From: Arenimonas composti TR7-09 = DSM 18010
Lineage (GTDB): Bacteria; Pseudomonadota; Gammaproteobacteria; Xanthomonadales; Xanthomonadaceae
Reading direction: 5' to 3'
DNA: 64,000 nt
Assembly: GCF_000426365.1 (NCBI RefSeq)
Contig: NZ_AUFF01000002.1
Location: forward strand, 62,001-126,000
Shown here: piece after piece, positions 1-64,000 of the stretch
How the letters are laid out: each line of letters begins with the position of its first letter
Numbering within the stretch: position 1 is the first letter of the stretch
Notes under the pieces: generated by a model
What the model was told of the DNA's origin: nothing
Seen by the model: the letters and a program-made list of their open reading frames with translations, nothing else
Databases searched by the model: none
Program-made: the position numbers and the translations under genes

Positions 1-2
1 TT

Positions 3-83
3 TTTGAGCCGGGCAATGCGCGCAACCTCGAGGAGTGCCGCGCGATTCAACAAGTGCTTGATCACGCTAATATCGAATCATGA
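3..83 (+). CDS. C-terminal tail of an unknown protein, cut by window start
   Basis: An open frame runs in from the left edge and ends at TGA 81-83, giving 26 residues that finish E-C-R-A-I-Q-Q-V-L-D-H-A-N-I-E-S. The stop overlaps the ATG of the methyltransferase gene at 80 in an ATGA arrangement, which is typical of translational coupling, so this is probably the previous gene of the same operon. Too little is left to recognise a family. Confidence 0.55.
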   Translation, partial: FEPGNARNLEECRAIQQVLDHANIES

Positions 84-1384
84 AGGCTGCCTACTTCCGC
101 CGCTGCCAAGTCGAAACCCCACCAGATGTCGTGGACGTATTGTGGAATCTGGCCAGCCAGTTTCGTGGCGGCGAGTCCTTCGGCAACGTTCTCGACTTGG
201 GCGCGGGCGATGGCCGCTTCGGACGCCAGCCGCAGCGCTACCGCTCCTACACCGGCGTGGAGAAGGATGCGGCCAAAGTCGCCGGTGCGCGCATGCCGCA
301 CGGCTCGCGCCTGGTGGTGGGCGATGCGCTGAGTTGGCCAGACTCGGGCTACGGGCTGGCAATCGGCAACCCGCCCTACATTCGCCATCACGGACTGGAG
401 CCGCACTGGCGTGACGCCGCGCTGGCCCGGATCGCCCATGCTGGCGGGCCGACCTTGAAGAAGACGGCCAACGCCTTCGTGATCTTTCTTACTCAGGCGC
501 TGCTTAAGACGGACGACGCCGGCCTCGTCGTGCAGTTGGTGCCCTACGAGTGGGTTACGCGGCCCAGCGCGCTGGAGCTGCGCGAGTACATCCAAGCACA
601 AGGATGGAACGTATACGTCTATCGCTTCGATGCAAACATCTTCCCCACAGTATTGACCACCGCCTCGGTGACGGTGATCGACAAGGCGGGACGCGAGGGC
701 CTCTGGAAATTTGGCCAGATCGGGCGCGCGGGGGAAGTGCGGGCCGTCCCCCAAGCCACGGGCTCGCGCTCCAAGCCCATCGCCTACAGCGCCGGCCACG
801 AAACGCTGCACGCGATCCGAGGCCTAAGTCCGGGCGGTCAGGACCTGTTCGTTCTCACCGAGGAGGAGCGACTGTTCTTCGGGCTGCGGCGTCGCACCGA
901 CGTGGTGCCCGCAGTCACCAGCCTCCGGCACCTGAATGAGAACATCGGCCAGCTCACGGCAAAGGCGTTCGAGTCGCACTATGTCGCGCAGGGCCGTCGG
1001 TGCTGGCTCATCCGCAGCGATCGTGAGTCGCTCTCGGAGGCGTTGAAGGACTACCTGCGCCATGTCGGCCCGCGCTGGAAGCAGTACAGCACTTGCACAA
1101 CGCGCTCGCCGTGGTGGCGTTACAAGCCGCACCCAGTGCCGGCTGTGCTGGTCGCCTCGGGCTTCATTGGCAACGCTCCGAAAATTGTGGTCAACGAGAC
1201 TAAGGCGATCGCAGTGGGCTCGGTCTATGGCATCTTGACCGATGAGGGCGCTCCCAGCGCCCGCACAATTGCACAAGGATTGGCCGGTTTCGATTTCGGG
1301 CGGCGCATTGTGCATCACTCCAACAATCTGAAGAAGCTCGAAGTTCGCCAGCTCAATACGATCTTGAATCAGTTGTTCGGCTAA
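80..1384 (+). CDS. N6-adenine-specific DNA methyltransferase
   Basis: Class I SAM-dependent methyltransferase, 434 residues. Motif I is L-D-L-G-A-G-D-G-R-F near residue 42, and the amino-methyltransferase motif IV N-P-P-Y is at about residue 97, so the expected product is N6-methyladenine in DNA. The region after motif IV probably holds target recognition and has no match I know. The start ATG overlaps the stop of the previous frame, and the GHKL ATPase gene follows after 8 bases, so the gene sits inside an operon rather than in a classical R-M pair. No restriction nuclease is visible within the window. It may mark self DNA for the downstream system; that is inference. Confidence 0.85.
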   Translation: MKAAYFRRCQVETPPDVVDVLWNLASQFRGGESFGNVLDLGAGDGRFGRQPQRYRSYTGVEKDAAKVAGARMPHGSRLVVGDALSWPDSGYGLAIGNPPYIRHHGLEPHWRDAALARIAHAGGPTLKKTANAFVIFLTQALLKTDDAGLVVQLVPYEWVTRPSALELREYIQAQGWNVYVYRFDANIFPTVLTTASVTVIDKAGREGLWKFGQIGRAGEVRAVPQATGSRSKPIAYSAGHETLHAIRGLSPGGQDLFVLTEEERLFFGLRRRTDVVPAVTSLRHLNENIGQLTAKAFESHYVAQGRRCWLIRSDRESLSEALKDYLRHVGPRWKQYSTCTTRSPWWRYKPHPVPAVLVASGFIGNAPKIVVNETKAIAVGSVYGILTDEGAPSARTIAQGLAGFDFGRRIVHHSNNLKKLEVRQLNTILNQLFG

Positions 1385-1392
1385 GGACCTGC

Positions 1393-3771
1393 GTGGCCAC
1401 AAAAGCGCTCGCCGCCTCCAAAAAAATGCGCAAGGCGCATTTTCATATCGACGCCGCTCTGTTCGAGGAACTGGGCGAACGCTTGGTCAGCCGCCCGGAG
1501 ATCGCGCTAGCCGAGCTCATCAAGAACGCCTACGACGCCGATGCCGCGCGCTGCCGTATCCGCATCGCACCCGAGCAGATCGAAGTGAGCGATAACGGTC
1601 ATGGTCTGACTGAGGGCGAATTCCTGGGCAACTGGATGGTGGTGAGCACTCAAGTCAAGGGGAAGCAGCGCTTCTCGCGCCGCTACCTTCGTCCGATGGC
1701 CGGTTCGAAGGGGGTGGGACGCTTCTCTGCGCGCTTCTTGGGCTCGCACTTGGAACTGGATAGCGTCTCGATCGATCCGGTCAGCAAGCAGCGCACTCGA
1801 CTGGTGGCGCAGTTCGACTGGAAGGCGATCTCGCGCGCGCAAAGTATCGAGGCTGTGATCATCCCGTACACGGTCACTGCTGTCGACGACGGCGTGCGGA
1901 CTGGCACGACATTGCGCATCACCCAGCTGCGCGAGGGCGTCGACGCACTGGCGACGGATCGAGTCAAGACTGATGTGTTGCGCCTAATCGATCCGTCCGG
2001 TGGTCTGGAGCGCCCACAATTCCACCAAAGCACTCAGCGCGCAAAGAAGGGCGATCCGGGCTTCCAAGTCGTCATTCACGAGTCGGACGAGGATGAAGGC
2101 TCGCCCGCGGAAGCCACCGACGTCGCAAAAGCGGTATTGGCAGCCTACACCGGCCGTGTGCGCATGGAAGTAGACGAAGACGGCCAAGTCGACTTCAAGG
2201 TGTATTGGCGTGGTCAGGACGCACCGATCGAAAACAAGCGGTTTTCCCTGCGACGTCTGGCGCTGCCGTTCACCGCTGCGCGCTTTGCAAAGCACGATGG
2301 TCCAGTTGACCACCGCGGTGTGCCTATGGAACTCGAGCGCATTCAGCACCTGCCTTTAGCTCCAAAGCTCAACTCGCCGGTGTTCATTGACCTGCGCTTT
2401 TTCCCGAAGCGCAAGGGCGCCTTTCAAGGGCTCCCAGTCAACGGCGTACAGGCGCAGTCCTGGCTCAAGGATCACGGCAGCTTCGCCGTCGTCGACAACC
2501 AATTCGTAATGCCCGCATACGCCGACCAAGACAGTGACTGGTTGGCGATCGAAACGAGCAAATCGCACAATGAGCGCTCTTGGCAGTCCGTACTAACGCC
2601 GGTCTGGTACCCCATGGACCCGGCCGACAAGGCCAACCCGCAGCGCAACCCGATGCTGGCGCTTCCGCGCATGACGCAGTTGTTCGGTCGGGTGCACATC
2701 TCCACGCAGAAGCGCTTGGACGACGTCGATGACGACAGCTGGTTACAGCCGAACATGGACCGCGAGTCCCTGCGCGCCAATGGCGCGCTCAATCTACTCT
2801 GGCACCTTTGCCGCTTCGCCGCCGAGGCGCTGGCTCATTTCGATCGCAAACTGCGCCTGGAAGAAAAGGAAGCGGCCGAGCGCGACGCCCAGCGCGAGGC
2901 AAGGACGGCCTTGTCAGCGGCCATCGCTGAGATCAAGACCTCCACGCAGATCGAGCCGGCCTACCGCGAAAAGGTCGTCCAGCAGCTCAAGGCCGCGCAG
3001 ACCCGATTGCAGGAAGCCGATGAATACCAGCAAGAAGCGCGGATCTCGCTCGAGCTGATGTCGCTGATGGGCGTGATGGCTGGCTTCATGACGCACGAGT
3101 TCGAGAAAGCGCTGGCGACTATGCAGCGCATAACCCGCGGCGCCCGCACCTTGGCGAAGCGCGAGCCATCTCTGAAAGAGGCGGCGGACAAGCTGGCCGA
3201 GAACGAGAGGACACTAGCCAACTACCTTGAATACATGCGTCTTTTCGCCGAAAAGGCGCGCATTCCTGCGCCGGAACGCTTCAAGGCGCGCGCACAGCTC
3301 ACCGTCGCCACCCATGCGTTGGAGTCGCTCGCCGCGGACCACGGCATTTCCATCACAATTGCCGCCGATGCCAAGCTGCCCGGCCCATACGTGCCGGTCG
3401 CCGCCTACCACGGGGTGGTAGTGAATCTTGTGTCCAACGCCATGAAGGCCGTGGTCGCGCGCATAGGCAAGGCCGAGCGCAAGATTCGCCTGTTCGCCAC
3501 AAACGAGGGCAATCGCCACATTTTGGTGTGCGCCGACACCGGCATCGGCATCCCCGAATATTTGCGCGAGCGCATCTGGGACCCACTGTTCACCACGACC
3601 GGCAGTTCTGAAGACAATCCGCTCGCGTCCGGATTGGGGTTGGGGCTCAGCGTCGTGCAGCGCGTGGTCAAGCGCTTCGACGGGCGCATTGAGTTGCTAA
3701 AGGAAGCCCCGCCGGGATACATCACGGCCTTTCGCGTCACGCTGCCGCTGGCAGAACAGGACCAGGCATGA
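1393..3771 (+). CDS. Two-module GHKL ATPase / histidine-kinase-like protein
   Basis: 792 residues from a GTG start; an in-frame ATG lies at codon 12. The N-terminal module is a Hsp90/MORC-like Bergerat-fold ATPase: N box E-L-I-K-N-A-Y-D-A-D near residue 42, V-S-D-N-G-H-G-L near 66, and G-S-K-G-V-G-R-F-S near 106. A middle region follows, then a charged coiled coil at roughly 495-555. Next comes a histidine-kinase-like phosphoacceptor helix with M-T-H-E-F (His568), and a second ATPase module with V-N-L-V-S-N-A-M, A-D-T-G-I-G-I and G-L-G-L-G-L-S-V-V. There are no membrane helices, so it should be cytoplasmic. It overlaps the receiver-domain gene by ATGA, which fits a kinase/response-regulator pair. 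What it senses is unknown; the MORC-like module suggests DNA or a DNA-bound complex. Confidence 0.85.
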   Translation: MATKALAASKKMRKAHFHIDAALFEELGERLVSRPEIALAELIKNAYDADAARCRIRIAPEQIEVSDNGHGLTEGEFLGNWMVVSTQVKGKQRFSRRYLRPMAGSKGVGRFSARFLGSHLELDSVSIDPVSKQRTRLVAQFDWKAISRAQSIEAVIIPYTVTAVDDGVRTGTTLRITQLREGVDALATDRVKTDVLRLIDPSGGLERPQFHQSTQRAKKGDPGFQVVIHESDEDEGSPAEATDVAKAVLAAYTGRVRMEVDEDGQVDFKVYWRGQDAPIENKRFSLRRLALPFTAARFAKHDGPVDHRGVPMELERIQHLPLAPKLNSPVFIDLRFFPKRKGAFQGLPVNGVQAQSWLKDHGSFAVVDNQFVMPAYADQDSDWLAIETSKSHNERSWQSVLTPVWYPMDPADKANPQRNPMLALPRMTQLFGRVHISTQKRLDDVDDDSWLQPNMDRESLRANGALNLLWHLCRFAAEALAHFDRKLRLEEKEAAERDAQREARTALSAAIAEIKTSTQIEPAYREKVVQQLKAAQTRLQEADEYQQEARISLELMSLMGVMAGFMTHEFEKALATMQRITRGARTLAKREPSLKEAADKLAENERTLANYLEYMRLFAEKARIPAPERFKARAQLTVATHALESLAADHGISITIAADAKLPGPYVPVAAYHGVVVNLVSNAMKAVVARIGKAERKIRLFATNEGNRHILVCADTGIGIPEYLRERIWDPLFTTTGSSEDNPLASGLGLGLSVVQRVVKRFDGRIELLKEAPPGYITAFRVTLPLAEQDQA

Positions 3772-4853
3772 AGCTGTTGTTGATCGAGGACGAGGCGGAC
3801 TTCATTGAAGATCTCGTGCAGCTGGCCGACGGCGCCGCCACTGTGCTGGCGCCGGGCGACGTCGGCTTGCTGATGCGCGAACTGCCGGGCGAAGGGCCAG
3901 CAGAAGACCAGCTGGCTGACATCCTTGGCGGGATAATTCGGGAGCACCAGATCGACCTGGTCGTGCTGGACTCGGACCTTACACACGCCAAGGGCGAGTT
4001 GCAGGCGCAATCCGGGTACCGCGCGGCCTTGCACCAGTTGGGCATGCCGGTGTGCCGTTACCAGAAGGGAGGCTCGGAAACGCAGTTCACCTGGTGGAAG
4101 CGCTTGAACCGCGCCATGTCCGAAGGCGCGGACGCGATCTGGGTGCCGCGCGCGATGGTTAGTGGCGATCGCATGGATGAGTTGGTGCCGTGGCTGCAGG
4201 ACATCTGCACGGGCTTCCAGACATTGTCGCAGCGCCTGGAAGCAGCGCCGCAACTGCTGCAAGCCAAGTCGGATCTGGGCCCCGCGGATGTCCTGGCCCT
4301 GCTGCTGGACAAGCCAAACGCCATGGTTGACCTGCTCGGCTACACATCGCACAGCCTGCTGTTCTTCGCCGCCGCGGACGAGCCCTCGGACGTGCGCACG
4401 CCATCGCAGCGCTATGCCACGCGCCTTGGCTACTGGTTGTACAACTATGTGCTGACCTTTCCCGGACCGATCTTGCCGGCCGGGGCGGCCGCCGCCTTCC
4501 TTAACCTGGACCAAGATTCGTTCAACCTTGAGGCGGTGCAGACGCTGGTCGAACCGGCGCGTTACAGCGGTCCGTTCGGCCAGACGGAACGCTATTACTG
4601 GCGATCGGACCTGATGCAACTGCTTGAAGCCCACGGCGGCGATCTAGCGCGCGCGCCGGCGCTCGCCGACGCGGCGCTCACGCGCCTCGATCCGGACGAC
4701 CCGGGTGCCGAGGTGTACTGGTGTGTGCTCTCGCAGGCCCCGGTGCTGGCGTCCGAGACAGCGCCCAATCCCGAGTGGATCCCCATCGGCGCAGTGCAGT
4801 CGCGCGTGAAGCAGTCCAAGCTCGATGAACTTGGCCCGTTGCTGAGTATCTAG
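3768..4853 (+). CDS. Response-regulator-like protein with unknown C-terminal region
   Basis: 361 residues. The first 110 or so look like a receiver domain: K-L-L-L-I-E-D-E-A-D at the start gives the acidic pair, and I-D-L-V-V-L-D-S-D-L-T near 62-72 gives the likely phosphoacceptor Asp68. The remaining 250 residues do not look like a DNA-binding output domain and I do not recognise them; a W-L-Y-N-Y-V-L-T-F-P-G-P stretch near 225 is distinctive. The start overlaps the stop of the kinase-like gene by four bases, and the next gene begins four bases after its stop. The natural inference is that the upstream protein phosphorylates it and the C-terminal part is the effector or relay. Confidence 0.7.
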   Translation: MKLLLIEDEADFIEDLVQLADGAATVLAPGDVGLLMRELPGEGPAEDQLADILGGIIREHQIDLVVLDSDLTHAKGELQAQSGYRAALHQLGMPVCRYQKGGSETQFTWWKRLNRAMSEGADAIWVPRAMVSGDRMDELVPWLQDICTGFQTLSQRLEAAPQLLQAKSDLGPADVLALLLDKPNAMVDLLGYTSHSLLFFAAADEPSDVRTPSQRYATRLGYWLYNYVLTFPGPILPAGAAAAFLNLDQDSFNLEAVQTLVEPARYSGPFGQTERYYWRSDLMQLLEAHGGDLARAPALADAALTRLDPDDPGAEVYWCVLSQAPVLASETAPNPEWIPIGAVQSRVKQSKLDELGPLLSI

Positions 4854-4857
4854 CGCG

Positions 4858-5625
4858 ATGAGTGCCGTGAGCCTGTTCGGGCGCTTCTGGCGCGATGTCG
4901 GGTCGGACATCAAGCGAGTGGTCAAGCGCCACGCGACCTTACTGTTTCCAGATCAGCTGGGACTGCGCGACTTGGACGGCGGTGACCAGGAGATCTACTT
5001 GCACGAGCCGGTCATGTTCTACGGCGCGCCGCTTCGCGGCGGCAGCCACAAGCCCGGAGGACGGCGGGCACTGTTCGTCGACGGCACCTTTCGGGTCCGG
5101 GAGAATGGTCGCAGCTTCGACCTCGTGCAGGCCGCCTGCAACTTGGTCGTGTACGACACGGTAAATGTAGCCAACGTGTCCTACACGCTCACCTTGATCG
5201 ACTCGATGCACTTCGACATCGAGCCCGCGGATACGCAGAGCGAATTTCATCCCATGTTCCACGCCCAGCGCGGCTACTCCACGCTGATCACGCCTGCCAA
5301 GGTGGTCGCGCAAGCGATGATGGCCTCCCACCTACCGGAGGACAAGATTCATGTCGAGCACGCGGAGATGAACTTGGAGTTCGTGCGGCTGCCGTGCCCG
5401 CAGATGGATATGCTCTCGGTTCTGGCCACGGTGGTTGCGGACTTCTTCTGCAACAAGGACCAGACGACGCGTCCTGAGAAGGACGCCTTTCACGCAATGC
5501 TCAAGCGCCTGTTGAGCGAGAAGAATCCCATGCGCGAAAGCTTGTCGTCGAAAGCTCTGTCCCGGCGTTGGCAAGATCGCCCGCCGTTCGCCGCCCCGCA
5601 TTGGTACAAGGAAAGCGGCGGCTAG
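4858..5625 (+). CDS. Unknown protein, last gene of the methyltransferase/kinase operon
   Basis: 255 residues, starting four bases after the receiver-domain gene, so almost certainly co-transcribed with it. I do not recognise the family with confidence. It is soluble with no signal peptide. A central S-E-F-H-P-M-F-H-A-Q-R-G stretch (about residues 121-132) has paired histidines that recall DUF2290-type proteins, but this is a weak impression. The last 30 residues are basic. Position suggests an accessory or effector role in the same system. The convergent cyclase-like gene ends 11 bases away. Confidence 0.7.
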   Translation: MSAVSLFGRFWRDVGSDIKRVVKRHATLLFPDQLGLRDLDGGDQEIYLHEPVMFYGAPLRGGSHKPGGRRALFVDGTFRVRENGRSFDLVQAACNLVVYDTVNVANVSYTLTLIDSMHFDIEPADTQSEFHPMFHAQRGYSTLITPAKVVAQAMMASHLPEDKIHVEHAEMNLEFVRLPCPQMDMLSVLATVVADFFCNKDQTTRPEKDAFHAMLKRLLSEKNPMRESLSSKALSRRWQDRPPFAAPHWYKESGG

Positions 5626-5635
5626 ATGCTCGCCG

Positions 5636-6493
5636 CTAGACCAACAACGCCGGGTCCTGAAAGCGCTCGTGGACGCGTTCGTTGTGGTATTCCCGCAGCG
5701 CTTCGTACTTGTTTAAGACACTTCCTGAGTGGGTCCCGAGCGCCTTGGCGATGATGTCGCGGTGGCGACCCATGAACTCGCGCTTGTTTTCCCAAGCTCG
5801 AAAGTTCATGTAGTCATCGCGCGCCTCGCCGGGGGGTATAGTCAATGCGTGCTTGAGCTCCTTCGTGCTCAGCTCGATTTCGCCCAAGGCCATGGTCAAG
5901 TAGTCCAGTGCCGGCAAGCCGGAGGTGTACGCTGCTGGCGCAATGAACACGTCGGGAATCGGATCAATTTGCGGCGCGTACATGCCGCGACCTTGGTGTC
6001 CGACAAAGTACGCATACAGGTCGGCGTCCACGCCAATGAAGGGAGACCCGATAGCCCCTTCGATGCGCGCGGCACGAACCAGGGCCGGGCTAACGATCGT
6101 GTCGCTGTCCTCCTTGAACCAGCCGCGCGCGACCCCGCCCCGCACTAACTGCCCATCGTCGACGAGCATGCGACCCTGTGCGATAGCCAGGCCAGAGAGC
6201 TGGTGCAAGATCGCGTCGAACTCGGTCATGGTCTTGACCGCTTCGGACTGCATATCCCACACCGCCACCATCGAATCCGAAATCGCCCAGTACTTGCGGC
6301 CAAAGAAGCCATGCATCTCGCCGGACTCGGTGAACTCTCCGGCGAAGCGTTTGAGCACGCGCATCAGGCCGTCAGCCTGCGCCAGCGTGCCCGCCGCCGC
6401 GACTTGATGGCTAAACCCCAACAAGTCCGCGTAGAAGACAATCGCATCCGCGAACTGAAAGTTCTTGGGCACTTCTGCGATTTCGGTGTGCAT
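5636..6493 (-). CDS. Class III nucleotide-cyclase-like protein
   Basis: 285 residues. The start F-Y-A-D-L-L-G-F-S (Asp23) and the hairpin W-A-I-S-D-S-M-V-A-V-W (Asp73) match the two metal-binding Asp motifs of class III adenylate/guanylate cyclases, and R-G-G-V-A-R-G-W near 120 matches the following conserved strand. This is a broad family of cyclase-fold proteins, many of unknown activity. There is no receptor, HAMP or membrane segment, so any regulation would come from a partner. It is convergent with the methyltransferase/kinase operon and ends 11 bases from it. It could make a cyclic nucleotide signal for defence as Pycsar cyclases do, but it could equally be a degenerate cyclase. No effector gene with a recognisable cyclic-nucleotide sensor is adjacent. 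Confidence 0.6.
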   Translation of the reverse strand: MHTEIAEVPKNFQFADAIVFYADLLGFSHQVAAAGTLAQADGLMRVLKRFAGEFTESGEMHGFFGRKYWAISDSMVAVWDMQSEAVKTMTEFDAILHQLSGLAIAQGRMLVDDGQLVRGGVARGWFKEDSDTIVSPALVRAARIEGAIGSPFIGVDADLYAYFVGHQGRGMYAPQIDPIPDVFIAPAAYTSGLPALDYLTMALGEIELSTKELKHALTIPPGEARDDYMNFRAWENKREFMGRHRDIIAKALGTHSGSVLNKYEALREYHNERVHERFQDPALLV

Positions 6494-6691
6494 GAACCGT
6501 CCTTTGCAGGGAGGTCAAGTGGAAGCGCGCTCCGCTTTGGACTATCTCAGGTCCGTCAACGTTTGAGCTACGGCCCCCGGCGGGGGGATGCTCGACCTCG
6601 CCTGTATAGACGATCGTCACTGCCTCGAAACCGCGATTCGGATGCGTGCCGACCCCGCACCGTTATCGAGAGGGGGATCATGGGTGTCAAC

Positions 6692-6746
6692 GCCGATCCA
6701 AATCTGACCCACTTAGCCCCGCTGCCGCCGATTCAAATCTGACCCA
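6692..6746. repeat. Two terminal direct repeats of the IS21 remnant
   Basis: GCCGATCCAAATCTGACCCA (6692-6711) and GCCGATTCAAATCTGACCCA (6727-6746) differ at one base and are 35 bases apart. IS21-family ends carry such repeats as transposase binding sites. Confidence 0.75.
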
Positions 6747-6755
6747 CCCCGGCGC

Positions 6756-7599
<844 letters not shown>

Positions 7600-7603
<4 letters not shown>

Positions 7604-8488
7604 CCGCCCGGGAAGAGCGCCAGCGTCTGGTGACCCTGATCGAGGAAGCGCATACCGGAGGTGCGCGCCTGGCGGTGGCCTGTCGCGAGGCCGGCGTCAC
7701 GCTGCGTACGCTGCAGCGCTGGCGTGATCCGGAGGCCGGCATCCGCGCCGATGGCCGGCCCGATGCGGTGCACCCCAAGCCGGTGAACGCATTGAGCGAG
7801 CAGGAGCGGGCGGACATCGTGGAGGTGGCCAACACGCCGCAGTACGCCGCCCTGCCGCCGGCGCAGATCGTGCCGCGACTGGCCGACGCGGGCCGCTACC
7901 TGGCCAGCGAGTCGAGCTTCCACCGGGTCCACGTGAGGCTGGACAAGCCCACCACCGCGGCCGGGCCAAGGCACCGCAGAACCGTCGCAAGTCGACCACG
8001 CATGTAGCCCGCGCCCCCAACCAGGTGTGGTGCTGGGACGTGACATGGCTGCGCTCGCGGGTGACCGGACGCTGGTTCTACCTGTACCTGATCCTGGACT
8101 TGTACAGCCGCAAGATCGTCGGCCACGAGGTGCATGAGATCGAGTCCGGGAAAGCCTGTTCCGCACCGCCAAGTACCGTCCGGGCTTCCCGGTCAAGGGC
8201 TTCGCCGATCTGCAGGGTGCACAGGCGTGGGCCGCGCAGTTCGTACACTGGTACAACCACGAGCACCTGCACAGCGCGCTGCGCTTCGTGGCCCCGGCCG
8301 TTCGCCACGCTGGCCAGGATGACATCCAGCTGCAGGCTCGCAGACAGGTGTATGAGCTCGCCCGCCAGCGCCATCCGCAACGTTGGACCGGAGCGACCAG
8401 GGACTGGAGCCGCGTCGGCGCCGTCACCCTCAATCCCGAGCGCGATGCGGTCGCGTCGATGCAAGAAAGTAAGCAACTAGCTGCATAA
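7600..8488 (+). pseudogene. Broken IS3-type transposase OrfB (DDE integrase domain)
   Basis: Coding similarity runs through three frames. The first part (7600 to about 7930) has the N-terminal helical domain. A frameshift near 7930 leads into the second, with W-C-W-D-V-T-W-L-R-S carrying the first catalytic Asp at about 8037 and L-D-L-Y-S-R-K-I-V-G. At about 8150 the frame changes again and jumps to L-F-R-T-A-K-Y-R-P-G, H-W-Y-N-H-E-H-L-H-S-A-L and the C-terminus. The segment that should hold the second Asp and the Glu is missing, so the enzyme cannot be active. Confidence 0.85.
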
Positions 8489-8504
8489 GATCACGCGACA
8501 ACTA

Positions 8505-8614
8505 CCTTGACACGCACCGCCGCCGGTGGCGGCGAAGCCGAAGGCTTCGTAGAACGCGCGCGACGCGGCGAGGTCCCTCATCGCCAGGCTGATCGAAAAG
8601 GCACCGAGTTGCAT
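8505..8614 (-). pseudogene. N-terminal fragment of a VOC/glyoxalase-family protein
   Basis: On the minus strand from ATG 8614 the frame reads [20 protein letters not shown], then F-Y-E-A-F-G-F, the usual first strand and helix of vicinal-oxygen-chelate (glyoxalase/bleomycin-resistance type) proteins. A GAGGA ribosome site lies just upstream. The frame runs straight into the end of the IS3-like element at 8504, so about 80 percent of the gene is gone. Confidence 0.7.
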
Positions 8615-8973
8615 GGGGAGGTCCTCGCGACGGGGTCCGGCGCATCCTCCGCCGGGCGGGCGGGAGTTGGCAAACTCGGGAGGGTCCTCCCTCAGAGCAC
8701 GGAGTCATTCGCGGAAGCGTCGGAGATCTGCGGCGACCGTTCGCCCCTCGGCCCGGCGTTCCTTGCGGTCTTGCCAGGACGCGATCCGACATCGCCCGCC
8801 AGATCTCGGAATGTGAGACTCCCCGTCGGCATTGTGTATGCAGGAGGCTCACACCTGTTCGGACCCGATGAAATCGCGATGCTGGTCAACCGAATGCCGC
8901 CCCCCTCTGACGGCGGCACCGGTCCGCGTCATGATCCGTCCTCGGTAGTTCCTGGTCCTCAACCGGAGTCACC
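8615..8973. other. Intergenic stretch, no supported gene
   Basis: It holds the promoter region of the broken glyoxalase-family gene and the leader of the next operon. An open frame (8507-8977, plus) crosses it but begins inside the IS end, antisense to the glyoxalase fragment, and has no family look. I see nothing else here. Confidence 0.4.
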
Positions 8974-9144
8974 ATGAAACGCGTATTCATTCCGTCGACC
9001 GGTCCTACCGACTGGCGCAACTTCCGCGCTGATCCCGACACGCAACGGCGACGCGGGAAATCGGCTCTTGAGCTCGCGGTCTCCTGGGATCTCGCGCAGC
9101 GATCGGAACGGGGATTGCCTCCGCGGCCTCCGTCGCGGCTCTGA
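8974..9144 (+). CDS. Short DUF6946-like protein, probably truncated
   Basis: 56 residues from an ATG with a GGAG ribosome site five bases upstream. The sequence M-K-R-V-F-I-P-S-T-G-P-T-D-W-R followed by R-R-R-G-K-S-A-L-E-L-A-V-S-W resembles the N-terminus of DUF6946-type proteins, which are usually around 200 residues. It stops just after G-L-P. In another frame the text continues S-V-A-A-L-I-R-R-K up to the next gene, so a frameshift or fusion of two unrelated genes is possible. Function unknown; the next two genes follow closely. Confidence 0.5.
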   Translation: MKRVFIPSTGPTDWRNFRADPDTQRRRGKSALELAVSWDLAQRSERGLPPRPPSRL

Positions 9145-9173
9145 TCAGACGGAAGATGGCGAGGGACCGGTCG

Positions 9174-9821
9174 ATGTTCGACGAGCACAGGTTTCTGGAG
9201 ATCGCGGTGCGCAATGGCGCGGATCGGCCTCAGTTCGCCGGTACCAAGCCATGTCCCGACCTGTGGATCGGGCAGCTGTCCTGCGTCGGAGATCGGAATT
9301 ACTGCCGTGAGGATTCTCCGTTTGCCGCGACGGATCGCCGCCTGATCTTGATTCTCGAATCTCCTCACAAGATGGAATACCCGACTTGTGGAGGCGGCAG
9401 GTCGAAGGTTGCCGACGGGCCGGCCCGAGGCCCAACCGGGGTGCGGCTCAGAAACGGCTTCGACCGGCTGATCAGGAGGCACGGAGAGTTCGAAAGCCTT
9501 CCTGGTGCGACCAGCGTCATCCTCATGAATGCCATCCAGTTCCCATGCTCGCTTTTCGAGAACACGAGCCGTCATCGAGACAGGGTTTTCGAAGACTGCT
9601 GGAATGATGGTGCCCGTGAGGAGTTCGCGGACAGGCTCGATAACTACGCGCGCCACGATGCGGTGATTGTCAACGCATGCACGCGCGGGACAGGAGCGAC
9701 ACCTCTCCATGAGCTCGTGAGGGCCGCGATCTTCCGAAGCCATTGGCGTATCGCACACCCGTTTTCATGGACTGCGAGGACACGAGTTCCTTCGCCGATT
9801 CCACAGAGGCGGAAGGACTGA
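9174..9821 (+). CDS. Conserved protein with LESPHKxEY motif, unknown function
   Basis: 215 residues from ATG 9174, chosen because GAGGGA lies seven bases upstream; an in-frame ATG at 9156 has poor ribosome-site spacing. The central I-L-I-L-E-S-P-H-K-M-E-Y-P followed by G-P-A-R-G-P-T-G-V-R-L is a signature of an uncharacterised family that I associate only loosely with glycosylase- or nuclease-like folds. A second conserved block is S-V-I-L-M-N-A-I-Q-F-P, then V-I-V-N-A-C-T-R-G-T-G-A-T near residue 165. It is soluble. The FtsZ-like gene starts five bases after its stop, so the two are co-transcribed. Confidence 0.6.
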   Translation: MFDEHRFLEIAVRNGADRPQFAGTKPCPDLWIGQLSCVGDRNYCREDSPFAATDRRLILILESPHKMEYPTCGGGRSKVADGPARGPTGVRLRNGFDRLIRRHGEFESLPGATSVILMNAIQFPCSLFENTSRHRDRVFEDCWNDGAREEFADRLDNYARHDAVIVNACTRGTGATPLHELVRAAIFRSHWRIAHPFSWTARTRVPSPIPQRRKD

Positions 9822-9826
9822 ACGAC

Positions 9827-10381
9827 ATGAACAGAAGAGTCGTGATCGCACTGGGTGGAGCTGGAGTCAACTTCGTCAACTCAATTGCACAGCTCGATGC
9901 CGATCTGGCGGTGGCCATCATCGGGAGCCAGGATCCCGAAGATGATCGGTACGCTCGATTCGATCATGTCTGGCGGGTCGAAGTTCGGGAGGAAGAGGGC
10001 GAGACTGATGCGGATCTGAAAGGGGTTCCTGAAGACGTGCGCGATAGAGCTTTCCGGATCATCGGATCGGCCGACCGAATCGTGTTTTTTGTGGACTTCG
10101 GCGGACTCATTTCAAAGTTTGCGCCCGCGCTTTGCGGGCTGGCTAGGAATGCAAAGGATCAAGTTTTCATGTTGGGGACGTTCCCGTTCGTGTTTGAAGT
10201 CCCTCGACGGCGCGTTGCAGAGAATGTGCTCGAATCGCTGCGCTCGATCGGAGTGCCAATGTGTGTCGAGGACAATCAGTCGCTGGTGCACCTCGGTCCG
10301 ACGATGAAGGCAGGGGATGCATTTCGCGTCATGAACCGCCGAATCGAGGGGCATTGGCGGCAGTTCGTCGCATCGAACTAG
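9827..10381 (+). CDS. Degenerate FtsZ/tubulin-like protein
   Basis: 184 residues from ATG 9827 with GGAAGGA upstream. V-V-I-A-L-G-G-A-G-V-N-F-V-N-S-I matches the first nucleotide-binding loop of FtsZ. D-R-I-V-F-F-V-D-F-G-G-L-I-S-K-F-A-P-A-L lies where FtsZ has its tubulin signature G-G-G-T-G-T-G followed by A-A-P, and L-G-T-F-P-F-V-F-E then R-R-R-V-A-E-N-V-L-E-S-L-R matches the strand and helix after it. The signature is lost (F-G-G-L-I-S-K) and the C-terminal activation domain with the T7 loop is absent. It may bind a nucleotide but should not form normal filaments. It is the last gene of a three-gene cluster in the accessory island. Confidence 0.65.
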   Translation: MNRRVVIALGGAGVNFVNSIAQLDADLAVAIIGSQDPEDDRYARFDHVWRVEVREEEGETDADLKGVPEDVRDRAFRIIGSADRIVFFVDFGGLISKFAPALCGLARNAKDQVFMLGTFPFVFEVPRRRVAENVLESLRSIGVPMCVEDNQSLVHLGPTMKAGDAFRVMNRRIEGHWRQFVASN

Positions 10382-10521
10382 GTTCGTCGGCAGGGCCGCG
10401 CTCATCGACACGCATCCGACCAAGCCCGGCCGAGTGACCGTTGGGGTCACCCCGGGAAAGTGGCATCGCAGGAGACGTGGAGGAGTATCCTGCGACAGGC
10501 TGGGCTGAAGAGGTGAACGCG

Positions 10522-10734
10522 ATGCGGTACGCCATCATCATCGAGAAGGCCGGCGACAACTGGAGCGCTTACGCGCCCGACCTGCCGGGCTGCGTCGCTG
10601 CCGGCGACACCGTCGAGGAGACCCGCGAGCTGATGCGCGAGGCGATCGAGATGCATCTCGCCGGCATGCGCGAGGATGGCGATCCGATCCCGCCGCCGAC
10701 GGTGCAGGTGAACTACGTCGACGTCGCTGCCTGA
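10522..10734 (+). CDS. HicB-family protein, apparently orphan
   Basis: 70 residues from ATG 10522: M-R-Y-A-I-I-I-E-K-A-G-D-N-W-S-A-Y, P-D-L-P-G-C-V-A-A-G-D-T, E-T-R-E-L-M-R-E-A-I-E-M-H-L. This is the partial RNase-H fold of HicB antitoxins. It lacks the C-terminal DNA-binding extension. No HicA toxin reading frame is next to it, so it is a solitary HicB-like protein, which is common in bacterial chromosomes. Longer upstream in-frame starts exist but have no family similarity. Confidence 0.8.
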   Translation: MRYAIIIEKAGDNWSAYAPDLPGCVAAGDTVEETRELMREAIEMHLAGMREDGDPIPPPTVQVNYVDVAA

Positions 10735-10771
10735 GGGCCGGGCCGGGCGCACGATCCGGCACGCCGGACAG

Positions 10772-11365
10772 ATGGACACGAAGCCCTTCGCCCCCGCCTG
10801 CGAACGCAACCGCGACCCGATCCTCGGCGTGCTGCGGTCGGCCTTCGCCGCCTGCCGCACCGTGCTCGAGGTCGGCAGCGGCACCGGCCAGCACGCGGTG
10901 TTTTTCGCGGCCGGGATGCCGTGGCTGTCGTGGCAGTGCGCCGATCTCCCGCCGCAGCTGCCGGGCATCCGGCAGTGGCTCGACGAGGCCGGCCTGCCGA
11001 ACACGCCGCCGCCGCTCGCGCTCGACGTCGCCGGGCCGTGGCCGCCCGGACCGTACGATGCGGTGTTCAGCGCGAACGTGCTGCACATCGTCGACGCGCC
11101 CGGCGTCGCGGCGTTCTTCGCCGGCGTCGGCCGCGTGCTCGGCGATGCCGGCGTGCTGGTCGCCTACGGCCCCTTCAACGAGGGCGGCACCTTCACGAGC
11201 GCCAGCAACCGCGACTTCGACGCGTGGCTCAAGGCGCGCGATCCGCGCTCCGGGATCCGGGACCTCGAAGCCGTGCAGGCGCTCGCGGCGCAGGCCGGCC
11301 TGCGCGCCGTCGACGATGTGGCGATGCCGGCGAACAATCGCTGCCTGGTCTGGCGGCGATCCTGA
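10772..11365 (+). CDS. DUF938-family SAM-dependent methyltransferase
   Basis: 197 residues. It opens with the family's F-A-P-A-C-E-R-N-R-D-P-I, followed by motif I L-E-V-G-S-G-T-G-Q-H near 31-40, then F-S-A-N-V-L-H-I and the late F-N-E-G-G-T-F-T-S motif typical of DUF938 proteins. The fold is a Rossmann methyltransferase; the substrate of the family is not known. It lies 37 bases downstream of hicB on the same strand and converges with the S9 peptidase gene. Confidence 0.85.
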   Translation: MDTKPFAPACERNRDPILGVLRSAFAACRTVLEVGSGTGQHAVFFAAGMPWLSWQCADLPPQLPGIRQWLDEAGLPNTPPPLALDVAGPWPPGPYDAVFSANVLHIVDAPGVAAFFAGVGRVLGDAGVLVAYGPFNEGGTFTSASNRDFDAWLKARDPRSGIRDLEAVQALAAQAGLRAVDDVAMPANNRCLVWRRS

Positions 11366-11376
11366 GAGCCGCCAGC

Positions 11377-13323
11377 TCAATCCACCTGCAGATGCGTCCG
11401 GAAGAACCGCACCATCTCCACCGTACTCCGCACCCGGTTCTCCCGCTTCCGCCACCCATGCCCCTCGTCGGGGAACAGCAGGTACTGCACCGGCACGCCG
11501 CGGGCCTGCAGGCTCGCGACGATCTGTTCGGCCTCCACCACCGGCACGTTGGTGTCGTTGGCGCCGTGCATCACCAGCAGCGGGGTGGTGACGCGGTCGA
11601 GCTTGTGGATCGGTGACAGGTCGCGCAGCAGCTCGGCCTGGGTGGCGGGGTCGCCGTATTCGCCGGTGCTGATCGCGGCCATCCACGGCGTGCTCTGGCT
11701 GAAGAAGGTCTCGAAGTTGACGATGCCGAACAGGTTCGCGGCGGCGGCGAAGGTGTCGGGGTAGTCGGTGACGCCGACCATCGTCGCGTAGCCGCCGTAG
11801 CTGCCGCCGGTGATGCCGAGCCGGCGCGCATCGGCGATGCCTTCGGCCACCAGGTAATCGGCCGCGGCCTTGATGTCGCGGTTCGCGTCGAAGCGGCCGG
11901 CATGGTTGTCCAGCGACATGAACGCCTTGCCGAAGCCCGACGAGCCGCGGATGTTCGGTGCGAACACGGCGATGCCGGCGGCGAGCAGGGCCTGGTAGTC
12001 GCTGCGGAACTCCGGCTGCTCCTGGCCTTCGGGGCCGCCGTGGAAGCTCAGCACCACTGGGCCCGGCGCGGCGAAGTCCTTCGGCAGGTACAGCCAGCCG
12101 CTGAGTTCCAGGCCGTCGTGCGCCTTGAACGTGCGCAGTTCCGGCACGACCAGCTGCGCGAGGTCCACGCCCGGATGCGGGCTCCACGTCAGCCGCTTGT
12201 ACGTGCCCGCGGCGAGGTCGAGTACGTACAGGTCGGCCGGCTGCGCGGCGCCGGCGAGCGACAGCACCACGCGCTGGCCGTCGGGCGCGACGTCGATGCT
12301 GTACACCAGTTCGGCCGGCGCCTTCGGCAGCGGCGTGCGCGTGCCGCTGCGCAGGTCGATGCGCTCGAGCTCGTTGCGGCCGGCGACGTTCCACACCAGC
12401 AGCGCGAACGTGGCGGCGTCGTCGAGCACGAAGTCCTCGAGTTCGGCGTCGTCGCGCGCGGCCAGCGGCGTGATCGGCGAGGCCATGCCGTCGGCCACGG
12501 TCACCTGCCCAAATTCCATGCGGTCGCGGTCGAGGTTGTGCGCCAGGTACACCGTGCCCGCATCGGCGCCGAAGCGGCCGAACAGGTTCGCGGTGCCTTC
12601 GTGCGGCGTCAGCAGCACGCGGTCGCCGCTCTCCAGGTCGCGCACATACGCATTGAGGTCGCCGCGCGTCACCAGTTCCCATTCGAGCGCGGTGTCGCCG
12701 CGCAGTTCGGCGATGCCGCCGAGGCCCCTCACCTCGAACGCCAGCGTGGCCTCGCCCGTCTTCGGGTCCCAGATCCACGGATCCATGCTGTCGGGCGAGC
12801 GCGCGTTGCTCGCGAAGTGGTAGCGGCCGTCGTCGGCGAAATCGCCGAGGAAGGTGTTGGCGTCGCCGTCGTCGTCGATGGCCACGGTGCCGGTGCCGTC
12901 GATCGTGGTCAGGCGCAGCGCCATGTTGTAGCCGCCGCCCGGCGCGACGCCGTACGCGATGCGCCCGTCCGGCGACCAGCGCGGCCCCTGCGCCGCGTCC
13001 GGCCCCTGCGTGACCATGCGCGGGTAACCGCCTTCGGCCGGGATCCACCACACCTGCGGGACGCCGCTGATGTTCGTGGTGAACAGGATCTTCGTGCCGT
13101 CCGGTGACCAGCGCGCGCCGCTGGCGGCGCCCATGCTCGCCATCGCGGTGACCCGTTCCTCCAGCGACGCATCCGCCGGCACGCTCGGCACCATCGCCGG
13201 CGGCGGCGGATCGGGTTGCACCGGCGGCTCCAGCGCGGCGGCCGGGAGCGGGAGGAATGCGGCGAGCGCCAGGGCGGTCAGCCGGGCGAACGGACGGGCG
13301 TGCGGGCGACGCGGACTGCGCAT
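11377..13323 (-). CDS. Secreted S9-family prolyl oligopeptidase
   Basis: 648 residues. An N-terminal signal peptide (hydrophobic L-T-A-L-A-L-A-A-F-L-P-L-P, cleavage near A-A-A-L-E) sends it to the periplasm. A beta-propeller region with W-S-P-D-G repeats covers about 60-390. The C-terminal alpha/beta-hydrolase domain holds G-G-S-Y-G-G-Y with the catalytic Ser near 507, the Asp in H-G-A-N-D-T-N near 586, and the His in D-E-G-H-G-W near 620. It hydrolyses oligopeptides or dipeptides. It is a single-gene unit convergent with the DUF938 gene. Confidence 0.93.
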   Translation of the reverse strand: MRSPRRPHARPFARLTALALAAFLPLPAAALEPPVQPDPPPPAMVPSVPADASLEERVTAMASMGAASGARWSPDGTKILFTTNISGVPQVWWIPAEGGYPRMVTQGPDAAQGPRWSPDGRIAYGVAPGGGYNMALRLTTIDGTGTVAIDDDGDANTFLGDFADDGRYHFASNARSPDSMDPWIWDPKTGEATLAFEVRGLGGIAELRGDTALEWELVTRGDLNAYVRDLESGDRVLLTPHEGTANLFGRFGADAGTVYLAHNLDRDRMEFGQVTVADGMASPITPLAARDDAELEDFVLDDAATFALLVWNVAGRNELERIDLRSGTRTPLPKAPAELVYSIDVAPDGQRVVLSLAGAAQPADLYVLDLAAGTYKRLTWSPHPGVDLAQLVVPELRTFKAHDGLELSGWLYLPKDFAAPGPVVLSFHGGPEGQEQPEFRSDYQALLAAGIAVFAPNIRGSSGFGKAFMSLDNHAGRFDANRDIKAAADYLVAEGIADARRLGITGGSYGGYATMVGVTDYPDTFAAAANLFGIVNFETFFSQSTPWMAAISTGEYGDPATQAELLRDLSPIHKLDRVTTPLLVMHGANDTNVPVVEAEQIVASLQARGVPVQYLLFPDEGHGWRKRENRVRSTVEMVRFFRTHLQVD

Positions 13324-13481
13324 GAGGCCTCCGGTACGTGGTCTTGTTTCCCCGGGGGGAATGTAACCCGGGAAGTCCGGGGTTCGTACGGGGCACGCGC
13401 CAGGGGCGGTGTGACTTTCGCCGGCCGCGGAGGGATATTCACCACGCGGCAGATTCCCTGCCCCGGAGCCAGGAGACCGCC

Positions 13482-13943
13482 ATGCCCGACACCCGGCGCC
13501 TGAAGTACACCACCACCATCGCCGCCCCGGTCCCGACCGTCTGGCGGCTGATGCTCGCCCACGAAAGCTACCGCCGCTGGACCGCGCCGTTCGCCGAGGG
13601 GTCCGACTTCGTGGGCACGTGGGAGGAGGGCTCGCGCATCGTTTTCACCGGGCCGTCGGGCGACGGCATGGTCGCGGAGATCGCCGTGAACCGCGAGCAC
13701 GAGTACATCTCGATCCGGCACCTGGGCGTGATCCAGGACGGCGTCGAGGACACCACCAGCGACGCCGTCCGCGCGTGGGCGCCGGCGTACGAGAACTATC
13801 GGTTCACCGCGGTGCCGGAAGGCACGCGCCTCGACGTCGAGCTCGACGTCTCCGACGAGTGGGCCGCGCACATGGACGCGGCGTGGCCGAAGGCGCTGGC
13901 GGTGCTGAAGGCGTTGAGCGAGGCCGAATCGGCGGCGCACTGA
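13482..13943 (+). CDS. SRPBCC-fold protein (AHSA1-like)
   Basis: 153 residues from ATG 13482, preceded by a GGAG site. L-K-Y-T-T-T-I-A-A-P-V-P-T-V-W-R-L-M is the first strand and helix of the START/AHSA1-type lipid-binding fold, and R-W-T-A-P-F-A-E-G-S-D-F-V-G-T-W is the usual next segment. The last helix M-D-A-A-W-P-K-A-L-A-V-L-K is also typical. Ligand and role are unknown. Upstream in-frame codons look non-coding. Confidence 0.8.
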   Translation: MPDTRRLKYTTTIAAPVPTVWRLMLAHESYRRWTAPFAEGSDFVGTWEEGSRIVFTGPSGDGMVAEIAVNREHEYISIRHLGVIQDGVEDTTSDAVRAWAPAYENYRFTAVPEGTRLDVELDVSDEWAAHMDAAWPKALAVLKALSEAESAAH

Positions 13944-13996
13944 ACACGCCCGGCGAATGACCTGCACCGCGCTCGGCGACGCGTGCGAAAACGTCA

Positions 13997-14018
13997 GGAA
14001 AGTACTCTGACCCCAGTT
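13997..14018. repeat. Single copy of the CTGACCCCAGTTGT-type repeat
   Basis: AAGTACTCTGACCCCAGTTG within this span is a lone partial copy of the family that forms inverted repeats elsewhere (24881-24939, 34248-34404, 32428-32542). It lies between the SRPBCC gene and the SPFH gene. Confidence 0.5.
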
Positions 14019-14083
14019 GTCGGCGGTTGGCGTTATATGCTGCTCGCACGGCCGATGTCCGGCCACGAACGCGGAGAACGAAG

Positions 14084-15238
14084 ATGGGTCTGATCCAGGC
14101 GGCGAAGGGTGCGATCGGCGGGATGCTGGGCGACCAGTGGAAGGACTTCTACACGGTCCCGGCCGGGCTGGCGCCCACCGCGGCGCTGTTCGCGGCCGTG
14201 CCGCAGGGCACCAACGCCGGCCGCGGTTCCAACACCAGCGGCTCGCGCAACATCATCAGCAACGGCTCGAAGATCGTGGTGCCGGAAGGTTACGGCCTGC
14301 TGCTCGTGCAGGACGGCAAGATCACCGGCTTCGCGGCCGAGCCGGGCGGCTACATCTGGAACTCGGACGACATCGAGTCGCAGTCGATCTTCGCCGGCGA
14401 CGGCATCGTCAGCCCGCTCATCAAGCAGAGCTGGGAGCGCTTCAAGTTCGGCGGCCGCCCGGGCGCCCAGCAGGCGGCGTTCTTCGTCTCGCTGAAGGAA
14501 CTGCCCGACAACCGCTTCGGCACCCAGTCGGAGATCTACTGGGACGACGGCTTCCTCAACACCCAGGTCGGCGCGATCACCCGCGGCTCGTACACGCTGA
14601 AGATCGTCGACCCGATCCTGTTCGTGAAGAACTTCGTGCCGGCCACCTACCTGCAGCCGGGCGGCCCGGCCTTCGACTTCACCGACATGGACAACGCGGC
14701 GGCCAGCCAGCTGTTCAACGAGGTCGTCGGCTCGCTGGCGCCGGCGTTCAGCCACTACACCAACGACCCGAACAAGCAGAACCGCATCACCAACCTGCAG
14801 CGTGACTCGATCGGCTTCGCGCAGTCGCTGTCGGCGGCGGTCGAGAACGGCTACCAGTGGCGCAGCGACCGCGGCCTGGTGATCGCCAAGGTGGCGATCG
14901 TCTCGATCGAGTACGACGCCAACACCCGCGAGCTGCTGAAGACGGTGCAGCGTGCCGACGCCCTCAGCGGTGCGCGCGGCAACTCGAACCTGCAGGCCAG
15001 CGTCGCCGCCGGCATCCAGTCCGCCGGCGAAACCGGGGGTCCGGCCGGCCTGGTCGGCATCGGCATGGCCGGCGGCATGCTCGGCGGCATCGCCGGCATG
15101 CAGCAGCCGACCCAGCCGGCGCAGCCGCCGGCCGAGGATCCGGTGGCCAAGCTGAAGAAGGCCAAGGAGATGCTCGACATGGGGCTGATCTCGCAGGCCG
15201 ATTTCGACGCTGTGAAGGCCAAGGTGCTGGGGCTCTAA
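14084..15238 (+). CDS. SPFH-domain protein with SHOCT tail
   Basis: 384 residues from ATG 14084. The N-terminus G-L-I-Q-A-A-K-G-A-I-G-G-M-L-G-D-Q-W and the following V-V-P-E-G-Y-G-L-L-L-V-Q-D-G-K match the SPFH (band 7-like) family often annotated as virion core or YdjI-type proteins. A glycine-rich linker follows at about 310-345, and the last 35 residues, D-P-V-A-K-L-K-K-A-K-E-M-L-D and G-L-I-S-Q-A-D-F-D-A-V-K, form a SHOCT oligomerisation motif. It is probably a membrane-associated scaffold. The zinc-ribbon gene begins immediately after its stop, so they form an operon. Confidence 0.85.
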   Translation: MGLIQAAKGAIGGMLGDQWKDFYTVPAGLAPTAALFAAVPQGTNAGRGSNTSGSRNIISNGSKIVVPEGYGLLLVQDGKITGFAAEPGGYIWNSDDIESQSIFAGDGIVSPLIKQSWERFKFGGRPGAQQAAFFVSLKELPDNRFGTQSEIYWDDGFLNTQVGAITRGSYTLKIVDPILFVKNFVPATYLQPGGPAFDFTDMDNAAASQLFNEVVGSLAPAFSHYTNDPNKQNRITNLQRDSIGFAQSLSAAVENGYQWRSDRGLVIAKVAIVSIEYDANTRELLKTVQRADALSGARGNSNLQASVAAGIQSAGETGGPAGLVGIGMAGGMLGGIAGMQQPTQPAQPPAEDPVAKLKKAKEMLDMGLISQADFDAVKAKVLGL

Positions 15239-16564
15239 GTGTCCAACCGCAACGTTCCGCCGCCGCCGCCGGGTTCGCCCGGCGGCGCGCACTTCACCGG
15301 TCCCGGTTCGCCGCAGGACGTGCCGCCGGATCCCGGCGTGTCGCCGATCGACACCTCCACGCTGCCTAAGGCGATCCGCGAGGAACTCGAGGCGCCCGAT
15401 CCGGTCGCCATCGACACCGCCTCGCCCGAGCTCAGGGACGGCAGCAACCACTGCCCGAAGTGCGGCGCCACCGACATCCGCCACAAGCCCGGCACCGATC
15501 ATGTGGTCTGCATGTTCTGCCGTCACGAATGGGTCGGCGAGCGGGTCGAGGAAGCCTTCGGTTTCGGCGAGGGCCACGACGACCTGCGCGGCACCATCAT
15601 CTCGTCGGGCGCGAAGGACATCGACGCCGACGCCTCGCACCTGCGCAGCTTCAAGTGCAACGGCTGCGGCGCCGAGGTCACGGTGAACACCGAAACCGCG
15701 ATGACCGCACGCTGCCACTGGTGCCGGCACGTGTTCGGCGTCAACGAGCAGATCGCCAACGGCGCGGTGCCCGATGCGGTGCTGCCCTTCCACATCAAGA
15801 AGGACGACGCGGTCGCGCGCATCCGCCAGTTCGTCGACAAGCGCCGGCTGTTCGCGCTGAAGGCGTTCAAGCAGGAGTTCACGCCGGAGAACGTCAGCGC
15901 GGTCTACCTGCCGTACATGATCGTCGACGGCAACATCAGCGCCGACTACGCCGGCCAGGCCGAGATCGAGACCCGGCGCTACACCCGCGGCACCGGCAAG
16001 AACAAGACGACCTATTACGACGCCGACGTCTACCGGGTGACGCGCCACGTCGACTTCACCGTCGACGACCTGCCGCTGGAGGCTTCGCAGGCGCGCGGCA
16101 ACCTCGACACGCGGGTCAACACCAACAACATCATCAACACGATCCTGCCGTTCGACACCAAGAACGCGGTGAAGTGGAACGCCTCGTACCTGGTCGGCGT
16201 CAGTTCCGAGAAGCGCGACGTCGACGTGTCGAAGCTGATGCCGCGGCTCGAGGACCAGGCGCTGTCGATCGGCCGCTGCCAGATCGAGAAGACGCTCGGC
16301 AAGTACGACCGCGGTGTGCGCTGGGAGCGCGAGGGCCTGCAGGTGCACGGCAGCCGCTGGGTGTCGATGTACCTGCCGGTGTGGCTGTATTCCTACCGCG
16401 AGCCGGGCAAGAACGGGATGCTGCACTACATCGCCGTCAACGGCCGCACCGGCGAGACCATGGGCAGCGTGCCGGTGCAGCACTGGAAGCTGTTCCTGGC
16501 CGCGTTCACCGTCGGCACCATCGTCGAGGGCTTCGCCCTCTGGCTTCTGTGGGCAATGTCATGA
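15239..16564 (+). CDS. Zinc-ribbon protein partnered with SPFH protein, one C-terminal membrane helix
   Basis: 441 residues from a GTG that directly follows the SPFH stop codon. After a Pro/Gly-rich start come two treble zinc ribbons: C-P-K-C and C-M-F-C (residues 77-98), then C-N-G-C and C-H-W-C (about 139-160). A large beta-rich domain follows, and the last 25 residues form a membrane helix. This matches the TFIIB-type zinc-ribbon proteins found beside SPFH genes. Together they may build a membrane-anchored complex; the role is not established. Confidence 0.8.
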   Translation: MSNRNVPPPPPGSPGGAHFTGPGSPQDVPPDPGVSPIDTSTLPKAIREELEAPDPVAIDTASPELRDGSNHCPKCGATDIRHKPGTDHVVCMFCRHEWVGERVEEAFGFGEGHDDLRGTIISSGAKDIDADASHLRSFKCNGCGAEVTVNTETAMTARCHWCRHVFGVNEQIANGAVPDAVLPFHIKKDDAVARIRQFVDKRRLFALKAFKQEFTPENVSAVYLPYMIVDGNISADYAGQAEIETRRYTRGTGKNKTTYYDADVYRVTRHVDFTVDDLPLEASQARGNLDTRVNTNNIINTILPFDTKNAVKWNASYLVGVSSEKRDVDVSKLMPRLEDQALSIGRCQIEKTLGKYDRGVRWEREGLQVHGSRWVSMYLPVWLYSYREPGKNGMLHYIAVNGRTGETMGSVPVQHWKLFLAAFTVGTIVEGFALWLLWAMS

Positions 16565-16809
16565 GCGACGAAGGCGATCTCCTGCTGCTGCTGCTCGGCC
16601 CCGGCGCCGGCGCCAGCCTGTACTGGATGCTGTACCGGTTCTACCGCAACACCGACAAGTCGCATGCCTTCGAGAAGGAAACCCACGTCGTCGCCAAGCC
16701 GATGACCGGGTCCGACGAGAAGGTCGGCCAGGTCACCGGCGTGCGCAACGCCTTCATCAGCGGCAACAACAAGAGCGACTGGCGCAAGCGCGTCGAGCGC
16801 ATGCGATGA
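16561..16809 (+). CDS. Small membrane protein of the SPFH operon
   Basis: 82 residues, overlapping the zinc-ribbon gene by ATGA. The first half has one hydrophobic helix (L-L-L-L-L-L-G-P-G-A-G-A-S-L-Y-W-M-L-Y); the second half is charged, with R-N-A-F-I-S-G-N-N-K-S-D-W-R-K-R-V. I do not know its function. The tight coupling makes it the third part of the SPFH/zinc-ribbon unit. Confidence 0.75.
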   Translation: MSDEGDLLLLLLGPGAGASLYWMLYRFYRNTDKSHAFEKETHVVAKPMTGSDEKVGQVTGVRNAFISGNNKSDWRKRVERMR

Positions 16810-16810
16810 C

Positions 16811-16893
16811 CGCTTAACAACCGGGGTCGGATTCCCTGGTTAAGACGCGCGTCGCGCGTCTTAACCAGGGAATCCGACCCCGGTTGTTAAGCG
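16811..16893. repeat. Perfect 83-base palindrome between convergent genes
   Basis: CGCTTAACAACCGGGGTCGG at the left end is mirrored exactly at the right end; the arms are 41 bases each around a single central T at 16852. It belongs to the CTTAAC...GGGGTCGGATTCC...GTTAAG family. It contains the stop codon of the MerR-type gene (16887-16889) and starts just after the stop of the small membrane protein gene. In RNA it would form a long hairpin in both directions and may act as a bidirectional terminator. Confidence 0.9.
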
Positions 16894-17762
16894 CTTCCCA
16901 GAAGTCGGGTGAACGTGCCCGGATCCGTGACCGCGCGGATCCGCGGCGAACGCAGTTCCTCCGCCAGATAGCGCGCATTCGCCCCACCGAGCCAGACGGG
17001 CAGCGCCGCCGGCAACAGCGCATCCAGCTCGCGCAGCGCCGCCAGCGCCGCCGGCGCCTGCCCGGGATCCACTGAACTCAGCGCGACCCCGGGTGCGCGG
17101 ACATGCGTGGCGACCCGCGCGATTTCCTCCGCCGGCAGCTCCGTGCCGAGATAGAGCACCGCCACCCCGGCCTCGTGTGCATGCAGCGCCGCGCCGAGCA
17201 GGCCGAGTTCGTGCGGTTCGCCGCTCAGGGTCGCGAAGGGCAGCCGCGGCCGGCGGTCGTTCGCCGCAGGGGCCAGCACCGCCAGCAGGCGGGTGCGCAG
17301 CAGGCTGCTGACGAGGCGTTCCTGGGCGATCGCGAGGCGGCCGTCGGCCCAGCGCACGCCGACCTCGCGCAGCAGCGGCATCACCACCCGCCCGAGCAGC
17401 ACCGGCAGCGGCAACGTCGCGATCGCGACGGCGAGGTCACGGTCGAATTCGTCGACGCGGTAGGCGGCGACCGCGGCGAGCAGCCGCTCGGGCAGCAGCT
17501 CGACGCCGCCGTAGGCGGCCTGGCGGCCATCGTCGAGCAGGCGGTCGAGGGCGGCATCGTCGAGCGCGGCGAGGTCGCGGATCGGATGGCCGCGGCCGGT
17601 CAACCGGAAGAGGCGGCCGAGGCGTTCGACGGTCGCGGCGTCGTAGAGCCGCCGGCCCTGGGCATCGCGGACGGGCCGGATCGCGCCGTGACGGCGCTCC
17701 CAGGCGCGCAGCGTCTCGGCACTGATGCCGGTGAGTTCGGCGACGGCCTTGATCGGGTACAT
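16887..17762 (-). CDS. MerR-family regulator with cobalamin-binding domain (LitR/CarH-like)
   Basis: 291 residues. The MerR helix-turn-helix is at the start (I-K-A-V-A-E-L-T-G-I-S-A-E-T-L-R-A-W-E-R-R). A four-helix cobalamin-cap domain follows, with W-A-D-G-R-L-A-I-A-Q-E-R near 140-151, and then the B12-binding Rossmann domain with G-E-P-H-E-L-G near 185, the lower-ligand His motif. In light-sensing CarH proteins the cap motif is W-x9-E-H; here E-R replaces E-H. It may use B12 as a light sensor or a ligand. Two TGTACA boxes lie directly upstream and suggest autorepression. Likely targets are carotenoid, photolyase or oxidative stress genes elsewhere, or the nearby fasciclin gene. Confidence 0.85.
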   Translation of the reverse strand: MYPIKAVAELTGISAETLRAWERRHGAIRPVRDAQGRRLYDAATVERLGRLFRLTGRGHPIRDLAALDDAALDRLLDDGRQAAYGGVELLPERLLAAVAAYRVDEFDRDLAVAIATLPLPVLLGRVVMPLLREVGVRWADGRLAIAQERLVSSLLRTRLLAVLAPAANDRRPRLPFATLSGEPHELGLLGAALHAHEAGVAVLYLGTELPAEEIARVATHVRAPGVALSSVDPGQAPAALAALRELDALLPAALPVWLGGANARYLAEELRSPRIRAVTDPGTFTRLLGSA

Positions 17763-17773
17763 GCGGGCGATAC

Positions 17774-17790
17774 TGTACAGCCAATGTACA
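17774..17790. promoter_or_regulatory. Probable operator: two TGTACA boxes
   Basis: TGTACAGCCAATGTACA has two TGTACA palindromes with starts 11 bases apart, 12 bases upstream of the MerR-type start codon. LitR/CarH-type regulators are known to bind TGTACA-containing repeats, so this is a likely self-regulatory operator. It also lies upstream of the divergent fasciclin gene. Confidence 0.65.
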
Positions 17791-17925
17791 TGACAAGGGT
17801 GGACGAGCGTTTAACGGGCCGATGACGACACTGCGCCCGTCCCGGAGCGCCGGCCGGTTTCCCCCACCCCTTCATCCGGCCGGCCCCGGGATCCCCTTCC
17901 CACCACCCGCTCCAGGAGAACCGCC

Positions 17926-18462
17926 ATGTCCTTCCGTCTTTCCCGCCGCATGACGGCGCTCGCCGCCGCCCTCGCGATCGCCGTCGCCGCCCCGCTGGCG
18001 GTGGCCGGCAATGCCGGCGCCGACGCTCCGGCCCGCACCGCCGCGCAGCCGGCCGGCGACATCGTCGACACCGCCATCGCCGCCGGCAACTTCAAGACCC
18101 TGGTGGCCGCGGTGCAGGCCGCCGGCCTCGCCGACACCCTGAAGGGCCCCGGCCCGTTCACGGTGTTCGCGCCGACCGACGCCGCCTTCGCCGCGCTCCC
18201 GGCCGGCACCGTCGAGAACCTGCTGAAGCCGGAGAACCGCGACCAGCTCGTCGCGATCCTGACCTACCACGTTGTGCCGGGCCGCGTGACCGCGGCGCAG
18301 GCCGCGACCCTGGACAGCGCGAAGACCGTGCAGGGCGGCGAGCTCGATATCGATGCCGCGAACGGTGGCGTGACCATCGACGGCGCCAACGTCGTGACCG
18401 CCGACATCGCCGCCAGCAACGGCGTGATCCACGTCGTCGACAAGGTCCTGTTGCCGAACTGA
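17926..18462 (+). CDS. Secreted fasciclin-domain (FAS1) protein
   Basis: 178 residues. The signal peptide [12 protein letters not shown] with an Ala-rich core ends near A-V-A-G-N. One FAS1 domain follows: D-I-V-D-T-A-I near 47, [13 protein letters not shown] (H1 motif) near 77, L-T-Y-H-V-V-P-G (H2) near 108, and a terminal [12 protein letters not shown]. Such proteins act in adhesion or at the cell surface. The next gene starts 22 bases later. It diverges from the MerR-type gene and may share its operator region. Confidence 0.9.
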
Positions 18463-18484
18463 GCGACGACCGGGAGAAACCGCG

Positions 18485-18682
18485 ATGAAAGTTCTGAACC
18501 TCGCCACCCTGATCCTGGTGATCGTCGGTGGCCTCAACTGGGGCCTGGTCGGCGCCTTCGACTTCGACCTGGTGGCGGCGATCTTCGGTGGCCAGACGGC
18601 GCCGCTGGCGCGCGTGGTCTACGTGCTGGTCGGCGTGTCGGCGATCGTGCAGCTGGGTCTGCTCGGCGCGAAGCGGGCCTGA
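18485..18682 (+). CDS. DUF378 small membrane protein
   Basis: 65 residues with two membrane helices: V-L-N-L-A-T-L-I-L-V-I-V-G-G-L-N-W-G-L-V-G and V-V-Y-V-L-V-G-V-S-A-I-V-Q-L. The G-G-L-N-W-G-L motif and F-D-F-D-L-V mark DUF378 (YuzA-like). Function unknown. It follows the fasciclin gene by 22 bases and is probably co-transcribed. Confidence 0.88.
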   Translation: MKVLNLATLILVIVGGLNWGLVGAFDFDLVAAIFGGQTAPLARVVYVLVGVSAIVQLGLLGAKRA

Positions 18683-18690
18683 CGACCCGG

Positions 18691-18768
18691 CTTAACAACT
18701 GGGGTCGGATTCCTTCGTTAAGGACGGGGGGCGGATTCCTTCGTTGCGCAACGGGGTCGGATTCCCGG
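18691..18768. repeat. Degenerate tandem GGGGTCGGATTCC repeats
   Basis: One full unit CTTAACAACTGGGGTCGG...CGTTAAG is followed by two shorter variants (GGGGGCGGATTCC and ACGGGGTCGGATTCC). These look like decayed tandem copies without the opposing arm, so no strong hairpin is expected. The 300 bases to the next gene hold this, the two repeats listed next, and nothing else I can see. Confidence 0.75.
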
Positions 18769-18830
18769 GCGGAGCGCAGGCGTTGAACGCACTCGTGATG
18801 GCCGGAGTTCCCCGGCGATCGGCAAGGAGG

Positions 18831-18893
18831 CCGGTTGCCGGGTTGCCGGTTGCCGGTTGCCGGTTGCCGCGTCGCTGCGTCGCTGCGTCGCGG
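18831..18893. repeat. Short tandem repeats (CCGGTTG and CGTCGCTG units)
   Basis: About five copies of a 7-base CCGGTTG unit are followed by three of an 8-base CGTCGCTG-like unit. Arrays like these are prone to slippage and may vary in copy number between strains. Confidence 0.7.
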
Positions 18894-18929
18894 CATTCGT
18901 ATGATGTGGATCGAAGATCCCGCGCTTCG

Positions 18930-18958
18930 CGCGATCGCGGCTGAAGCCGCTCCTACGG
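18930..18958. repeat. REP half-unit of the GTAGGAGCGGCTTCAGCCGCGA type
   Basis: CGCGATCGCGGCTGAAGCCG followed by CTCCTAC. This repeat is widespread in Xanthomonadales and Pseudomonas relatives. It lies 25 bases before the DsbA-family gene. Confidence 0.75.
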
Positions 18959-18982
18959 ATTGGGCTGGATTGGGCTGCCGCC

Positions 18983-19624
18983 ATGACTACGCCACTGCGC
19001 ATCGACTTCGTGTCCGACATCGTCTGCCCCTGGTGTGCGATCGGGCTGAGCGCACTCGAGGCGGCGATCCGGCGCGTCGGCGATGCGGTGACCGTCGCGC
19101 TGCACGTGCAGCCCTTCGAGCTCAACCCGGGGCTCGGGCCCGCGGGCGAGGACCTCGTCGCCCACCTGCAGAAGAAGTACGCGATCGGCGCGGCGCAGAT
19201 CGCCGCCAGCCAGGAGGCGATCCGCCAGCGCGGCGCCGAACTCGGTTTCACGTTCGCGCCCGAACGCCGGCGCATCCACGACACCTTCGACGGCCACCGG
19301 CTGCTGCACTGGGCCGGGATCGAGGGTGGCGGCCGGCAGCTGGCGCTGAAGCGGGCGCTGCTCGCGGCCTATTTCACCGACGGGCGCGACGTCTCCGATC
19401 ACGCGGTGCTGGTCGAGGCGGCCGGCAGTGTCGGTCTCGACCTCGTGCGTGCGCGCGAGGTGCTCGGCAATGGCGAGTTCGCCGACGAGGTGCGTGCGGC
19501 GGAGAAGTTCTTCGTCGATGCCGGCATCCGCGGCGTGCCGGCGATCATCTTCAACCGCACCCACCTGATCAGTGGTGGGCAGCCGGTCGAGGTCTTCGAA
19601 CGTGCCCTTCGCCAGCTCGCTTAA
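18983..19624 (+). CDS. DsbA-family (FrnE-like) oxidoreductase
   Basis: 213 residues, no signal peptide, so cytoplasmic. The N-terminus I-D-F-V-S-D-I-V-C-P-W-C-A-I-G carries the C-P-W-C redox motif at about residues 15-18, and a helical insertion and the late G-V-P-A-I-I-F-N (cis-Pro loop) complete a thioredoxin fold. The FrnE-like family includes polyketide-associated and stress oxidoreductases; the substrate is unknown. Its stop codon TAA is the first TAA of the following palindromic repeat. Confidence 0.9.
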   Translation: MTTPLRIDFVSDIVCPWCAIGLSALEAAIRRVGDAVTVALHVQPFELNPGLGPAGEDLVAHLQKKYAIGAAQIAASQEAIRQRGAELGFTFAPERRRIHDTFDGHRLLHWAGIEGGGRQLALKRALLAAYFTDGRDVSDHAVLVEAAGSVGLDLVRAREVLGNGEFADEVRAAEKFFVDAGIRGVPAIIFNRTHLISGGQPVEVFERALRQLA

Positions 19625-19723
19625 CAACTGGGGTCGGATTCCCGCGTTAAGACGCAGTGCACCAGCCGGCGTCCGAAGAGCCGGCGCGTCTTAACGCAGG
19701 AATCCGACCCCAGTTGTTAAGCG
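19618..19723. repeat. Inverted repeat between convergent genes, supplying both stop codons
   Basis: The arms are CGCTTAACAACTGGGGTCGG... and its complement, about 38 bases long, around a spacer that is itself partly palindromic. The left arm carries the stop of the DsbA-family gene (19622-19624) and the right arm carries the stop of the beta-lactamase gene (19717-19719). A strong hairpin is expected in both transcripts. Confidence 0.88.
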
Positions 19724-20607
19724 CTTTTCGCCCAGGCGCCGGCGATCGCCCCGACTTCGGCGAGCACCGCATCGCGCTTCGCCGCATCGTCGCCGCCCTC
19801 GCAGTAGTAGGCGGCGATCAGGATCGGCGCTGCGTCGGGCGATCGCGGCGGCCAGGCGATCGCGACGTCGTTGCTGGTGCCGTCGTTGCCCGTGCCGGTC
19901 TTGTCGCCGACCCGCCAGCCCGACAGCCCCGCGCGCAGGCGCGAATCGCCGGTGGTGTTGGCGAGCAGCCAGCCGATGAGCTGCGCACGCGACGCCGCCG
20001 ACAGCACATCGCCGGTCAGGATCCGCCGCAGCGAGTCGGCCATCGCCATCGGCGTCGTGGTGTCGCGCAGCTCGCCGGGCCGCCAGAGGTTGAGCGTCGG
20101 TTCGTTGCGGTCGAGGCGCGTGGATTCATCGCCGGTCGCGCGCAGCCAGGCGGTCAGGCCCGACGGGCCGCCGAACTCGGCCAGCAGCCGGTTCGCGGCG
20201 GTGTTGTCACTGGTCGTGATCGCCGCGGCGCAGAGTTCGCCGACCGTCAGCCCGGCCGCCGGATCGGCCTTCCCGACCACCGGCGACCCGCTGATCAGGT
20301 CCTCGCGCCGCCAGTGCAGGCGACGGTCGAGCGAGGCCTCGCCCGCGTCCACCGCCGCCAGCACCTGCGCGGCCAGCAGCCACTTGAAGGTGCTGCACAT
20401 CGGGAAGCGTTCATAGGCGCGCCACGCGAAACCTTCGCCGGTGGCGGTGTCGAGCACCGCGACGCCGAGCCGGCCGCCGTGGCGTTCCTCGAGGTCGGCG
20501 ATGCGGTTCGCGGGGTCGTCGCCCCAGGGCAGACGCTCGCGCGCGAAAGCGAGCGCGGGCATGGCGGCGAGCGACGAGACCAGCAGGCGGCGGCGGGACA
20601 GGATCAT
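19717..20607 (-). CDS. Class A beta-lactamase
   Basis: 296 residues from ATG 20607. The signal sequence M-I-L-S-R-R-R-L-L-V-S-S-L-A has a twin-arginine-like start, so Tat export is possible. All active-site motifs are present: S-T-F-K (catalytic Ser near 72), S-D-N, the Glu of R-N-E-P-T-L-N, and K-T-G-T-G. The enzyme hydrolyses beta-lactams in the periplasm; class A enzymes of this type are normal in Xanthomonadales, so it may be intrinsic. No divergent ampR-type regulator is next to it. An open frame extends upstream but begins in repeat sequence. Confidence 0.92.
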   Translation of the reverse strand: MILSRRRLLVSSLAAMPALAFARERLPWGDDPANRIADLEERHGGRLGVAVLDTATGEGFAWRAYERFPMCSTFKWLLAAQVLAAVDAGEASLDRRLHWRREDLISGSPVVGKADPAAGLTVGELCAAAITTSDNTAANRLLAEFGGPSGLTAWLRATGDESTRLDRNEPTLNLWRPGELRDTTTPMAMADSLRRILTGDVLSAASRAQLIGWLLANTTGDSRLRAGLSGWRVGDKTGTGNDGTSNDVAIAWPPRSPDAAPILIAAYYCEGGDDAAKRDAVLAEVGAIAGAWAKSA

Positions 20608-20701
20608 GTGAATCGGGACGTACACCGTTAGGCGATGCACGTCCCCGGTGGGATGAGGGAGCGCCAGTTTCCGCCGCGAATCTGGCAATTCCCGGGCAAA
20701 T

Positions 20702-20760
20702 CGGGGACGTACCCCGTCCTACAGGGTACGTCCCCTTCCTACGGGGTACGTCCCCGTCAG
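20702..20760. repeat. Three tandem GGGGTACGTCCCC-type repeats
   Basis: Copies in alternating orientation (GGGGACGTACCCCGTCCTAC, AGGGTACGTCCCCTTCCTAC, GGGGTACGTCCCCGTCAG). A related GGGACGTACACCGTTAGG unit is at 20615-20632. The stop codon of the M16 peptidase gene (20757-20759) is at the right edge. Confidence 0.85.
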
Positions 20761-23576
20761 GGGGTGGGCTGCACTTCGATTTCCAGCCCCAGCTTCTCGA
20801 GCTGCGGCCGTACGACAGCGGCGTCGCCGACGACCACCCAGGTGAAGGCCTCGGCGTCGAGCAGCCGCCGCGCCGCCGCGTCCATCGTCGCCGGGTCTAG
20901 CGCCTGGTAGCGGCCCGCGATCTTCTCCCAGTAGTCGTCCGGGCGGCCGAACAGGGCGTTGCCGCGCATCGCGCCGAGCACCGCCGCCGAGGTCTCGAAC
21001 AGGCCGGGGATCGAGCGCGCGCTGCCGTCCATCGTCCGCCGCGCCTCCGCGGCGGTGACGCCGCGCGGGCCGAGGAAGTCGCGGTACTGCTGCAGCAGCG
21101 CCGCGATCGACTCGCCGGTGCGGTCGGCCTGCACCGGCGCGGTGATGACGTAGGGCGACCGCTCCCAGGTCTGGCTCAGCCGGCCGTTGACGCCGTAGGA
21201 CCAGCCGCGGGTCTCGCGGATGTCCTGGTTGATGCGCGACAGGAAGCCGTTGCCGATCACCTCGTTGGCCGCATTGAAGGCGACGAGGTCGTCGCGCCCG
21301 CTCGCCGCCAGCACCTGCGCCCCGAGGATCAGCGACTGCGGCGATTGCGGCCGGTCGATCAGCACGATGCGCGGCCGCGGCGCCGGCAGCGTCGCCGGGA
21401 AGTGCTTCAGCGGCGGCGCGTTGGCCGGCTGCTCCCAGTCGGTGAAGGCGGCCTCGAGCAGCGGCCGCAGTTCCGCCAGCGGCCGGTCGGAGACCACGAA
21501 CAGCCGTGCGTTGTCGATGCGGAACCACTGGCGGTGGAAATTGCTCAGCTCGCGCTGGCCGAGCCGTGCGACGACCTCGGCATCGCCCAGCCCCGACTGC
21601 GGCCGGCCATAGGGATGCCCGGCCCCGTACAGCAGCGCCGGCAGCGCCCGCGCGCCGATGCCGTTCGGCGACGCGCGCTCCTGGGCGATGCGTGCCAGCT
21701 GCTGCGCGCGCACGCGCTCGATGTCGGCCTCGTCCAGCGCCGGGTTGCGCACGATGTCGACGAGCAGGTCGAGCCCACCGGCGAGGTTCGGGCTGAGCAC
21801 GCCGAGCTGGACCACCGTGCGGTCCATCGTCGCACTGGCAGTCACGGTGGCGCCGAGGCGTTCGCTGTCCTCGGCGATGCGCAGCGCGTCGCGCGAGCGG
21901 GTGCCCTGGTCGAGCAGGGACAGCAGCAGCTGCTGGGTGCCGAGCGCGTTCGCCGGGTCGGCGGCGACACCGGCATCGAACTCGATCGCGACCTGGGTCA
22001 GCGGCACCGTCGCGACCCGCGCGTAGCTCACCTCCAGCCCGTTGCTCAGCGCGATGCGCTCGACGTCCGGGAAGTCGAGCGACTTCATCGGCCCGATCGG
22101 CGGCATCGGCTCGCGCGCGCTGTACTCCAGCGCTTCGACCGGCGCCGGCGCCGGCCGCTCGGCGGCGGCTTCGGCATAGGCCTCGCGCTCGCCCGGCGCG
22201 ACGCTCAGCGCCAGCACCGGCCGCGTCAGCCAGCGCGCCATCGCCGCGCGCACGCTCTCCGGCGTCGCCTGCGCGTATTCGCGGGTGCGCCGCTGCGCGT
22301 AGAAGCCCGGGTCGTCGGCGTACAGCGCGCCTTCGGCCAGCGCCACCGCCTTGCCGCTGAAACCGCCGGTGGGCTCGAGCGCGCGGATGAAGTTCGACAG
22401 CCACTGCGTCTGCGCGCGCGCGACCTCGTCGGCATTCGGGCCGCTGCCGACGTAGTCGGCGATCAGCGCGTCCAGGCGCTTGCCGACCGCCTCGACGTCC
22501 TCGCCCGGCTTCACGTCGACGCTGACCTCGAACAGGCCGATGCGGTGGAAGGCCTGGTAGGAGGCCGTGACCCGCACCGCGACCTGTTCCCGGCGCACCA
22601 GCACCTCGTCGAGCCGCGAGCTGTTGAGACCGCCGAACACGGTGGCGGCGATGTCGAGCTCGGCGGCATCGGCATCGGTCAGGCCGGGCACGACCCAGGT
22701 GCGGTACAGCCGCGTGGCGGGCACGCGGTCGTGCAGGGCGATGTCGACCCGCGCGGGCAGCGTCGGCACGTCGGCGGCGGCCGGCACGTTCTGCGGCCCG
22801 CGCGGGATGTGCCCGAAGTACTGCTGCACCAGGCGGCGCGCGGTGGCCACGTCGATGTCGCCGGCGAGCACCAGCACCGCGTTGTTCGGGCCGTACTTCT
22901 CGCGGTGCCAGTTGCGCAGGTCCTCGAGCGTCGCGGCGTCGAGGTCGGCCATCGAGCCGATCGTCGAATGCCGGTACGGATGGCCTTCCGGGAACAGCGC
23001 CTCGAGCTGCGCGTACTCGACCAGGCCGTAGGGCTGGTTGTCGCCCTGGCGCTTCTCGTTCTGGACGACGCCGCGCTGGTTGTCGAGCCGCTCCTGGTTC
23101 AGCGCACCGAGCAGGTGGCCCATGCGGTCGCTCTCCATGTACAGCGCCTGCTCGAGCGCCGGCGTCGGCACGGTCTGGAAGAAATTCGTGCGGTCGAACC
23201 AGGTCGTGCCGTTCCAGTCGGTCGCGCCGAGCGCGCGCAGCGGCTGCATCAGGCCGCCGGGCAGGTTCTCGGTCGGGTTGAACAGGCCGATGTGCTCGAA
23301 CAGGTGGGCGAAGCCGGTGCGCCCCGCGCGTTCGTCCTTGCTGCCGACGTTGTACCAGGCCTGCACCGCGACCACCGGCGCCTTGCGGTCGGTGTGCACG
23401 ATCACCCGCAGGCCGTTGTCGAGGGTGAACTGCTCGTACGGAATCGCCACCTCCCGCACCAGCTCGGCCACCGGCACCGGCGCGGGCGGCGGTGGCGGTG
23501 CGGCCAGCGCGGGAGCGGCGAACACGAGGATCAGGGCGGCGAACAGCGACGAACGGACGAAACGGGCAGGGCGCAT
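20757..23576 (-). CDS. Secreted M16-family zinc metallopeptidase (two insulinase-like halves)
   Basis: 939 residues. A signal peptide (F-A-A-L-I-L-V-F-A-A-P-A-L-A-A) is followed by a Pro-rich linker. The N-terminal M16 unit has the inverted zinc motif H-L-F-E-H near residue 92 with the later Glu in L-E-A-L-F-P-E-G-H-P-Y. The second half (about 480-939) has the same fold without the zinc site, as in pitrilysin-like proteins encoded as one chain. It degrades small peptides or proteins in the periplasm or outside. It is a single gene between the beta-lactamase and the VWA gene. Confidence 0.92.
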   Translation of the reverse strand: MRPARFVRSSLFAALILVFAAPALAAPPPPPAPVPVAELVREVAIPYEQFTLDNGLRVIVHTDRKAPVVAVQAWYNVGSKDERAGRTGFAHLFEHIGLFNPTENLPGGLMQPLRALGATDWNGTTWFDRTNFFQTVPTPALEQALYMESDRMGHLLGALNQERLDNQRGVVQNEKRQGDNQPYGLVEYAQLEALFPEGHPYRHSTIGSMADLDAATLEDLRNWHREKYGPNNAVLVLAGDIDVATARRLVQQYFGHIPRGPQNVPAAADVPTLPARVDIALHDRVPATRLYRTWVVPGLTDADAAELDIAATVFGGLNSSRLDEVLVRREQVAVRVTASYQAFHRIGLFEVSVDVKPGEDVEAVGKRLDALIADYVGSGPNADEVARAQTQWLSNFIRALEPTGGFSGKAVALAEGALYADDPGFYAQRRTREYAQATPESVRAAMARWLTRPVLALSVAPGEREAYAEAAAERPAPAPVEALEYSAREPMPPIGPMKSLDFPDVERIALSNGLEVSYARVATVPLTQVAIEFDAGVAADPANALGTQQLLLSLLDQGTRSRDALRIAEDSERLGATVTASATMDRTVVQLGVLSPNLAGGLDLLVDIVRNPALDEADIERVRAQQLARIAQERASPNGIGARALPALLYGAGHPYGRPQSGLGDAEVVARLGQRELSNFHRQWFRIDNARLFVVSDRPLAELRPLLEAAFTDWEQPANAPPLKHFPATLPAPRPRIVLIDRPQSPQSLILGAQVLAASGRDDLVAFNAANEVIGNGFLSRINQDIRETRGWSYGVNGRLSQTWERSPYVITAPVQADRTGESIAALLQQYRDFLGPRGVTAAEARRTMDGSARSIPGLFETSAAVLGAMRGNALFGRPDDYWEKIAGRYQALDPATMDAAARRLLDAEAFTWVVVGDAAVVRPQLEKLGLEIEVQPTP

Positions 23577-23843
23577 GACAGGCTCCGGGCGGCGGAAGGG
23601 ACGTGCTTGCGATGCAGTTCACGGGCGCCGGGTTGCATTCCCCGCCGGCGCGGGCGACGGCCAAGCTAGCACCACCCCCCGGCCGCCGGGCCGGCCGAAC
23701 GTCACGGACCCGGGAACCGGGGTGTCGCGTCAAAACGCAGAGTCCGCCTTGATCCGCGAAATCTGCGTTCCCGTTCGCACCCATGTCCGGATTCGGGGCC
23801 GGGGCTGCGTAAGGGCCGGCTTCAACCCGCACCGGAGCCGCCG

Positions 23844-24857
23844 ATGAAGACCCGCCCTGTCATGTCGATCGCCCTTGCCTTGGGCCTCGCGAGCGCCGCC
23901 GCGCCGGCCGCCGAGCCGCGTCCGCAGAGCCTGCTGGTGCTGGATGCGTCCGGTTCGATGTGGGGGCAGATCGACGGCCGCCCGAAGATCACGATCGCCC
24001 GCGAGGCGATCGACCGCATGCTCGCCGAATGGTCCGGCGGCGACCTCGGGCTGATGGCCTACGGACATCGCCGCAAGGGCGACTGCAACGACATCGAGCT
24101 GTTGCAGCCGGTCGGTGCCTTCGACGCCTCGACGATCCGCCGCCGCGCCGGCGCGCTGAATCCGCGCGGCATGACCCCGATCAGCGCCGCGGTGCGCCAG
24201 GCCGCCGAACTGCTGCGCTTCAGCGAACAGAAGGCGACGGTGATCCTGGTCAGCGACGGCGAGGAGACCTGCGACGCCGATCCCTGCGCCCTCGGCCGCG
24301 AACTCGAGGCGGCCGGCGTCGACTTCACCGCGCACGTGATCGGCTTCGACCTGCGCGAGGGGCCGGCGCGCGCGCAGCTGCAGTGCCTGGCCGAATCCAC
24401 CGGCGGCCGCTACTTCGAGGCCGAGGACGCCGCCGGCCTCGACGCCGCGCTGGAAGAAGTCGCTGCCGCCGAACCGCCGCCGCCGCCGGCCGCGCCGGAA
24501 GCCGCGCCGGGCCATCCGAATGTGAAGGCGCGCGAAGGCGAGCAGTGGATCGAGGGCTATGCGCTGTGGCCCTACACCGACATCACGCTCACCCCCGGCG
24601 AGGCCCCGGGCCTCGAGAACCTCGACTTCACCGTCGATCAGACCGCCGAGGACTGCCAGCGGATCTGCCTGGAGAACACCCAGTGCGCCGGCTGGCACTA
24701 CGAACCGACCGGCAGCTATTTCGTGAGCTATCCGCGCTGCCACCTGAAAGGCCACCACTTCGCCGTCACCCTGAAACACGAGGGCGAAGGCTGGGTGGCG
24801 GGGATCCGCGAGGGCGTGGCCCTGATCTTCGTCGAGGACGAAGAGGCAGTGGAGTGA
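23844..24857 (+). CDS. Secreted VWA-domain protein with PAN-like C-terminus
   Basis: 337 residues. The signal peptide ends near A-A-A-P-A-A-E. The von Willebrand A domain spans about 28-215 and has an intact MIDAS motif D-A-S-G-S-M, a T in R-G-M-T-P-I and a late S-D-G-E-E. After a Pro/Ala linker comes a Cys-rich PAN/Apple-like segment (C-Q-R-I-C, then C-A-G-W-H-Y-E-P and C-H-L-K) near 270-310. It probably binds proteins or glycans outside the cytoplasm. The combination is unusual but seen in proteobacteria. No operon partners. Confidence 0.8.
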   Translation: MKTRPVMSIALALGLASAAAPAAEPRPQSLLVLDASGSMWGQIDGRPKITIAREAIDRMLAEWSGGDLGLMAYGHRRKGDCNDIELLQPVGAFDASTIRRRAGALNPRGMTPISAAVRQAAELLRFSEQKATVILVSDGEETCDADPCALGRELEAAGVDFTAHVIGFDLREGPARAQLQCLAESTGGRYFEAEDAAGLDAALEEVAAAEPPPPPAAPEAAPGHPNVKAREGEQWIEGYALWPYTDITLTPGEAPGLENLDFTVDQTAEDCQRICLENTQCAGWHYEPTGSYFVSYPRCHLKGHHFAVTLKHEGEGWVAGIREGVALIFVEDEEAVE

Positions 24858-24880
24858 GTCGGAGTAGACCGCGCGTTTCC

Positions 24881-24939
24881 CGCGAAAAACCGGGGTCGGA
24901 GTAAACCGCCCGGAAAAGTACTCTGACCCCGGTTCTTCG
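24881..24939. repeat. Imperfect inverted repeat, GGGGTCGGAGTA type
   Basis: CGAAAAACCGGGGTCGGAGT faces ACTCTGACCCCGGTTCTTCG over a short loop. It is another member of the intergenic palindrome set, here downstream of the VWA gene. Confidence 0.75.
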
Positions 24940-24959
24940 CGCGCAAGGCGCGCGGGCCG

Positions 24960-24993
24960 TCTCTCGTTTCTCGTTCCTCGTTTCTCGTTCCTC
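24960..24993. repeat. Tandem CTCGTTTCTCGTTC repeat
   Basis: The 14-base unit TCTCGTTTCTCGTTCC is reiterated here; similar text recurs at 31499-31529 and 38319-38347, and its complement (GAGTAACGAGTAACGAG) at 38247-38280. It is a dispersed low-complexity intergenic repeat of unknown role. Confidence 0.7.
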
Positions 24994-25051
24994 GACTTGC
25001 CGGAGCCACCGATCCCCGGGATGCTTCGGCAAGGGGAGAGTGAGAGAGCGC

Positions 25052-27493
25052 ATGCCGCAAGCCGACTGGTCGGAGATCGAGGCGCTGTTCGACGCCGCCT
25101 GGGAATTGCCGGAGGCCGAGCGCGAGGCCTGGCTGGCGGCGCAGGAGGCGCCGGCGGACGTGGTCGCGGCGGTGCGGCGGCTGTTCGTCGCGGCGGCCGA
25201 GGCGGGGGAATTCCTCGAGACGCGCGGGGCAGGCGAGGCGCCGCCACCGGTGCTGTCGCCGGGGGAACGCGTCGGTGCCTGGCGGGTGCTCGCGCCGCTC
25301 GGTCGTGGCGGCATGGGCGAGGTGCATGCGGTCGAGCGCGACGACGGCCAGTTCGCGCAGCCGGCGGCGCTGAAACTGCTGAACGCCGCCGACACCGACG
25401 CCGCACTGCGCTTCCAGCACGAACGCCAGCTGCTCGCGCGGCTCGAGCATCCCGGCATCGCCCGCCTGATCGACGGCGGCCTGCACGGCGGTCGCCCGTG
25501 GCTGGTGATGGAGCGGATCGACGGCGACCGCATCGATGCCTGGTGCGAGGCGCGCGGCCTCGACCTCGCCGGTCGCCTGCGCCTGCTGCTGCAGGCCGCC
25601 GAGGCGCTGATGCATGCCCACGCCCGCGGCGTGCTGCACCGCGATGTCAGCCCGGCGAACCTGCTGGTCGATCACGACGGCCGCGTGCGCCTGATCGATT
25701 TCGGCATCGCCGGCGCCCTCGGCGACGAAGCCGGCGGCAGCGCCGCGCTGAACTTCGACTACGCCGCGCCGGAACTCGCCGGCGGCCAGGTCGACGCCGG
25801 CGCCGACGCGTACGGGCTGGCCGCGCTCGCCTACCGGCTCGCCAGCGGCAGGCCGCCGCGCGAGACCGCCGGGCTGCCGACGCCGGCCGCGCTCGCCCGC
25901 CTGTTCGCCGGGCCGCCGCCGCGCCTGCGCGACACCGGCGCCGGCGCGCGCTGGCAGCGCGATGGTCGCGAGCGCGCTTTGTTCGCCGACCTCGACGCGA
26001 TCCTCGCGCAGGCGCTGCATCCGGATCCGGCGCGGCGCTACGCCGGCGTCGAGCGCTTCGCCGACGACCTGCGCCGCGCGCTGGCCCGCGACGCGCTCGC
26101 TGCCCGCAGCGGCGAGCGCTGGCATGCGCCGGCACGCTGGCTGCGCCGGCACCGCGGCCCGGTCGCCGCGGCAGTGCTGGTGGTCGCGACGCTGGCCGGC
26201 GGTCTCGGCGTCGCCCTGTCGCAGGCGCGCGAGGCGCGGCTGCAGCGCGACAACGCACTCGCCGAACAGGCGCGGCTCGAGGCGGTGCGGCAGGCGGTCT
26301 ACCTGATGTTCCGCAGCGCCGGCGAGCAGGGCGGCGACGTGAGCGCCGGCGAGGTGCTGAACGGCGCCGCCCGCCGCATCGAGGACGAGTTCGCGCGCGC
26401 GCCCGACGCCGGCGCGCCGGTGCTGCATGCGCTCGGCGAACTGTATTTCCTGCTCAACGACTACGAGGCCGCCGAGCCGCTGCTGCGCCGCCTCGCCGAC
26501 GCCGACCCGGCGAAGGTCGACGCCGGCCACATCGCCGCCGGCCGCTACGACCTCGCGCAGGTAAGGCTGCGCCGCGGCGACGCCGACGAGGCGCGCACGC
26601 TGCTGGCGCAGGCGCAGGCGTTCTGGGTCTCGGATCCGGAGCGCTGGCGCTCGCGCCTGGTCGACAGCCGCTTGCTCGAAGCGCAGCTGCTGGCCGGTAC
26701 CGGCGACGGCGAGGCGGCGCTCGCGCTGCTGCGTGCCGCGCTGGCCGAACGCATCGCGATCAGCGGCGCCGGGCACCCGGAGACCGGCGTCTTCCACAAC
26801 AACCTCGGCGTCGCGCTGTTCCGCGCCGGCCGGCTCGACGAGGCGCGCGACGCCTTCGCCGCCGCATCGAAGGTCTGGGAAGCGGCCGGGCTCGCGCAGC
26901 AGCCGGACGCGCTGAACACGCTGAACAACTGGGGCGCGGTGGAAGTCGCCGCCGGTCGCCCCGCCGCCGCCGAGCCGCTGTTCGCGCAGGCGGTGGCGAT
27001 CCGTCGCGCCCATTACGGCCCGTCCGCGGCGACCGCGGCCCTGCTCAACAACACCGGCAAGCTGGCGCTGCAGAACGGCGAGCCGGCGCGCGCGCTGCCG
27101 CTGCTGCGCGATGCCGCGGCGATGGGCGAGCGCTATGCCGGCGCCGGCAGCCTGCACCACGTTTCGGCGCTGGCCGGCGTCGCCGAGGCCGAACTCGCGC
27201 TCGGCGAGCCGGATGCGGCGGAGACCACCGCCGGCATCGCGCTGTCGGCGGCGAAGCAGACCCTGGGCGAGCGCCACCCCGGTGTCGGCGTCGCCGCGCT
27301 GGCGCTGGCGCGCGTGCGCGCGGCCCAGGGCGACCGCGCTGGGGCCGAGGACCTGCTCGCCCAGGTCGAGGCGATCGCCGCGGCTGCCGGCGCCGCCGGC
27401 GCCCGCCTGCAGCAGCAGGCGCAGTCGCTCAGGGCGGCGTGGTCGGCGCCGGCTCCGGGCCCAGCGCCTGGTACAGCCACGCCTTCGCCTTGA
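25052..27493 (+). CDS. Membrane Ser/Thr protein kinase with TPR domain
   Basis: 813 residues from ATG 25052; a GTG four codons earlier is possible. The kinase domain has G-R-G-G-M-G-E-V-H (P-loop), A-A-L-K-L-L (ATP Lys), H-R-D-V-S-P-A-N-L-L (catalytic loop) and I-D-F-G-I-A (DFG). One membrane helix (V-A-A-A-V-L-V-V-A-T-L-A-G-G-L) lies near 372-390, placing the C-terminal TPR repeats (about 430-780) in the periplasm or beyond. Such kinases are paired with ECF sigma factors, and the sigma gene here is convergent and overlaps its 3' end by 65 bases. It probably phosphorylates and activates that sigma factor. Confidence 0.92.
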   Translation: MPQADWSEIEALFDAAWELPEAEREAWLAAQEAPADVVAAVRRLFVAAAEAGEFLETRGAGEAPPPVLSPGERVGAWRVLAPLGRGGMGEVHAVERDDGQFAQPAALKLLNAADTDAALRFQHERQLLARLEHPGIARLIDGGLHGGRPWLVMERIDGDRIDAWCEARGLDLAGRLRLLLQAAEALMHAHARGVLHRDVSPANLLVDHDGRVRLIDFGIAGALGDEAGGSAALNFDYAAPELAGGQVDAGADAYGLAALAYRLASGRPPRETAGLPTPAALARLFAGPPPRLRDTGAGARWQRDGRERALFADLDAILAQALHPDPARRYAGVERFADDLRRALARDALAARSGERWHAPARWLRRHRGPVAAAVLVVATLAGGLGVALSQAREARLQRDNALAEQARLEAVRQAVYLMFRSAGEQGGDVSAGEVLNGAARRIEDEFARAPDAGAPVLHALGELYFLLNDYEAAEPLLRRLADADPAKVDAGHIAAGRYDLAQVRLRRGDADEARTLLAQAQAFWVSDPERWRSRLVDSRLLEAQLLAGTGDGEAALALLRAALAERIAISGAGHPETGVFHNNLGVALFRAGRLDEARDAFAAASKVWEAAGLAQQPDALNTLNNWGAVEVAAGRPAAAEPLFAQAVAIRRAHYGPSAATAALLNNTGKLALQNGEPARALPLLRDAAAMGERYAGAGSLHHVSALAGVAEAELALGEPDAAETTAGIALSAAKQTLGERHPGVGVAALALARVRAAQGDRAGAEDLLAQVEAIAAAAGAAGARLQQQAQSLRAAWSAPAPGPAPGTATPSP

Positions 27494-28022
27494 CCCAGTC
27501 ACGGCGCACCGTGCGGTCGGTGATGCCGAGCACGCGTGCGGTGTCGACCTCGGAATAGCCGGCGAAGAAACGGCATTCGATGATCCGCGTCAGGCGCGGA
27601 TTGAGTTGCGACAACCGCTGCAGCGCCTCGTCGAGTTCGACCAGGCGCTCGTCGGCGAGTTCGAAGGGCTCGTGCGGCAGTTCGTCCAGCGATTCGACCC
27701 GGCCGCCGCCGCGTTTTTCCGCGAGCTTCTGCCGCGCGTGGTCGACCAGGGCCTGGCGCATCGCCAGCGCCGCCGCGCGCAGGAAATGCAGTTCGCCCAT
27801 CCAGCCCTCGCTGCGCTGCAACCGCAGGAAGGCTTCGTTGACGAGGGCGGTGGTGCGCAGGGTCTCGCCGGCGCGCACGCGGCGGCGTTCGTGGCGGGCG
27901 CGCCGGCGCAGGTCGTCCATCAGCAGCGGCACGAGCTTCGCCGCGGTGGCGAGCACCGCGGGGCTGTCGGCGGGTTCCGCGGGGGCGCCGTCGGCGTCGG
28001 GAAAACCGGTGTCGGGGGCCAT
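27429..28022 (-). CDS. ECF sigma factor (TIGR02999-like, kinase-associated)
   Basis: 197 residues from ATG 28022. Sigma-2: A-T-A-A-K-L-V-P-L-L-M-D-D-L-R-R-R-A near 25-42 and T-T-A-L-V-N-E-A-F-L-R-L-Q near 58; sigma-4: Y-S-E-V-D-T-A-R-V-L-G-I-T-D-R-T-V near 160-176, then W-V-K-A-K-A-W-L. This sequence style matches ECF factors that lack an anti-sigma factor and are controlled by a Ser/Thr kinase. The overlap with the kinase gene at their 3' ends supports that. A very long upstream open frame on this strand is a compositional shadow. Confidence 0.9.
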   Translation of the reverse strand: MAPDTGFPDADGAPAEPADSPAVLATAAKLVPLLMDDLRRRARHERRRVRAGETLRTTALVNEAFLRLQRSEGWMGELHFLRAAALAMRQALVDHARQKLAEKRGGGRVESLDELPHEPFELADERLVELDEALQRLSQLNPRLTRIIECRFFAGYSEVDTARVLGITDRTVRRDWVKAKAWLYQALGPEPAPTTPP

Positions 28023-28084
28023 CGCCGGCGACGGTAGCACGCCGCCGGCGGCGCGACGCCCCGCCCGTGCGGATCCGTGGACCT

Positions 28085-28819
28085 TCAGTCGCCGGTGCGG
28101 GTGTAGGTGAACGGCGTCTCGATGCGGCATTGCGGCTGGCCGGGGATCGCGACGAATACGGTCAGCGTGCCCCGCATCGCCTCCTCCGAGACGACCTCGA
28201 ACTCGTAGCGCGCCTGCATCGCCGTCTGTCCTGCCGGCGCGAAGTGGCCCCTGTGCCGGTTCGGCGCGACCTGCACCCAGCTCACCGCCGGATCCGGCAG
28301 CGCCGAGCCGGCGCGGAAAGGCCGCGCGAACACCACCGGCCCGCTCTTCAGCATCTGCACCGCCGCGACCTGCCCGGCGACGCCGGCCGGGCAGCCGGTG
28401 GCGGCCGGCGCCGCGTTGGCGATCGTCCAGTGGCCGTCGCGCGGCTCGATGTCGCCGGGCAGGCTGGGGCACTGGCCGATGCCGGGGTCGCCGCTGCCGC
28501 CGAAATACTCGTTGAGCTCGGCGGGGCCGCGGCGGACGTCGTAGTACCAGGTCCACTCGCCGTCCTTGCGGCGCATCGTCACCACGGTGTGGCCGGGGTT
28601 CCCTTGGATCAGTCCCATCGAGCCCAGCACCGCATCGGCCTGGGCATGCGTCAGGGTGGTTTTGCACAGCCGGCAACCCTCGCCGGACAGGCACAGGGCC
28701 CAGGTCGCGCGGTCCTCGAGCCCCGGCGCGGCCGCCGGCGCGGCAACGGTGGCGCCGGCGACGGCGGTGGACAGGGCGAGCGGCGACAACAGCAAGACGG
28801 CGGCACGGGGGGTCGACAT
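28085..28819 (-). CDS. Secreted hypothetical protein
   Basis: 244 residues with an Ala-rich signal peptide (L-L-L-S-P-L-A-L-S-T-A-V-A-G). I do not recognise the family. The mature part has six or so cysteines, among them C-L-S-G-E-G-C-R-L-C, which suggests disulfides or a metal site in the periplasm. It is 62 bases upstream of the ECF gene in the same direction, so it may be read together with it. Confidence 0.75.
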   Translation of the reverse strand: MSTPRAAVLLLSPLALSTAVAGATVAAPAAAPGLEDRATWALCLSGEGCRLCKTTLTHAQADAVLGSMGLIQGNPGHTVVTMRRKDGEWTWYYDVRRGPAELNEYFGGSGDPGIGQCPSLPGDIEPRDGHWTIANAAPAATGCPAGVAGQVAAVQMLKSGPVVFARPFRAGSALPDPAVSWVQVAPNRHRGHFAPAGQTAMQARYEFEVVSEEAMRGTLTVFVAIPGQPQCRIETPFTYTRTGD

Positions 28820-29058
28820 CGGCGATTCCTCGGTCTCGGGTCCGGGCCCTTACGCGAACCCGCGCCCCGATCCGGACATCGGCTACTCCGGGGAGGCGTC
28901 GCGACGGGCGACGACCCCGAACCAAATCCGTGAAATCGGCTCTTATCCGTTGTGAAGCTCCCCCGTGTTGAAAGGATTTCCCTGTCGAGGTTCCCCGGGT
29001 CACGCGGCGACGACGGGGTGGGTCGTTTGCTGGCGGTTCCCGTCCGCGAGAGCCGCCC

Positions 29059-31482
<2,424 letters not shown>

Positions 31483-31498
31483 CGCCCGATTGCCGTCA

Positions 31499-31529
31499 CT
31501 CGTTCCACGTTCCTCGTTTCTCGTTCCTC
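31499..31529. repeat. CTCGTTCC/CTCGTTTC repeat
   Basis: CTCGTTCCACGTTCCTCGTT is related to the tandem at 24960-24993. It lies between katE and the SDR gene. Confidence 0.6.
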
Positions 31530-31569
31530 AAAACAGGAGTCGCCGATATCCGAACCCACGAAGAAGCCA

Positions 31570-32430
31570 GTGGAAAAGCAGGTGATCGCGATCACCGGCG
31601 CCTCGTCCGGCATCGGCCTGTGCACCGCGCTGCTCGCCGCCGAGCGCGGCGCCAAGGTCGTGCTGATCGCGCGCAGCGACGAGACGCTGGCCGACGCGGT
31701 CGCGGCGATCGAGGAGCGCGGCGGCCACGCGGTTGCGGTGCATGCCGACGTCGCCTCGCGCGACGCGGTCGACGCGGCGGTGTTCCAGGCACTCGGCGCC
31801 TTCGGGCGCATCGACACCTGGGTGAACAACGCCGGCGTGTCGATCTACGGCCGCCTCGTCGAGGTCGGCGAGGAGGATTCGCGGCGGCTGTTCGACGTCA
31901 ACTTCTGGGGCGTCGTCAACGGCTCGCTGGCGGCGCTGCCGGCGCTGCAGGCGAGCGGCGGCACGCTGATCAACGTCGGCAGCGAGGTGTCCGAAGCGGT
32001 GGTACCGCTGCAGGGCATGTACAGCGCCTCCAAGCATGCGGTGAAGGGATTCACCGACGCGCTGCGGGTGGAACTCGAGGTCGAGAACGCGCCGGTGCAG
32101 GTGGTGCTCATCCAGCCGACCGCGGTCCAGACGCCGTTCCCGGAACACGCGCGCAACTACATGGACTGGGAGCCGAAGCTGCCGGAGCCGCGGATCGAGG
32201 CGCAGCAGGTCGCCGAGGCGATCCTGCGCGCGGCGACGGAGGGCGGCCGCGACATCAAGGTCGGGGCGATGGCCTCCGTGAACACCATGCTCTCGACCCT
32301 GCTGCCGGCCTTCGCCGACCGCATGGCCGCGCGCCAGGCCGGCAACCAGCAGAAGAACATCCCGCCGCAGCATCCGGCGGGAACCCTTTACGCCGCCGGC
32401 GGCGAAGGCCGCATCGCCGGCAAACCATAA
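31570..32430 (+). CDS. SDR-family oxidoreductase
   Basis: 286 residues from GTG 31570; no better start is visible. Motifs are T-G-A-S-S-G-I-G (NADP binding), N-N-A-G, and Y-S-A-S-K with the catalytic Tyr and Lys near 155. It is a classical short-chain dehydrogenase of unknown substrate. The C-terminus (Q-Q-K-N-I-P-P) is polar. The stop codon TAA (32428-32430) is the first triplet of a 45-base inverted repeat. Confidence 0.9.
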   Translation: MEKQVIAITGASSGIGLCTALLAAERGAKVVLIARSDETLADAVAAIEERGGHAVAVHADVASRDAVDAAVFQALGAFGRIDTWVNNAGVSIYGRLVEVGEEDSRRLFDVNFWGVVNGSLAALPALQASGGTLINVGSEVSEAVVPLQGMYSASKHAVKGFTDALRVELEVENAPVQVVLIQPTAVQTPFPEHARNYMDWEPKLPEPRIEAQQVAEAILRAATEGGRDIKVGAMASVNTMLSTLLPAFADRMAARQAGNQQKNIPPQHPAGTLYAAGGEGRIAGKP

Positions 32431-32542
32431 CAGCAGGGCTTAACAACTGGGGTCAGATTCCTTCGTTAAGCGGGCGCAGTGGGTCCGGAATCGATTGCGC
32501 TTAACGAAGGAATCTGACCCCAGTTGTTAAGCCCTGCTGTTA
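32428..32542. repeat. Inverted repeat with perfect 45-base arms
   Basis: The left arm is 32428-32472 (starts TAACAGCAGGGCTTAACAAC) and the right arm 32498-32542 is its exact reverse complement, with a 25-base loop. It lies between the SDR gene, whose stop it supplies, and the hemerythrin gene on the same strand, so it probably ends or attenuates transcription. Confidence 0.92.
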
Positions 32543-32563
32543 TTCCCCACGGAGGAGATCGCC

Positions 32564-33091
32564 ATGGCCCGCCGCAGCATCCTGACCACCCTCAAAGCCG
32601 AACACGACGCCCTGCGCGAGCTGTTCGCCCGCATCGACGAAACGACCGACCGCGCCGAGAAGACCCGCGCCGAGCTGCTGATGAAGATCGAGCAGAACCT
32701 GATCCCGCACGCGAAGTGGGAGGAGTCGGTGTTCTATCCGGCCTTCCGCGAGCGCGCCGACCGCGACGGCCGCAAGACCTACGCCGAAGCGATGCTCGAG
32801 CACGCCGCGGTCGAGAAGACGGTGCTGCCGGCAGTGAAGGCCGCCGCCACCGCCAGCGAGGAATTCGCCGGCCGCGCCAAGGTCTTCGGCGAGCTGATCG
32901 ACCACCACGCCCGCGAGGAAGAGACCACGATGTTCCGGATGGCGCGCGAGCTGTTCAGCGCCGAGGAACTGGCCGACTTCGACGAGGCCTACGCCGCCTG
33001 GAAGGAATCCCCGGCCGCGGCGATGGCGCTCGGCATGGAGGGCGCCAAGTCCGGCCTGCGCGCGGTCGCCGCGAAGGTCGGTGGACCGTGA
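32564..33091 (+). CDS. Hemerythrin HHE-domain protein
   Basis: 175 residues, all helical. The di-iron ligands are spread along the helices: L-K-A-E-H-D-A-L near 13, P-H-A-K-W-E-E near 47, E-H-A-A-V-E near 79, and H-H-A-R-E-E near 112. HHE proteins bind oxygen or react with nitric oxide or peroxide. The dehydrogenase gene begins within its stop codon, so the two are co-transcribed. Confidence 0.9.
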
Positions 33092-34251
33092 GGGCGCTGA
33101 CCTACCAGGGCGCGAAGGACGTCCGCGTCGAAACCGTGCCCGATCCGACGATCGAGGCCGCCGACGACATCATCCTGCGCGTCACCGCCACCGCGATCTG
33201 CGGCTCCGACCTGCATATCTACCGCGGCAAGATGCCGGGCATGCAGGACGGCGACATCCTCGGCCACGAGTTCATGGGCATCGTCGAAAGCGTCGGCGCT
33301 GGCGTCACGGAACTGCGCCCGGGCGACCGCGTCGTCGTGCCGTTCAACATCGCCTGCGGGCAGTGCTTCTTCTGCGACATGGACCTCTACGCGGCCTGCG
33401 AGAACACCAACCCGGCGCGTGGCGCGATCATGAACAAGAAGCAGATCCCGCCCGGCGCCGGCATGTTCGGCTACACCCACCTGTACGGCGGTTACGCCGG
33501 CGGCCAGGCCGAATTCGTGCGGGTACCGAAGGCGAACGTCGGCCCACTGAACATTCCCGACGTGCTCGGCGACGACCAGGTGCTGTTCCTCTCGGACATC
33601 CTGCCGACCGGCTACCAGGCGGCACTCAATGCCGAGGTCAAACCGGGTTCGCGCGTCGCGATCTTCGGCGCCGGTCCGGTCGGGCTGATGTCGGCGCTGT
33701 GCGCGCGCCACCTCGGCGCCGAGCAGATCATCATGGTCGACCACAACGACTACCGGCTGCAGTTCGCGATGGCGACCTACGGCGTCGAGCCGGTGAATTT
33801 CGACGACGAGGACGACCCGGCGGAGCGGATCATCGAGCTGACCGGCGGCCGCGGCGTCGACGCCTGCATCGACGCGATCGGTTTCGAGGCGAAGGGCAGC
33901 GCGATCGAGACGGTGATGACCAACCTCAAGCTCGAGGGCTCCAGCGGCAAGGCGCTGCGCCAGGCCATCGCCGCGACCCGCCGCGGCGGCGTGATCAGCG
34001 TGCCCGGCGTGTATGCGGGTTTCATCCACGGTTTCCTGTTCGGCGACGCCTTCGAGAAGGGCCTGAGCTTCCGCATGGGCCAGACCCACACCGCGAAGTT
34101 CATGCCGGAGCTGCTCGAGAAGATCGGCAACGGCGAGCTGCGGCCGGAAGTGATCATTTCCCATCACCTGCCGCTGGCCGAGGCGGCGCGCGGCTACGAG
34201 ATGTTCAACGACAAGCTCGACGACTGCCGCAAGGTCGTCCTGACCCCTTGA
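33088..34251 (+). CDS. Zinc-dependent alcohol/formaldehyde dehydrogenase
   Basis: 387 residues from GTG 33088, which overlaps the TGA of the hemerythrin gene. Catalytic zinc ligands: A-I-C-G-S-D-L-H near 38 and G-H-E-F near 61; structural zinc: C-G-Q-C-F-F-C then A-A-C near 92-106. The NAD-binding G-A-G-P-V-G-L-M follows near 193. Overall it is closest to the glutathione-independent formaldehyde dehydrogenase group. Its stop TGA (34249-34251) starts the next repeat. Confidence 0.9.
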
Positions 34252-34404
34252 CAACCGGGGTCGGATTCCTGCGTCAAGAAACCGGGGTCGGAGTACATTC
34301 CGGGCCGCTGACTCCGGGTCGGCGGCCGGGAAATGTACTCCGACCCCGGTTCTGCTTCACGGTGCGGTCGCGCTTAACGAGGGAATCTGACCCCAGTTGT
34401 TAAG
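34248..34404. repeat. Compound palindromic repeat region
   Basis: A CTTGACAACCGGGGTCGG unit, a nested GGGGTCGGAGTACATTC / AAATGTACTCCGACCCC inverted repeat, and a final CTTAACGAGGGAATCTGACC unit. The outer and inner pairs appear to be different insertions of the same family, one within the other. The dehydrogenase stop codon lies at its left end. Confidence 0.8.
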
Positions 34405-34417
34405 GGAGATCCCGTGT

Positions 34418-34846
34418 ATGCAGATGTCTCCAGGGCGCACGCACGCCTTCCTGCTGGCGGCGGCGGTGCCGCTCCACCTCGGTGTGCTGCTCAACGACTG
34501 GGCCTACCGGCAGAGCCATCAGATCCAGTGGGCGAATTTCGCGTCCTGGCTGCTGGTCGGCGCGCTGGTGGTCGGCGCGGCGGCGCTGGTGTTCGCGATC
34601 GTCGACCTCGTCCGCCATCGCGACGGTGGCACGACGATGCGCGTCGTCCTGCAGGCAGCGCTGTGGATCCTCGGCTTCGTCAATGCCCTGGTGCACGCGC
34701 GCGACGCGTGGGCGGTGATGCCCACCGGCCTCGTGCTGTCGGCGCTGTCGTCGCTGCTCGCGGTGATCGCCGGCTTCGTGGTGTTCGCGGCGCTGCCGCC
34801 CCCGCCGCGGCCGGTACCGCTGCAGCGCACGGGGGGTACGCCATGA
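34418..34846 (+). CDS. Four-helix membrane protein, DUF2231-like
   Basis: 142 residues from ATG 34418. There are four hydrophobic helices (about 8-22, 41-63, 75-92, 98-120), with P-L-H-L-G-V-L-L and A-S-W-L-L-V-G-A-L-V-V-G, resembling DUF2231 membrane proteins that accompany heme or PQQ enzymes. It overlaps the next gene by ATGA, so it probably works with the PQQ-type dehydrogenase. Confidence 0.65.
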   Translation: MQMSPGRTHAFLLAAAVPLHLGVLLNDWAYRQSHQIQWANFASWLLVGALVVGAAALVFAIVDLVRHRDGGTTMRVVLQAALWILGFVNALVHARDAWAVMPTGLVLSALSSLLAVIAGFVVFAALPPPPRPVPLQRTGGTP

Positions 34847-36174
34847 ACCGGCTTTTCTCCCGCGTCCTTTGCCACCGGATCGCGCTCGCGACCCTCACCG
34901 TCGCGCTGCTCGCCGCCTGCGGCGACCGCGACACCGGCGCGCCGCAGGTCGGCACCGAAGTGAACCTGCCGACTCCGGAACGCAGCCTGCTGCCGACGAT
35001 GAAGATCGCCGAACCCGCAGAATGGGGCGACCGCCTGCCGACCGTGCCGGAAGGCTGGACGATCAGCGCGATCGCCACCGACCTCGGCATCCCGCGCCAG
35101 ACCCTGGTGCTGCCGAACGGCGACATCCTCGTCGCCGAAGGCCGCGGCGGCAACGCGCCGAAGCTCAAACCCAAGGACGTGATCGCCGGCTACATCAAGG
35201 CGAAGGGCACGACCCAGGTCGAGAGCGGCAACCGCCTGAGCCTGCTGCGCGACGCCGACGGCGACGGCGTCTACGAACTGCAGACGGTGTTCGCCGACGA
35301 TCTGAACGCACCCTACGGCCTGGCCTACGTCGACGGCACGATCTACGTCGCCAACCAGGACCAGCTGCTGCGCATCGCCTACCGCGACGGCCAGACCCGC
35401 GCCGCCGGGGCGCCGGAAGTCGTCACCGATCTGCCGTCGGACATCAATCACCACTGGACCAAGGCGCTGGCGGCGAGCGCCGACGGCCGCTTCCTCTACG
35501 TCGGCATCGGCTCGAACAGCAACATCACCGAGCGCGGCATGACCGCCGAGGTCGACCGCGCGATGGTCTGGGAGGTCGACGCCGCCACCGGCGCGCACCG
35601 CCCCTACGCGACCGGCCTGCGCAATCCGACCGCGCTGGCGATCCAGCCCGGCAGCGGCACGCTGTGGGCGGTCGTCAACGAACGCGACGAGATCGGCCCG
35701 AACCTGGTGCCCGACTATCTGACGTCCGTGCGCGACGGCGGCTTCTACGGCTGGCCCTACGCCTACTGGGGCCCGAATCCCGATGTCCGCGTGATGCCGC
35801 AGGATCCCGACAAGGTCGCGGCGGCGATCGTGCCCGACTACGCGCTCGGCTCGCATGTGGCCGCGCTCGGGCTGGCGTTCTCGTCGCCGGTGATGGGCGC
35901 CGACTTCGCCGACGGCGTCTTCGTCGGCCAGCACGGCAGCTGGAACCGCGATCCGCCGGTCGGCTACAAGGTCGTCTTCGTGCCCTTCCGCGACGGCCGC
36001 CCGGCCGGCGACCCGGTCGACATCGTCACCGGCTTCCTCGGCGACGATGGCAAGACCCGCGGCCGCCCGGTCGGCGTCACCGTCGACCCGCGCGGCGCGC
36101 TGATCGTCTGCGACGACCTCTCGAACACCGTCTGGCGGGTAGTGCCGCGGGGGGGTGCGAGGCAGGGTTTTTGA
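34843..36174 (+). CDS. PQQ-dependent sugar dehydrogenase-like lipoprotein (L-sorbosone type)
   Basis: 443 residues. It has a lipoprotein signal with L-L-A-A-C near 25. The beta-propeller fold carries L-P-N-G-D-I-L-V-A-E-G-R-G, H-H-W-T-K-A-L, G-S-N-S-N-I-T-E-R-G, A-T-G-L-R-N-P-T-A and G-Q-H-G-S-W-N-R, all typical of the L-sorbosone/aldose dehydrogenase family that uses PQQ. It oxidises sugars in the periplasm. It is coupled to the upstream membrane protein and followed by a paralogue. Confidence 0.88.
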   Translation: MNRLFSRVLCHRIALATLTVALLAACGDRDTGAPQVGTEVNLPTPERSLLPTMKIAEPAEWGDRLPTVPEGWTISAIATDLGIPRQTLVLPNGDILVAEGRGGNAPKLKPKDVIAGYIKAKGTTQVESGNRLSLLRDADGDGVYELQTVFADDLNAPYGLAYVDGTIYVANQDQLLRIAYRDGQTRAAGAPEVVTDLPSDINHHWTKALAASADGRFLYVGIGSNSNITERGMTAEVDRAMVWEVDAATGAHRPYATGLRNPTALAIQPGSGTLWAVVNERDEIGPNLVPDYLTSVRDGGFYGWPYAYWGPNPDVRVMPQDPDKVAAAIVPDYALGSHVAALGLAFSSPVMGADFADGVFVGQHGSWNRDPPVGYKVVFVPFRDGRPAGDPVDIVTGFLGDDGKTRGRPVGVTVDPRGALIVCDDLSNTVWRVVPRGGARQGF

Positions 36175-36319
36175 CAGGGTATTGGCCGCGCAGGCAACCA
36201 TCGGATGCCTTTCGCCCCTATCGGCTTCGATCGGTGTGAATCCCTGTAAGAATGCTTCTCCCGGACGTCGCAGGTGGACCACAGCTACCATGCCCGCACG
36301 CAATGCCAGGAGTAGGGCC

Positions 36320-37525
36320 ATGTCACGTCGCACCGTTCTCGCCGCCGCGCTGGTGTTCGCGCTCGCCGGCTGCACCGACAGCAACGGCCGGCAGGCGCTG
36401 GTCGATGCGGACCCCGACGACGCCGAAGTGCCGGTCGCGACCGATCCGGCGAAGCCTTCGCAGGTCGCGCCCGCCGATCCGGCGACCGCGTTCGCGATCG
36501 AGGACGTCGCCGGCTTCGTGGACCCCTGGGCGATGAGCTTCCTGCCCGACGGCCGCCTGCTGGTCACCGAGAAGGCCGGCGTGCTGCGCCTGTTCGATCC
36601 CGGCACCCGCGCTGCCGGCGAGATCGGCGGCGTGCCGGAGGTGGTCGAGCGCGGCCAGGGCGGTTTCGGCGACGTCGTGCTGCATCCGGGTTTCGCCGAC
36701 AACGGCTGGGTCTATCTGAGCTGGGTCGAGGCGGGGCCGGGCGGCACCGGCAGTGCGGTCGGCCGCGCGACGCTGGTGCTCGACGAGGCCGGCGGCGGCA
36801 CGCTGCAGGGCCTCGAGGTGATCTGGCGACAGTCGCCGAAGCGCGGCGGCGACGGCCATTTCGGCCAGCGCATCGCCTTCGGCCCCGACGGCATGCTGTA
36901 CATCAGCTCGAGCGAGCGCCAGGAGTTCACCCCGGCGCAGGACATGGGCGGCAACCTCGGCAAGATCGTGCGTCTGCACGACGACGGCAGCGTGCCCGCC
37001 GACAACCCGTTCGCCGACCAGGGCGGCGTCGCCGCGCAGGTGTGGACGCTCGGCCACCGCAACGTGCTCGGCCTGGCCTTCGATGCCGCCGGCCAGCTCT
37101 GGGCGCACGAGATGGGCCCGAAGGGCGGCGACGAACTCAACCGCATCGAGCGCGGCGCCAACTACGGCTACCCGATCGTCAGCAATGGCGACCACTACGA
37201 CGGCCGCGACATCCCCGACCACCCGACGCGGCCGGAATTCCGCGCCCCGGTGGTGTTCTGGAACCCGTCGATCTCGCCGGCCGGGCTGCTGGTCTACGAC
37301 GGCGACGCCTTCCCGCAGTGGCAGGGCAATGCCTTCATGGGCGGCCTGTCCGGCATGGCCCTGATCCGCATCGAGTTCGACGGCGACGGTGGCGCCCGCG
37401 AGGCCCAGCGCTTCGACATGCGCCGGCGCATCCGCGAGGTCGAGCAGGGCCCGGACGGCGCCTTGTGGCTCCTGACCGACGGCGGCGAGGGCCGCTTGCT
37501 GAAACTCTCCCCCGCCGGCGGCTGA
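36320..37525 (+). CDS. PQQ-dependent aldose dehydrogenase (YliI-like) lipoprotein
   Basis: 401 residues from ATG 36320 with a lipobox L-A-G-C near 17. Motifs are D-P-W-A-M-S-F-L-P-D-G-R-L-L-V-T-E, G-G-F-G-D-V-V-L-H-P, H-F-G-Q-R-I-A-F, G-H-R-N-V-L-G-L-A and G-G-D-E-L-N, the soluble aldose sugar dehydrogenase signature. Upstream codons of the frame are not coding. It lies 145 bases after the other PQQ enzyme and may be in the same operon. Confidence 0.9.
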   Translation: MSRRTVLAAALVFALAGCTDSNGRQALVDADPDDAEVPVATDPAKPSQVAPADPATAFAIEDVAGFVDPWAMSFLPDGRLLVTEKAGVLRLFDPGTRAAGEIGGVPEVVERGQGGFGDVVLHPGFADNGWVYLSWVEAGPGGTGSAVGRATLVLDEAGGGTLQGLEVIWRQSPKRGGDGHFGQRIAFGPDGMLYISSSERQEFTPAQDMGGNLGKIVRLHDDGSVPADNPFADQGGVAAQVWTLGHRNVLGLAFDAAGQLWAHEMGPKGGDELNRIERGANYGYPIVSNGDHYDGRDIPDHPTRPEFRAPVVFWNPSISPAGLLVYDGDAFPQWQGNAFMGGLSGMALIRIEFDGDGGAREAQRFDMRRRIREVEQGPDGALWLLTDGGEGRLLKLSPAGG

Positions 37526-37540
37526 GGCTGGGGCCCCACC

Positions 37541-37626
37541 TGTAGGAGCGGCTTCAGCCGCGATGCCCCTACGACGCGAATTCTTAGGCGCGCTTCGCGC
37601 GCATCGCGCCTGAAGGCGCTCCTACA
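37541..37626. repeat. Paired REP of the Xanthomonadales GTAGGAGCGGCTTCAG type
   Basis: TGTAGGAGCGGCTTCAGCCG and its inverted partner CGCGCCTGAAGGCGCTCCTA flank a 46-base centre that has its own palindrome. It is a classic inverted REP pair, between the sugar dehydrogenase and TRIC genes. Confidence 0.88.
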
Positions 37627-37646
37627 GCACTCATCGGCTCCCCGCG

Positions 37647-38252
37647 ATGCTCCTTACGCTCACCGACCTCATCGGCACCTTCGCCTTCGCGCTTTCCGGC
37701 GGCCTCGTCGCCGTGCGCCACCGCCTCGACCTGTTCGGGGTGCTGGTGCTGGCGATCGCGGCGGCGGTCGCTGGCGGTGTGCTGCGTGATGTGCTGCTCG
37801 ACGTCACGCCGGCGGCGATCGCCGACTGGCGCTATCCGGTGACGGCGATCGCGGCGGGCCTGGTCTGTTTCGCCTGGCATGAACGCGTCGAACGCCTGCG
37901 CAATCCGGTGCAGTTGTTCGACGCGGTCGGGCTGGCGCTGTTCGCGGTGCTCGGCGCCGGCAAGGCGCTGCAGTTCGGCGCCGGCCCGTTCGCGGCGGTG
38001 ATGCTCGGCGTGCTGTCGGGCATCGGCGGCGGCATCGCCCGCGACGTGCTGGTCGCGCAGATCCCGGCGGTGCTGCAGCGCGAGCTCTATGCGGTCGCGG
38101 CGCTGGCCGGCGCCCTCGTCGTCGTGATCGCCGCGGCGTTCGATCTGCCCGCGACGCCGGCCGCCTTCGCCGGCGCGGGCCTCTGCTTCCTGCTGCGCCT
38201 GGCCGCCATCCGCCGCGGCTGGCGCCTTCCCGTTGCGGGGGGCGGCGAGTAA
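37647..38252 (+). CDS. TRIC-type cation channel (UPF0126)
   Basis: 201 residues, with six or seven membrane helices in two repeats. F-A-L-S-G-G-L-V-A-V-R-H near 15 and G-G-V-L-R-D-V-L-L near 43 are echoed by G-G-G-I-A-R-D-V-L near 127, the two half-channel signatures. The prokaryotic TRIC homologues are trimeric potassium/cation channels in the inner membrane. Confidence 0.9.
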   Translation: MLLTLTDLIGTFAFALSGGLVAVRHRLDLFGVLVLAIAAAVAGGVLRDVLLDVTPAAIADWRYPVTAIAAGLVCFAWHERVERLRNPVQLFDAVGLALFAVLGAGKALQFGAGPFAAVMLGVLSGIGGGIARDVLVAQIPAVLQRELYAVAALAGALVVVIAAAFDLPATPAAFAGAGLCFLLRLAAIRRGWRLPVAGGGE

Positions 38253-38280
38253 CGAGTAGAGAGTAACGAGTAACGAGTGG
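38247..38280. repeat. GAGTAACGAG tandem repeat
   Basis: GAGTAACGAGTAGAGAGTAA with further units. It is the reverse orientation of the CTCGTT repeats at 24960 and 31499; a CTCGTTCCTCGTTTC copy at 38319-38347 faces it and could pair with it over a loop that is GCGC-rich. The whole piece may act as terminator for the two convergent genes. Confidence 0.65.
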
Positions 38281-38345
38281 ACGCCCGCGCGCCCCGCGCG
38301 CGCGAAACGCGCGCCTTCACTCGTTCCTCGTTTCTCGCTCTCGTT

Positions 38346-39107
38346 TCAGGAGCGCAGGCGCCACCCGGTGGTGAAGATTCCGCGCACGACCAGCAGGCAA
38401 GCCGCGAGGAAGACGAGGATCGCGGCGAAGCTGATGCGCACGTCGACGTCGGCCTGGCCGTAGAAGCTCCAGCGGAAGCCGCTGATCAGGTAGACCACCG
38501 GATTGGCCAGCGCGATCTTCTGCCACAGCGGCGGCAGCATGTCGATCGAGTAGAAGGCGCCGCCGAGGAAGGTCAGCGGCGTGACGATCATCACCGGGAT
38601 CACCTGCAGCTTCTGGAAGTCGGTCGCCCACAGGCCGACGATGAAGCCGAACAGGCAGAAGCTCAGCGCCGTCAACACCAGGAACACCAGCATCCACAGC
38701 GGATGCGCGACCGTGTACGGCACGAAGAAGCGCGCGGTGACCAGGATGAGCGTGCCGATCATCAGCGACTTGGTCGTCGCTGCGCCGACGTAGCCGAGCA
38801 CCGCCTCGCGCCACGTCACCGGCGCCGACAGCAGCTCGTAGATCGTCCCGGCCCACTTCGGCATGTAGATGCCGAACGAGGCGTTCGAGATCGATTCGTT
38901 GAGGATCGCCAGCATCACCAGGCCGGGAATGATGAAGGCGCCGTAGCTGACGCCCTCGACATCGCCCATGCGCGCGCCGATCGCGGCGCCGAAGACCACG
39001 AAGTACAACGAGGTCGTCAGCACCGGCGAGGCGATCGACTCGGTGATCGTGCGGAAGGTGCGCGACATCTCGAAGCGGTAGATCGCCGCGACCGCGTGCA
39101 GGTTCAT
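38346..39107 (-). CDS. ABC-2 type transporter permease
   Basis: 253 residues with six membrane helices. [13 protein letters not shown] near 28, G-L-V-M-L-A-I-L-N near 62 and [11 protein letters not shown] near 178 match ABC-2 exporter permeases (YadH/NodJ-like). It overlaps the upstream ATPase gene by four bases. The substrate cannot be told from sequence. Confidence 0.9.
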
Positions 39108-40102
39108 GCCGCACCTCCGGCGGTACCGCCGCGTTTCACCAGGTCGACGAAGATGTCCTCCAGCGAGCTCTCGCGGGTGTTGAGGTCGCGGTAGCCGATG
39201 CCGAGCTCGCCGAGCTGGCGCAGCAGCCCGGCGATGCCGGTGCGCTCGCCCTGGGCGTCGAAGGTGTAGACCAGCGCGTGGCCGTCGTCGGCGAGTTCCA
39301 GCGGCAGTCCGGCCAGCGCCGCCGGGATCGCCGCCAGCGGCGCCTGCAGCTGCAGCGTGAGCTGCTTGCGGCCGAGCTTGCGCATCAGCACCGCCTTGTC
39401 CTCGACCAGGATCAGCCGGCCCTTGTCGATGACACCGATGCGGTCGGCCATCTCCTCGGCTTCCTCGATGTAATGGGTGGTCAGGATGATCGTCGTGCCG
39501 CGCTCGCGCAGCTCGCGCACCATCGCCCACATGTCGCGGCGCAGCTCGACGTCGACGCCGGCGGTGGGTTCGTCGAGGAACAGGATCTTCGGCTCGTGGG
39601 TCAGCGCCTTGCCGATCATCACGCGGCGCTTCATGCCGCCGGAGAGGCTCATGATCTTCGCGTCGCGCTTGTCCCACAGCGACAGCGCCCGCAGCACGCG
39701 TTCGAGGTGGGCCGGGTCCGGCGGGAAGCCGAACAGGCCGCGGCTGAAGCGCATCGTCGCCCACACCGACTCGAAGGCGTCGGTGTAGATCTCCTGCGGC
39801 ACCAGGCCGATCTTGCGGCGCGCCGGCATCGGCTCGCGGGCGAGGTCGTGGCCGTCGACGACGATCGTGCCGCTGCTCGGCTTCACGATGCCGCAGACGC
39901 TGCCGATCAGGGTCGTCTTGCCGGCACCGTTGGGGCCGAGCAGGGCGAAGATCTCGCCGCGGCGGATGTCGAGGTCGATCGCGTGCAGGGCGGTCTGGCC
40001 GTTCGGCCAGGTCTTGCCGACCCCGCGCAGCTGCAGGATCGGCGCGCCGGCGGCGGCAGGGGTCGGTGGCGGGGACGAGGTGGCGGTGGCGGTCGCGGGC
40101 AT
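39104..40102 (-). CDS. ABC transporter ATP-binding protein (ABC-2 exporter)
   Basis: 332 residues. Walker [10 protein letters not shown] near 55, signature L-S-G-G-M-K-R-R near 153, Walker B I-L-F-L-D-E-P near 173, then the H-loop T-T-H-Y-I-E-E-A. The C-terminal 100 residues follow the YadG/NodI pattern. With the coupled permease it makes a complete inner-membrane exporter. Confidence 0.93.
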
Positions 40103-40187
40103 GCGGCGCGGTTCTCGCGGGCGGGGCGACAGGCTAGTGCATCCGCGCGGGCTGCGGCACGGGGCCGTGCCGTGGTTTCATAGCGGC

Positions 40188-40697
40188 ATGTCGACGTTCA
40201 TGCCTTTCCGCCGGCGCGCGGCGCTGGTTTTCGCCACCGCTTCCCTCGTGCTGGCCGCCGGCTGCCAGCCGGGAGGCGGCGCGCCCGCTACGTCGGGGCC
40301 GGGGCAGGCCCCGGCGGCGACCGCCGATGCAGGCCAGCAGGTGCCCGTCGGCGCCGGCACCGGCGTCTGCCTGCGCCTGCGCGCCGGCGAGGAACTGACC
40401 GGCGTGCGCGTCGACGGCGAGGCCACGACGGCAGCGCTGCGCCATTCCGGCGGCACGGTCGACGTCTACGTCGGGCCGCTGCCGGATTTCCCCGGGTTCC
40501 GTCGCGTCACCCGCGGCCTGCCGGACACGCCGACGCCGGGTTTCGTGGCGATCGCCGAGGCGCACGAACACGGCCGCCGCTTCCTCCTCGCCGGCCACAA
40601 GCGCGACGCCGCCGGCCCGCGCCTCTACGCGATGTTCAGCGGCGCCGAGGCCATGTTCGCGCCCGGCCTCGACACCTCCCGCATCCTCGCCTGCTGA
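40188..40697 (+). CDS. Hypothetical lipoprotein
   Basis: 169 residues from ATG 40188 with a lipobox L-A-A-G-C near 26 and a low-complexity Gly/Ala/Pro linker. The rest has no family I know. A single-copy gene divergent from the ABC transporter. Confidence 0.65.
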   Translation: MSTFMPFRRRAALVFATASLVLAAGCQPGGGAPATSGPGQAPAATADAGQQVPVGAGTGVCLRLRAGEELTGVRVDGEATTAALRHSGGTVDVYVGPLPDFPGFRRVTRGLPDTPTPGFVAIAEAHEHGRRFLLAGHKRDAAGPRLYAMFSGAEAMFAPGLDTSRILAC

Positions 40698-40699
40698 TC

Positions 40700-40760
40700 C
40701 GGGACGTACACCGTTATGCGGGACGTACACCGTTAAGCGCGCTTAACGGTGTACGTCCCC
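40700..40760. repeat. GGGACGTACACCGTTAAGCG palindrome
   Basis: Two direct GGGACGTACACCGTT units, the second paired perfectly with an inverted copy (CGCTTAACGGTGTACGTCCC) around 40740. It supplies the stop codon and last codons of acpH (G-D-V-H-R). Confidence 0.88.
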
Positions 40761-41363
40761 GATCAGGGCGGGGTCGCGCCGCTGGGCCTCGGCGAACGCC
40801 CCGAGCTGCGGAAACAGCGCCGCGAACGCCGCCGCCGCCTCCCCTTCGTGCGCGCGCAGGCCATCGAGGCAGGCGATGAGACGGTCGCCGTGCCGCGACA
40901 GCCGGGTGGCGATGCGCCGCACCGCGAGGTCGACGTTGTCGCGCCGCGCATACGAGCCCAGCCAGTCGTGTTCGACCATGTGCGGCGCGATCCGGCGCAG
41001 CCGCGGCGGCATCGCGGGATCGTCGAGCGTCGCCAGCAGGATGCGGTGGAAGCGCGCCGTGAGCGTCGCCAGCGGCTCGTCGCACCAGCGCGGCCAGTCG
41101 CGCGCCAGGCAGTGGTCGAAGAACACGTCGATGGCGATGCCGGCATAGCGCCGCAGCCCCTGCGGGAAGTGCGTGCGCAGCGCTTCCACCGCCGGGAAGG
41201 TGTCGGTGAAATGGTCGATGCGCCGGTGCACGAGGATCTCGATCCGCACTTCCGGCGCCCAGTCGGACAGCGCCGCGCGGCCGAAGACGAAGTCGCCGAG
41301 CAGGCCGCCGAGCATCGCCGCCGGCGAATGGCGGGCCAGGGTGATGTGGGCCAGGTAGTTCAC
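40743..41363 (-). CDS. acpH: Acyl carrier protein phosphodiesterase
   Basis: 206 residues. M-N-Y-L-A-H-I-T-L-A near the start, L-G-D-F-V-F-G near 22, H-R-R-I-D-H-F-T-D near 46, D-V-F-F-D-H-C-L near 79 and W-L-G-S-Y near 134 are the AcpH (DUF479) metal and helix motifs. It removes phosphopantetheine from ACP. The last codons and stop lie within a repeat, giving an unusual tail. Confidence 0.88.
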   Translation of the reverse strand: MNYLAHITLARHSPAAMLGGLLGDFVFGRAALSDWAPEVRIEILVHRRIDHFTDTFPAVEALRTHFPQGLRRYAGIAIDVFFDHCLARDWPRWCDEPLATLTARFHRILLATLDDPAMPPRLRRIAPHMVEHDWLGSYARRDNVDLAVRRIATRLSRHGDRLIACLDGLRAHEGEAAAAFAALFPQLGAFAEAQRRDPALIGDVHR

Positions 41364-41537
41364 TGCCCGGTTCGTGCTCCGTACGGGATACGAGGTCGTG
41401 GAGGTGACGCCACTCTAGCCGCTCCCCGGCTCCCCGCCGGGCTTGACGGGCGAAGCCGGCCCGGCATGACCTGGATCAAGGTGCGCGCGCGGCGCCGCGG
41501 CGAGACTGCCGCCGTCCGCGCCACCCCGGAGATCCGC

Positions 41538-42113
41538 ATGCGTCGCCCCGTGCTCGCTCCCCTCACGCTGTTCGCCGCGATCTGCGCCGGCGGCTTCGCG
41601 CTCGCGGCCGTCGATGCGGCGGCGGGCGATGCCGCCCACGACGGCCACGCCCGCCATTCGCCGCACGAAGATGATCTGGCCGACGGCCTGGCGCGCTACG
41701 TCGTGGCCGCGCAGGCGGCGGTCGACGCGATCGACGCGGATGCGCCGGTCGCACAGCAGGCGCAGGCGCTCGAGACCCTCGCCGACGACGCGATCGCGCT
41801 CGTCGAACCCTTCGTGCAGCGCTTCCCCGCCTGCGGCGACTACCTGCGCGCCAGCACCGGGTTGCGCGAGGCCTGGCGCACGCTCAGCCCCGCCCGCATC
41901 GAGGCCGATTACCACCACGACGGCGCGCTGCCGCCGGTTGCCGATCCCCGCGAACGCGCGCGCTGCTACCAGATGAAGGACCTCGTGGTGCATCCGCTGA
42001 CCGCCCGCCGCCTGCTCGAGGAACCGGCGCCGGACCGCGCCGCGCTGCGCCACGAGATCGTCGAGGTCGTCGCGCATGGCGGCGCCTTGCGGGCGATGGT
42101 CTCCCGCCGATGA
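41538..42113 (+). CDS. Secreted hypothetical protein
   Basis: 191 residues from ATG 41538. A signal peptide (L-T-L-F-A-A-I-C-A-G-G-F-A-L-A) is followed by a helical region rich in Asp and Ala, with H-D-G-H-A-R-H-S-P-H near 40 as a possible metal-binding stretch and C-G-D-Y and C-Y-Q-M-K further on. Family unknown. The SelO gene follows on the same strand after 94 bases. Confidence 0.65.
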   Translation: MRRPVLAPLTLFAAICAGGFALAAVDAAAGDAAHDGHARHSPHEDDLADGLARYVVAAQAAVDAIDADAPVAQQAQALETLADDAIALVEPFVQRFPACGDYLRASTGLREAWRTLSPARIEADYHHDGALPPVADPRERARCYQMKDLVVHPLTARRLLEEPAPDRAALRHEIVEVVAHGGALRAMVSRR

Positions 42114-42207
42114 GCTGACGATTCGCAGCCCGCGATCCGCGGTTCGCAGGCCGCGTCGGTGCGGGGTGCGGACTGCGGTTTCACGGCAGTCGTGCGAACC
42201 TGCCGGC

Positions 42208-43767
42208 ATGCCCCTCGACCTGCCGCTCACCCACACCTACGCCACGCTGCCGCCGCGCTTCTTCCAGCAGGTCGCGCCGACGCCGGTGGGCTTGCCGGCG
42301 TGGCTGGCCTTCAATCACGAGCTCGCGGCCGAACTCGGCATCGCCGACGCCGCCGGCGTCGACGCTGAGGCGGGACTGGCGGTGTTCGCCGGCAATGCGC
42401 TGCCGCCGTCGGCGCGGCCGCTGGCGATGGCCTACGCCGGGCACCAGTTCGGCCATTTCGTGCCGCAGCTCGGCGACGGCCGCGCGATCCTGCTCGGCGA
42501 ACTGGTCGACGTGCACGGCGTGCGCCGCGACCTGCAGCTGAAGGGCGCCGGGCGCACCGCGTTCTCGCGCGGCGGCGACGGTCGCGCCGTGGTCGGGCCG
42601 GTGCTGCGCGAAGTCATCATCGGCGAGGCGCTGCACGCGCTCGGCATTCCGACGACGCGCGCGCTCGCCGCCGTCGCCACCGGCGAACCGGTACTGCGCG
42701 ACCGCGGGCCGCTGCCGGGGGCGGTGCTGACGCGGGTCGCGGCGAGCCATGTGCGGGTCGGAACGTTCGAGTTCTTCGCCGCCCGCGGCGATGTCGAGGC
42801 GCTGCGCCGGCTCGCCGACTACGTGATCGACCGCCATTACCCGGAACTCGCGAGCGCCGCCCCGCACGAGGCCGCGCTGGCCCTGCTGCGGGCGGTGAGC
42901 GAACGCCAGGCGGCGCTGCTGGCGATGTGGATGGCGGTCGGCTTCGTGCACGGGGTGATGAACACCGACAACATGGCGGTCTCGGGCGAGTCGATCGACT
43001 TCGGCCCCTGCGCCTTCCTCGACGAGTACGCGCCCGGCAAGACCTTCAGCTCGATCGACCGCCACGGCCGCTATGCGTTCGCGAACCAGCCGGTGATCGC
43101 GCAGTGGAACCTGGCGCGGCTCGGCGAATGCCTGCTGCCGCTGATGATCGCGCCCGGCAGCGCGATCCCCGACGAGGCGGCCGCGGTCGCTGCGGCGACC
43201 GCCGAGCTGCAGGCCTTCCCGGCACGCTTCGAGGCGCAGTGGCAGGCGCGGCTGCGCGCCAGGCTCGGCCTGGTCGAGACGCGCGACGGCGACGACGGCC
43301 TGGCCGCCGACCTGCTCGCGGCGATGCACGCGGCCGGCGCCGACTGGACGCTGACGTTCCGGCGCCTCGCGGAATGGGTGGAGGACGGGTTCGCTGCCGG
43401 CGAAGCGGGTGCGGTCGACCCGGTCGACGCCTTCGGCGCCGGCGCGCGGGCACCGCTGCCGATGGATCCGGTCGCACCGGCCGACTTCCTCGCGCCCTGG
43501 TTGCCGCGCTGGCGCGAACGCCTGGCGGCGGAAGCGCGGCCGCCGCAGCAGGTCGCCGCGGCGACCCGTGCGGTGGCGCCGGCGGTGATCCCGCGCAACC
43601 ACCAGGTCGAGGCCGCGCTGCGGGCGGCCGAGGACGGCGAACTCGCGCCGTTCCGGGCGCTGCTGGCGGCGGTCCGGCGGCCGTTCGCCGACGATGCCGC
43701 GCAGCAGCCCTTCATCGCCGCGCCGGCGCCGGCCGCGCGGGTCTGCGCGACGTTCTGCGGGACCTGA
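42208..43767 (+). CDS. selO: SelO-family protein adenylyltransferase (YdiU)
   Basis: 519 residues from ATG 42208. A-G-H-Q-F-G-H-F-V-P-Q-L-G-D-G-R-A near 76, Q-L-K-G-A-G-R-T-A-F-S-R near 111, G-E-A-L-H-A-L-G near 141, H-G-V-M-N-T-D-N near 249 and I-D-F-G-P-C near 267 are the pseudokinase motifs by which SelO transfers AMP to proteins. The C-terminus ends C-A-T-F-C-G-T, with Cys in the position where other homologues have selenocysteine. It is linked to oxidative stress control in bacteria. Confidence 0.93.
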   Translation: MPLDLPLTHTYATLPPRFFQQVAPTPVGLPAWLAFNHELAAELGIADAAGVDAEAGLAVFAGNALPPSARPLAMAYAGHQFGHFVPQLGDGRAILLGELVDVHGVRRDLQLKGAGRTAFSRGGDGRAVVGPVLREVIIGEALHALGIPTTRALAAVATGEPVLRDRGPLPGAVLTRVAASHVRVGTFEFFAARGDVEALRRLADYVIDRHYPELASAAPHEAALALLRAVSERQAALLAMWMAVGFVHGVMNTDNMAVSGESIDFGPCAFLDEYAPGKTFSSIDRHGRYAFANQPVIAQWNLARLGECLLPLMIAPGSAIPDEAAAVAAATAELQAFPARFEAQWQARLRARLGLVETRDGDDGLAADLLAAMHAAGADWTLTFRRLAEWVEDGFAAGEAGAVDPVDAFGAGARAPLPMDPVAPADFLAPWLPRWRERLAAEARPPQQVAAATRAVAPAVIPRNHQVEAALRAAEDGELAPFRALLAAVRRPFADDAAQQPFIAAPAPAARVCATFCGT

Positions 43768-43785
43768 GGCGCCGGAGCGCGAACT

Positions 43786-43959
43786 TCAGGTGACGGCCTT
43801 GAACACCGTCAGGCCGAGGATGAACAGCAGCGCGGCGATCGCGACGAAGGCCCAGAACAGGAACTTCGCGATGCCCATCGCGGCACCGGCGACACCGGTG
43901 AAGCCGAGCGCGCCGGCGATCAGCGCGATGACGAGGAAGATGAGGGCCCACTTGATCAT
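43786..43959 (-). CDS. DUF1328 small membrane protein
   Basis: 57 residues from ATG 43959, preceded by GGAGA. Two hydrophobic segments: [22 protein letters not shown] and [12 protein letters not shown]. It matches the DUF1328/YtjA stress-linked family. It converges with selO. Confidence 0.9.
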
Positions 43960-44096
43960 GACGGTTCTCCAGGCCGGCGACGGGCCGGCGTGGCGACATG
44001 CTCGTACCGGTGGCGTGCGCGGGCGATGAAAACCCCCGGCGCCGCGCATTGCAGGCTGCCGGGTCGCGGCGGGCGGAATCGTGCAGCACGCGGCGT

Positions 44097-44183
44097 CGCG
44101 AAAACGGTGCCGCGCACCGTTATCCGCGGATGACCGTGCGCGGCACCGTTTTCTTCGCGGTTAACCGTGCGCGGCACCGTTAG
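44097..44183. repeat. CGGTGCCGCGCACCG-type palindromes
   Basis: AAAACGGTGCCGCGCACCGT, then an inverted copy CGTGCGCGGCACCGTTTT, then a third unit after TTAAC. This is a third palindrome family, seen only here in the window. It occupies most of the 324-base gap between the DUF1328 gene and the next gene; I see nothing else there. Confidence 0.8.
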
Positions 44184-44283
44184 CGGGAACCATTGCCGCA
44201 CCGGCGTCGCGCGGTTGGCACGCGAGTTGCTGCGTTCGGGGAGTCCGGGCAATGCGGCCCGGGCCTTCAACGGAGAATCCCCC

Positions 44284-44784
44284 ATGACGAACAAGAATCC
44301 CGACACGAATCCCGATCCGATCACCGGCGCCCCGGGCGCGCATCCGGTCGGCACCGGCCTCGGCGCCGCGGCCGGTGGTGCGGTCGCCGGTGCGGCGGTC
44401 GGCACCGTCGCCGGTCCGGTCGGCACCGCGATCGGCGCGACCGTCGGCGCGGTCGTCGGCGGCCTGGCCGGCAAGGGCGTCGCCGAGGGCGTCAACCCGA
44501 CGGTCGAGGACGCCTACTGGCGCGACCAGTACGCCAGCGAGCCGTACTACCTGTCCGACTACACCTACGACGACTACGCCCCGGCCTATCGCCTCGGCTA
44601 CGACGCCCGCAGCGCCTATCCGGGCAAGCGCTACGACGAGATCGAGAGCGAGCTCGAGCGCAAGTGGGACGCCACCCGCGGCTCCTCGCGCCTGGCCTGG
44701 ACCGACGCCAAGTACGCGACCCGCGCCGCGTGGCACAAGGTCGAGCGTGCCCTCCCGGGCGACGCCGACGGCGACGGCATCTGA
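44284..44784 (+). CDS. Glycine-zipper hypothetical protein
   Basis: 166 residues from ATG 44284. The region 24-64 is a long glycine zipper (G-L-G-A-A-A-G-G-A-V-A-G-A-A-V), which would span or insert into a membrane. The second half is rich in Tyr and Asp (Y-Y-L-S-D-Y-T-Y-D-D-Y), then R-L-G-Y-D-A-R. No signal peptide. Related unnamed proteins are common in proteobacteria and often stress-linked. Confidence 0.75.
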   Translation: MTNKNPDTNPDPITGAPGAHPVGTGLGAAAGGAVAGAAVGTVAGPVGTAIGATVGAVVGGLAGKGVAEGVNPTVEDAYWRDQYASEPYYLSDYTYDDYAPAYRLGYDARSAYPGKRYDEIESELERKWDATRGSSRLAWTDAKYATRAAWHKVERALPGDADGDGI

Positions 44785-44788
44785 TGGT

Positions 44789-44862
44789 CCGGGACGTACA
44801 CCGTTAAGCGGGAAACCGCTTCAACGGTGTACGTCCCGCTTAACGGGGTACGTCCCCGTTCA
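44789..44862. repeat. GGGACGTACACCGTTAAGCGGG inverted repeat with a GGGGTACGTCCCC unit
   Basis: GGGACGTACACCGTTAAGCG faces CGCTTCAACGGTGTACGTCC, followed by CTTAACGGGGTACGTCCCCG. It separates the convergent glycine-zipper and phytase genes. The phytase stop codon (44860-44862) is at its right edge. Confidence 0.85.
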
Positions 44863-46956
44863 GTCGAGGCCGAGGGCTTCGGCGATCGCGGACCAGGGCA
44901 CGACCTTGTAGTTCTGGTTCTCGACCGGCATCACGTTGCGGCCGTCCTGGGCCACCATCGCGCCGCGCTCGAGGCCGGGCCCCAGGTTCGCGCTGCTGAC
45001 GTCGAGGCCGTCGGTCTCGCTGATTCCGTCGATGCCGGCAGCACCGTCGCTGGCCACGGCGAACGATCCGACGTAATCGTGCGGCGCTTCCCGGCGGAAC
45101 ACCGCATAGGTGTCGTTGCCCTGGCTCGACGCCACCAGGTAGCCGCGCCCGTCCGGCTGTACGTACAGGCCCATGCCCTCGATGTCGGCGCGCAGGGCCG
45201 GGTTGTCCTCGACACGGACCAGCGGCGTCATCGTGTCGCCGCCATCGGGCTCGGCCGACAGCTTCCAGATCCCGACGTCTTCCTCGCCGATGAACAGCGT
45301 GCCGGTCCCGTCGTCGGCGACGCAGCCCTCGGTCTGCGACTCGAAGCGCAGCTGCCGCACCAGCTCCGCGCGCACCCTGCCGTTGCCGGCATCGACCAGT
45401 TCCCACTGGAACAGCGGACCGTCGCCACTGTTGATGAAGACGTAGGTGCGCCCGCTCGCGGCGCTGCGGTACATGCACAGGCCGTAGGGGTCTTCGAGGC
45501 CGGACTCCTGCACGCCGTCGGCGACGTCGCGCAGTTGCCGCCCCGGCCCGTCGAGGACATAGATCGCGACCGCGCGGCGGGTGCGGTCGCTGGCGGTCAC
45601 CAGGGTCACTTCCTTCCCACCCAGCAGGAAGCCGTCGCGCAGGTCGACGTTGTTCATCTTGCCGTCGGCCAGGTACTGCAGCTGCCGGCCCTGCATGTCG
45701 TAGAGCACCAGGCCGCCCTTCTTGTCGGTGGCGACGATCAGGCTGCGTGCCGGGTCGCGCGGATGCGCCCAGATCGCCGGATCGTCGGCGGCATCGCCGA
45801 AGCTCGGTACCGGCGCCGTCTCGTAGCGCGGCTGCACCACCGGCACCGCCGCCGCCGTCGCCACGCGTGGATCGACCGCGCCGCCGGCCTCGCGCCCGAC
45901 CGCCGCCAGCACCTCGGCGATCGCGTAGAGCTTGAAGTCGCCGCCGTCCGCGGCCTCCTCGTCGGCGACCGCCAGCACGCCACCGTCGAAACCCGGCACC
46001 GCCACGGTCGTCGCGAACAGCGGGCCGGGTTCTTCCAGCGGATCGCCGCCGCCGGGCGGCAGCGGTGCGAAGGCGCCGACGAAGGCATCGTCCTCGCCAC
46101 GGTCGTAGACATTGATGCGGCCGCCGTCGGTATCCGACACCAGCAGCCACTCGTGGCCGTCGCCGCCGTCGACGATCGCGACGCCCTTGGTTTCCCCGGC
46201 GAGGCGGCCGCTGCGCGGTGATTCGACCAGCGCCGCGGCGATGTCGGCCTCCGGATCGGCGGCGAAACGCCAGACGCCCACCGCCTCCTCGGTCGCATAG
46301 ACCATGCCGTCGCGCGACACCACGCACTGGGTCAGCGTCGAGGGCACCGAAACCCGCCGCACGGAGCGCGCGCCGACGCGGCCGCCCGGCGTCGCATGCA
46401 GTTGCCGCTGTTCGATCTCGCCGCCGTCGCCGACGACGAACAGGTTCACCGAACCGTCCAGCGGATTGCGCCAGCTGCAGAGTCCCTCGCCGGCGAAGCC
46501 GAGCAGCAGGTCGCCGTCGCCGACCTCTTCCAGGGCCTCGCCTTGCAGCCGGTACAGGCGCAGGCGGTTGTCGGTGGTGTCCAGCGCCGCGACCACGGTC
46601 GCGGCGGCGCCGGCGACGTCGAGGCCGTAGGCGACGGTCACCGCCGCCACTTCGCCGCCAGGGGCCTGGCCGATGCGCGAGCCGTCGACGGTGTAGATCT
46701 CGAGGCCGCCGAGCGCGGCGCTGCCGACGAAGCGGCCCGGGCCGTGTCCGGCCGGCGACAGCACATGCGCGGCGCTGCCGACCTTGCCGGTCGCGCTGGT
46801 GGCGGTCGTCGCGCGCGCCGCGACCGTCGCGGCCTGGCCGGTGTCGCCGGCGATCGCCCCGTCATTGCCGGCGGCGGCGACGGCATCGACGTCGCTGCAG
46901 CCGGCGGCGAGGGCGGACAGCACGGAAGCGAGGAGGATCGAAAGGTGCGGGCGCAT
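44860..46956 (-). CDS. Beta-propeller phytase with two propeller domains
   Basis: 698 residues with an N-terminal lipobox-like A-A-G-C near 19. The C-terminal propeller (about 350-690) has the full beta-propeller phytase signature: G-D-A-A-D-D-P-A-I-W-A-H-P, M-N-N-V-D-L-R-D-G-F, Q-T-E-G-C-V-A-D-D and D-I-E-G-M-G-L. The N-terminal propeller (about 50-320) keeps the frame (C-S-W-R-N-P-L-D-G, E-E-A-V-G-V-W-R-F) but lacks key catalytic acids, with T-L-T-Q-C-V-V in place of Q-T-E-G-C. It should remove phosphates from phytate in the periplasm or at the surface. Diverges from the TonB receptor gene, a known pairing. Confidence 0.9.
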   Translation of the reverse strand: MRPHLSILLASVLSALAAGCSDVDAVAAAGNDGAIAGDTGQAATVAARATTATSATGKVGSAAHVLSPAGHGPGRFVGSAALGGLEIYTVDGSRIGQAPGGEVAAVTVAYGLDVAGAAATVVAALDTTDNRLRLYRLQGEALEEVGDGDLLLGFAGEGLCSWRNPLDGSVNLFVVGDGGEIEQRQLHATPGGRVGARSVRRVSVPSTLTQCVVSRDGMVYATEEAVGVWRFAADPEADIAAALVESPRSGRLAGETKGVAIVDGGDGHEWLLVSDTDGGRINVYDRGEDDAFVGAFAPLPPGGGDPLEEPGPLFATTVAVPGFDGGVLAVADEEAADGGDFKLYAIAEVLAAVGREAGGAVDPRVATAAAVPVVQPRYETAPVPSFGDAADDPAIWAHPRDPARSLIVATDKKGGLVLYDMQGRQLQYLADGKMNNVDLRDGFLLGGKEVTLVTASDRTRRAVAIYVLDGPGRQLRDVADGVQESGLEDPYGLCMYRSAASGRTYVFINSGDGPLFQWELVDAGNGRVRAELVRQLRFESQTEGCVADDGTGTLFIGEEDVGIWKLSAEPDGGDTMTPLVRVEDNPALRADIEGMGLYVQPDGRGYLVASSQGNDTYAVFRREAPHDYVGSFAVASDGAAGIDGISETDGLDVSSANLGPGLERGAMVAQDGRNVMPVENQNYKVVPWSAIAEALGLD

Positions 46957-47125
46957 CGCGGTTCTCCCTGGAACGGACGGTGCCGGTGTCATCGAACCGT
47001 CGCGATCGGCAGGCAAGGTTCGCGGCGACGGGCGGGGCGATTTTCCATGCCCCGCGCCGGCCGTGCAAGGAATTTTCCAAGTGTGTTGCAAAATGGAATC
47101 TTTGTTCGTACTCTCGCCGCACAGA

Positions 47126-47141
47126 CCACCCTCCAGGGTGG
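47126..47141. promoter_or_regulatory. Small hairpin in the phytase/TonB receptor intergenic region
   Basis: CCACCCTCCAGGGTGG has 7-base arms and a 2-base loop, 34 bases upstream of the receptor start. It may be a regulator half-site pair or a 5' leader stem. The 219-base gap to the phytase start also holds A+T-rich sequence near 47080-47110 that could carry promoters. Confidence 0.4.
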
Positions 47142-47175
47142 CGGACCAGGGGACGTCCTCGGGAGGGACCGGACC

Positions 47176-49566
47176 ATGCGGAAGCTGAAGCGCAACGTTC
47201 TCGCGGCGCTGATCGCGTCGTGCCTGATGCCGGCGGGCACCGCGCTCGCCCAGAACCCGCCGGCAACGGCGGAGGAACTCGACTCCGAGGCGGTCCTGCT
47301 CGAGGAGCTGGTCGTCAACGGCCAGATCCAGTACCGCAACCGCACCGAGACGGTCGCGCCACAGCTGGTCTACGACCAGCAGTTCTTCGCCGAATTCGAA
47401 CCGGTATCGGTAGGCGACCAGCTGCGCCGCGTGCCCGGCGTCGCCTTCACCAGCGACATCGGCGAATCCGACTCGCCGCAGCTGCGCGGCCTCGGCAACG
47501 GCTACACCCAGGTGCTGGTCAACGGGCGGCCGATTCCCGGCGCCGGCAACGACCGCACGGTGTTCGTCGACCGCATCCCGGCCGAGATCGTCGACCGCAT
47601 CGAGATCATCCGCTCGCCTGGTGCCGACATCGACAGCCAGGGCGTCGGCGGCACGATCAACATCATCCTGAAGGACGGCGCGACGCTGCCGCCGGGCACG
47701 ATCCTGCGCGCCGGCGTCGTCCGCGACATCGACAACGACAGGAACCGCGGCAACCTGGCGCTGTCGAACTCCGGCGGCAATGCCGACCAGACGGTCTTCT
47801 ACTCGGTCACGTTCGACGCGCAGGAACGCTTCAACAGCAAGGCGACCACCGAGGAGGTGTTCGAGAGCGACTCGGTCGGCTTCGACGACGAGGTCGCCCG
47901 CGGCGGCATGGGCCGCGCGCTGCAGCGCTGGGACGACCGCGATTCGTCCGTCGCCGTCGAGCGCGTCGAGGAGACCGACTGGCGCGACAGCCGCGACCTC
48001 AGCTTCAACGGCGACATCACCTGGCTGATCGACGAGAACTCGTCGCTGCGCATCGACGCCTTCTACCTGAGCACCGCGCGCGACGAGGGCGAGAGCACGA
48101 CGATCTACGAGGGCGACGGCAGCGTCGGTGGCCTCGATCTCGGCAATCCGGAATTCGAGTTCCAGAATTCCGACTTCAACCAGGACAGCTGGGGCCTGTC
48201 GGCGCTGTACGAGCGCCGGCTGTCGGACGTGTCGAAGTTCGCGATCGACTTCAGCTACGCCCGGTTCGTCGACGACAGCGTGCAGTGGAACTTCGAGGAG
48301 ACCGAAACCAACCTCGTCGAGCGCGAGTCGATCGACGCCGAGGACAGCGAGTGGACCTTCGGTGCGTCCTACTCGCGCGACCTGCCCGACTGGGCGCCGT
48401 ACGGGGCCGAGCTGAAGATCGGCTTCGCCGGCAAGTGGAAGCAGCGCGATTACCGGCTCACCCTCGACGAGGACCTGGACCGGGCCACGCCGGAAACGAC
48501 CGACGGCTTCTTCCGCTACGAGGAGCGGCGGCTGGACGTCTACGCCCGCATCAAGTGGAACCTGAGCGAGAACGTCGTGCTCGAGACCGGCCTGCGTGCC
48601 GAGAACACCGAGACCGAGCAGCGTTTCCGCACCGACTTCCTCGAGGGCGGCGTGCTCGACTCGACCGTGAGCGGCACCGCCGACGGCAGCGAGTTCCTGC
48701 TCAACCCGTCGGTGCACCTGCAGTGGAAGCTGTCCGAGGACGGCCAGCTGCGCATGAGCCTGGCGCGCACCGTGCGCCGGCCGGGCATCGACCAGCTGAT
48801 TCCGTCGTTCGAACTCGAGTCGCCCGGCGACGAGGACGTGGTGGTCGGCAATCCGGCGCTCGGCTTCGAGACCTCGATCGGTTTCGACATCGGCTACGAG
48901 CACCGTTTCGGCGACCGCGGCGTGATGGGCTTCAACGTGTTCCGACGCGACATCAGCGACCTGATCGCGCTGGTCAACACCGGCGAATCGGTGGCGGTGC
49001 TCGGCCTGGACCCGGGCGACTATCCGGGCGGCCTGTACAGCTACCGCAACATCGGCGACGCCGAGACCTGGGGCTTCGAGTTCGACCTGTCGACGCCGCT
49101 GGACTTCATCGGCCTGCCGGAGACCGGCATCTTCGCGAACTACACGCGGCTTTATTCGGAGCGCGCCGATCCGGCCGGCGGCGGCGACATCGCCATCGAT
49201 TTCCAGCCGACCTACGTCTACAACGTCGGCATCACCCAGAACATCCCGTCCTGGGAGGCGAGCTTCGGCTTCAGCTACCAGAAGCAGGGCGAGTCGCGGT
49301 TCGTGACCTACGGCGAGATCGAGAGCCAGCTGTACGACGGCAACCTCGAGTTCTTCCTCGAGAAGCGGATCGGCACGAACATGGTGCTGCGCCTGACCGG
49401 CACGAACCTGCTCGACGCCGACAGCCGCCAGGCCGAGGCCGGCTTCGACGGGGACAACGGCGCCGAGATCCTCGCGAACCAGCGCGCCTACGACGTCGAC
49501 GCGTTCGAAGTGGAACGCGAGAACTCCTCCCCGCGCTGGACCCTCACCTTCCGCTGGGTCTTCTGA
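47176..49566 (+). CDS. TonB-dependent outer-membrane receptor
   Basis: 796 residues from ATG 47176. Signal peptide L-A-A-L-I-A-S-C-L-M-P-A-G-T-A-L-A; the plug domain has V-G-D-Q-L-R-R-V-P-G-V, L-R-G-L-G-N-G-Y-T-Q-V-L-V-N-G-R and G-G-T-I-N-I-I. The 22-strand barrel ends with W-T-L-T-F-R-W-V-F, the expected outer-membrane terminal aromatic. Divergent from the phytase gene, so the natural substrate is phytate or an inositol phosphate. Confidence 0.93.
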   Translation: MRKLKRNVLAALIASCLMPAGTALAQNPPATAEELDSEAVLLEELVVNGQIQYRNRTETVAPQLVYDQQFFAEFEPVSVGDQLRRVPGVAFTSDIGESDSPQLRGLGNGYTQVLVNGRPIPGAGNDRTVFVDRIPAEIVDRIEIIRSPGADIDSQGVGGTINIILKDGATLPPGTILRAGVVRDIDNDRNRGNLALSNSGGNADQTVFYSVTFDAQERFNSKATTEEVFESDSVGFDDEVARGGMGRALQRWDDRDSSVAVERVEETDWRDSRDLSFNGDITWLIDENSSLRIDAFYLSTARDEGESTTIYEGDGSVGGLDLGNPEFEFQNSDFNQDSWGLSALYERRLSDVSKFAIDFSYARFVDDSVQWNFEETETNLVERESIDAEDSEWTFGASYSRDLPDWAPYGAELKIGFAGKWKQRDYRLTLDEDLDRATPETTDGFFRYEERRLDVYARIKWNLSENVVLETGLRAENTETEQRFRTDFLEGGVLDSTVSGTADGSEFLLNPSVHLQWKLSEDGQLRMSLARTVRRPGIDQLIPSFELESPGDEDVVVGNPALGFETSIGFDIGYEHRFGDRGVMGFNVFRRDISDLIALVNTGESVAVLGLDPGDYPGGLYSYRNIGDAETWGFEFDLSTPLDFIGLPETGIFANYTRLYSERADPAGGGDIAIDFQPTYVYNVGITQNIPSWEASFGFSYQKQGESRFVTYGEIESQLYDGNLEFFLEKRIGTNMVLRLTGTNLLDADSRQAEAGFDGDNGAEILANQRAYDVDAFEVERENSSPRWTLTFRWVF

Positions 49567-49573
49567 ACCACCT

Positions 49574-49618
49574 CCTACGGGGACGTACCCCGTCTTACAG
49601 GGACGTACCCCGTTCAGG
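49574..49618. repeat. REP cluster downstream of the RAYT gene
   Basis: Two GGGGACGTACCCCGT-type units (CTACGGGGACGTACCCCGTC and TTACAGGGACGTACCCCGTT). The transposase gene reads into this cluster and ends in it. Confidence 0.85.
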
Positions 49619-50266
49619 ATCGCGTTCACGTGCCGTCACCACGGCGGCACGAAACGCACCATCGCCGTAGGGGCGCCCTCGGCCCAGGTGTTCGCGCAGG
49701 GACTGCAATCGCCTGGGCCGAATCCCCGCGCGAAGCCAGGCATTCCAGACACGTGCGCGTTCCGCGGGCGTCGGTCCGAGCATGAGGAATTCCTCATGCA
49801 CGTCTACCAGCGAGTCCGTCCCGTGATCCAGGTGGACGTGCGCGCTCGTCCACGGGTAGTGGATCGCATCCCGCACCATCCCCGCGCGCACCGGGTTGAG
49901 TTCGATGTAGCGAACCACCTCGAGGAAATATCGCCGAGTGCCGACCGGCGACGAGTGGAATCGCCCCTGCACGAGTGGACCGATGCGGCCGTGCCGGCTG
50001 TTGAACGCGCTCGCGTAGCGCTGGGTGCAGCGCTTCATCGCACGCCACAGGCCATCGGCTGTCTTGGGAGTGAGCAGCAGGTGGACGTGGTTGTGCATCA
50101 ACGTCCATGCATTGACCGCGACGCCATGCAAGCGCGTGGCGTCGCGCAACAGGCCGCAGAAGTGACGACGGTCGCTGTCGTCACGAAAGATCGCCATGCG
50201 GTCGACGCCGCGTTGGGTCACGTGGAACGGGATGCCTGGGATGACGAAACGCGCGGTGCGGGGCAT
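49595..50266 (-). CDS. REP-associated tyrosine transposase (RAYT)
   Basis: 223 residues from ATG 50266. P-R-T-A-R-F-V-I-P-G-I-P-F-H-V-T-Q-R-G at the start, the metal-binding M-H-N-H-V-H-L-L-L motif near 61, and catalytic Tyr in Y-F-L-E-V-V-R-Y-I-E-L-N-P-V near 116-129 are the Y1 (HUH) transposase features. RAYTs are single-copy and process REP sequences. Clusters of GTACGTCCCC repeats lie on both sides and its last residues are encoded by one of them. Upstream in-frame ATG codons are unlikely starts. Confidence 0.9.
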   Translation of the reverse strand: MPRTARFVIPGIPFHVTQRGVDRMAIFRDDSDRRHFCGLLRDATRLHGVAVNAWTLMHNHVHLLLTPKTADGLWRAMKRCTQRYASAFNSRHGRIGPLVQGRFHSSPVGTRRYFLEVVRYIELNPVRAGMVRDAIHYPWTSAHVHLDHGTDSLVDVHEEFLMLGPTPAERARVWNAWLRAGIRPRRLQSLREHLGRGRPYGDGAFRAAVVTARERDPERGTSL

Positions 50267-50383
50267 GGCGGCGAGGGCGGGGGTGACGATGCCAGCCATG
50301 CTGGGCCAGCCGTTCGCGAATGGCGTCGTCAATGTCGCGGCATCGCGGGTGAGACCCCGGCTGTAGACAACCGCCGCGGAAAC

Positions 50384-50446
50384 CTTAACGGGGTACGTCC
50401 CTTTCCTACAGGGTACGTCCCCTTCCTACGGGGTACGTCCCCGTCA
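50384..50446. repeat. REP cluster upstream of the RAYT gene
   Basis: Three units: TTAACGGGGTACGTCCC, ACAGGGTACGTCCCC and TACGGGGTACGTCCCC with CTTCCTAC spacers. Stop codon of iolG copy 1 (50444-50446) is at its right edge. Confidence 0.87.
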
Positions 50447-51412
50447 GCGGAGTAGGTCCCCAACGCGGGCGGCGGTGTCGGCCAGGGCCAGGGCTGCGAC
50501 GCCGTCGGCGAAACTGATTTCCGGAGCGGCGCCGTCCAGCACGTCGGCGAAGTGGTCCATCTCGGCCCGGTAGGCGTCGGCGTAGCGGTCGAGGAAGAAG
50601 TTGCGGAAGCGGTCGTTCGCCGCGCCGTTCTCGTTCCACAGCTGCGCCGTCGACTCCAGCACGTTGTCGGCGCGCAGCATGCCGGCGGAGCCGTAGGCCT
50701 CGATGCGCTGGTCGTAGCCGAAGCCGCTGCGCCGGCTGTTGCTGATCACGCACAGGCGGCCGCTGACGGTGGTCAGCACCGTGCGCGCGGTGTCGACGTC
50801 GCCGAGGCGGCCGATCTCCGGGTCCACCAGGCAGCTGCCGATCGCGTACACCGACACGATCTCCTCGCCGCCGAGCAGCCAGCGCGCCATGTCGAAGTCG
50901 TGGATCGCCATGTCCCGGTACAGCCCGCCCGACACCGCCACATAGGACGGCGGCGGCGGCGAGGGATCGTTCGAGGTGATCTGCAGCGATTCCAGCTTGC
51001 CGACCGCACCGGCGTCGAGGCGCGCCTTCAGCGCCCGGAAGTTCGGGTCGAAGCGGCGATTGAAACCGATCAGCACGCGCGCATCCGCCAGCGTCGGCGC
51101 CGCCGCCTGCGCCCGCGCCAGGTCCTGGTCGACCGGCTTTTCGCAGAAGACGGCCTTGCCGGCCGCCGCCGCGCGCAGGCTGTAGTCGAGGTGGGTGTCG
51201 GTCGACGAGGCGATGATCACCCCGGCCACCGCCGGATCCGCCAGCGCTGCGTCCAGCGTCGTCACCCGGCTGCCGTGTTCGGCCGCCAGCGCCGCTGCCG
51301 CTTCCGGCACCGGATCGACGATGCCGGCGAGCCGCAGCCGCGGGTGCTGCGCCGCGTTGGCGGCATGGATGCGGCCGATGCGGCCCGCCCCGATCAGAAC
51401 GACATCGTGCAT
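50444..51412 (-). CDS. iolG: Inositol 2-dehydrogenase, copy 1 (Gfo/Idh/MocA)
   Basis: 322 residues from ATG 51412. The NAD-binding loop G-A-G-R-I-G-R-I-H is near the start, and C-E-K-P-V-D near 93 carries the catalytic Lys. D-M-A-I-H-D-F-D-M-A-R-W is the substrate-binding helix with His and Asp. It oxidises myo-inositol (or another inositol) to an inosose. It is downstream of copy 2, ten bases after that gene's stop, so they are co-transcribed. Confidence 0.9.
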   Translation of the reverse strand: MHDVVLIGAGRIGRIHAANAAQHPRLRLAGIVDPVPEAAAALAAEHGSRVTTLDAALADPAVAGVIIASSTDTHLDYSLRAAAAGKAVFCEKPVDQDLARAQAAAPTLADARVLIGFNRRFDPNFRALKARLDAGAVGKLESLQITSNDPSPPPPSYVAVSGGLYRDMAIHDFDMARWLLGGEEIVSVYAIGSCLVDPEIGRLGDVDTARTVLTTVSGRLCVISNSRRSGFGYDQRIEAYGSAGMLRADNVLESTAQLWNENGAANDRFRNFFLDRYADAYRAEMDHFADVLDGAAPEISFADGVAALALADTAARVGDLLR

Positions 51413-51422
51413 CGCAGGATCC

Positions 51423-52409
51423 TCAGAGGGCGACGGCGTGGCCGCGGCGGAGCGAATCGGCGCAGGCTTCGGCGAGCGCCAGCGCCGCCAGCCCGTCGGC
51501 GTAACCGACGGCCGCATCCGCACGCCCGTGCAGCACGTCGGCGAAGTGGCCGAGCTGGCGCGCATAGGCCAGCGCGTAGCGCGACGCGAAGCCCGGATGG
51601 ATCGGCGCCGCGTGCACGCCGCTGGCGTCGAGCATCTGCACGGTGTCGAGCCCCGGGTTGCCGGCGCAGAGCATGCCGCGCGCGCCGAACGCCTCGATCC
51701 GCTGGTCGTAGCCGCAGCCGCTGCGGCGGGTGTTCGAGATCACGCAGAGCCGGCCGCTGGCGGTGGCGAGCACCGTGCGCGCGGTATCGACATCGCCCTG
51801 GCGGCCGATCTCCGGATCCACCAGGCAGGACGCGGTCGCGTAGAGCTTCACCGGCTCCTCGCCGAGCAGCCAGCGCGCGAGGTCGAGGTCGTGGATCGTG
51901 AAGTCCTTGAACAGGCCGCCGCTGGTCGGCACGAAGCCGGGCGGTGGCGCCGCCGGGTCGTGATTGATGATGTGCAGCGACTCCAGCGCGCCGATCGCGC
52001 CTTCGTCCAGGCGCTGCTTCAGGGCCTGGAAATGCGGGTCGAAGCGGCGGTTGAAGCCGAGCAGGAACCGCGCGCCGGCGAACTGCGGCGCCGCGGCCCG
52101 CGCCTTGTCCAGGTCGAGGTCGATGGGCTTTTCGCAGAACACCGCCTTGCCGGCGGCGACCGCGGCCAGCGCATGCGCCAGATGCTGGTCGGTGGAGCTG
52201 CAGACGAGCACGCCGCGGATCTCCGGATCGGCCAGCGCCGCGTCCAGCGTCGCCGCCTCCGCGCCCAGCCGGGCGGCCAGCGCCGCCGCCGCCTCGTCGC
52301 GCGGATCGATCACGTAGCGCAGCCGCAGCCCCGGGTGGGCGGCCGCATTCGGCCCGTGCACCTGGCCCATCCGGCCGGCGCCGATCAGGGCGACCTGGAT
52401 TCGTTCCAC
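51423..52409 (-). CDS. iolG: Inositol 2-dehydrogenase, copy 2 (Gfo/Idh/MocA)
   Basis: 328 residues from a GTG at 52409, chosen because GGAG is six bases upstream; an ATG at 52445 would overlap the operator. G-A-G-R-M-G-Q-V-H near 11, C-E-K-P-I-D near 95 and D-F-T-I-H-D-L-D-L-A-R-W match copy 1, and the two are clearly paralogues. One may act on another isomer such as scyllo- or D-chiro-inositol. The gene diverges from the RpiR-type regulator, with the operator between. Confidence 0.9.
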   Translation of the reverse strand: MERIQVALIGAGRMGQVHGPNAAAHPGLRLRYVIDPRDEAAAALAARLGAEAATLDAALADPEIRGVLVCSSTDQHLAHALAAVAAGKAVFCEKPIDLDLDKARAAAPQFAGARFLLGFNRRFDPHFQALKQRLDEGAIGALESLHIINHDPAAPPPGFVPTSGGLFKDFTIHDLDLARWLLGEEPVKLYATASCLVDPEIGRQGDVDTARTVLATASGRLCVISNTRRSGCGYDQRIEAFGARGMLCAGNPGLDTVQMLDASGVHAAPIHPGFASRYALAYARQLGHFADVLHGRADAAVGYADGLAALALAEACADSLRRGHAVAL

Positions 52410-52438
52410 AATGGCTCCGTGCGGTCCTGCCGCCCAAT

Positions 52439-52452
52439 GGAACATTTGTTCC
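52439..52452. promoter_or_regulatory. Probable IolR (RpiR-type) operator
   Basis: GGAACATTTGTTCC is an inverted repeat fitting GGAA-N6-TTCC, the motif I recall for rhizobial IolR. It sits in the gap between the divergent iolG copy 2 and the regulator gene, so it can control both directions. Confidence 0.6.
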
Positions 52453-52526
52453 GTTTGCCGAGTGTAATAGAATTTTCGGAAAGCAAAAGCCCGCCGGCAT
52501 CGCCCGGCTCCACCCGAGCACTGCCG

Positions 52527-53408
52527 ATGGCCGACGCCGCCCTGCCGCCCCCCGCCACTGCCGACGAACTCCGGCTGTCCATCCTCCAGCGCTACGAAAC
52601 CCTCAGCAAACGCCTGCAGCAGATCGCCCGCTACGTGCTCGACGAGCCGAACGCGGTCGCGCTGGAGACGCTGGCGGTGCTGTCCGAGCGCATCGGCGTG
52701 CAGCCGTCGGCGATCGTGCGCTTCGCCAAATCCTTCGGCTTCGACGGCGCTACCCAGATGCAGCGGCTGTTCCGCGACGGTCTGCTCGCCGGTGCCCCGT
52801 CGCTCGGCTACGGCGAGCGCGTGCGCGAGTTCGCGCGCAGCGTCGACCGCCGCCAGGTCGGCGACCCCGGCCAGGTGCTGACCGAGTTCGTCGAAGGCAA
52901 CGTGATGGCGCTGCAGAACCTCGGTGCCAGCATCGACCGCAAGCGGATGGTCGAAGTGGTGAAGCTGCTGCGCCAGGCCAACACCGTCTACGTCGCCGGT
53001 TTCCGGCGCTCGTTCCCGGTCGCCGCCTACCTGGCGTACTCGCTGCACCAGGTCGACAAGAAGACGGTGTTCATCGACAGCCTCGGCGGCATGGCGAAGC
53101 AGCAGATCCACGGCATCGGCCGCGACGACCTGCTGATCGTCGTCAGCTACCACCCCTATGCCGAGGAGGCCGTGCACCTGATCGACGCCGCCGTCGACGC
53201 CCACTGCCGGGTCGTGTCGATCAGCGACAGCCTGGTCAGCCCGGTCGCCAAGCCGGCCTCGCTGGTGCTGCAGGTGCGCGAGGCCGAGATCCGCAAGTTC
53301 CGCTCGCTGTCGGCCTCGATGTGCCTGGCGCAGGCCCTGGTGATCGCCTATGCGTTCGCGACGACGGCCGCGGAGCCGGCGCCGAAGCGGGGAAGGCGTG
53401 GTTCGTGA
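52527..53408 (+). CDS. iolR: RpiR-family regulator of inositol catabolism
   Basis: 293 residues from ATG 52527. N-terminal HTH_6 domain (L-S-K-R-L-Q-Q-I-A-R-Y-V-L-D near 31, I-G-V-Q-P-S-A-I-V-R-F-A near 59-70), then a SIS sugar-phosphate-binding domain (V-Y-V-A-G-F-R-R-S near 154). It probably represses iol genes and is released by an inositol pathway intermediate. It sits between iolG copies and iolC. Confidence 0.85.
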   Translation: MADAALPPPATADELRLSILQRYETLSKRLQQIARYVLDEPNAVALETLAVLSERIGVQPSAIVRFAKSFGFDGATQMQRLFRDGLLAGAPSLGYGERVREFARSVDRRQVGDPGQVLTEFVEGNVMALQNLGASIDRKRMVEVVKLLRQANTVYVAGFRRSFPVAAYLAYSLHQVDKKTVFIDSLGGMAKQQIHGIGRDDLLIVVSYHPYAEEAVHLIDAAVDAHCRVVSISDSLVSPVAKPASLVLQVREAEIRKFRSLSASMCLAQALVIAYAFATTAAEPAPKRGRRGS

Positions 53409-53492
53409 TCGCGCGAGGCAGCAAGCCGGCCCGCGCCCGCGTTTTCCGCTTCTTGCGGCGGCAGTACGAATAGAATAGATTTTACAGAATCG

Positions 53493-53515
53493 CCGGGTTC
53501 TGGAACCCGGGTTTC
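53493..53515. promoter_or_regulatory. Possible operator upstream of iolC
   Basis: CCGGGTTCTGGAACCCGG is an inverted repeat with 8-base arms, overlapping GGAACCCGGGTTTC, which is one mismatch from GGAA-N6-TTCC. It lies 13 bases before iolC, downstream of A+T-rich sequence (TAGAATAGATTTTACAG) that could carry a promoter. Confidence 0.45.
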
Positions 53516-53527
53516 ATCGAGGCGGCC

Positions 53528-55477
53528 ATGGCGGAGTCCGACGACGAGCTCGACCTGATCGCGATCGGCCGCGTCGGCATCGACCTCTACGGCGAACAGG
53601 TCGGCGGCCGCCTCGAGGATGTCACCAGTTTCGCCCGCTACGTCGGCGGCAGCCCCGGCAACACCGCGATCGGCGCCGCCAGGCTCGGCCTGCGCAGCGC
53701 CCTGTGCAGCCGCGTCGGCGCCGACCACTTCGGCCGCTTCATCCGCGAGCAGCTGCAGCGCGAAGGGGTCTCGGTCGCCGGCCTGCACGACGATCCCGAC
53801 CGGCTCACCGCCCTGGTGATCCTCGGCATCCGCGACCGCGAGCGCTTCCCGCTGATCTTCTATCGCGAGAATTGCGCCGACATGGCGCTCGATGTCGGCG
53901 AGCTCGACGAGGACTGGCTCCGTTCCGCCGGCGCGGTGCTGATCGGCGGCACCCATCTGTCGCGGCCGAACGTGTTCGCGGTGTCGCGGCGCGCCGCCGA
54001 ACTGGCGCGCGCCGCCGGCAGGCGGGTCGTGTTCGACGTCGATTACCGGCCGGTGCTCTGGGGCCTGGCCGGGCGCGACCGCGGCGAGGACCGCTTCGTC
54101 GCCGATCCCGAGGTCACCGCGCGCCTGCAGGCGATCCTGCCGCTGTGCGACCTGATCGTCGGCACCGAGGAGGAAATGCACATCCTCGGCGGCAGCACCG
54201 ACACCGTCGCCGCGCTGCGCGCGATCCGCGAACGCAGCGGCGCCCTGCTGGTGTGCAAACGCGGCCCGCAGGGCTGCGTCGCCTTCCCCGGGGACGTACC
54301 CGCGTCCCTCGACGAGGGCGTGGTCGGCGCCGGCTTCGCGGTCGAGGTCTACAACGTCCTCGGCGCCGGCGATGCCTTCATGGCCGGCTTCCTGCGCGGC
54401 TGGCTGCGCGGCGAGGCGCTGGCGACCTGCTGCAGCTGGGGCAATGCCTGCGGCGCGATCGTCGTGTCGCGGCATGGCTGCGCGCCGGCGATGCCGACCT
54501 GGCCGGAACTGCAGGACTTCCTCGCCCGCTACGGCGGCGCGCCGGCCGGCACCGCGCCGCGCCGGCTGCGCGACGACCGTGCGCTGGAACACCTGCATCG
54601 CGTCACCACGCGCGCCGGTTGCTGGGACCAGCTCACGGTGCTGGCGATGGACCATCGCAGCCAGTTCGAGGCGCTGGCCGCGCGCCTGGGCGTCGGCGCC
54701 GACCGCATCGAAGGCTTCAAGGCGCTGTCGCTGCGCGCCGTGCACCGTTTCGCCGGTGGCGACGGCCGCGTCGGCCTGCTGCTCGACGGCCGCTACGGCC
54801 GGCGTGGCCTCGAGGACGCCGCCGACTATCCGTACTGGATCGGCCGCCCGATCGAAGTGCCCGGTTCCTGTCCGGTGGCCTTCGAATGCGGCCCGGATGT
54901 CGGCGTCGAGCTGCGCACCTGGCCGGCGAACCATGTCGTGAAATGCCTGGTCTTCCATCACCCGGACGATCCGCAGGACCTGCGCGAGCGTCAGGAGCGC
55001 CAGCTGCTGCGCCTGCAGCATGCCGCGCTCGGCACCGGTCACGAACTGCTGGTCGAGATCATCGCCTCGCGCGAACGGCCGGTCGACGCCGGCACGGTCC
55101 CGGCGGTCATGCAGCGCTTCTATGATCTGGGCATGCGCCCCGACTGGTGGAAGCTCGAGCCGAACGGTGACCCGCAGGCCTGGCAGGCGGTGCAGCGCAC
55201 GATCCAGGACAACGACCCGCACTGTCGGGGCGTCGTCCTGCTCGGACTCGCGGCGAGCCCGGAAGAACTGATCGCCGGGTTTCCGGCGGCGGCGGCGACG
55301 CCGGTGGTGCGCGGTTTCGCGGTCGGCCGCACGATCTGGGCCGACACCGCCGAAGCCTGGCTCGCCGGACATATCGGCGACGACGAGGCGGTCGCGCAGC
55401 TCGCCGGCCGCTTCGGTGAACTCGTGCAAGCCTGGCGCGCCGCGCGCGCCGATGCGGAGAGCAGGAATGCGGCCTGA
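53528..55477 (+). CDS. iolC: 5-dehydro-2-deoxygluconokinase fused to DUF2090 domain
   Basis: 649 residues. Residues 8-340 are a PfkB-type kinase: Y-V-G-G-S-P-G-N-T-A near 38-47 and N-V-L-G-A-G-D-A-F-M near 279. Residues 345-640 are the DUF2090 domain, a TIM-barrel aldolase-like part, with T-V-L-A-M-D-H-R-S-Q-F near 373. It phosphorylates 2-deoxy-5-keto-gluconate, and the second part may cleave the product, replacing IolJ. iolD starts 11 bases before its stop. Confidence 0.93.
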   Translation: MAESDDELDLIAIGRVGIDLYGEQVGGRLEDVTSFARYVGGSPGNTAIGAARLGLRSALCSRVGADHFGRFIREQLQREGVSVAGLHDDPDRLTALVILGIRDRERFPLIFYRENCADMALDVGELDEDWLRSAGAVLIGGTHLSRPNVFAVSRRAAELARAAGRRVVFDVDYRPVLWGLAGRDRGEDRFVADPEVTARLQAILPLCDLIVGTEEEMHILGGSTDTVAALRAIRERSGALLVCKRGPQGCVAFPGDVPASLDEGVVGAGFAVEVYNVLGAGDAFMAGFLRGWLRGEALATCCSWGNACGAIVVSRHGCAPAMPTWPELQDFLARYGGAPAGTAPRRLRDDRALEHLHRVTTRAGCWDQLTVLAMDHRSQFEALAARLGVGADRIEGFKALSLRAVHRFAGGDGRVGLLLDGRYGRRGLEDAADYPYWIGRPIEVPGSCPVAFECGPDVGVELRTWPANHVVKCLVFHHPDDPQDLRERQERQLLRLQHAALGTGHELLVEIIASRERPVDAGTVPAVMQRFYDLGMRPDWWKLEPNGDPQAWQAVQRTIQDNDPHCRGVVLLGLAASPEELIAGFPAAAATPVVRGFAVGRTIWADTAEAWLAGHIGDDEAVAQLAGRFGELVQAWRAARADAESRNAA

Positions 55478-57323
55478 ACCGGACACGATCCGCCTGACCG
55501 CCGCGCAGGCGCTGGTGCGCTGGCTGTGCGCGCAGCAGGTCGAGGTCGACGGCGTCACGACGAACTATTTCGCCGGCGTCTGGGCGATCTTCGGCCACGG
55601 CAACGTCGCCGCGCTCGGCGAGGCCCTGCAAGGCGTGCGCGACACCCTGCCGACCTGGCGCGCGCACAACGAGCAGGCGATGGCGCATGCCGCGATCGCC
55701 TACGCCAAGCAGATGCGGCGGCAGCGGGCGATGGTCTGCACGACCTCGATCGGGCCCGGGGCGACCAACCTGGTCACCGCCGCGGCGCTCGCGCACGTGA
55801 ACCGGCTGCCGCTGCTGCTGCTGCCCGGCGACGTCTACGCCAGCCGCCGGCCGGACCCGGTGCTGCAGCAGGTCGAGGCCTTCGCCGACGGCACCGTGTC
55901 GGCGAACGACTGCCTGCGGCCGGTGTCGCGCTACTTCGACCGCATCGTCCGCCCGGAACAGCTGCTCGACGCGCTGCCGAAGGCGATGGCGACGCTGCGC
56001 GACCCGGCGAACTGCGGCCCGGTGACGCTGGCGCTGTGCCAGGACGTGCAGGCCGAGGCCTGCGAGTACCCCGCCGACTTCTTCGCGCCGCGGCTGTGGC
56101 CGCAGCGCCGCCCGCAGCCCGATGCCGATGAACTCGCGGCGCTCGCCGAAGCCTTGCGCAACGCCCGCCGGCCCCTGCTGATCGCCGGGGGTGGCGTGCG
56201 CTACGCCGGCGCCGAGGCGGCGCTCGCCGACTTCGCCAGCGCGACCGGGCTGCCGGTGGCGGAAACCCAGGCCGGCAAGGGGGTGCTGGCCTGGGACCAC
56301 CCGCGCCAGCTCGGTTCGCTCGGCGTCACCGGCGCCAGCGCCGCGAACGCCGTGGCCGCCGAGGCCGACGTCGTGGTCGGCCTCGGCACCCGACTGCAGG
56401 ACTTCACCACCGGCTCGCGCACGCTGTTTCCGCAGGCGCGGCTGTTCCAGGTCAACGTGCAGCCCTTCGACGCGCACAAGCACGGCGCCGCGCCGGTGGT
56501 CGGCGATGCCGGCGTCGTGCTCGCGGCGCTGCAGGCGCGGCTGCAGGGCTGGCGCCTGAGCGACGACGTGGTCGCCGGCGACGAAGTCCGCGCCGGCGAA
56601 TGGCGGCGCGCGGTCGAGGTCGCGACCGCCGGCGGCGCCGAGGTCGAGCGGCCTTCCGATGCGCAGGTGATCGGCGCGGTGCAGGCGGCGATGCCCGACG
56701 ACGCCGTCGTCGTCGGTGCCGCCGGCGGCTTGCCGGGCGAGCTGCACAAGCTCTGGCGCTGCGCGCGCCCCGGCGGCTACCACCTCGAATACGGCTATTC
56801 GTGCATGGGTTACGAGATCGCCGGCGGCATCGGCGTGAAGCTCGCCGAGCCGGCGCGCGAGGTCGTCGTGATGGTCGGCGACGGCAGCTACCTGATGCTC
56901 AATTCCGAACTCGCGACATCGGTGATGCTCGGCACGAAGCTCGTCGTCGTGCTGCTCGACAACCGCGGCTTCGGCTGCATCGACCGTTTGCAGCGTTCCA
57001 CCGGCAGCCCCGGCTTCAACAACCTGCTCGAAGACGCCGCGCACGCGACCCTGCCGGACATCGATTTCGTCGCCCACGCGCGCAGCCTCGGCGCCCATGC
57101 CGAGAAGGCCGGCGACCTCGGCGAACTCGCCGCCGCGCTGGCGCGCGCGCGGACCGCCGACCGCAGCAGCGTCGTCGTCATCGAGACCGATCCGCGCCGC
57201 AGCACCGAAGCCGGCGGCTGGTGGTGGGACGTCGCGGTGCCGGAAGTTTCCACCCACGCGGAGGTGCTCGCCGCCCGCCGCGACTACGAGTGCGGCCAGC
57301 GCCGCCGCAGGGACAGGTCATGA
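55467..57323 (+). CDS. iolD: 3D-(3,5/4)-trihydroxycyclohexane-1,2-dione hydrolase
   Basis: 618 residues from ATG 55467, overlapping iolC by 11 bases. A thiamine-diphosphate enzyme: T-T-N-Y-F-A-G-V-W-A-I-F-G-H-G-N near 28-43, H-N-E-Q-A-M-A-H-A-A near 67 with the catalytic Glu, and the TPP motif G-D-G-S-Y-L-M-L-N-S-E near 472. It opens the ring of the inositol-derived diketone. Coupled to iolE by ATGA. Confidence 0.95.
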   Translation: MRPEPDTIRLTAAQALVRWLCAQQVEVDGVTTNYFAGVWAIFGHGNVAALGEALQGVRDTLPTWRAHNEQAMAHAAIAYAKQMRRQRAMVCTTSIGPGATNLVTAAALAHVNRLPLLLLPGDVYASRRPDPVLQQVEAFADGTVSANDCLRPVSRYFDRIVRPEQLLDALPKAMATLRDPANCGPVTLALCQDVQAEACEYPADFFAPRLWPQRRPQPDADELAALAEALRNARRPLLIAGGGVRYAGAEAALADFASATGLPVAETQAGKGVLAWDHPRQLGSLGVTGASAANAVAAEADVVVGLGTRLQDFTTGSRTLFPQARLFQVNVQPFDAHKHGAAPVVGDAGVVLAALQARLQGWRLSDDVVAGDEVRAGEWRRAVEVATAGGAEVERPSDAQVIGAVQAAMPDDAVVVGAAGGLPGELHKLWRCARPGGYHLEYGYSCMGYEIAGGIGVKLAEPAREVVVMVGDGSYLMLNSELATSVMLGTKLVVVLLDNRGFGCIDRLQRSTGSPGFNNLLEDAAHATLPDIDFVAHARSLGAHAEKAGDLGELAAALARARTADRSSVVVIETDPRRSTEAGGWWWDVAVPEVSTHAEVLAARRDYECGQRRRRDRS

Positions 57324-58210
57324 GCATCCGTTTCGGGGTCAGCCCGATCGCCTGGTCGAACGACGACATGCCGGAGCTGGGGGGCGACACCCCGCTGGAA
57401 TCGATCCTCGCCGACATCCGTGCGGTCGGCTTCGAAGGCGTCGAGCTCGGCGGCCGCTTCCCGCGCGAGCCGGCGGCGCTGCGCGAACTGCTGCAGCGGC
57501 ACGATCTCGCCCTGGTCGGCGGCTGGTACAGCGGCGCCCTGCTCGAACGCGATGCCGAGGCCGAGATCGCCGCGCTGCAGCCGCACCTGCGCCTGCTGCA
57601 GGCGCTGGGCAGCGAGGTGTTCGTGTTCGCCGAGACCTCGAACGCGATCCACGGTGAGCGCGGCAAGCCGCTGACCGCGACGCCGCGGCTCGGCGACCGC
57701 GACTGGGCGGCCTTCGGTGCGCGCATGACCGCGGTCGCCGAGCACATCGCCGCGCAGGGAATGCGTTTCGCCTACCACCATCACCTCGGCACCGTGGTCG
57801 AGACCGCCGCCGACCTCGCCGCCTTCCTCGGCCACACCGGGCCCAGCGTCGGGCTCACGCTCGACACCGGCCACGCGGCGCTCGGCGGCATCGACCCGCT
57901 CGACGTGATCCGCGACCACCCCGGGCGCATCGCCCACGTGCACTGCAAGGACGTGCGCACCGCCCGCCACACGGCGGCGCGCGCGGCCGGCGCCAGCTTC
58001 CTCGACGGCGTGCTGGCCGGCATGTACACGGTGCCGGGCGACGGCGACCTCGACTTCGCGGCGGTGATGGCGGCGCTGGCGCGCATCGACTATTCCGGCT
58101 GGATCGTCGTCGAGGCCGAGCAGGATCCGAAGCTCGCCGATCCGCGCACCTATGCCGATCTCGGCCTGCGCACGCTGCGCGCCCAGGCCGCGGCCGCGGG
58201 ACTGCACTGA
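57320..58210 (+). CDS. iolE: Myo-inosose-2 dehydratase
   Basis: 296 residues. G-V-S-P-I-A-W-S-N-D-D near 6, G-F-E-G-V-E-L-G-G near 38, H-H-H-L-G-T-V-V-E near 154 and L-D-T-G-H near 182 mark the xylose-isomerase-like barrel of IolE. It removes water from inosose. Its start overlaps iolD and its stop overlaps iolB by one base. Confidence 0.95.
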   Translation: MSIRFGVSPIAWSNDDMPELGGDTPLESILADIRAVGFEGVELGGRFPREPAALRELLQRHDLALVGGWYSGALLERDAEAEIAALQPHLRLLQALGSEVFVFAETSNAIHGERGKPLTATPRLGDRDWAAFGARMTAVAEHIAAQGMRFAYHHHLGTVVETAADLAAFLGHTGPSVGLTLDTGHAALGGIDPLDVIRDHPGRIAHVHCKDVRTARHTAARAAGASFLDGVLAGMYTVPGDGDLDFAAVMAALARIDYSGWIVVEAEQDPKLADPRTYADLGLRTLRAQAAAAGLH

Positions 58211-59040
58211 TGTCGAAGCTGCGCGTCCGCCCGCATGCGCCCGCCGCCGACGGCACCGTGCTCGAGGTGACGCCGGCGTCGGCCGGCTGGCAGCACGTCG
58301 GCTTCCGCGTCGTGTTGCTCGCCGACGGCCAGGAACACGCCGGCGGCAGCGACGATCGCGAGACCTGCCTGGTGCTGGTGGCCGGCAGCGCCGACGTCGA
58401 CACCGAGGTCGCCGGCACGCGCCGCAGCTTCACCGGCGTCGGTGGCCGCGCCTCGGCCTTCGCCGATGCGCCGCCCGGCGCGGTCTACGTGCCGGCCGGC
58501 GGCCGCTGGTCGGTGCGCGCACGTGGCCCGGTCGAACTCGCCGTCTGCAGCGCCCCGGGCGAAGGCGGCGAGGCGCGGCTGATCGACCCGGCGACGATGT
58601 CGCGCGAAGTGCGCGGGCAGGGCACCAACACCCGCCACGTGCGCAACATCCTGCCGCAGGATCAGCCGGCGCACAGCCTGCTGGTGGTCGAGGTGATCAC
58701 TCCGCCCGGCCACTGGTCCAGCTATCCGCCGCACAAGCACGACACCGCCACCGGCGACGAGGAGACCGCGCTCGAGGAAACCTACTGGCATCGCCTCGAC
58801 CCGCCGCAGGGTTTCGCGTTCCAGCGCGTCTACACCGACGACCGCAGCCTCGACGAGACGGTCTGCGTCGAGGACGGCGACGTGGTGCTGGTGCCGCGCG
58901 GCTACCATCCGGTGGGGGCGCCGCATGGTTACGCCCTGTACTACCTCAACGTGATGGCGGGCCCGTCCCGCCGCTGGATCTTCCGCAACGATCCCGACCA
59001 TGCCTGGATCGCCGGACCGGTGAAGGACTCCGCGAAATGA
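58210..59040 (+). CDS. iolB: 5-deoxy-glucuronate isomerase
   Basis: 276 residues, two cupin halves. V-I-T-P-P-G-H-W-S-S-Y-P-P-H-K-H-D near 162-178 is the metal-binding signature of IolB, with V-L-V-P-R-G-Y-H-P near 227. It converts 5-deoxyglucuronate to 5-dehydro-2-deoxygluconate, the substrate of IolC. It overlaps iolE and iolA. Confidence 0.95.
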   Translation: MSKLRVRPHAPAADGTVLEVTPASAGWQHVGFRVVLLADGQEHAGGSDDRETCLVLVAGSADVDTEVAGTRRSFTGVGGRASAFADAPPGAVYVPAGGRWSVRARGPVELAVCSAPGEGGEARLIDPATMSREVRGQGTNTRHVRNILPQDQPAHSLLVVEVITPPGHWSSYPPHKHDTATGDEETALEETYWHRLDPPQGFAFQRVYTDDRSLDETVCVEDGDVVLVPRGYHPVGAPHGYALYYLNVMAGPSRRWIFRNDPDHAWIAGPVKDSAK

Positions 59041-60569
59041 ACGAAGCAAAGCAGGACGTCGCCGCCGGCGTCCGCCACATCGACCACTTCATCGACGGCC
59101 GCCGGGTTCGCGGCGCCGCCGATCGCCACGGCGACGTCTTCGACCCGAACACCGGCGCCGTGCAGGCGCGGGTACCGTTCGCGACCGCCGCCGAGCTCGA
59201 TGCCGCGGTCGCCGGCGCGAAGGCGGCGCAGCCGGGCTGGGCGGCGACGAACCCGCAGCGACGGGCGCGGGTGATGTTCGAGTTCAAGCGCCTGCTCGAA
59301 GTGCACATGGACGAACTCGCGGCCCTGCTCAGCAGCGAGCACGGCAAGGTGCTGGCCGATGCCCGCGGCGACATCCAGCGCGGCCTCGAGGTGATCGAGT
59401 TCTGCTGCGGCATCCCGCACCTGCAGAAGGGCGAGCACAGCTACGGCGCCGGGCCGGGCATCGACGTGTATTCGCTGCGCCAGCCGCTCGGCGTCGGTGC
59501 CGGCATCACCCCGTTCAACTTCCCGGCGATGATCCCGATGTGGATGTTCGGGCCGGCGCTGGCGACCGGCAACGCCTTCATCGTCAAGCCGTCCGAGCGC
59601 GATCCCTCGGTGCCGGTGCGGCTGGCCGAGCTGCTGCTCGCGGCCGGCCTGCCGCCGGGCGTGCTGCAGGTCGTGCACGGCGATCGCGAGGTCGTCGAGG
59701 CGATCCTGCGCCACCCCGACATCCGCGCGGTCAGCTTCGTCGGCTCCTCCGACATCGCCCAGCACGTCTACGCCACCGGCGCCGCCCACGGCAAGCGCGT
59801 GCAGTGCATGGGCGGCGCCAAGAACCACGGCATCGTGCTGCCCGACGCCGACCTGGAGCACGCGGTCGCCGACATCATCGGCGCCGCCTACGGTTCCGCC
59901 GGCGAACGCTGCATGGCCCTGCCGGTGGTGGTGCCGGTCGGCGAACGCACCGCGGTCGAACTGCGCGCGCGCCTGGTCGCTGCGGTTCAGGCGCTGCGGA
60001 TCGGCCCGTCGACGGATCCGCAGGCGCATTACGGTCCGGTGGTCACCGCCGCGCACCGGCGTCGCATCCTCGACTGGATCGGCACCGGCGTCGACGAAGG
60101 CGCCGAGCTGGTGCTCGACGGCCGCGACTTCCGCCTGCCCGGGCACGAGGACGGATTCTTCCTCGGCCCGTGCCTGTTCGACCACGTGCGCCCGGAACAC
60201 CGCGCCTACCAGGAAGAGATCTTCGGGCCGGTGCTGCAGATCGTGCGCGCCGACGGCCTCGAGGAGGCGCTGGCGCTGGCGTCGAAGCACCAGTACGGCA
60301 ACGGCGTCGCGATCTTCACCCGCGACGGCGGCGCCGCCCGCGAGTTCGCCGAGCGTGTCGACTGCGGCATGGTCGGCATCAACGTGCCGATCCCGGTGCC
60401 GGTGGCCTATCACAGCTTCGGCGGCTGGAAGCGCAGCGGCTTCGCCGACCTCAACCAGTACGGCATGGACGGCGTCCGCTTCTGGACGCGCACCAAGACC
60501 GTCACCCAGCGCTGGCCGAAGGGCAGCGTCGACAGCGGCCAGAGCTTCGTGATCCCGACGATGCGCTGA
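59037..60569 (+). CDS. iolA: CoA-acylating (methyl)malonate-semialdehyde dehydrogenase
   Basis: 510 residues from ATG 59037, overlapping iolB. Aldehyde dehydrogenase fold: T-P-F-N-F-P-A-M-I-P near 160, S-F-V-G-S-S near 238, A-G-E-R-C-M-A-L with the catalytic Cys near 292, and E-I-F-G-P-V-L near 394. It converts malonate semialdehyde to acetyl-CoA as the final step. Also known as mmsA in valine degradation. Confidence 0.93.
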   Translation: MNEAKQDVAAGVRHIDHFIDGRRVRGAADRHGDVFDPNTGAVQARVPFATAAELDAAVAGAKAAQPGWAATNPQRRARVMFEFKRLLEVHMDELAALLSSEHGKVLADARGDIQRGLEVIEFCCGIPHLQKGEHSYGAGPGIDVYSLRQPLGVGAGITPFNFPAMIPMWMFGPALATGNAFIVKPSERDPSVPVRLAELLLAAGLPPGVLQVVHGDREVVEAILRHPDIRAVSFVGSSDIAQHVYATGAAHGKRVQCMGGAKNHGIVLPDADLEHAVADIIGAAYGSAGERCMALPVVVPVGERTAVELRARLVAAVQALRIGPSTDPQAHYGPVVTAAHRRRILDWIGTGVDEGAELVLDGRDFRLPGHEDGFFLGPCLFDHVRPEHRAYQEEIFGPVLQIVRADGLEEALALASKHQYGNGVAIFTRDGGAAREFAERVDCGMVGINVPIPVPVAYHSFGGWKRSGFADLNQYGMDGVRFWTRTKTVTQRWPKGSVDSGQSFVIPTMR

Positions 60570-60599
60570 GCGCGGCACGATCCAGGGGAGGACCACGCC

Positions 60600-61940
60600 A
60601 TCGCACTTCTCCGCTTCTTCGCCACCGGGCCGGACCGGCCCGAGTCCACCGACCGCGCCTGGATCGACGCCACCTACCGTCGCCACCGCCTGCGGGTGAT
60701 GCTGGCGATCACCCTGGGCTACGGCGTGATCTACACCTGCCGGCTGGCGCTCGGCGTGGTCAAGCAGCCGCTGATCGACGAAGGCGTGTTCACGCCGGCC
60801 GAACTCGGCCATATCGGCTCGGCGCTGTTCTACACCTACGCGATCGGCAAGCTGACCAACGGCTTCCTCGCCGACCACGCGAACATGAAGCGCTTCATCG
60901 CCTTCGCGTTCGCGGCGACGGCGGTGTGCAACGTGCTGATGGGCTTCACCACCGCGTTGTGGACGGCGGTGCTGCTGTGGGGACTCAACGGCTGGTTCCA
61001 GAGCTTCGGGGCGCCCGGCGGCGTGGTCGCGATGACCGCGTGGTTCTCCAACCGCGAACGCGGACGGATGTACGGCATCTGGAGCACCGCGCACTCGCTC
61101 GGCGAGGGCCTGACCTTCCTCGTCGTCGGCAGCCTGGTCGCCTGGCTCGGCTGGCGCTGGGGCTACCTCGGGCCGGGCCTGTTCGGCTTCGCCGCGGCCG
61201 CCTGCGCCTGGTGGCTGCTGCAGGACCGCCCGCGCACGCTCGGCCTGCCGACGGTCGCCGACTGGAAGAACGACCACTACGGCGAGACGCTGAAGGTCGA
61301 CGCCCGTTCGGTGCTGGCGCTGCAGCTGTCGATCCTGAAGCTGCCGGCGATCTGGGTGCTGTGCCTGGCCGCCGCGACCACCTACGTCACCCGCTACGCG
61401 ATCAATTCCTGGGGCGTGCTCTACCTGCAGGAAGTGCGCGGCTTCAGCCTGCCGATGGCCGGCACGTTGCTGATGGTCAGCACGCTCGCGGGCATCGCCG
61501 GCGCGGTCGCCTACGGCTTCGTCTCCGACCGTTTCTTCGCTGCGCGCCGCCCGCCGGCGAACCTGCTGTTCGCGCTGGTCGAGATCGCCGGCCTGCTGCT
61601 GATCTTCTACGGCCCGACGAACACCACGACGCTGACGATCGGCCTGCTGATGTTCGGTGTCGGCCTGACCGGGCTGGTGACCTCGCTCGGCGGTCTGTTC
61701 GCGGTCGACATCGCGCCCAAGCGCGTCGCCGGCGCGGCGATGGGCGTGATCGGCATCTTCAGCTACATCGGCGCCGGCATCCAGGAACAGGTGACCGGAC
61801 GGCTGGTGCAGCAGGGCATGACCGTCGTCGACGGCGTGCGCCATTACGACTTCGACGCGGCGATCCTGTTCTGGATCGGCTCGTCGGTCCTCTCGATGCT
61901 GCTGGCGGCGAGCCTGTGGCGCACCCGGATGCACGACTGA
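60600..61940 (+). CDS. MFS transporter, OPA-like, with apparent ATC start
   Basis: 446 residues if translation begins at ATC 60600. AGGGGAGG (60584-60591) is placed eight bases before it, and the extra segment (R-F-F-A-T-G-P-D-R-P-E-S-T-D then Y-R-R-H-R-L-R-V) looks like the normal N-terminus of the family. Conventional starts are GTG 60693 or ATG 60696. Twelve membrane helices; Y-A-I-G-K-L-T-N-G-F-L-A-D-H near helix 2-3 and the general pattern resemble organophosphate:phosphate antiporters (UhpC/GlpT type). It probably imports an inositol phosphate or inositol. The next gene overlaps it by one base. Confidence 0.8.
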   Translation: MALLRFFATGPDRPESTDRAWIDATYRRHRLRVMLAITLGYGVIYTCRLALGVVKQPLIDEGVFTPAELGHIGSALFYTYAIGKLTNGFLADHANMKRFIAFAFAATAVCNVLMGFTTALWTAVLLWGLNGWFQSFGAPGGVVAMTAWFSNRERGRMYGIWSTAHSLGEGLTFLVVGSLVAWLGWRWGYLGPGLFGFAAAACAWWLLQDRPRTLGLPTVADWKNDHYGETLKVDARSVLALQLSILKLPAIWVLCLAAATTYVTRYAINSWGVLYLQEVRGFSLPMAGTLLMVSTLAGIAGAVAYGFVSDRFFAARRPPANLLFALVEIAGLLLIFYGPTNTTTLTIGLLMFGVGLTGLVTSLGGLFAVDIAPKRVAGAAMGVIGIFSYIGAGIQEQVTGRLVQQGMTVVDGVRHYDFDAAILFWIGSSVLSMLLAASLWRTRMHD

Positions 61941-62740
61941 TGCAGACCCCTTCGCGCGAACTCGAAGCGATGGTCGCCGCCGCCCGCGCCGCCGGCGCCG
62001 GCCTGCGCGCGCGCCAGCGCGAACTGCATGCGCTGGCGGTGCGCAGCAAGTCCGGCCCGGCCGACCTGGTGTCGATCGCCGACGAGGAGGCCGAGGCCAC
62101 CGTGCGTGCGCACCTCGCGGCGGCGCGTCCCGACTACGCCTTCCTCGGCGAGGAGGGCGGCGCCGAAGGCAACGGCGAGCGGCAGTGGATCGTCGATCCG
62201 CTCGACGGCACCACCAATTTCCTGTTCGGCGGCCCGCTGTGGGGCGTCAACGTCGCGCTCGCGGAAGCGGGGCGGGTGATCGCCGGCGTGACCTGGCTGC
62301 CGGCGCTCGAAGAGCTCTACGTCGCCGAAGCCGGCCGCGGCGCCTGGCTCAACGGCCGGCGCCTGCAGGTGTCGCCGCGCGCGACCCTGGTCGAGGCGGT
62401 GCTGTCCTGCGGCATTCCCTTCCACGGCAAGCCGGACCATCCGCTGTTCGCGCGCGAGATGACGCGCCTGACCGCGGTCACCGCCGGAATGCGCCGTACC
62501 GGCGCCTGTTCGGTCGACATGGCCTTCGTCGCCGCCGGCCGCTGGGACGCCTACTGGGAACGCACGCTCAATTCCTGGGACATGGCGCCCGGGGTGATCC
62601 TGGTGCAGGAAGCCGGCGGTATCGCCACCGGGGCCGACGGCGGCCCGCTCGACCTGTACGGCGGCCATGTCTGCGTCAGCAACGGCGCGATCCACGCCGC
62701 GCTGCTCGAACAACTGCGGCTTGCCGCGCAGGAGGACTGA
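61940..62740 (+). CDS. Inositol monophosphatase-family protein
   Basis: 266 residues from ATG 61940. L-G-E-E-G-G near 72, W-I-V-D-P-L-D-G-T-T-N-F near 84-95 and S-W-D-M-A-P-G near 213 are the lithium-sensitive phosphatase metal sites. It likely removes the last phosphate from inositol monophosphate; a histidinol phosphatase role is possible but the location favours inositol. Overlaps the MFS gene by one base. Confidence 0.9.
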   Translation: MQTPSRELEAMVAAARAAGAGLRARQRELHALAVRSKSGPADLVSIADEEAEATVRAHLAAARPDYAFLGEEGGAEGNGERQWIVDPLDGTTNFLFGGPLWGVNVALAEAGRVIAGVTWLPALEELYVAEAGRGAWLNGRRLQVSPRATLVEAVLSCGIPFHGKPDHPLFAREMTRLTAVTAGMRRTGACSVDMAFVAAGRWDAYWERTLNSWDMAPGVILVQEAGGIATGADGGPLDLYGGHVCVSNGAIHAALLEQLRLAAQED

Positions 62741-62741
62741 G

Positions 62742-64000
62742 ATGACCGAAAACGAAGCCATCGACGACGCGGTCGACCGCCGCCGCCGCGGCCTGCTGCT
62801 CACCGCCCTCGCCAGTGCGATCGCCGGCGCCCTGCCGGGCCGCAGCGGCGCCGCGCCGCTCGGCTATCCGCGGGCGCTGCAGGGGCCGATGCTCGGTGCG
62901 CCCGGCCCGAACCACCTGAGCGTCTGGGTGCGCGCCAGCGGCGCTTTCGAGGTCGAGCTGCAGGTGGCGCGCGACCGCGACTTCCGCGACCAGGTCGCCA
63001 CCGCCCGCGGCGAGACCACGCACGCGGACCGCGGCTGCATCGTGCTCCGCGCCGACGGCCTGGAACCGGATACCGAATACTTCTACCGGCTGCGCTTCGC
63101 CGGGCTCGAGGACCGCCACCAGGCGCACCCGTTCCGCGCGCGCACCGCGCCGGCGGGCCCGGCGAACTTCCGGGTCGCCTTCGGGTCCTGCTGCCGGATC
63201 GAATACGACCCCGACCAGCGCATCTGGAACGCGGTGCGCCAGCTCGAGCCCGATGTGTTCTTCTGGCTCGGCGACAACATCTATGCCGACAGCGACGACC
63301 CGGACGCGATGGCCGACCTGTACGCGCGCGGCCGCATCGTCGAGCGCATCGAACCGCTGCTGCGATCGGTACCGCAGCTGGCGACCTGGGACGACCACGA
63401 CTTCGGCTTCAACGATTCCGACGGCACCGGCCCGCACAAGGACGGCGCGCTGGAGGTGTTCAGGCAGTTCTGGGCGAACCCGTCCTACGGCGAGCCCGAC
63501 AATCCCGGCGTCTACTTCCGCCAGCACTACGGCGGCGTCGACTTCTTCGTGCTCGATGGTCGCTACCACCGCGACCCGAGCCGGCGGCCGGACACGCCGG
63601 CCAAGACCATGCTCGGCGCCCGCCAGAAAGCCTGGCTGAAGCGCGAGCTGCGCGCGAGCACGGCGCCGTTCAAGGTGCTGGCGATCGGCGGCGGCTGGTC
63701 CTGCGCCGAGAACGAGAGCGGCGGCGATTCCTGGGGCGTCTACCTGAGCGAGCGCGACGAGATCTTCGACTTCATCCGCGACGCGGGCATCGAGGGCGTG
63801 GTCTGCATCTCCGGCGATTCGCACATGGGTGAGCTCAACTGCATCCCGCGCTCGGAGCAGGGCGGCTACGACCTCTACGACTTCTGCTCCTCGCCGCTGG
63901 CGCAGGCGCCGGCGGCGAAGAACGTGCGCCAGGTGCCGGAGATGCGCATCCGCGACACCTGGACGCGCAGCGCCAACGTCGGCCTGCTGCGTTTCGACAT
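62742..64000 (+). CDS. PhoD-type alkaline phosphatase/phosphodiesterase, cut by window end
   Basis: At least 419 residues; the frame is open at the right edge. The N-terminus R-R-R-R-G-L-L-L-T-A-L-A-S suggests Tat export, as usual for PhoD. After a fibronectin-like domain (about 45-140), V-A-F-G-S-C-C-R near 146, W-L-G-D-N-I-Y-A-D near 176, W-D-D-H-D-F-G near 216 and S-G-D-S-H-M-G-E near 355 are the metal sites. It splits phosphate esters in the periplasm and starts one base after the IMPase stop, so it ends the inositol operon seen here. Confidence 0.88.
   Translation, partial: MTENEAIDDAVDRRRRGLLLTALASAIAGALPGRSGAAPLGYPRALQGPMLGAPGPNHLSVWVRASGAFEVELQVARDRDFRDQVATARGETTHADRGCIVLRADGLEPDTEYFYRLRFAGLEDRHQAHPFRARTAPAGPANFRVAFGSCCRIEYDPDQRIWNAVRQLEPDVFFWLGDNIYADSDDPDAMADLYARGRIVERIEPLLRSVPQLATWDDHDFGFNDSDGTGPHKDGALEVFRQFWANPSYGEPDNPGVYFRQHYGGVDFFVLDGRYHRDPSRRPDTPAKTMLGARQKAWLKRELRASTAPFKVLAIGGGWSCAENESGGDSWGVYLSERDEIFDFIRDAGIEGVVCISGDSHMGELNCIPRSEQGGYDLYDFCSSPLAQAPAAKNVRQVPEMRIRDTWTRSANVGLLRFD

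Follow-up and report, generated by a model that had tools for sequence, protein, structure and literature searches.

A Methyltransferase, a Double-GHKL Kinase, a Receiver, and a New Protein Family in Arenimonas composti: A Candidate Restriction Module with a Two-Component Phosphorelay

1. The Locus and Its Setting

The window analysed here is a stretch of 64,000 nucleotides from the genome of Arenimonas composti TR7-09, and near its start lie four genes on the same strand, here called M, K, R, and U (80-5625; Table 1). The genes are tightly packed—M and K are separated by 8 nt, K and R overlap by 4 nt, and R and U are separated by 4 nt—as an earlier note made from the sequence alone had described. 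That note also reported an upstream frame overlapping the first gene; the frame (4-414) is open and does overlap M, but we saw nothing that supports it as a gene. A promoter scan upstream of M found none.

The suggestion that the genes sit in a less GC-rich island holds: GC content is 62.8% over positions 1-5625, against a minimum of 68.7% among 97 overlapping blocks of the same size in 10001-64000. The operon lies just after aceE, with similarity to relatives ending some 30 nt short of the aceE stop codon, and the 2243 bp after aceE in the window have no match in the corresponding stretches of seven relatives. The gene that follows U in the window has no Pfam match, and no helicase family adjoins U there.

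Table 1. Genes, domains, and predicted phosphorylation sites of the operon (window positions).
Feature	Position	Strand	Basis
M: N6-adenine DNA methyltransferase, Eco57I/TaqI-like, 434 aa	80..1384	+	Pfam Eco57I, TaqI methylase in PDB, motifs
K: kinase, two GHKL domains around an H-box	1393..3771	+	Pfam HATPase_c_3 and HATPase_c, His568
K: N-terminal paraMORC/HgiDII-like GHKL ATPase	about 1495-1866	+	Pfam HATPase_c_3, NCBIfam
K: H-box His568	codon 3094-3096	+	kept in 74/74
K: C-terminal HATPase_c	about 3412-3753	+	Pfam
R: predicted receiver with conserved C-terminal half	3768..4853	+	AlphaFold2, Foldseek, Asp68
R: phospho-acceptor Asp68	codon 3969-3971	+	Asp68 in 59/59
U: new family, predicted effector	4858..5625	+	iterated HMM family, AlphaFold2, hhalign to DUF2290

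2. The Encoded Proteins

The identities proposed earlier—adenine methyltransferase, double-GHKL kinase, receiver, and a protein of no familiar family—all stand. M matches Pfam Eco57I (E 1.5e-6; 28.9 bits, cut-off 25.3) and, in the PDB, the TaqI methylase (E 1.2e-10). Its motif I reads DLGAGDG and its motif IV NPPY; residues N97-P98-P99-Y100 and D39/G41/G43/D44 are invariant across five aligned homologues. M would supply the DNA methyltransferase of a type II restriction-modification system, and it is likewise as a methyltransferase that it resembles mad2 in PADLOC of 2023 (2.1e-9).

K matches both HATPase_c_3 (1.5e-17) and HATPase_c (1.3e-21), and its residues 17-193 match the NCBIfam BbrUII/HgiDII restriction enzyme (6e-17). 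The type II restriction-enzyme models of PADLOC of 2023 are also matched, alongside a weak match to HEC-07 (0.086); this resemblance runs only through the GHKL part, and no nuclease domain was matched in K, R, or U. Among the 74 K proteins from loci with U, His568 is kept in all, and the catalytic boxes are nearly as constant (N678/N682 in 73, G747 in 71, and G749/G751 in 73), with D715 in 66 and N in its place in 7. At the sequence level, the locus thus holds the phospho-accepting His and Asp and the catalytic boxes of a two-component system.

Pfam alone says little about R; its best match is weak and implausible (0.05), and only 6 of the 59 aligned R members match Response_reg at E<=0.01. 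Three lines identify R as a predicted receiver: a confident AlphaFold2 model (pLDDT 93.6, pTM 0.93), a Foldseek search whose first 10 rows include 8 receiver proteins (lowest E only 0.006), and an invariant Asp68 (59/59). The acidic pair is Glu7/Asp8, with Asp8 kept in 58/59. In the conserved C-terminal half we read an HTH-like helix pattern from the model; this half could be the true output, for instance as a DNA-binding regulator. With the copies of the window and of a plasmid locus (L012) set aside, removal of near-duplicates and then of off-length ORFs took the R set from 80 to 77 to 71; 58 of these plus the window's R were aligned, 13 being left out by choice.

The window's U has no Pfam match, and its family, gathered by an iterated HMM, comprises 76 ORFs. 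The same exclusions (74 to 71 to 65) gave an alignment of 65 members plus the window's copy, which displays the motif H118-x-D120 ... H131-P-x-x-H135 ... R177; H135 is kept in 66/66, R177 and P132 each in 65/66, and D120 in 62/66. The AlphaFold2 model is confident (pLDDT 92.5, pTM 0.90), and its fold has no match at E<=0.001 in the PDB and viral structure libraries; the best PDB rows, to actin-capping protein (TM about 0.2-0.3), were discarded as noise. A profile-profile comparison of the whole family with DUF2290 by hhalign gave a probability of 92.6 and an E of 4.5e-7, falling to 0.6 with only the five members nearest the window, which suggests a distant likeness at the level of the whole family only. 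Pfam itself does not place U in DUF2290 (PF10053): 1 of 66 members has a match, at E 0.038, and the window's U has none.

3. Co-occurrence, Gene Order, and Distribution

The grouping first noticed in this one sequence recurs in other genomes. Loci were sampled for likeness to K, the scan of genome contigs contributing the best 80 of 543 relatives; of 112 loci, 108 remained after 4 duplicates were dropped. All 22 of the closest distinct loci (K E<1e-100) contain both R and U, and 21 of them also contain an N6-type methyltransferase, called by iterated profile. In the next tier of 67 loci the numbers are 50 for R and 48 for U, and the 19 most distant loci contain no U; altogether 38 of the 112 lack a recognisable U. 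Wherever U accompanies a long K frame, the order is K-R-U on one strand (74/74 loci), with gaps below 300 nt in 73 and median gaps of -4 and -0.5 nt (62 loci).

M is placed more freely—across 64 loci (L106 and L135 dropped) it is upstream in 34, downstream in 23, and on the opposite strand in 7. In the 62 loci with all four genes (L106, L135, L113, and L063 dropped), distance correlations are 0.72, 0.61, and 0.58 within K-R-U, and 0.46, 0.41, and 0.31 with M. The M-K correlation is nonetheless well above permutations, so M is not freely exchanged.

Most of the U family was gathered from loci fetched via K, which makes its constant association with K partly a matter of construction; searches that start from U are a fair test of the linkage. 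These found U in 3/398 phylum genomes, and in 2/295 class genomes around a Bacteroidota locus. With the window's genome and the seed genome (G805) excluded, only three cases are independent, and all three hold a contiguous K-R-U with an adjoining N6-type methyltransferase. The grouping exceeds chance, since the four genes recur in distant organisms and a query with U alone returns to K-R-U.

The set occurs across a range of bacteria and in a small number of archaea, and is sparse within the class—K at E<=1e-35 was found in 2/369 class genomes, one of them the window's own. One locus (L012) is on a plasmid; a query of a plasmid collection with U gave no match. In IMG/VR viral contigs, relatives of K were found with a two-row K alignment and not with K as a single query, U had no relative, and M gave none with a two-row alignment and 7 loci with a five-row alignment, 3 of them places already collected.

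4. Marking Partners

The N6 label covers 68/76 loci and comes from a permissive profile; for three of its loci, an N4/N6 or C5 enzyme is the better assignment. L061, the one locus among the 22 closest without an N6-type enzyme, carries an N6_N4-type methyltransferase, and L033 and L128 carry a C5 methylase. In five loci, all from Bacteroidota and two of them near-identical, the partner is SspC-SspD phosphorothioation, with SspB read in three, and K-R-U comes directly after SspD. A DUF262 (SspE-type) gene lies on the same contig in 1/5 of these loci, about 36 kb past U, on other contigs only in 3/5, and nowhere in 1/5; with four contigs only 11.7-48.6 kb long, a neighbour could be missed in some. 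In two Ssp-type loci (L163 and L164) a 756-aa gene directly follows U; L102 and L164 are one place, and in L102 this gene matches the ResIII helicase family.

What stays constant is K-R-U; the marking enzyme varies between loci. As the partner enzymes differ and the K-R-U order does not, K-R-U looks like a restriction arm for chemically different marks. The original description of an adenine-methylation operon fits the window but is too narrow for the unit as a whole.

5. Comparison with Known Systems

The nearest published relative of M-K-R-U is the HEF_HK/Response_reg_2 pair, predicted in silico in 2021 beside restriction-modification genes (Bellieny-Rabelo; PMC8011034). In the available text of that paper, the pair resembles K-R closely: a kinase built of HATPase_c_3, H-box, and HATPase_c adjoins a receiver gene, near DNA methyltransferases, and kinship to paraMORC is proposed. 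K-R has this same architecture. The earlier note knew of no named system that combines a methyltransferase with a kinase and receiver; no named match was found, but this similar pairing had been predicted, in a different protein family and, as far as the available text goes, without U (PMC8011034). The scores do not support straight membership—the window's K gives 0.0078 and 17.1 bits against HEF_HK (PF19191), below the cut-off of 24.1, the K of L014 and of L026 have no match at E<=1, and Response_reg_2 (PF19192) matches 0/59 R members at E<=0.01. In three Response_reg_2 loci the proteins are longer (K 991-1003 aa, receiver protein 555-617 aa), the methylase looks C5-type by motif, and no U-family ORF was found, one locus (L169) ending 491 nt after the receiver gene.

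Several defence families share parts with the operon. ParaMORC, the HgiDII/BbrUII-type enzymes, and GHKL-Shedu (VcSduA) belong to restriction or defence and begin, like K, with a GHKL ATPase; in the available text on these, the ATPase works with nucleases or helicases (PMC2292703, PMC12137116), whereas K joins it to a histidine kinase in a single chain. The Ssp system with SspE has SspC-SspD in common with the Bacteroidota loci. A helicase and DUF2290 form an anti-phage system (Rousset 2022) that, per the available text, inhibits phage T7 (PMC9122126); the partner of the distantly similar U is a kinase-receiver pair instead of a helicase.

MADS was rejected, because the resemblance to the mad gene set stops at M, with K, R, and U lacking any mad match at E<=1. 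Two-component logic is found in phage defence in Detocs, which pairs a TPR sensor with a nucleotide-cleaving effector; Detocs is not known to include a DNA-marking enzyme. K matches no TPR family at E<=1, and no Detocs model in PADLOC of 2023, a library that may lack one, matches K, R, or U. More broadly, neither PADLOC of 2023, where R and U have no match at all, nor searches of the literature yielded a named defence system for K, R, and U, in keeping with the initial impression of novelty. An ordinary chromosomal two-component system was rejected on account of the N-terminal GHKL module of K, the rarity of the set, and its link to marking enzymes.

6. Proposed Function and Alternatives

We put at roughly even the chance that M-K-R-U is a restriction-type phage defence in which the decision to attack is taken through a two-component phosphorelay. 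Gene identities, co-occurrence, K-R-U order, differing partners, phospho-sites, and the remote resemblance between the U family and DUF2290 are computed results; from these we infer the following roles. M would mark host DNA, and the N-terminal GHKL ATPase of K may dimerise on, or slide along, unmarked DNA. This contact would switch on the C-terminal kinase, which would phosphorylate His568; the phosphate would pass to Asp68 of R, and phosphorylated R would release or recruit U as the effector. U might then damage foreign DNA or stop the infected cell—its activity is a guess, since U has no solved fold match.

A broader proposal, which we put forward tentatively, would make K-R-U a universal restriction arm: a single portable, phosphorelay-controlled module with a DUF2290-like effector, paired with chemically different marking systems (N6-methyladenine, N4/N6-type, 5-methylcytosine, and phosphorothioate). 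Such an arm would fit different marks because its sensor would be the kinase, with a DNA-clamping GHKL module taking the place of a mark-specific nuclease in detecting unmarked or foreign DNA. To our knowledge this would be the first restriction system licensed by His-Asp phosphotransfer.

The large, conserved C-terminal half of R, with the HTH-like pattern that we read in its model, also suits a regulator: K-R would sense DNA state or stress, phosphorylated R would use this half to regulate the transcription or activity of adjoining restriction-modification genes, and U would be an accessory. A regulatory role is proposed, in the available text, for the related HEF_HK/Response_reg_2 pair (PMC8011034). 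We consider this unlikely; in the tabulated loci, whose neighbours were partly family-searched, the marking enzyme's constant neighbours are K, R, and U, with no constant separate restriction enzyme seen, the sensory half of K is the same ATPase module as in HgiDII/BbrUII-type restriction enzymes, and the U family resembles the defence-linked DUF2290. Rather less probable still is an arrangement in which K is a restriction ATPase, R a structural adaptor with its C-terminal domain as effector, and U the subunit recognising target or mark. Identity to the window's copy is indeed lower for U (9-34%) than for R (12-45%), and a more distant K locus (L044) has a longer protein of 480 aa after K and no U-like gene next; however, U accompanies adenine, cytosine, and phosphorothioate marks alike, which is unexpected of a mark reader, and in two distant K relatives the second gene after K, not clearly following a receiver, is of a hydrolase or nuclease family (HNH, metallo-beta-lactamase).

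Two-component phosphorelays are mostly regulatory, and the operon might accordingly be an epigenetic or cell-cycle regulator in which a cytosolic kinase reads the adenine mark, with no part in defence. We regard this as very improbable given the patchy distribution in the class, a genomic site that differs between relatives, and the chemical diversity of the partners; occurrence on a plasmid and in viral contigs fits mobile defence better.

If the restriction reading is true, it joins two-component signalling with restriction-modification, fields that rarely meet, and explains, in a way open to test, how a single defence arm could police several DNA marks. U would then add a new, confidently modelled effector family, and there would be reason to seek phospho-control in paraMORC-type defences. 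K-R-U would also be a candidate partner for SspBCD clusters without an adjoining SspE; such a cluster, in a region that also includes a histidine kinase gene, is raised for Acinetobacter baumannii in the available text of a recent paper (PMC12421847).

Recurrence of the Four-Gene Set

The earlier note had taken four adjoining genes—an adenine methyltransferase (M), a double-GHKL kinase (K), a receiver protein (R), and an unknown protein (U)—as a candidate defence operon, and these genes do co-occur elsewhere. Loci were gathered from the window, a Paraburkholderia largidicola plasmid, viral contigs (37 loci via K, 7 via M), and 84,980 species genomes (the best 80 of 543 relatives); among the matches listed, 112 had a K frame of 550 aa or more, or 108 after duplicates were removed. 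The plasmid carries HTH-M-K-R-U, ordered as in the window, with identities of 42% (M), 35% (K), 25% (R), and 29% over 110 residues (U). Among the matches listed, the 22 loci with K at E<1e-100 hold R in 22, U in 22, and an N6-type methyltransferase in 21, the 22nd carrying an N6_N4-type enzyme instead; the next tier, with weaker K, has R in 50/67 and U in 48/67, and the weakest has R in 4/19 and U in 0/19. Since loci were picked for likeness to K, these frequencies are not population figures. With U as the query, 3 of 398 phylum genomes proved to carry it, as did 2 of the 295 from a class of Bacteroidota; leaving aside the window's genome and G805 (a genome that supplied a seed row), all three further genomes have contiguous K-R-U with an adjoining N6-type methyltransferase.

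Iteration from five seeds extended the U family to 76 ORFs in loci among the matches listed; K is a long frame beside 74 of these and split beside the other two. This count is partly by construction, because those loci came mostly through K. Within the same matches, the one-strand order K-R-U holds in all 74 loci with a long K frame, and its gaps stay below 300 nt in 73 of them; in L061 the K frame ends early. Across the 62 loci compared, the median gap between K and R is -4 nt and that between R and U -0.5 nt. Of the 64 loci in which M was placed, 34 have it upstream, 23 downstream, and 7 on the opposite strand. Pairwise distance correlations within K-R-U (0.72, 0.61, 0.58) exceed those of M with K, R, or U (0.46, 0.41, 0.31), yet every one, M included, lies above 200 permutations; M is thus linked, but more loosely. 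K-R-U is the constant part of the set. K-R-U is also found in haloarchaeal genomes of Halostagnicola, Natrinema, and Halolamina (L065, L066, L072; K split in L072), and so the set crosses domains. Small HTH proteins just 5' of M or K in two loci resemble the controller proteins of restriction systems; none was seen 5' of M in the window.

Coordinates of the genes and frames discussed
Feature	Sequence	Position	Strand	Description
M	window	80-1384	+	methyltransferase (predicted)
K	window	1393-3771	+	double-GHKL kinase (predicted)
R	window	3768-4853	+	receiver protein (predicted)
U	window	4858-5625	+	protein of new family
Gene facing operon end	window	5636-6493	-	start recalls class III nucleotide cyclase
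Transposase-like frames	window	6733-8480		IstB-like and IS3-type, from translations
Fused methyltransferase	L061	5070-6848		Mrr_cat/inactive-nuclease-like C-terminal domain; upstream of K-R-U
Small HTH protein	L012	6358-6603		annotated
Small HTH protein	L176	11343-11612		by reading

Predicted Proteins M, K, and R

The protein assignments of the earlier note agree with our results. M is a predicted Eco57I/TaqI-like N6-adenine methyltransferase whose NPPY and motif I residues do not vary among five homologues. K carries HATPase_c_3 at its N terminus and HATPase_c at its C terminus, with an H-box between them; its residues 17-193 are similar to BbrUII/HgiDII restriction enzymes (6e-17). The N-terminal ATP-site residues are kept in 74/74 where checked (Asp50 in 71/74), and the C-terminal ones mostly so (66-73 of 74; Thr735 and Phe733 less). 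The phospho-sites, a His in K and an Asp in R, are conserved. R gave no trustworthy family match; among the ten top Foldseek rows for its predicted model (pLDDT 93.6), 8 are receiver proteins, the best E being only 0.006, and R retains Asp8 and Asp68.

Operon and Probable Insertion Site

All four genes lie on one strand with gaps of 8, -4, and 4 nt (M-K, K-R, R-U), overlapping or nearly touching as the earlier note described. The lower-GC island it reported, inside which the window starts, is likewise evident—62.8% across window 1-5625, against at least 68.7% in every one of 97 overlapping equal-sized blocks of 10001-64000. Transposase-like frames adjoining the operon fit an acquired island. 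The gene preceding M, outside the window on the same strand, reads in translation as an aceE-like pyruvate dehydrogenase E1; of the 21 genomes sampled from the genus, 20 have it, the window's genome included. In seven relatives read further, similarity to the window's genome stops some 30 nt short of the aceE stop, and nothing in their stretches matches the next 2243 bp of the window's genome; the relatives also differ from one another past aceE, with only scattered common blocks. The site therefore looks variable within the genus, and the operon seems to have been acquired. The gene facing the operon end starts with VFYADLLGFS and has a weak PADLOC match to a Pycsar cyclase (E 0.018), no Pfam match, and no homologue among 50 loci compared.

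Comparison with Published Work

The nearest published work is PMC8011034, where predicted HEF_HK kinases and Response_reg_2 receivers lie near restriction-modification genes, C5 methylases prominent, and a paraMORC ancestry is suggested. K and R of the present set fail both Pfam definitions where tested. The three Response_reg_2 loci in all from 369 class genomes have kinases of 991-1003 aa, receiver proteins of 555-617 aa, and methylases C5-like by motif; no U-family ORF was found in them, although only two are informative, since L169 ends 491 nt past the receiver gene. PMC7464106 and PMC12421847 mention histidine kinase genes near Ssp (phosphorothioation) clusters in Acinetobacter. The literature searched, mainly open-access papers outside bioRxiv, yielded no description of K-R-U and no published experiment on its members.

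Changing Marking Partners

The predicted marking partner differs between K-R-U loci: among the matches listed, the 76 U loci hold an N6-type methyltransferase in 68 (by a permissive profile), Ssp genes in five, and neither in three, one of which (L027) sits at a contig edge. The L061 enzyme is an N6_N4_Mtase by Pfam, fused as tabulated. C5 methylases lie directly 3' of U in L033 (E 1.4e-45) and L128 (E 5.7e-41). SspC, then SspD, precede K-R-U in five Bacteroidota loci (L101, L102, L109, L111, and L113, the last near-identical to L109); three of the five, when extended, have SspB-SspC-SspD-K-R-U all in one orientation, with SspC split into two frames in L162. Among the five, SspE-type DUF262 proteins share the contig with U in one, about 36 kb beyond it; three have them only on other contigs, and one lacks them. 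L099 has a DpdB/DndB-like gene upstream.

Proposed Mechanism and the Nature of U

The conserved His and Asp, the ATP-site residues, the recurring gene set, and the differing marks were computed directly; that K senses the mark and that U is the effector is inferred. On meeting DNA without the mark, K would autophosphorylate at His568, the phosphate would move to Asp68 of R, and phosphorylated R would switch on U. That the set is a defence system of some kind is very probable; the relay as a whole has about an even chance of being right, and a nuclease role for U is less likely than either.

U, the unknown protein of the earlier note, has no assigned family. Its confident model (pLDDT 92.5, pTM 0.90) matched neither solved nor viral structures at E<=0.001, and a search of PDB sequences with the U profile gave nothing at E<=1. 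Conservation centres on H135 (66/66), R177 and P132 (65/66 each), D120 (62/66), and H118 (59/66). No Pfam family is common to the 66 members; one touches DUF2290 (E 0.038), which pairs with a helicase in a system inhibiting phage T7 (PMC9122126). The whole family compared with three DUF2290 proteins gives a profile probability of 92.6 (E 4.5e-7), aligned on the HxD/HPxxH/R-I-P core, against maxima of 0.5 (E 0.11) in 100 column-shuffled controls and 1.2 (E 0.045) in six other alignments. Nine second-tier members alone reach 62.6, the five nearest the window 0.6, and a third, more distant set 0.4; tiers 1 and 2 compare at 81.1. The putative likeness is therefore a property of the whole family, reaching the window's U only via relatives.

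Distant K relatives L019, L020, L024, and L040 have a protein of 210-228 aa, then a third gene. In L019, the only one of the first three in which this assignment was tested, the third gene has a metallo-beta-lactamase fold and follows a protein of 227 aa whose receiver match is weak (0.067); in L040 it is HNH, after a 210-aa protein without a receiver match. These hydrolase/nuclease families give a hint, no more, that the effector may sit in the third-gene slot. In a further K clade (L067, L071, L074, L076, L077, L080, L081, L086, L090, L096, L017, L070) the receivers are longer, with an R profile likeness of 97.0, and the third genes, of 194-277 aa, have a weak U-like core in common (hhalign probability 66, E 5.5e-5); L067 has a DrmB-like gene upstream.
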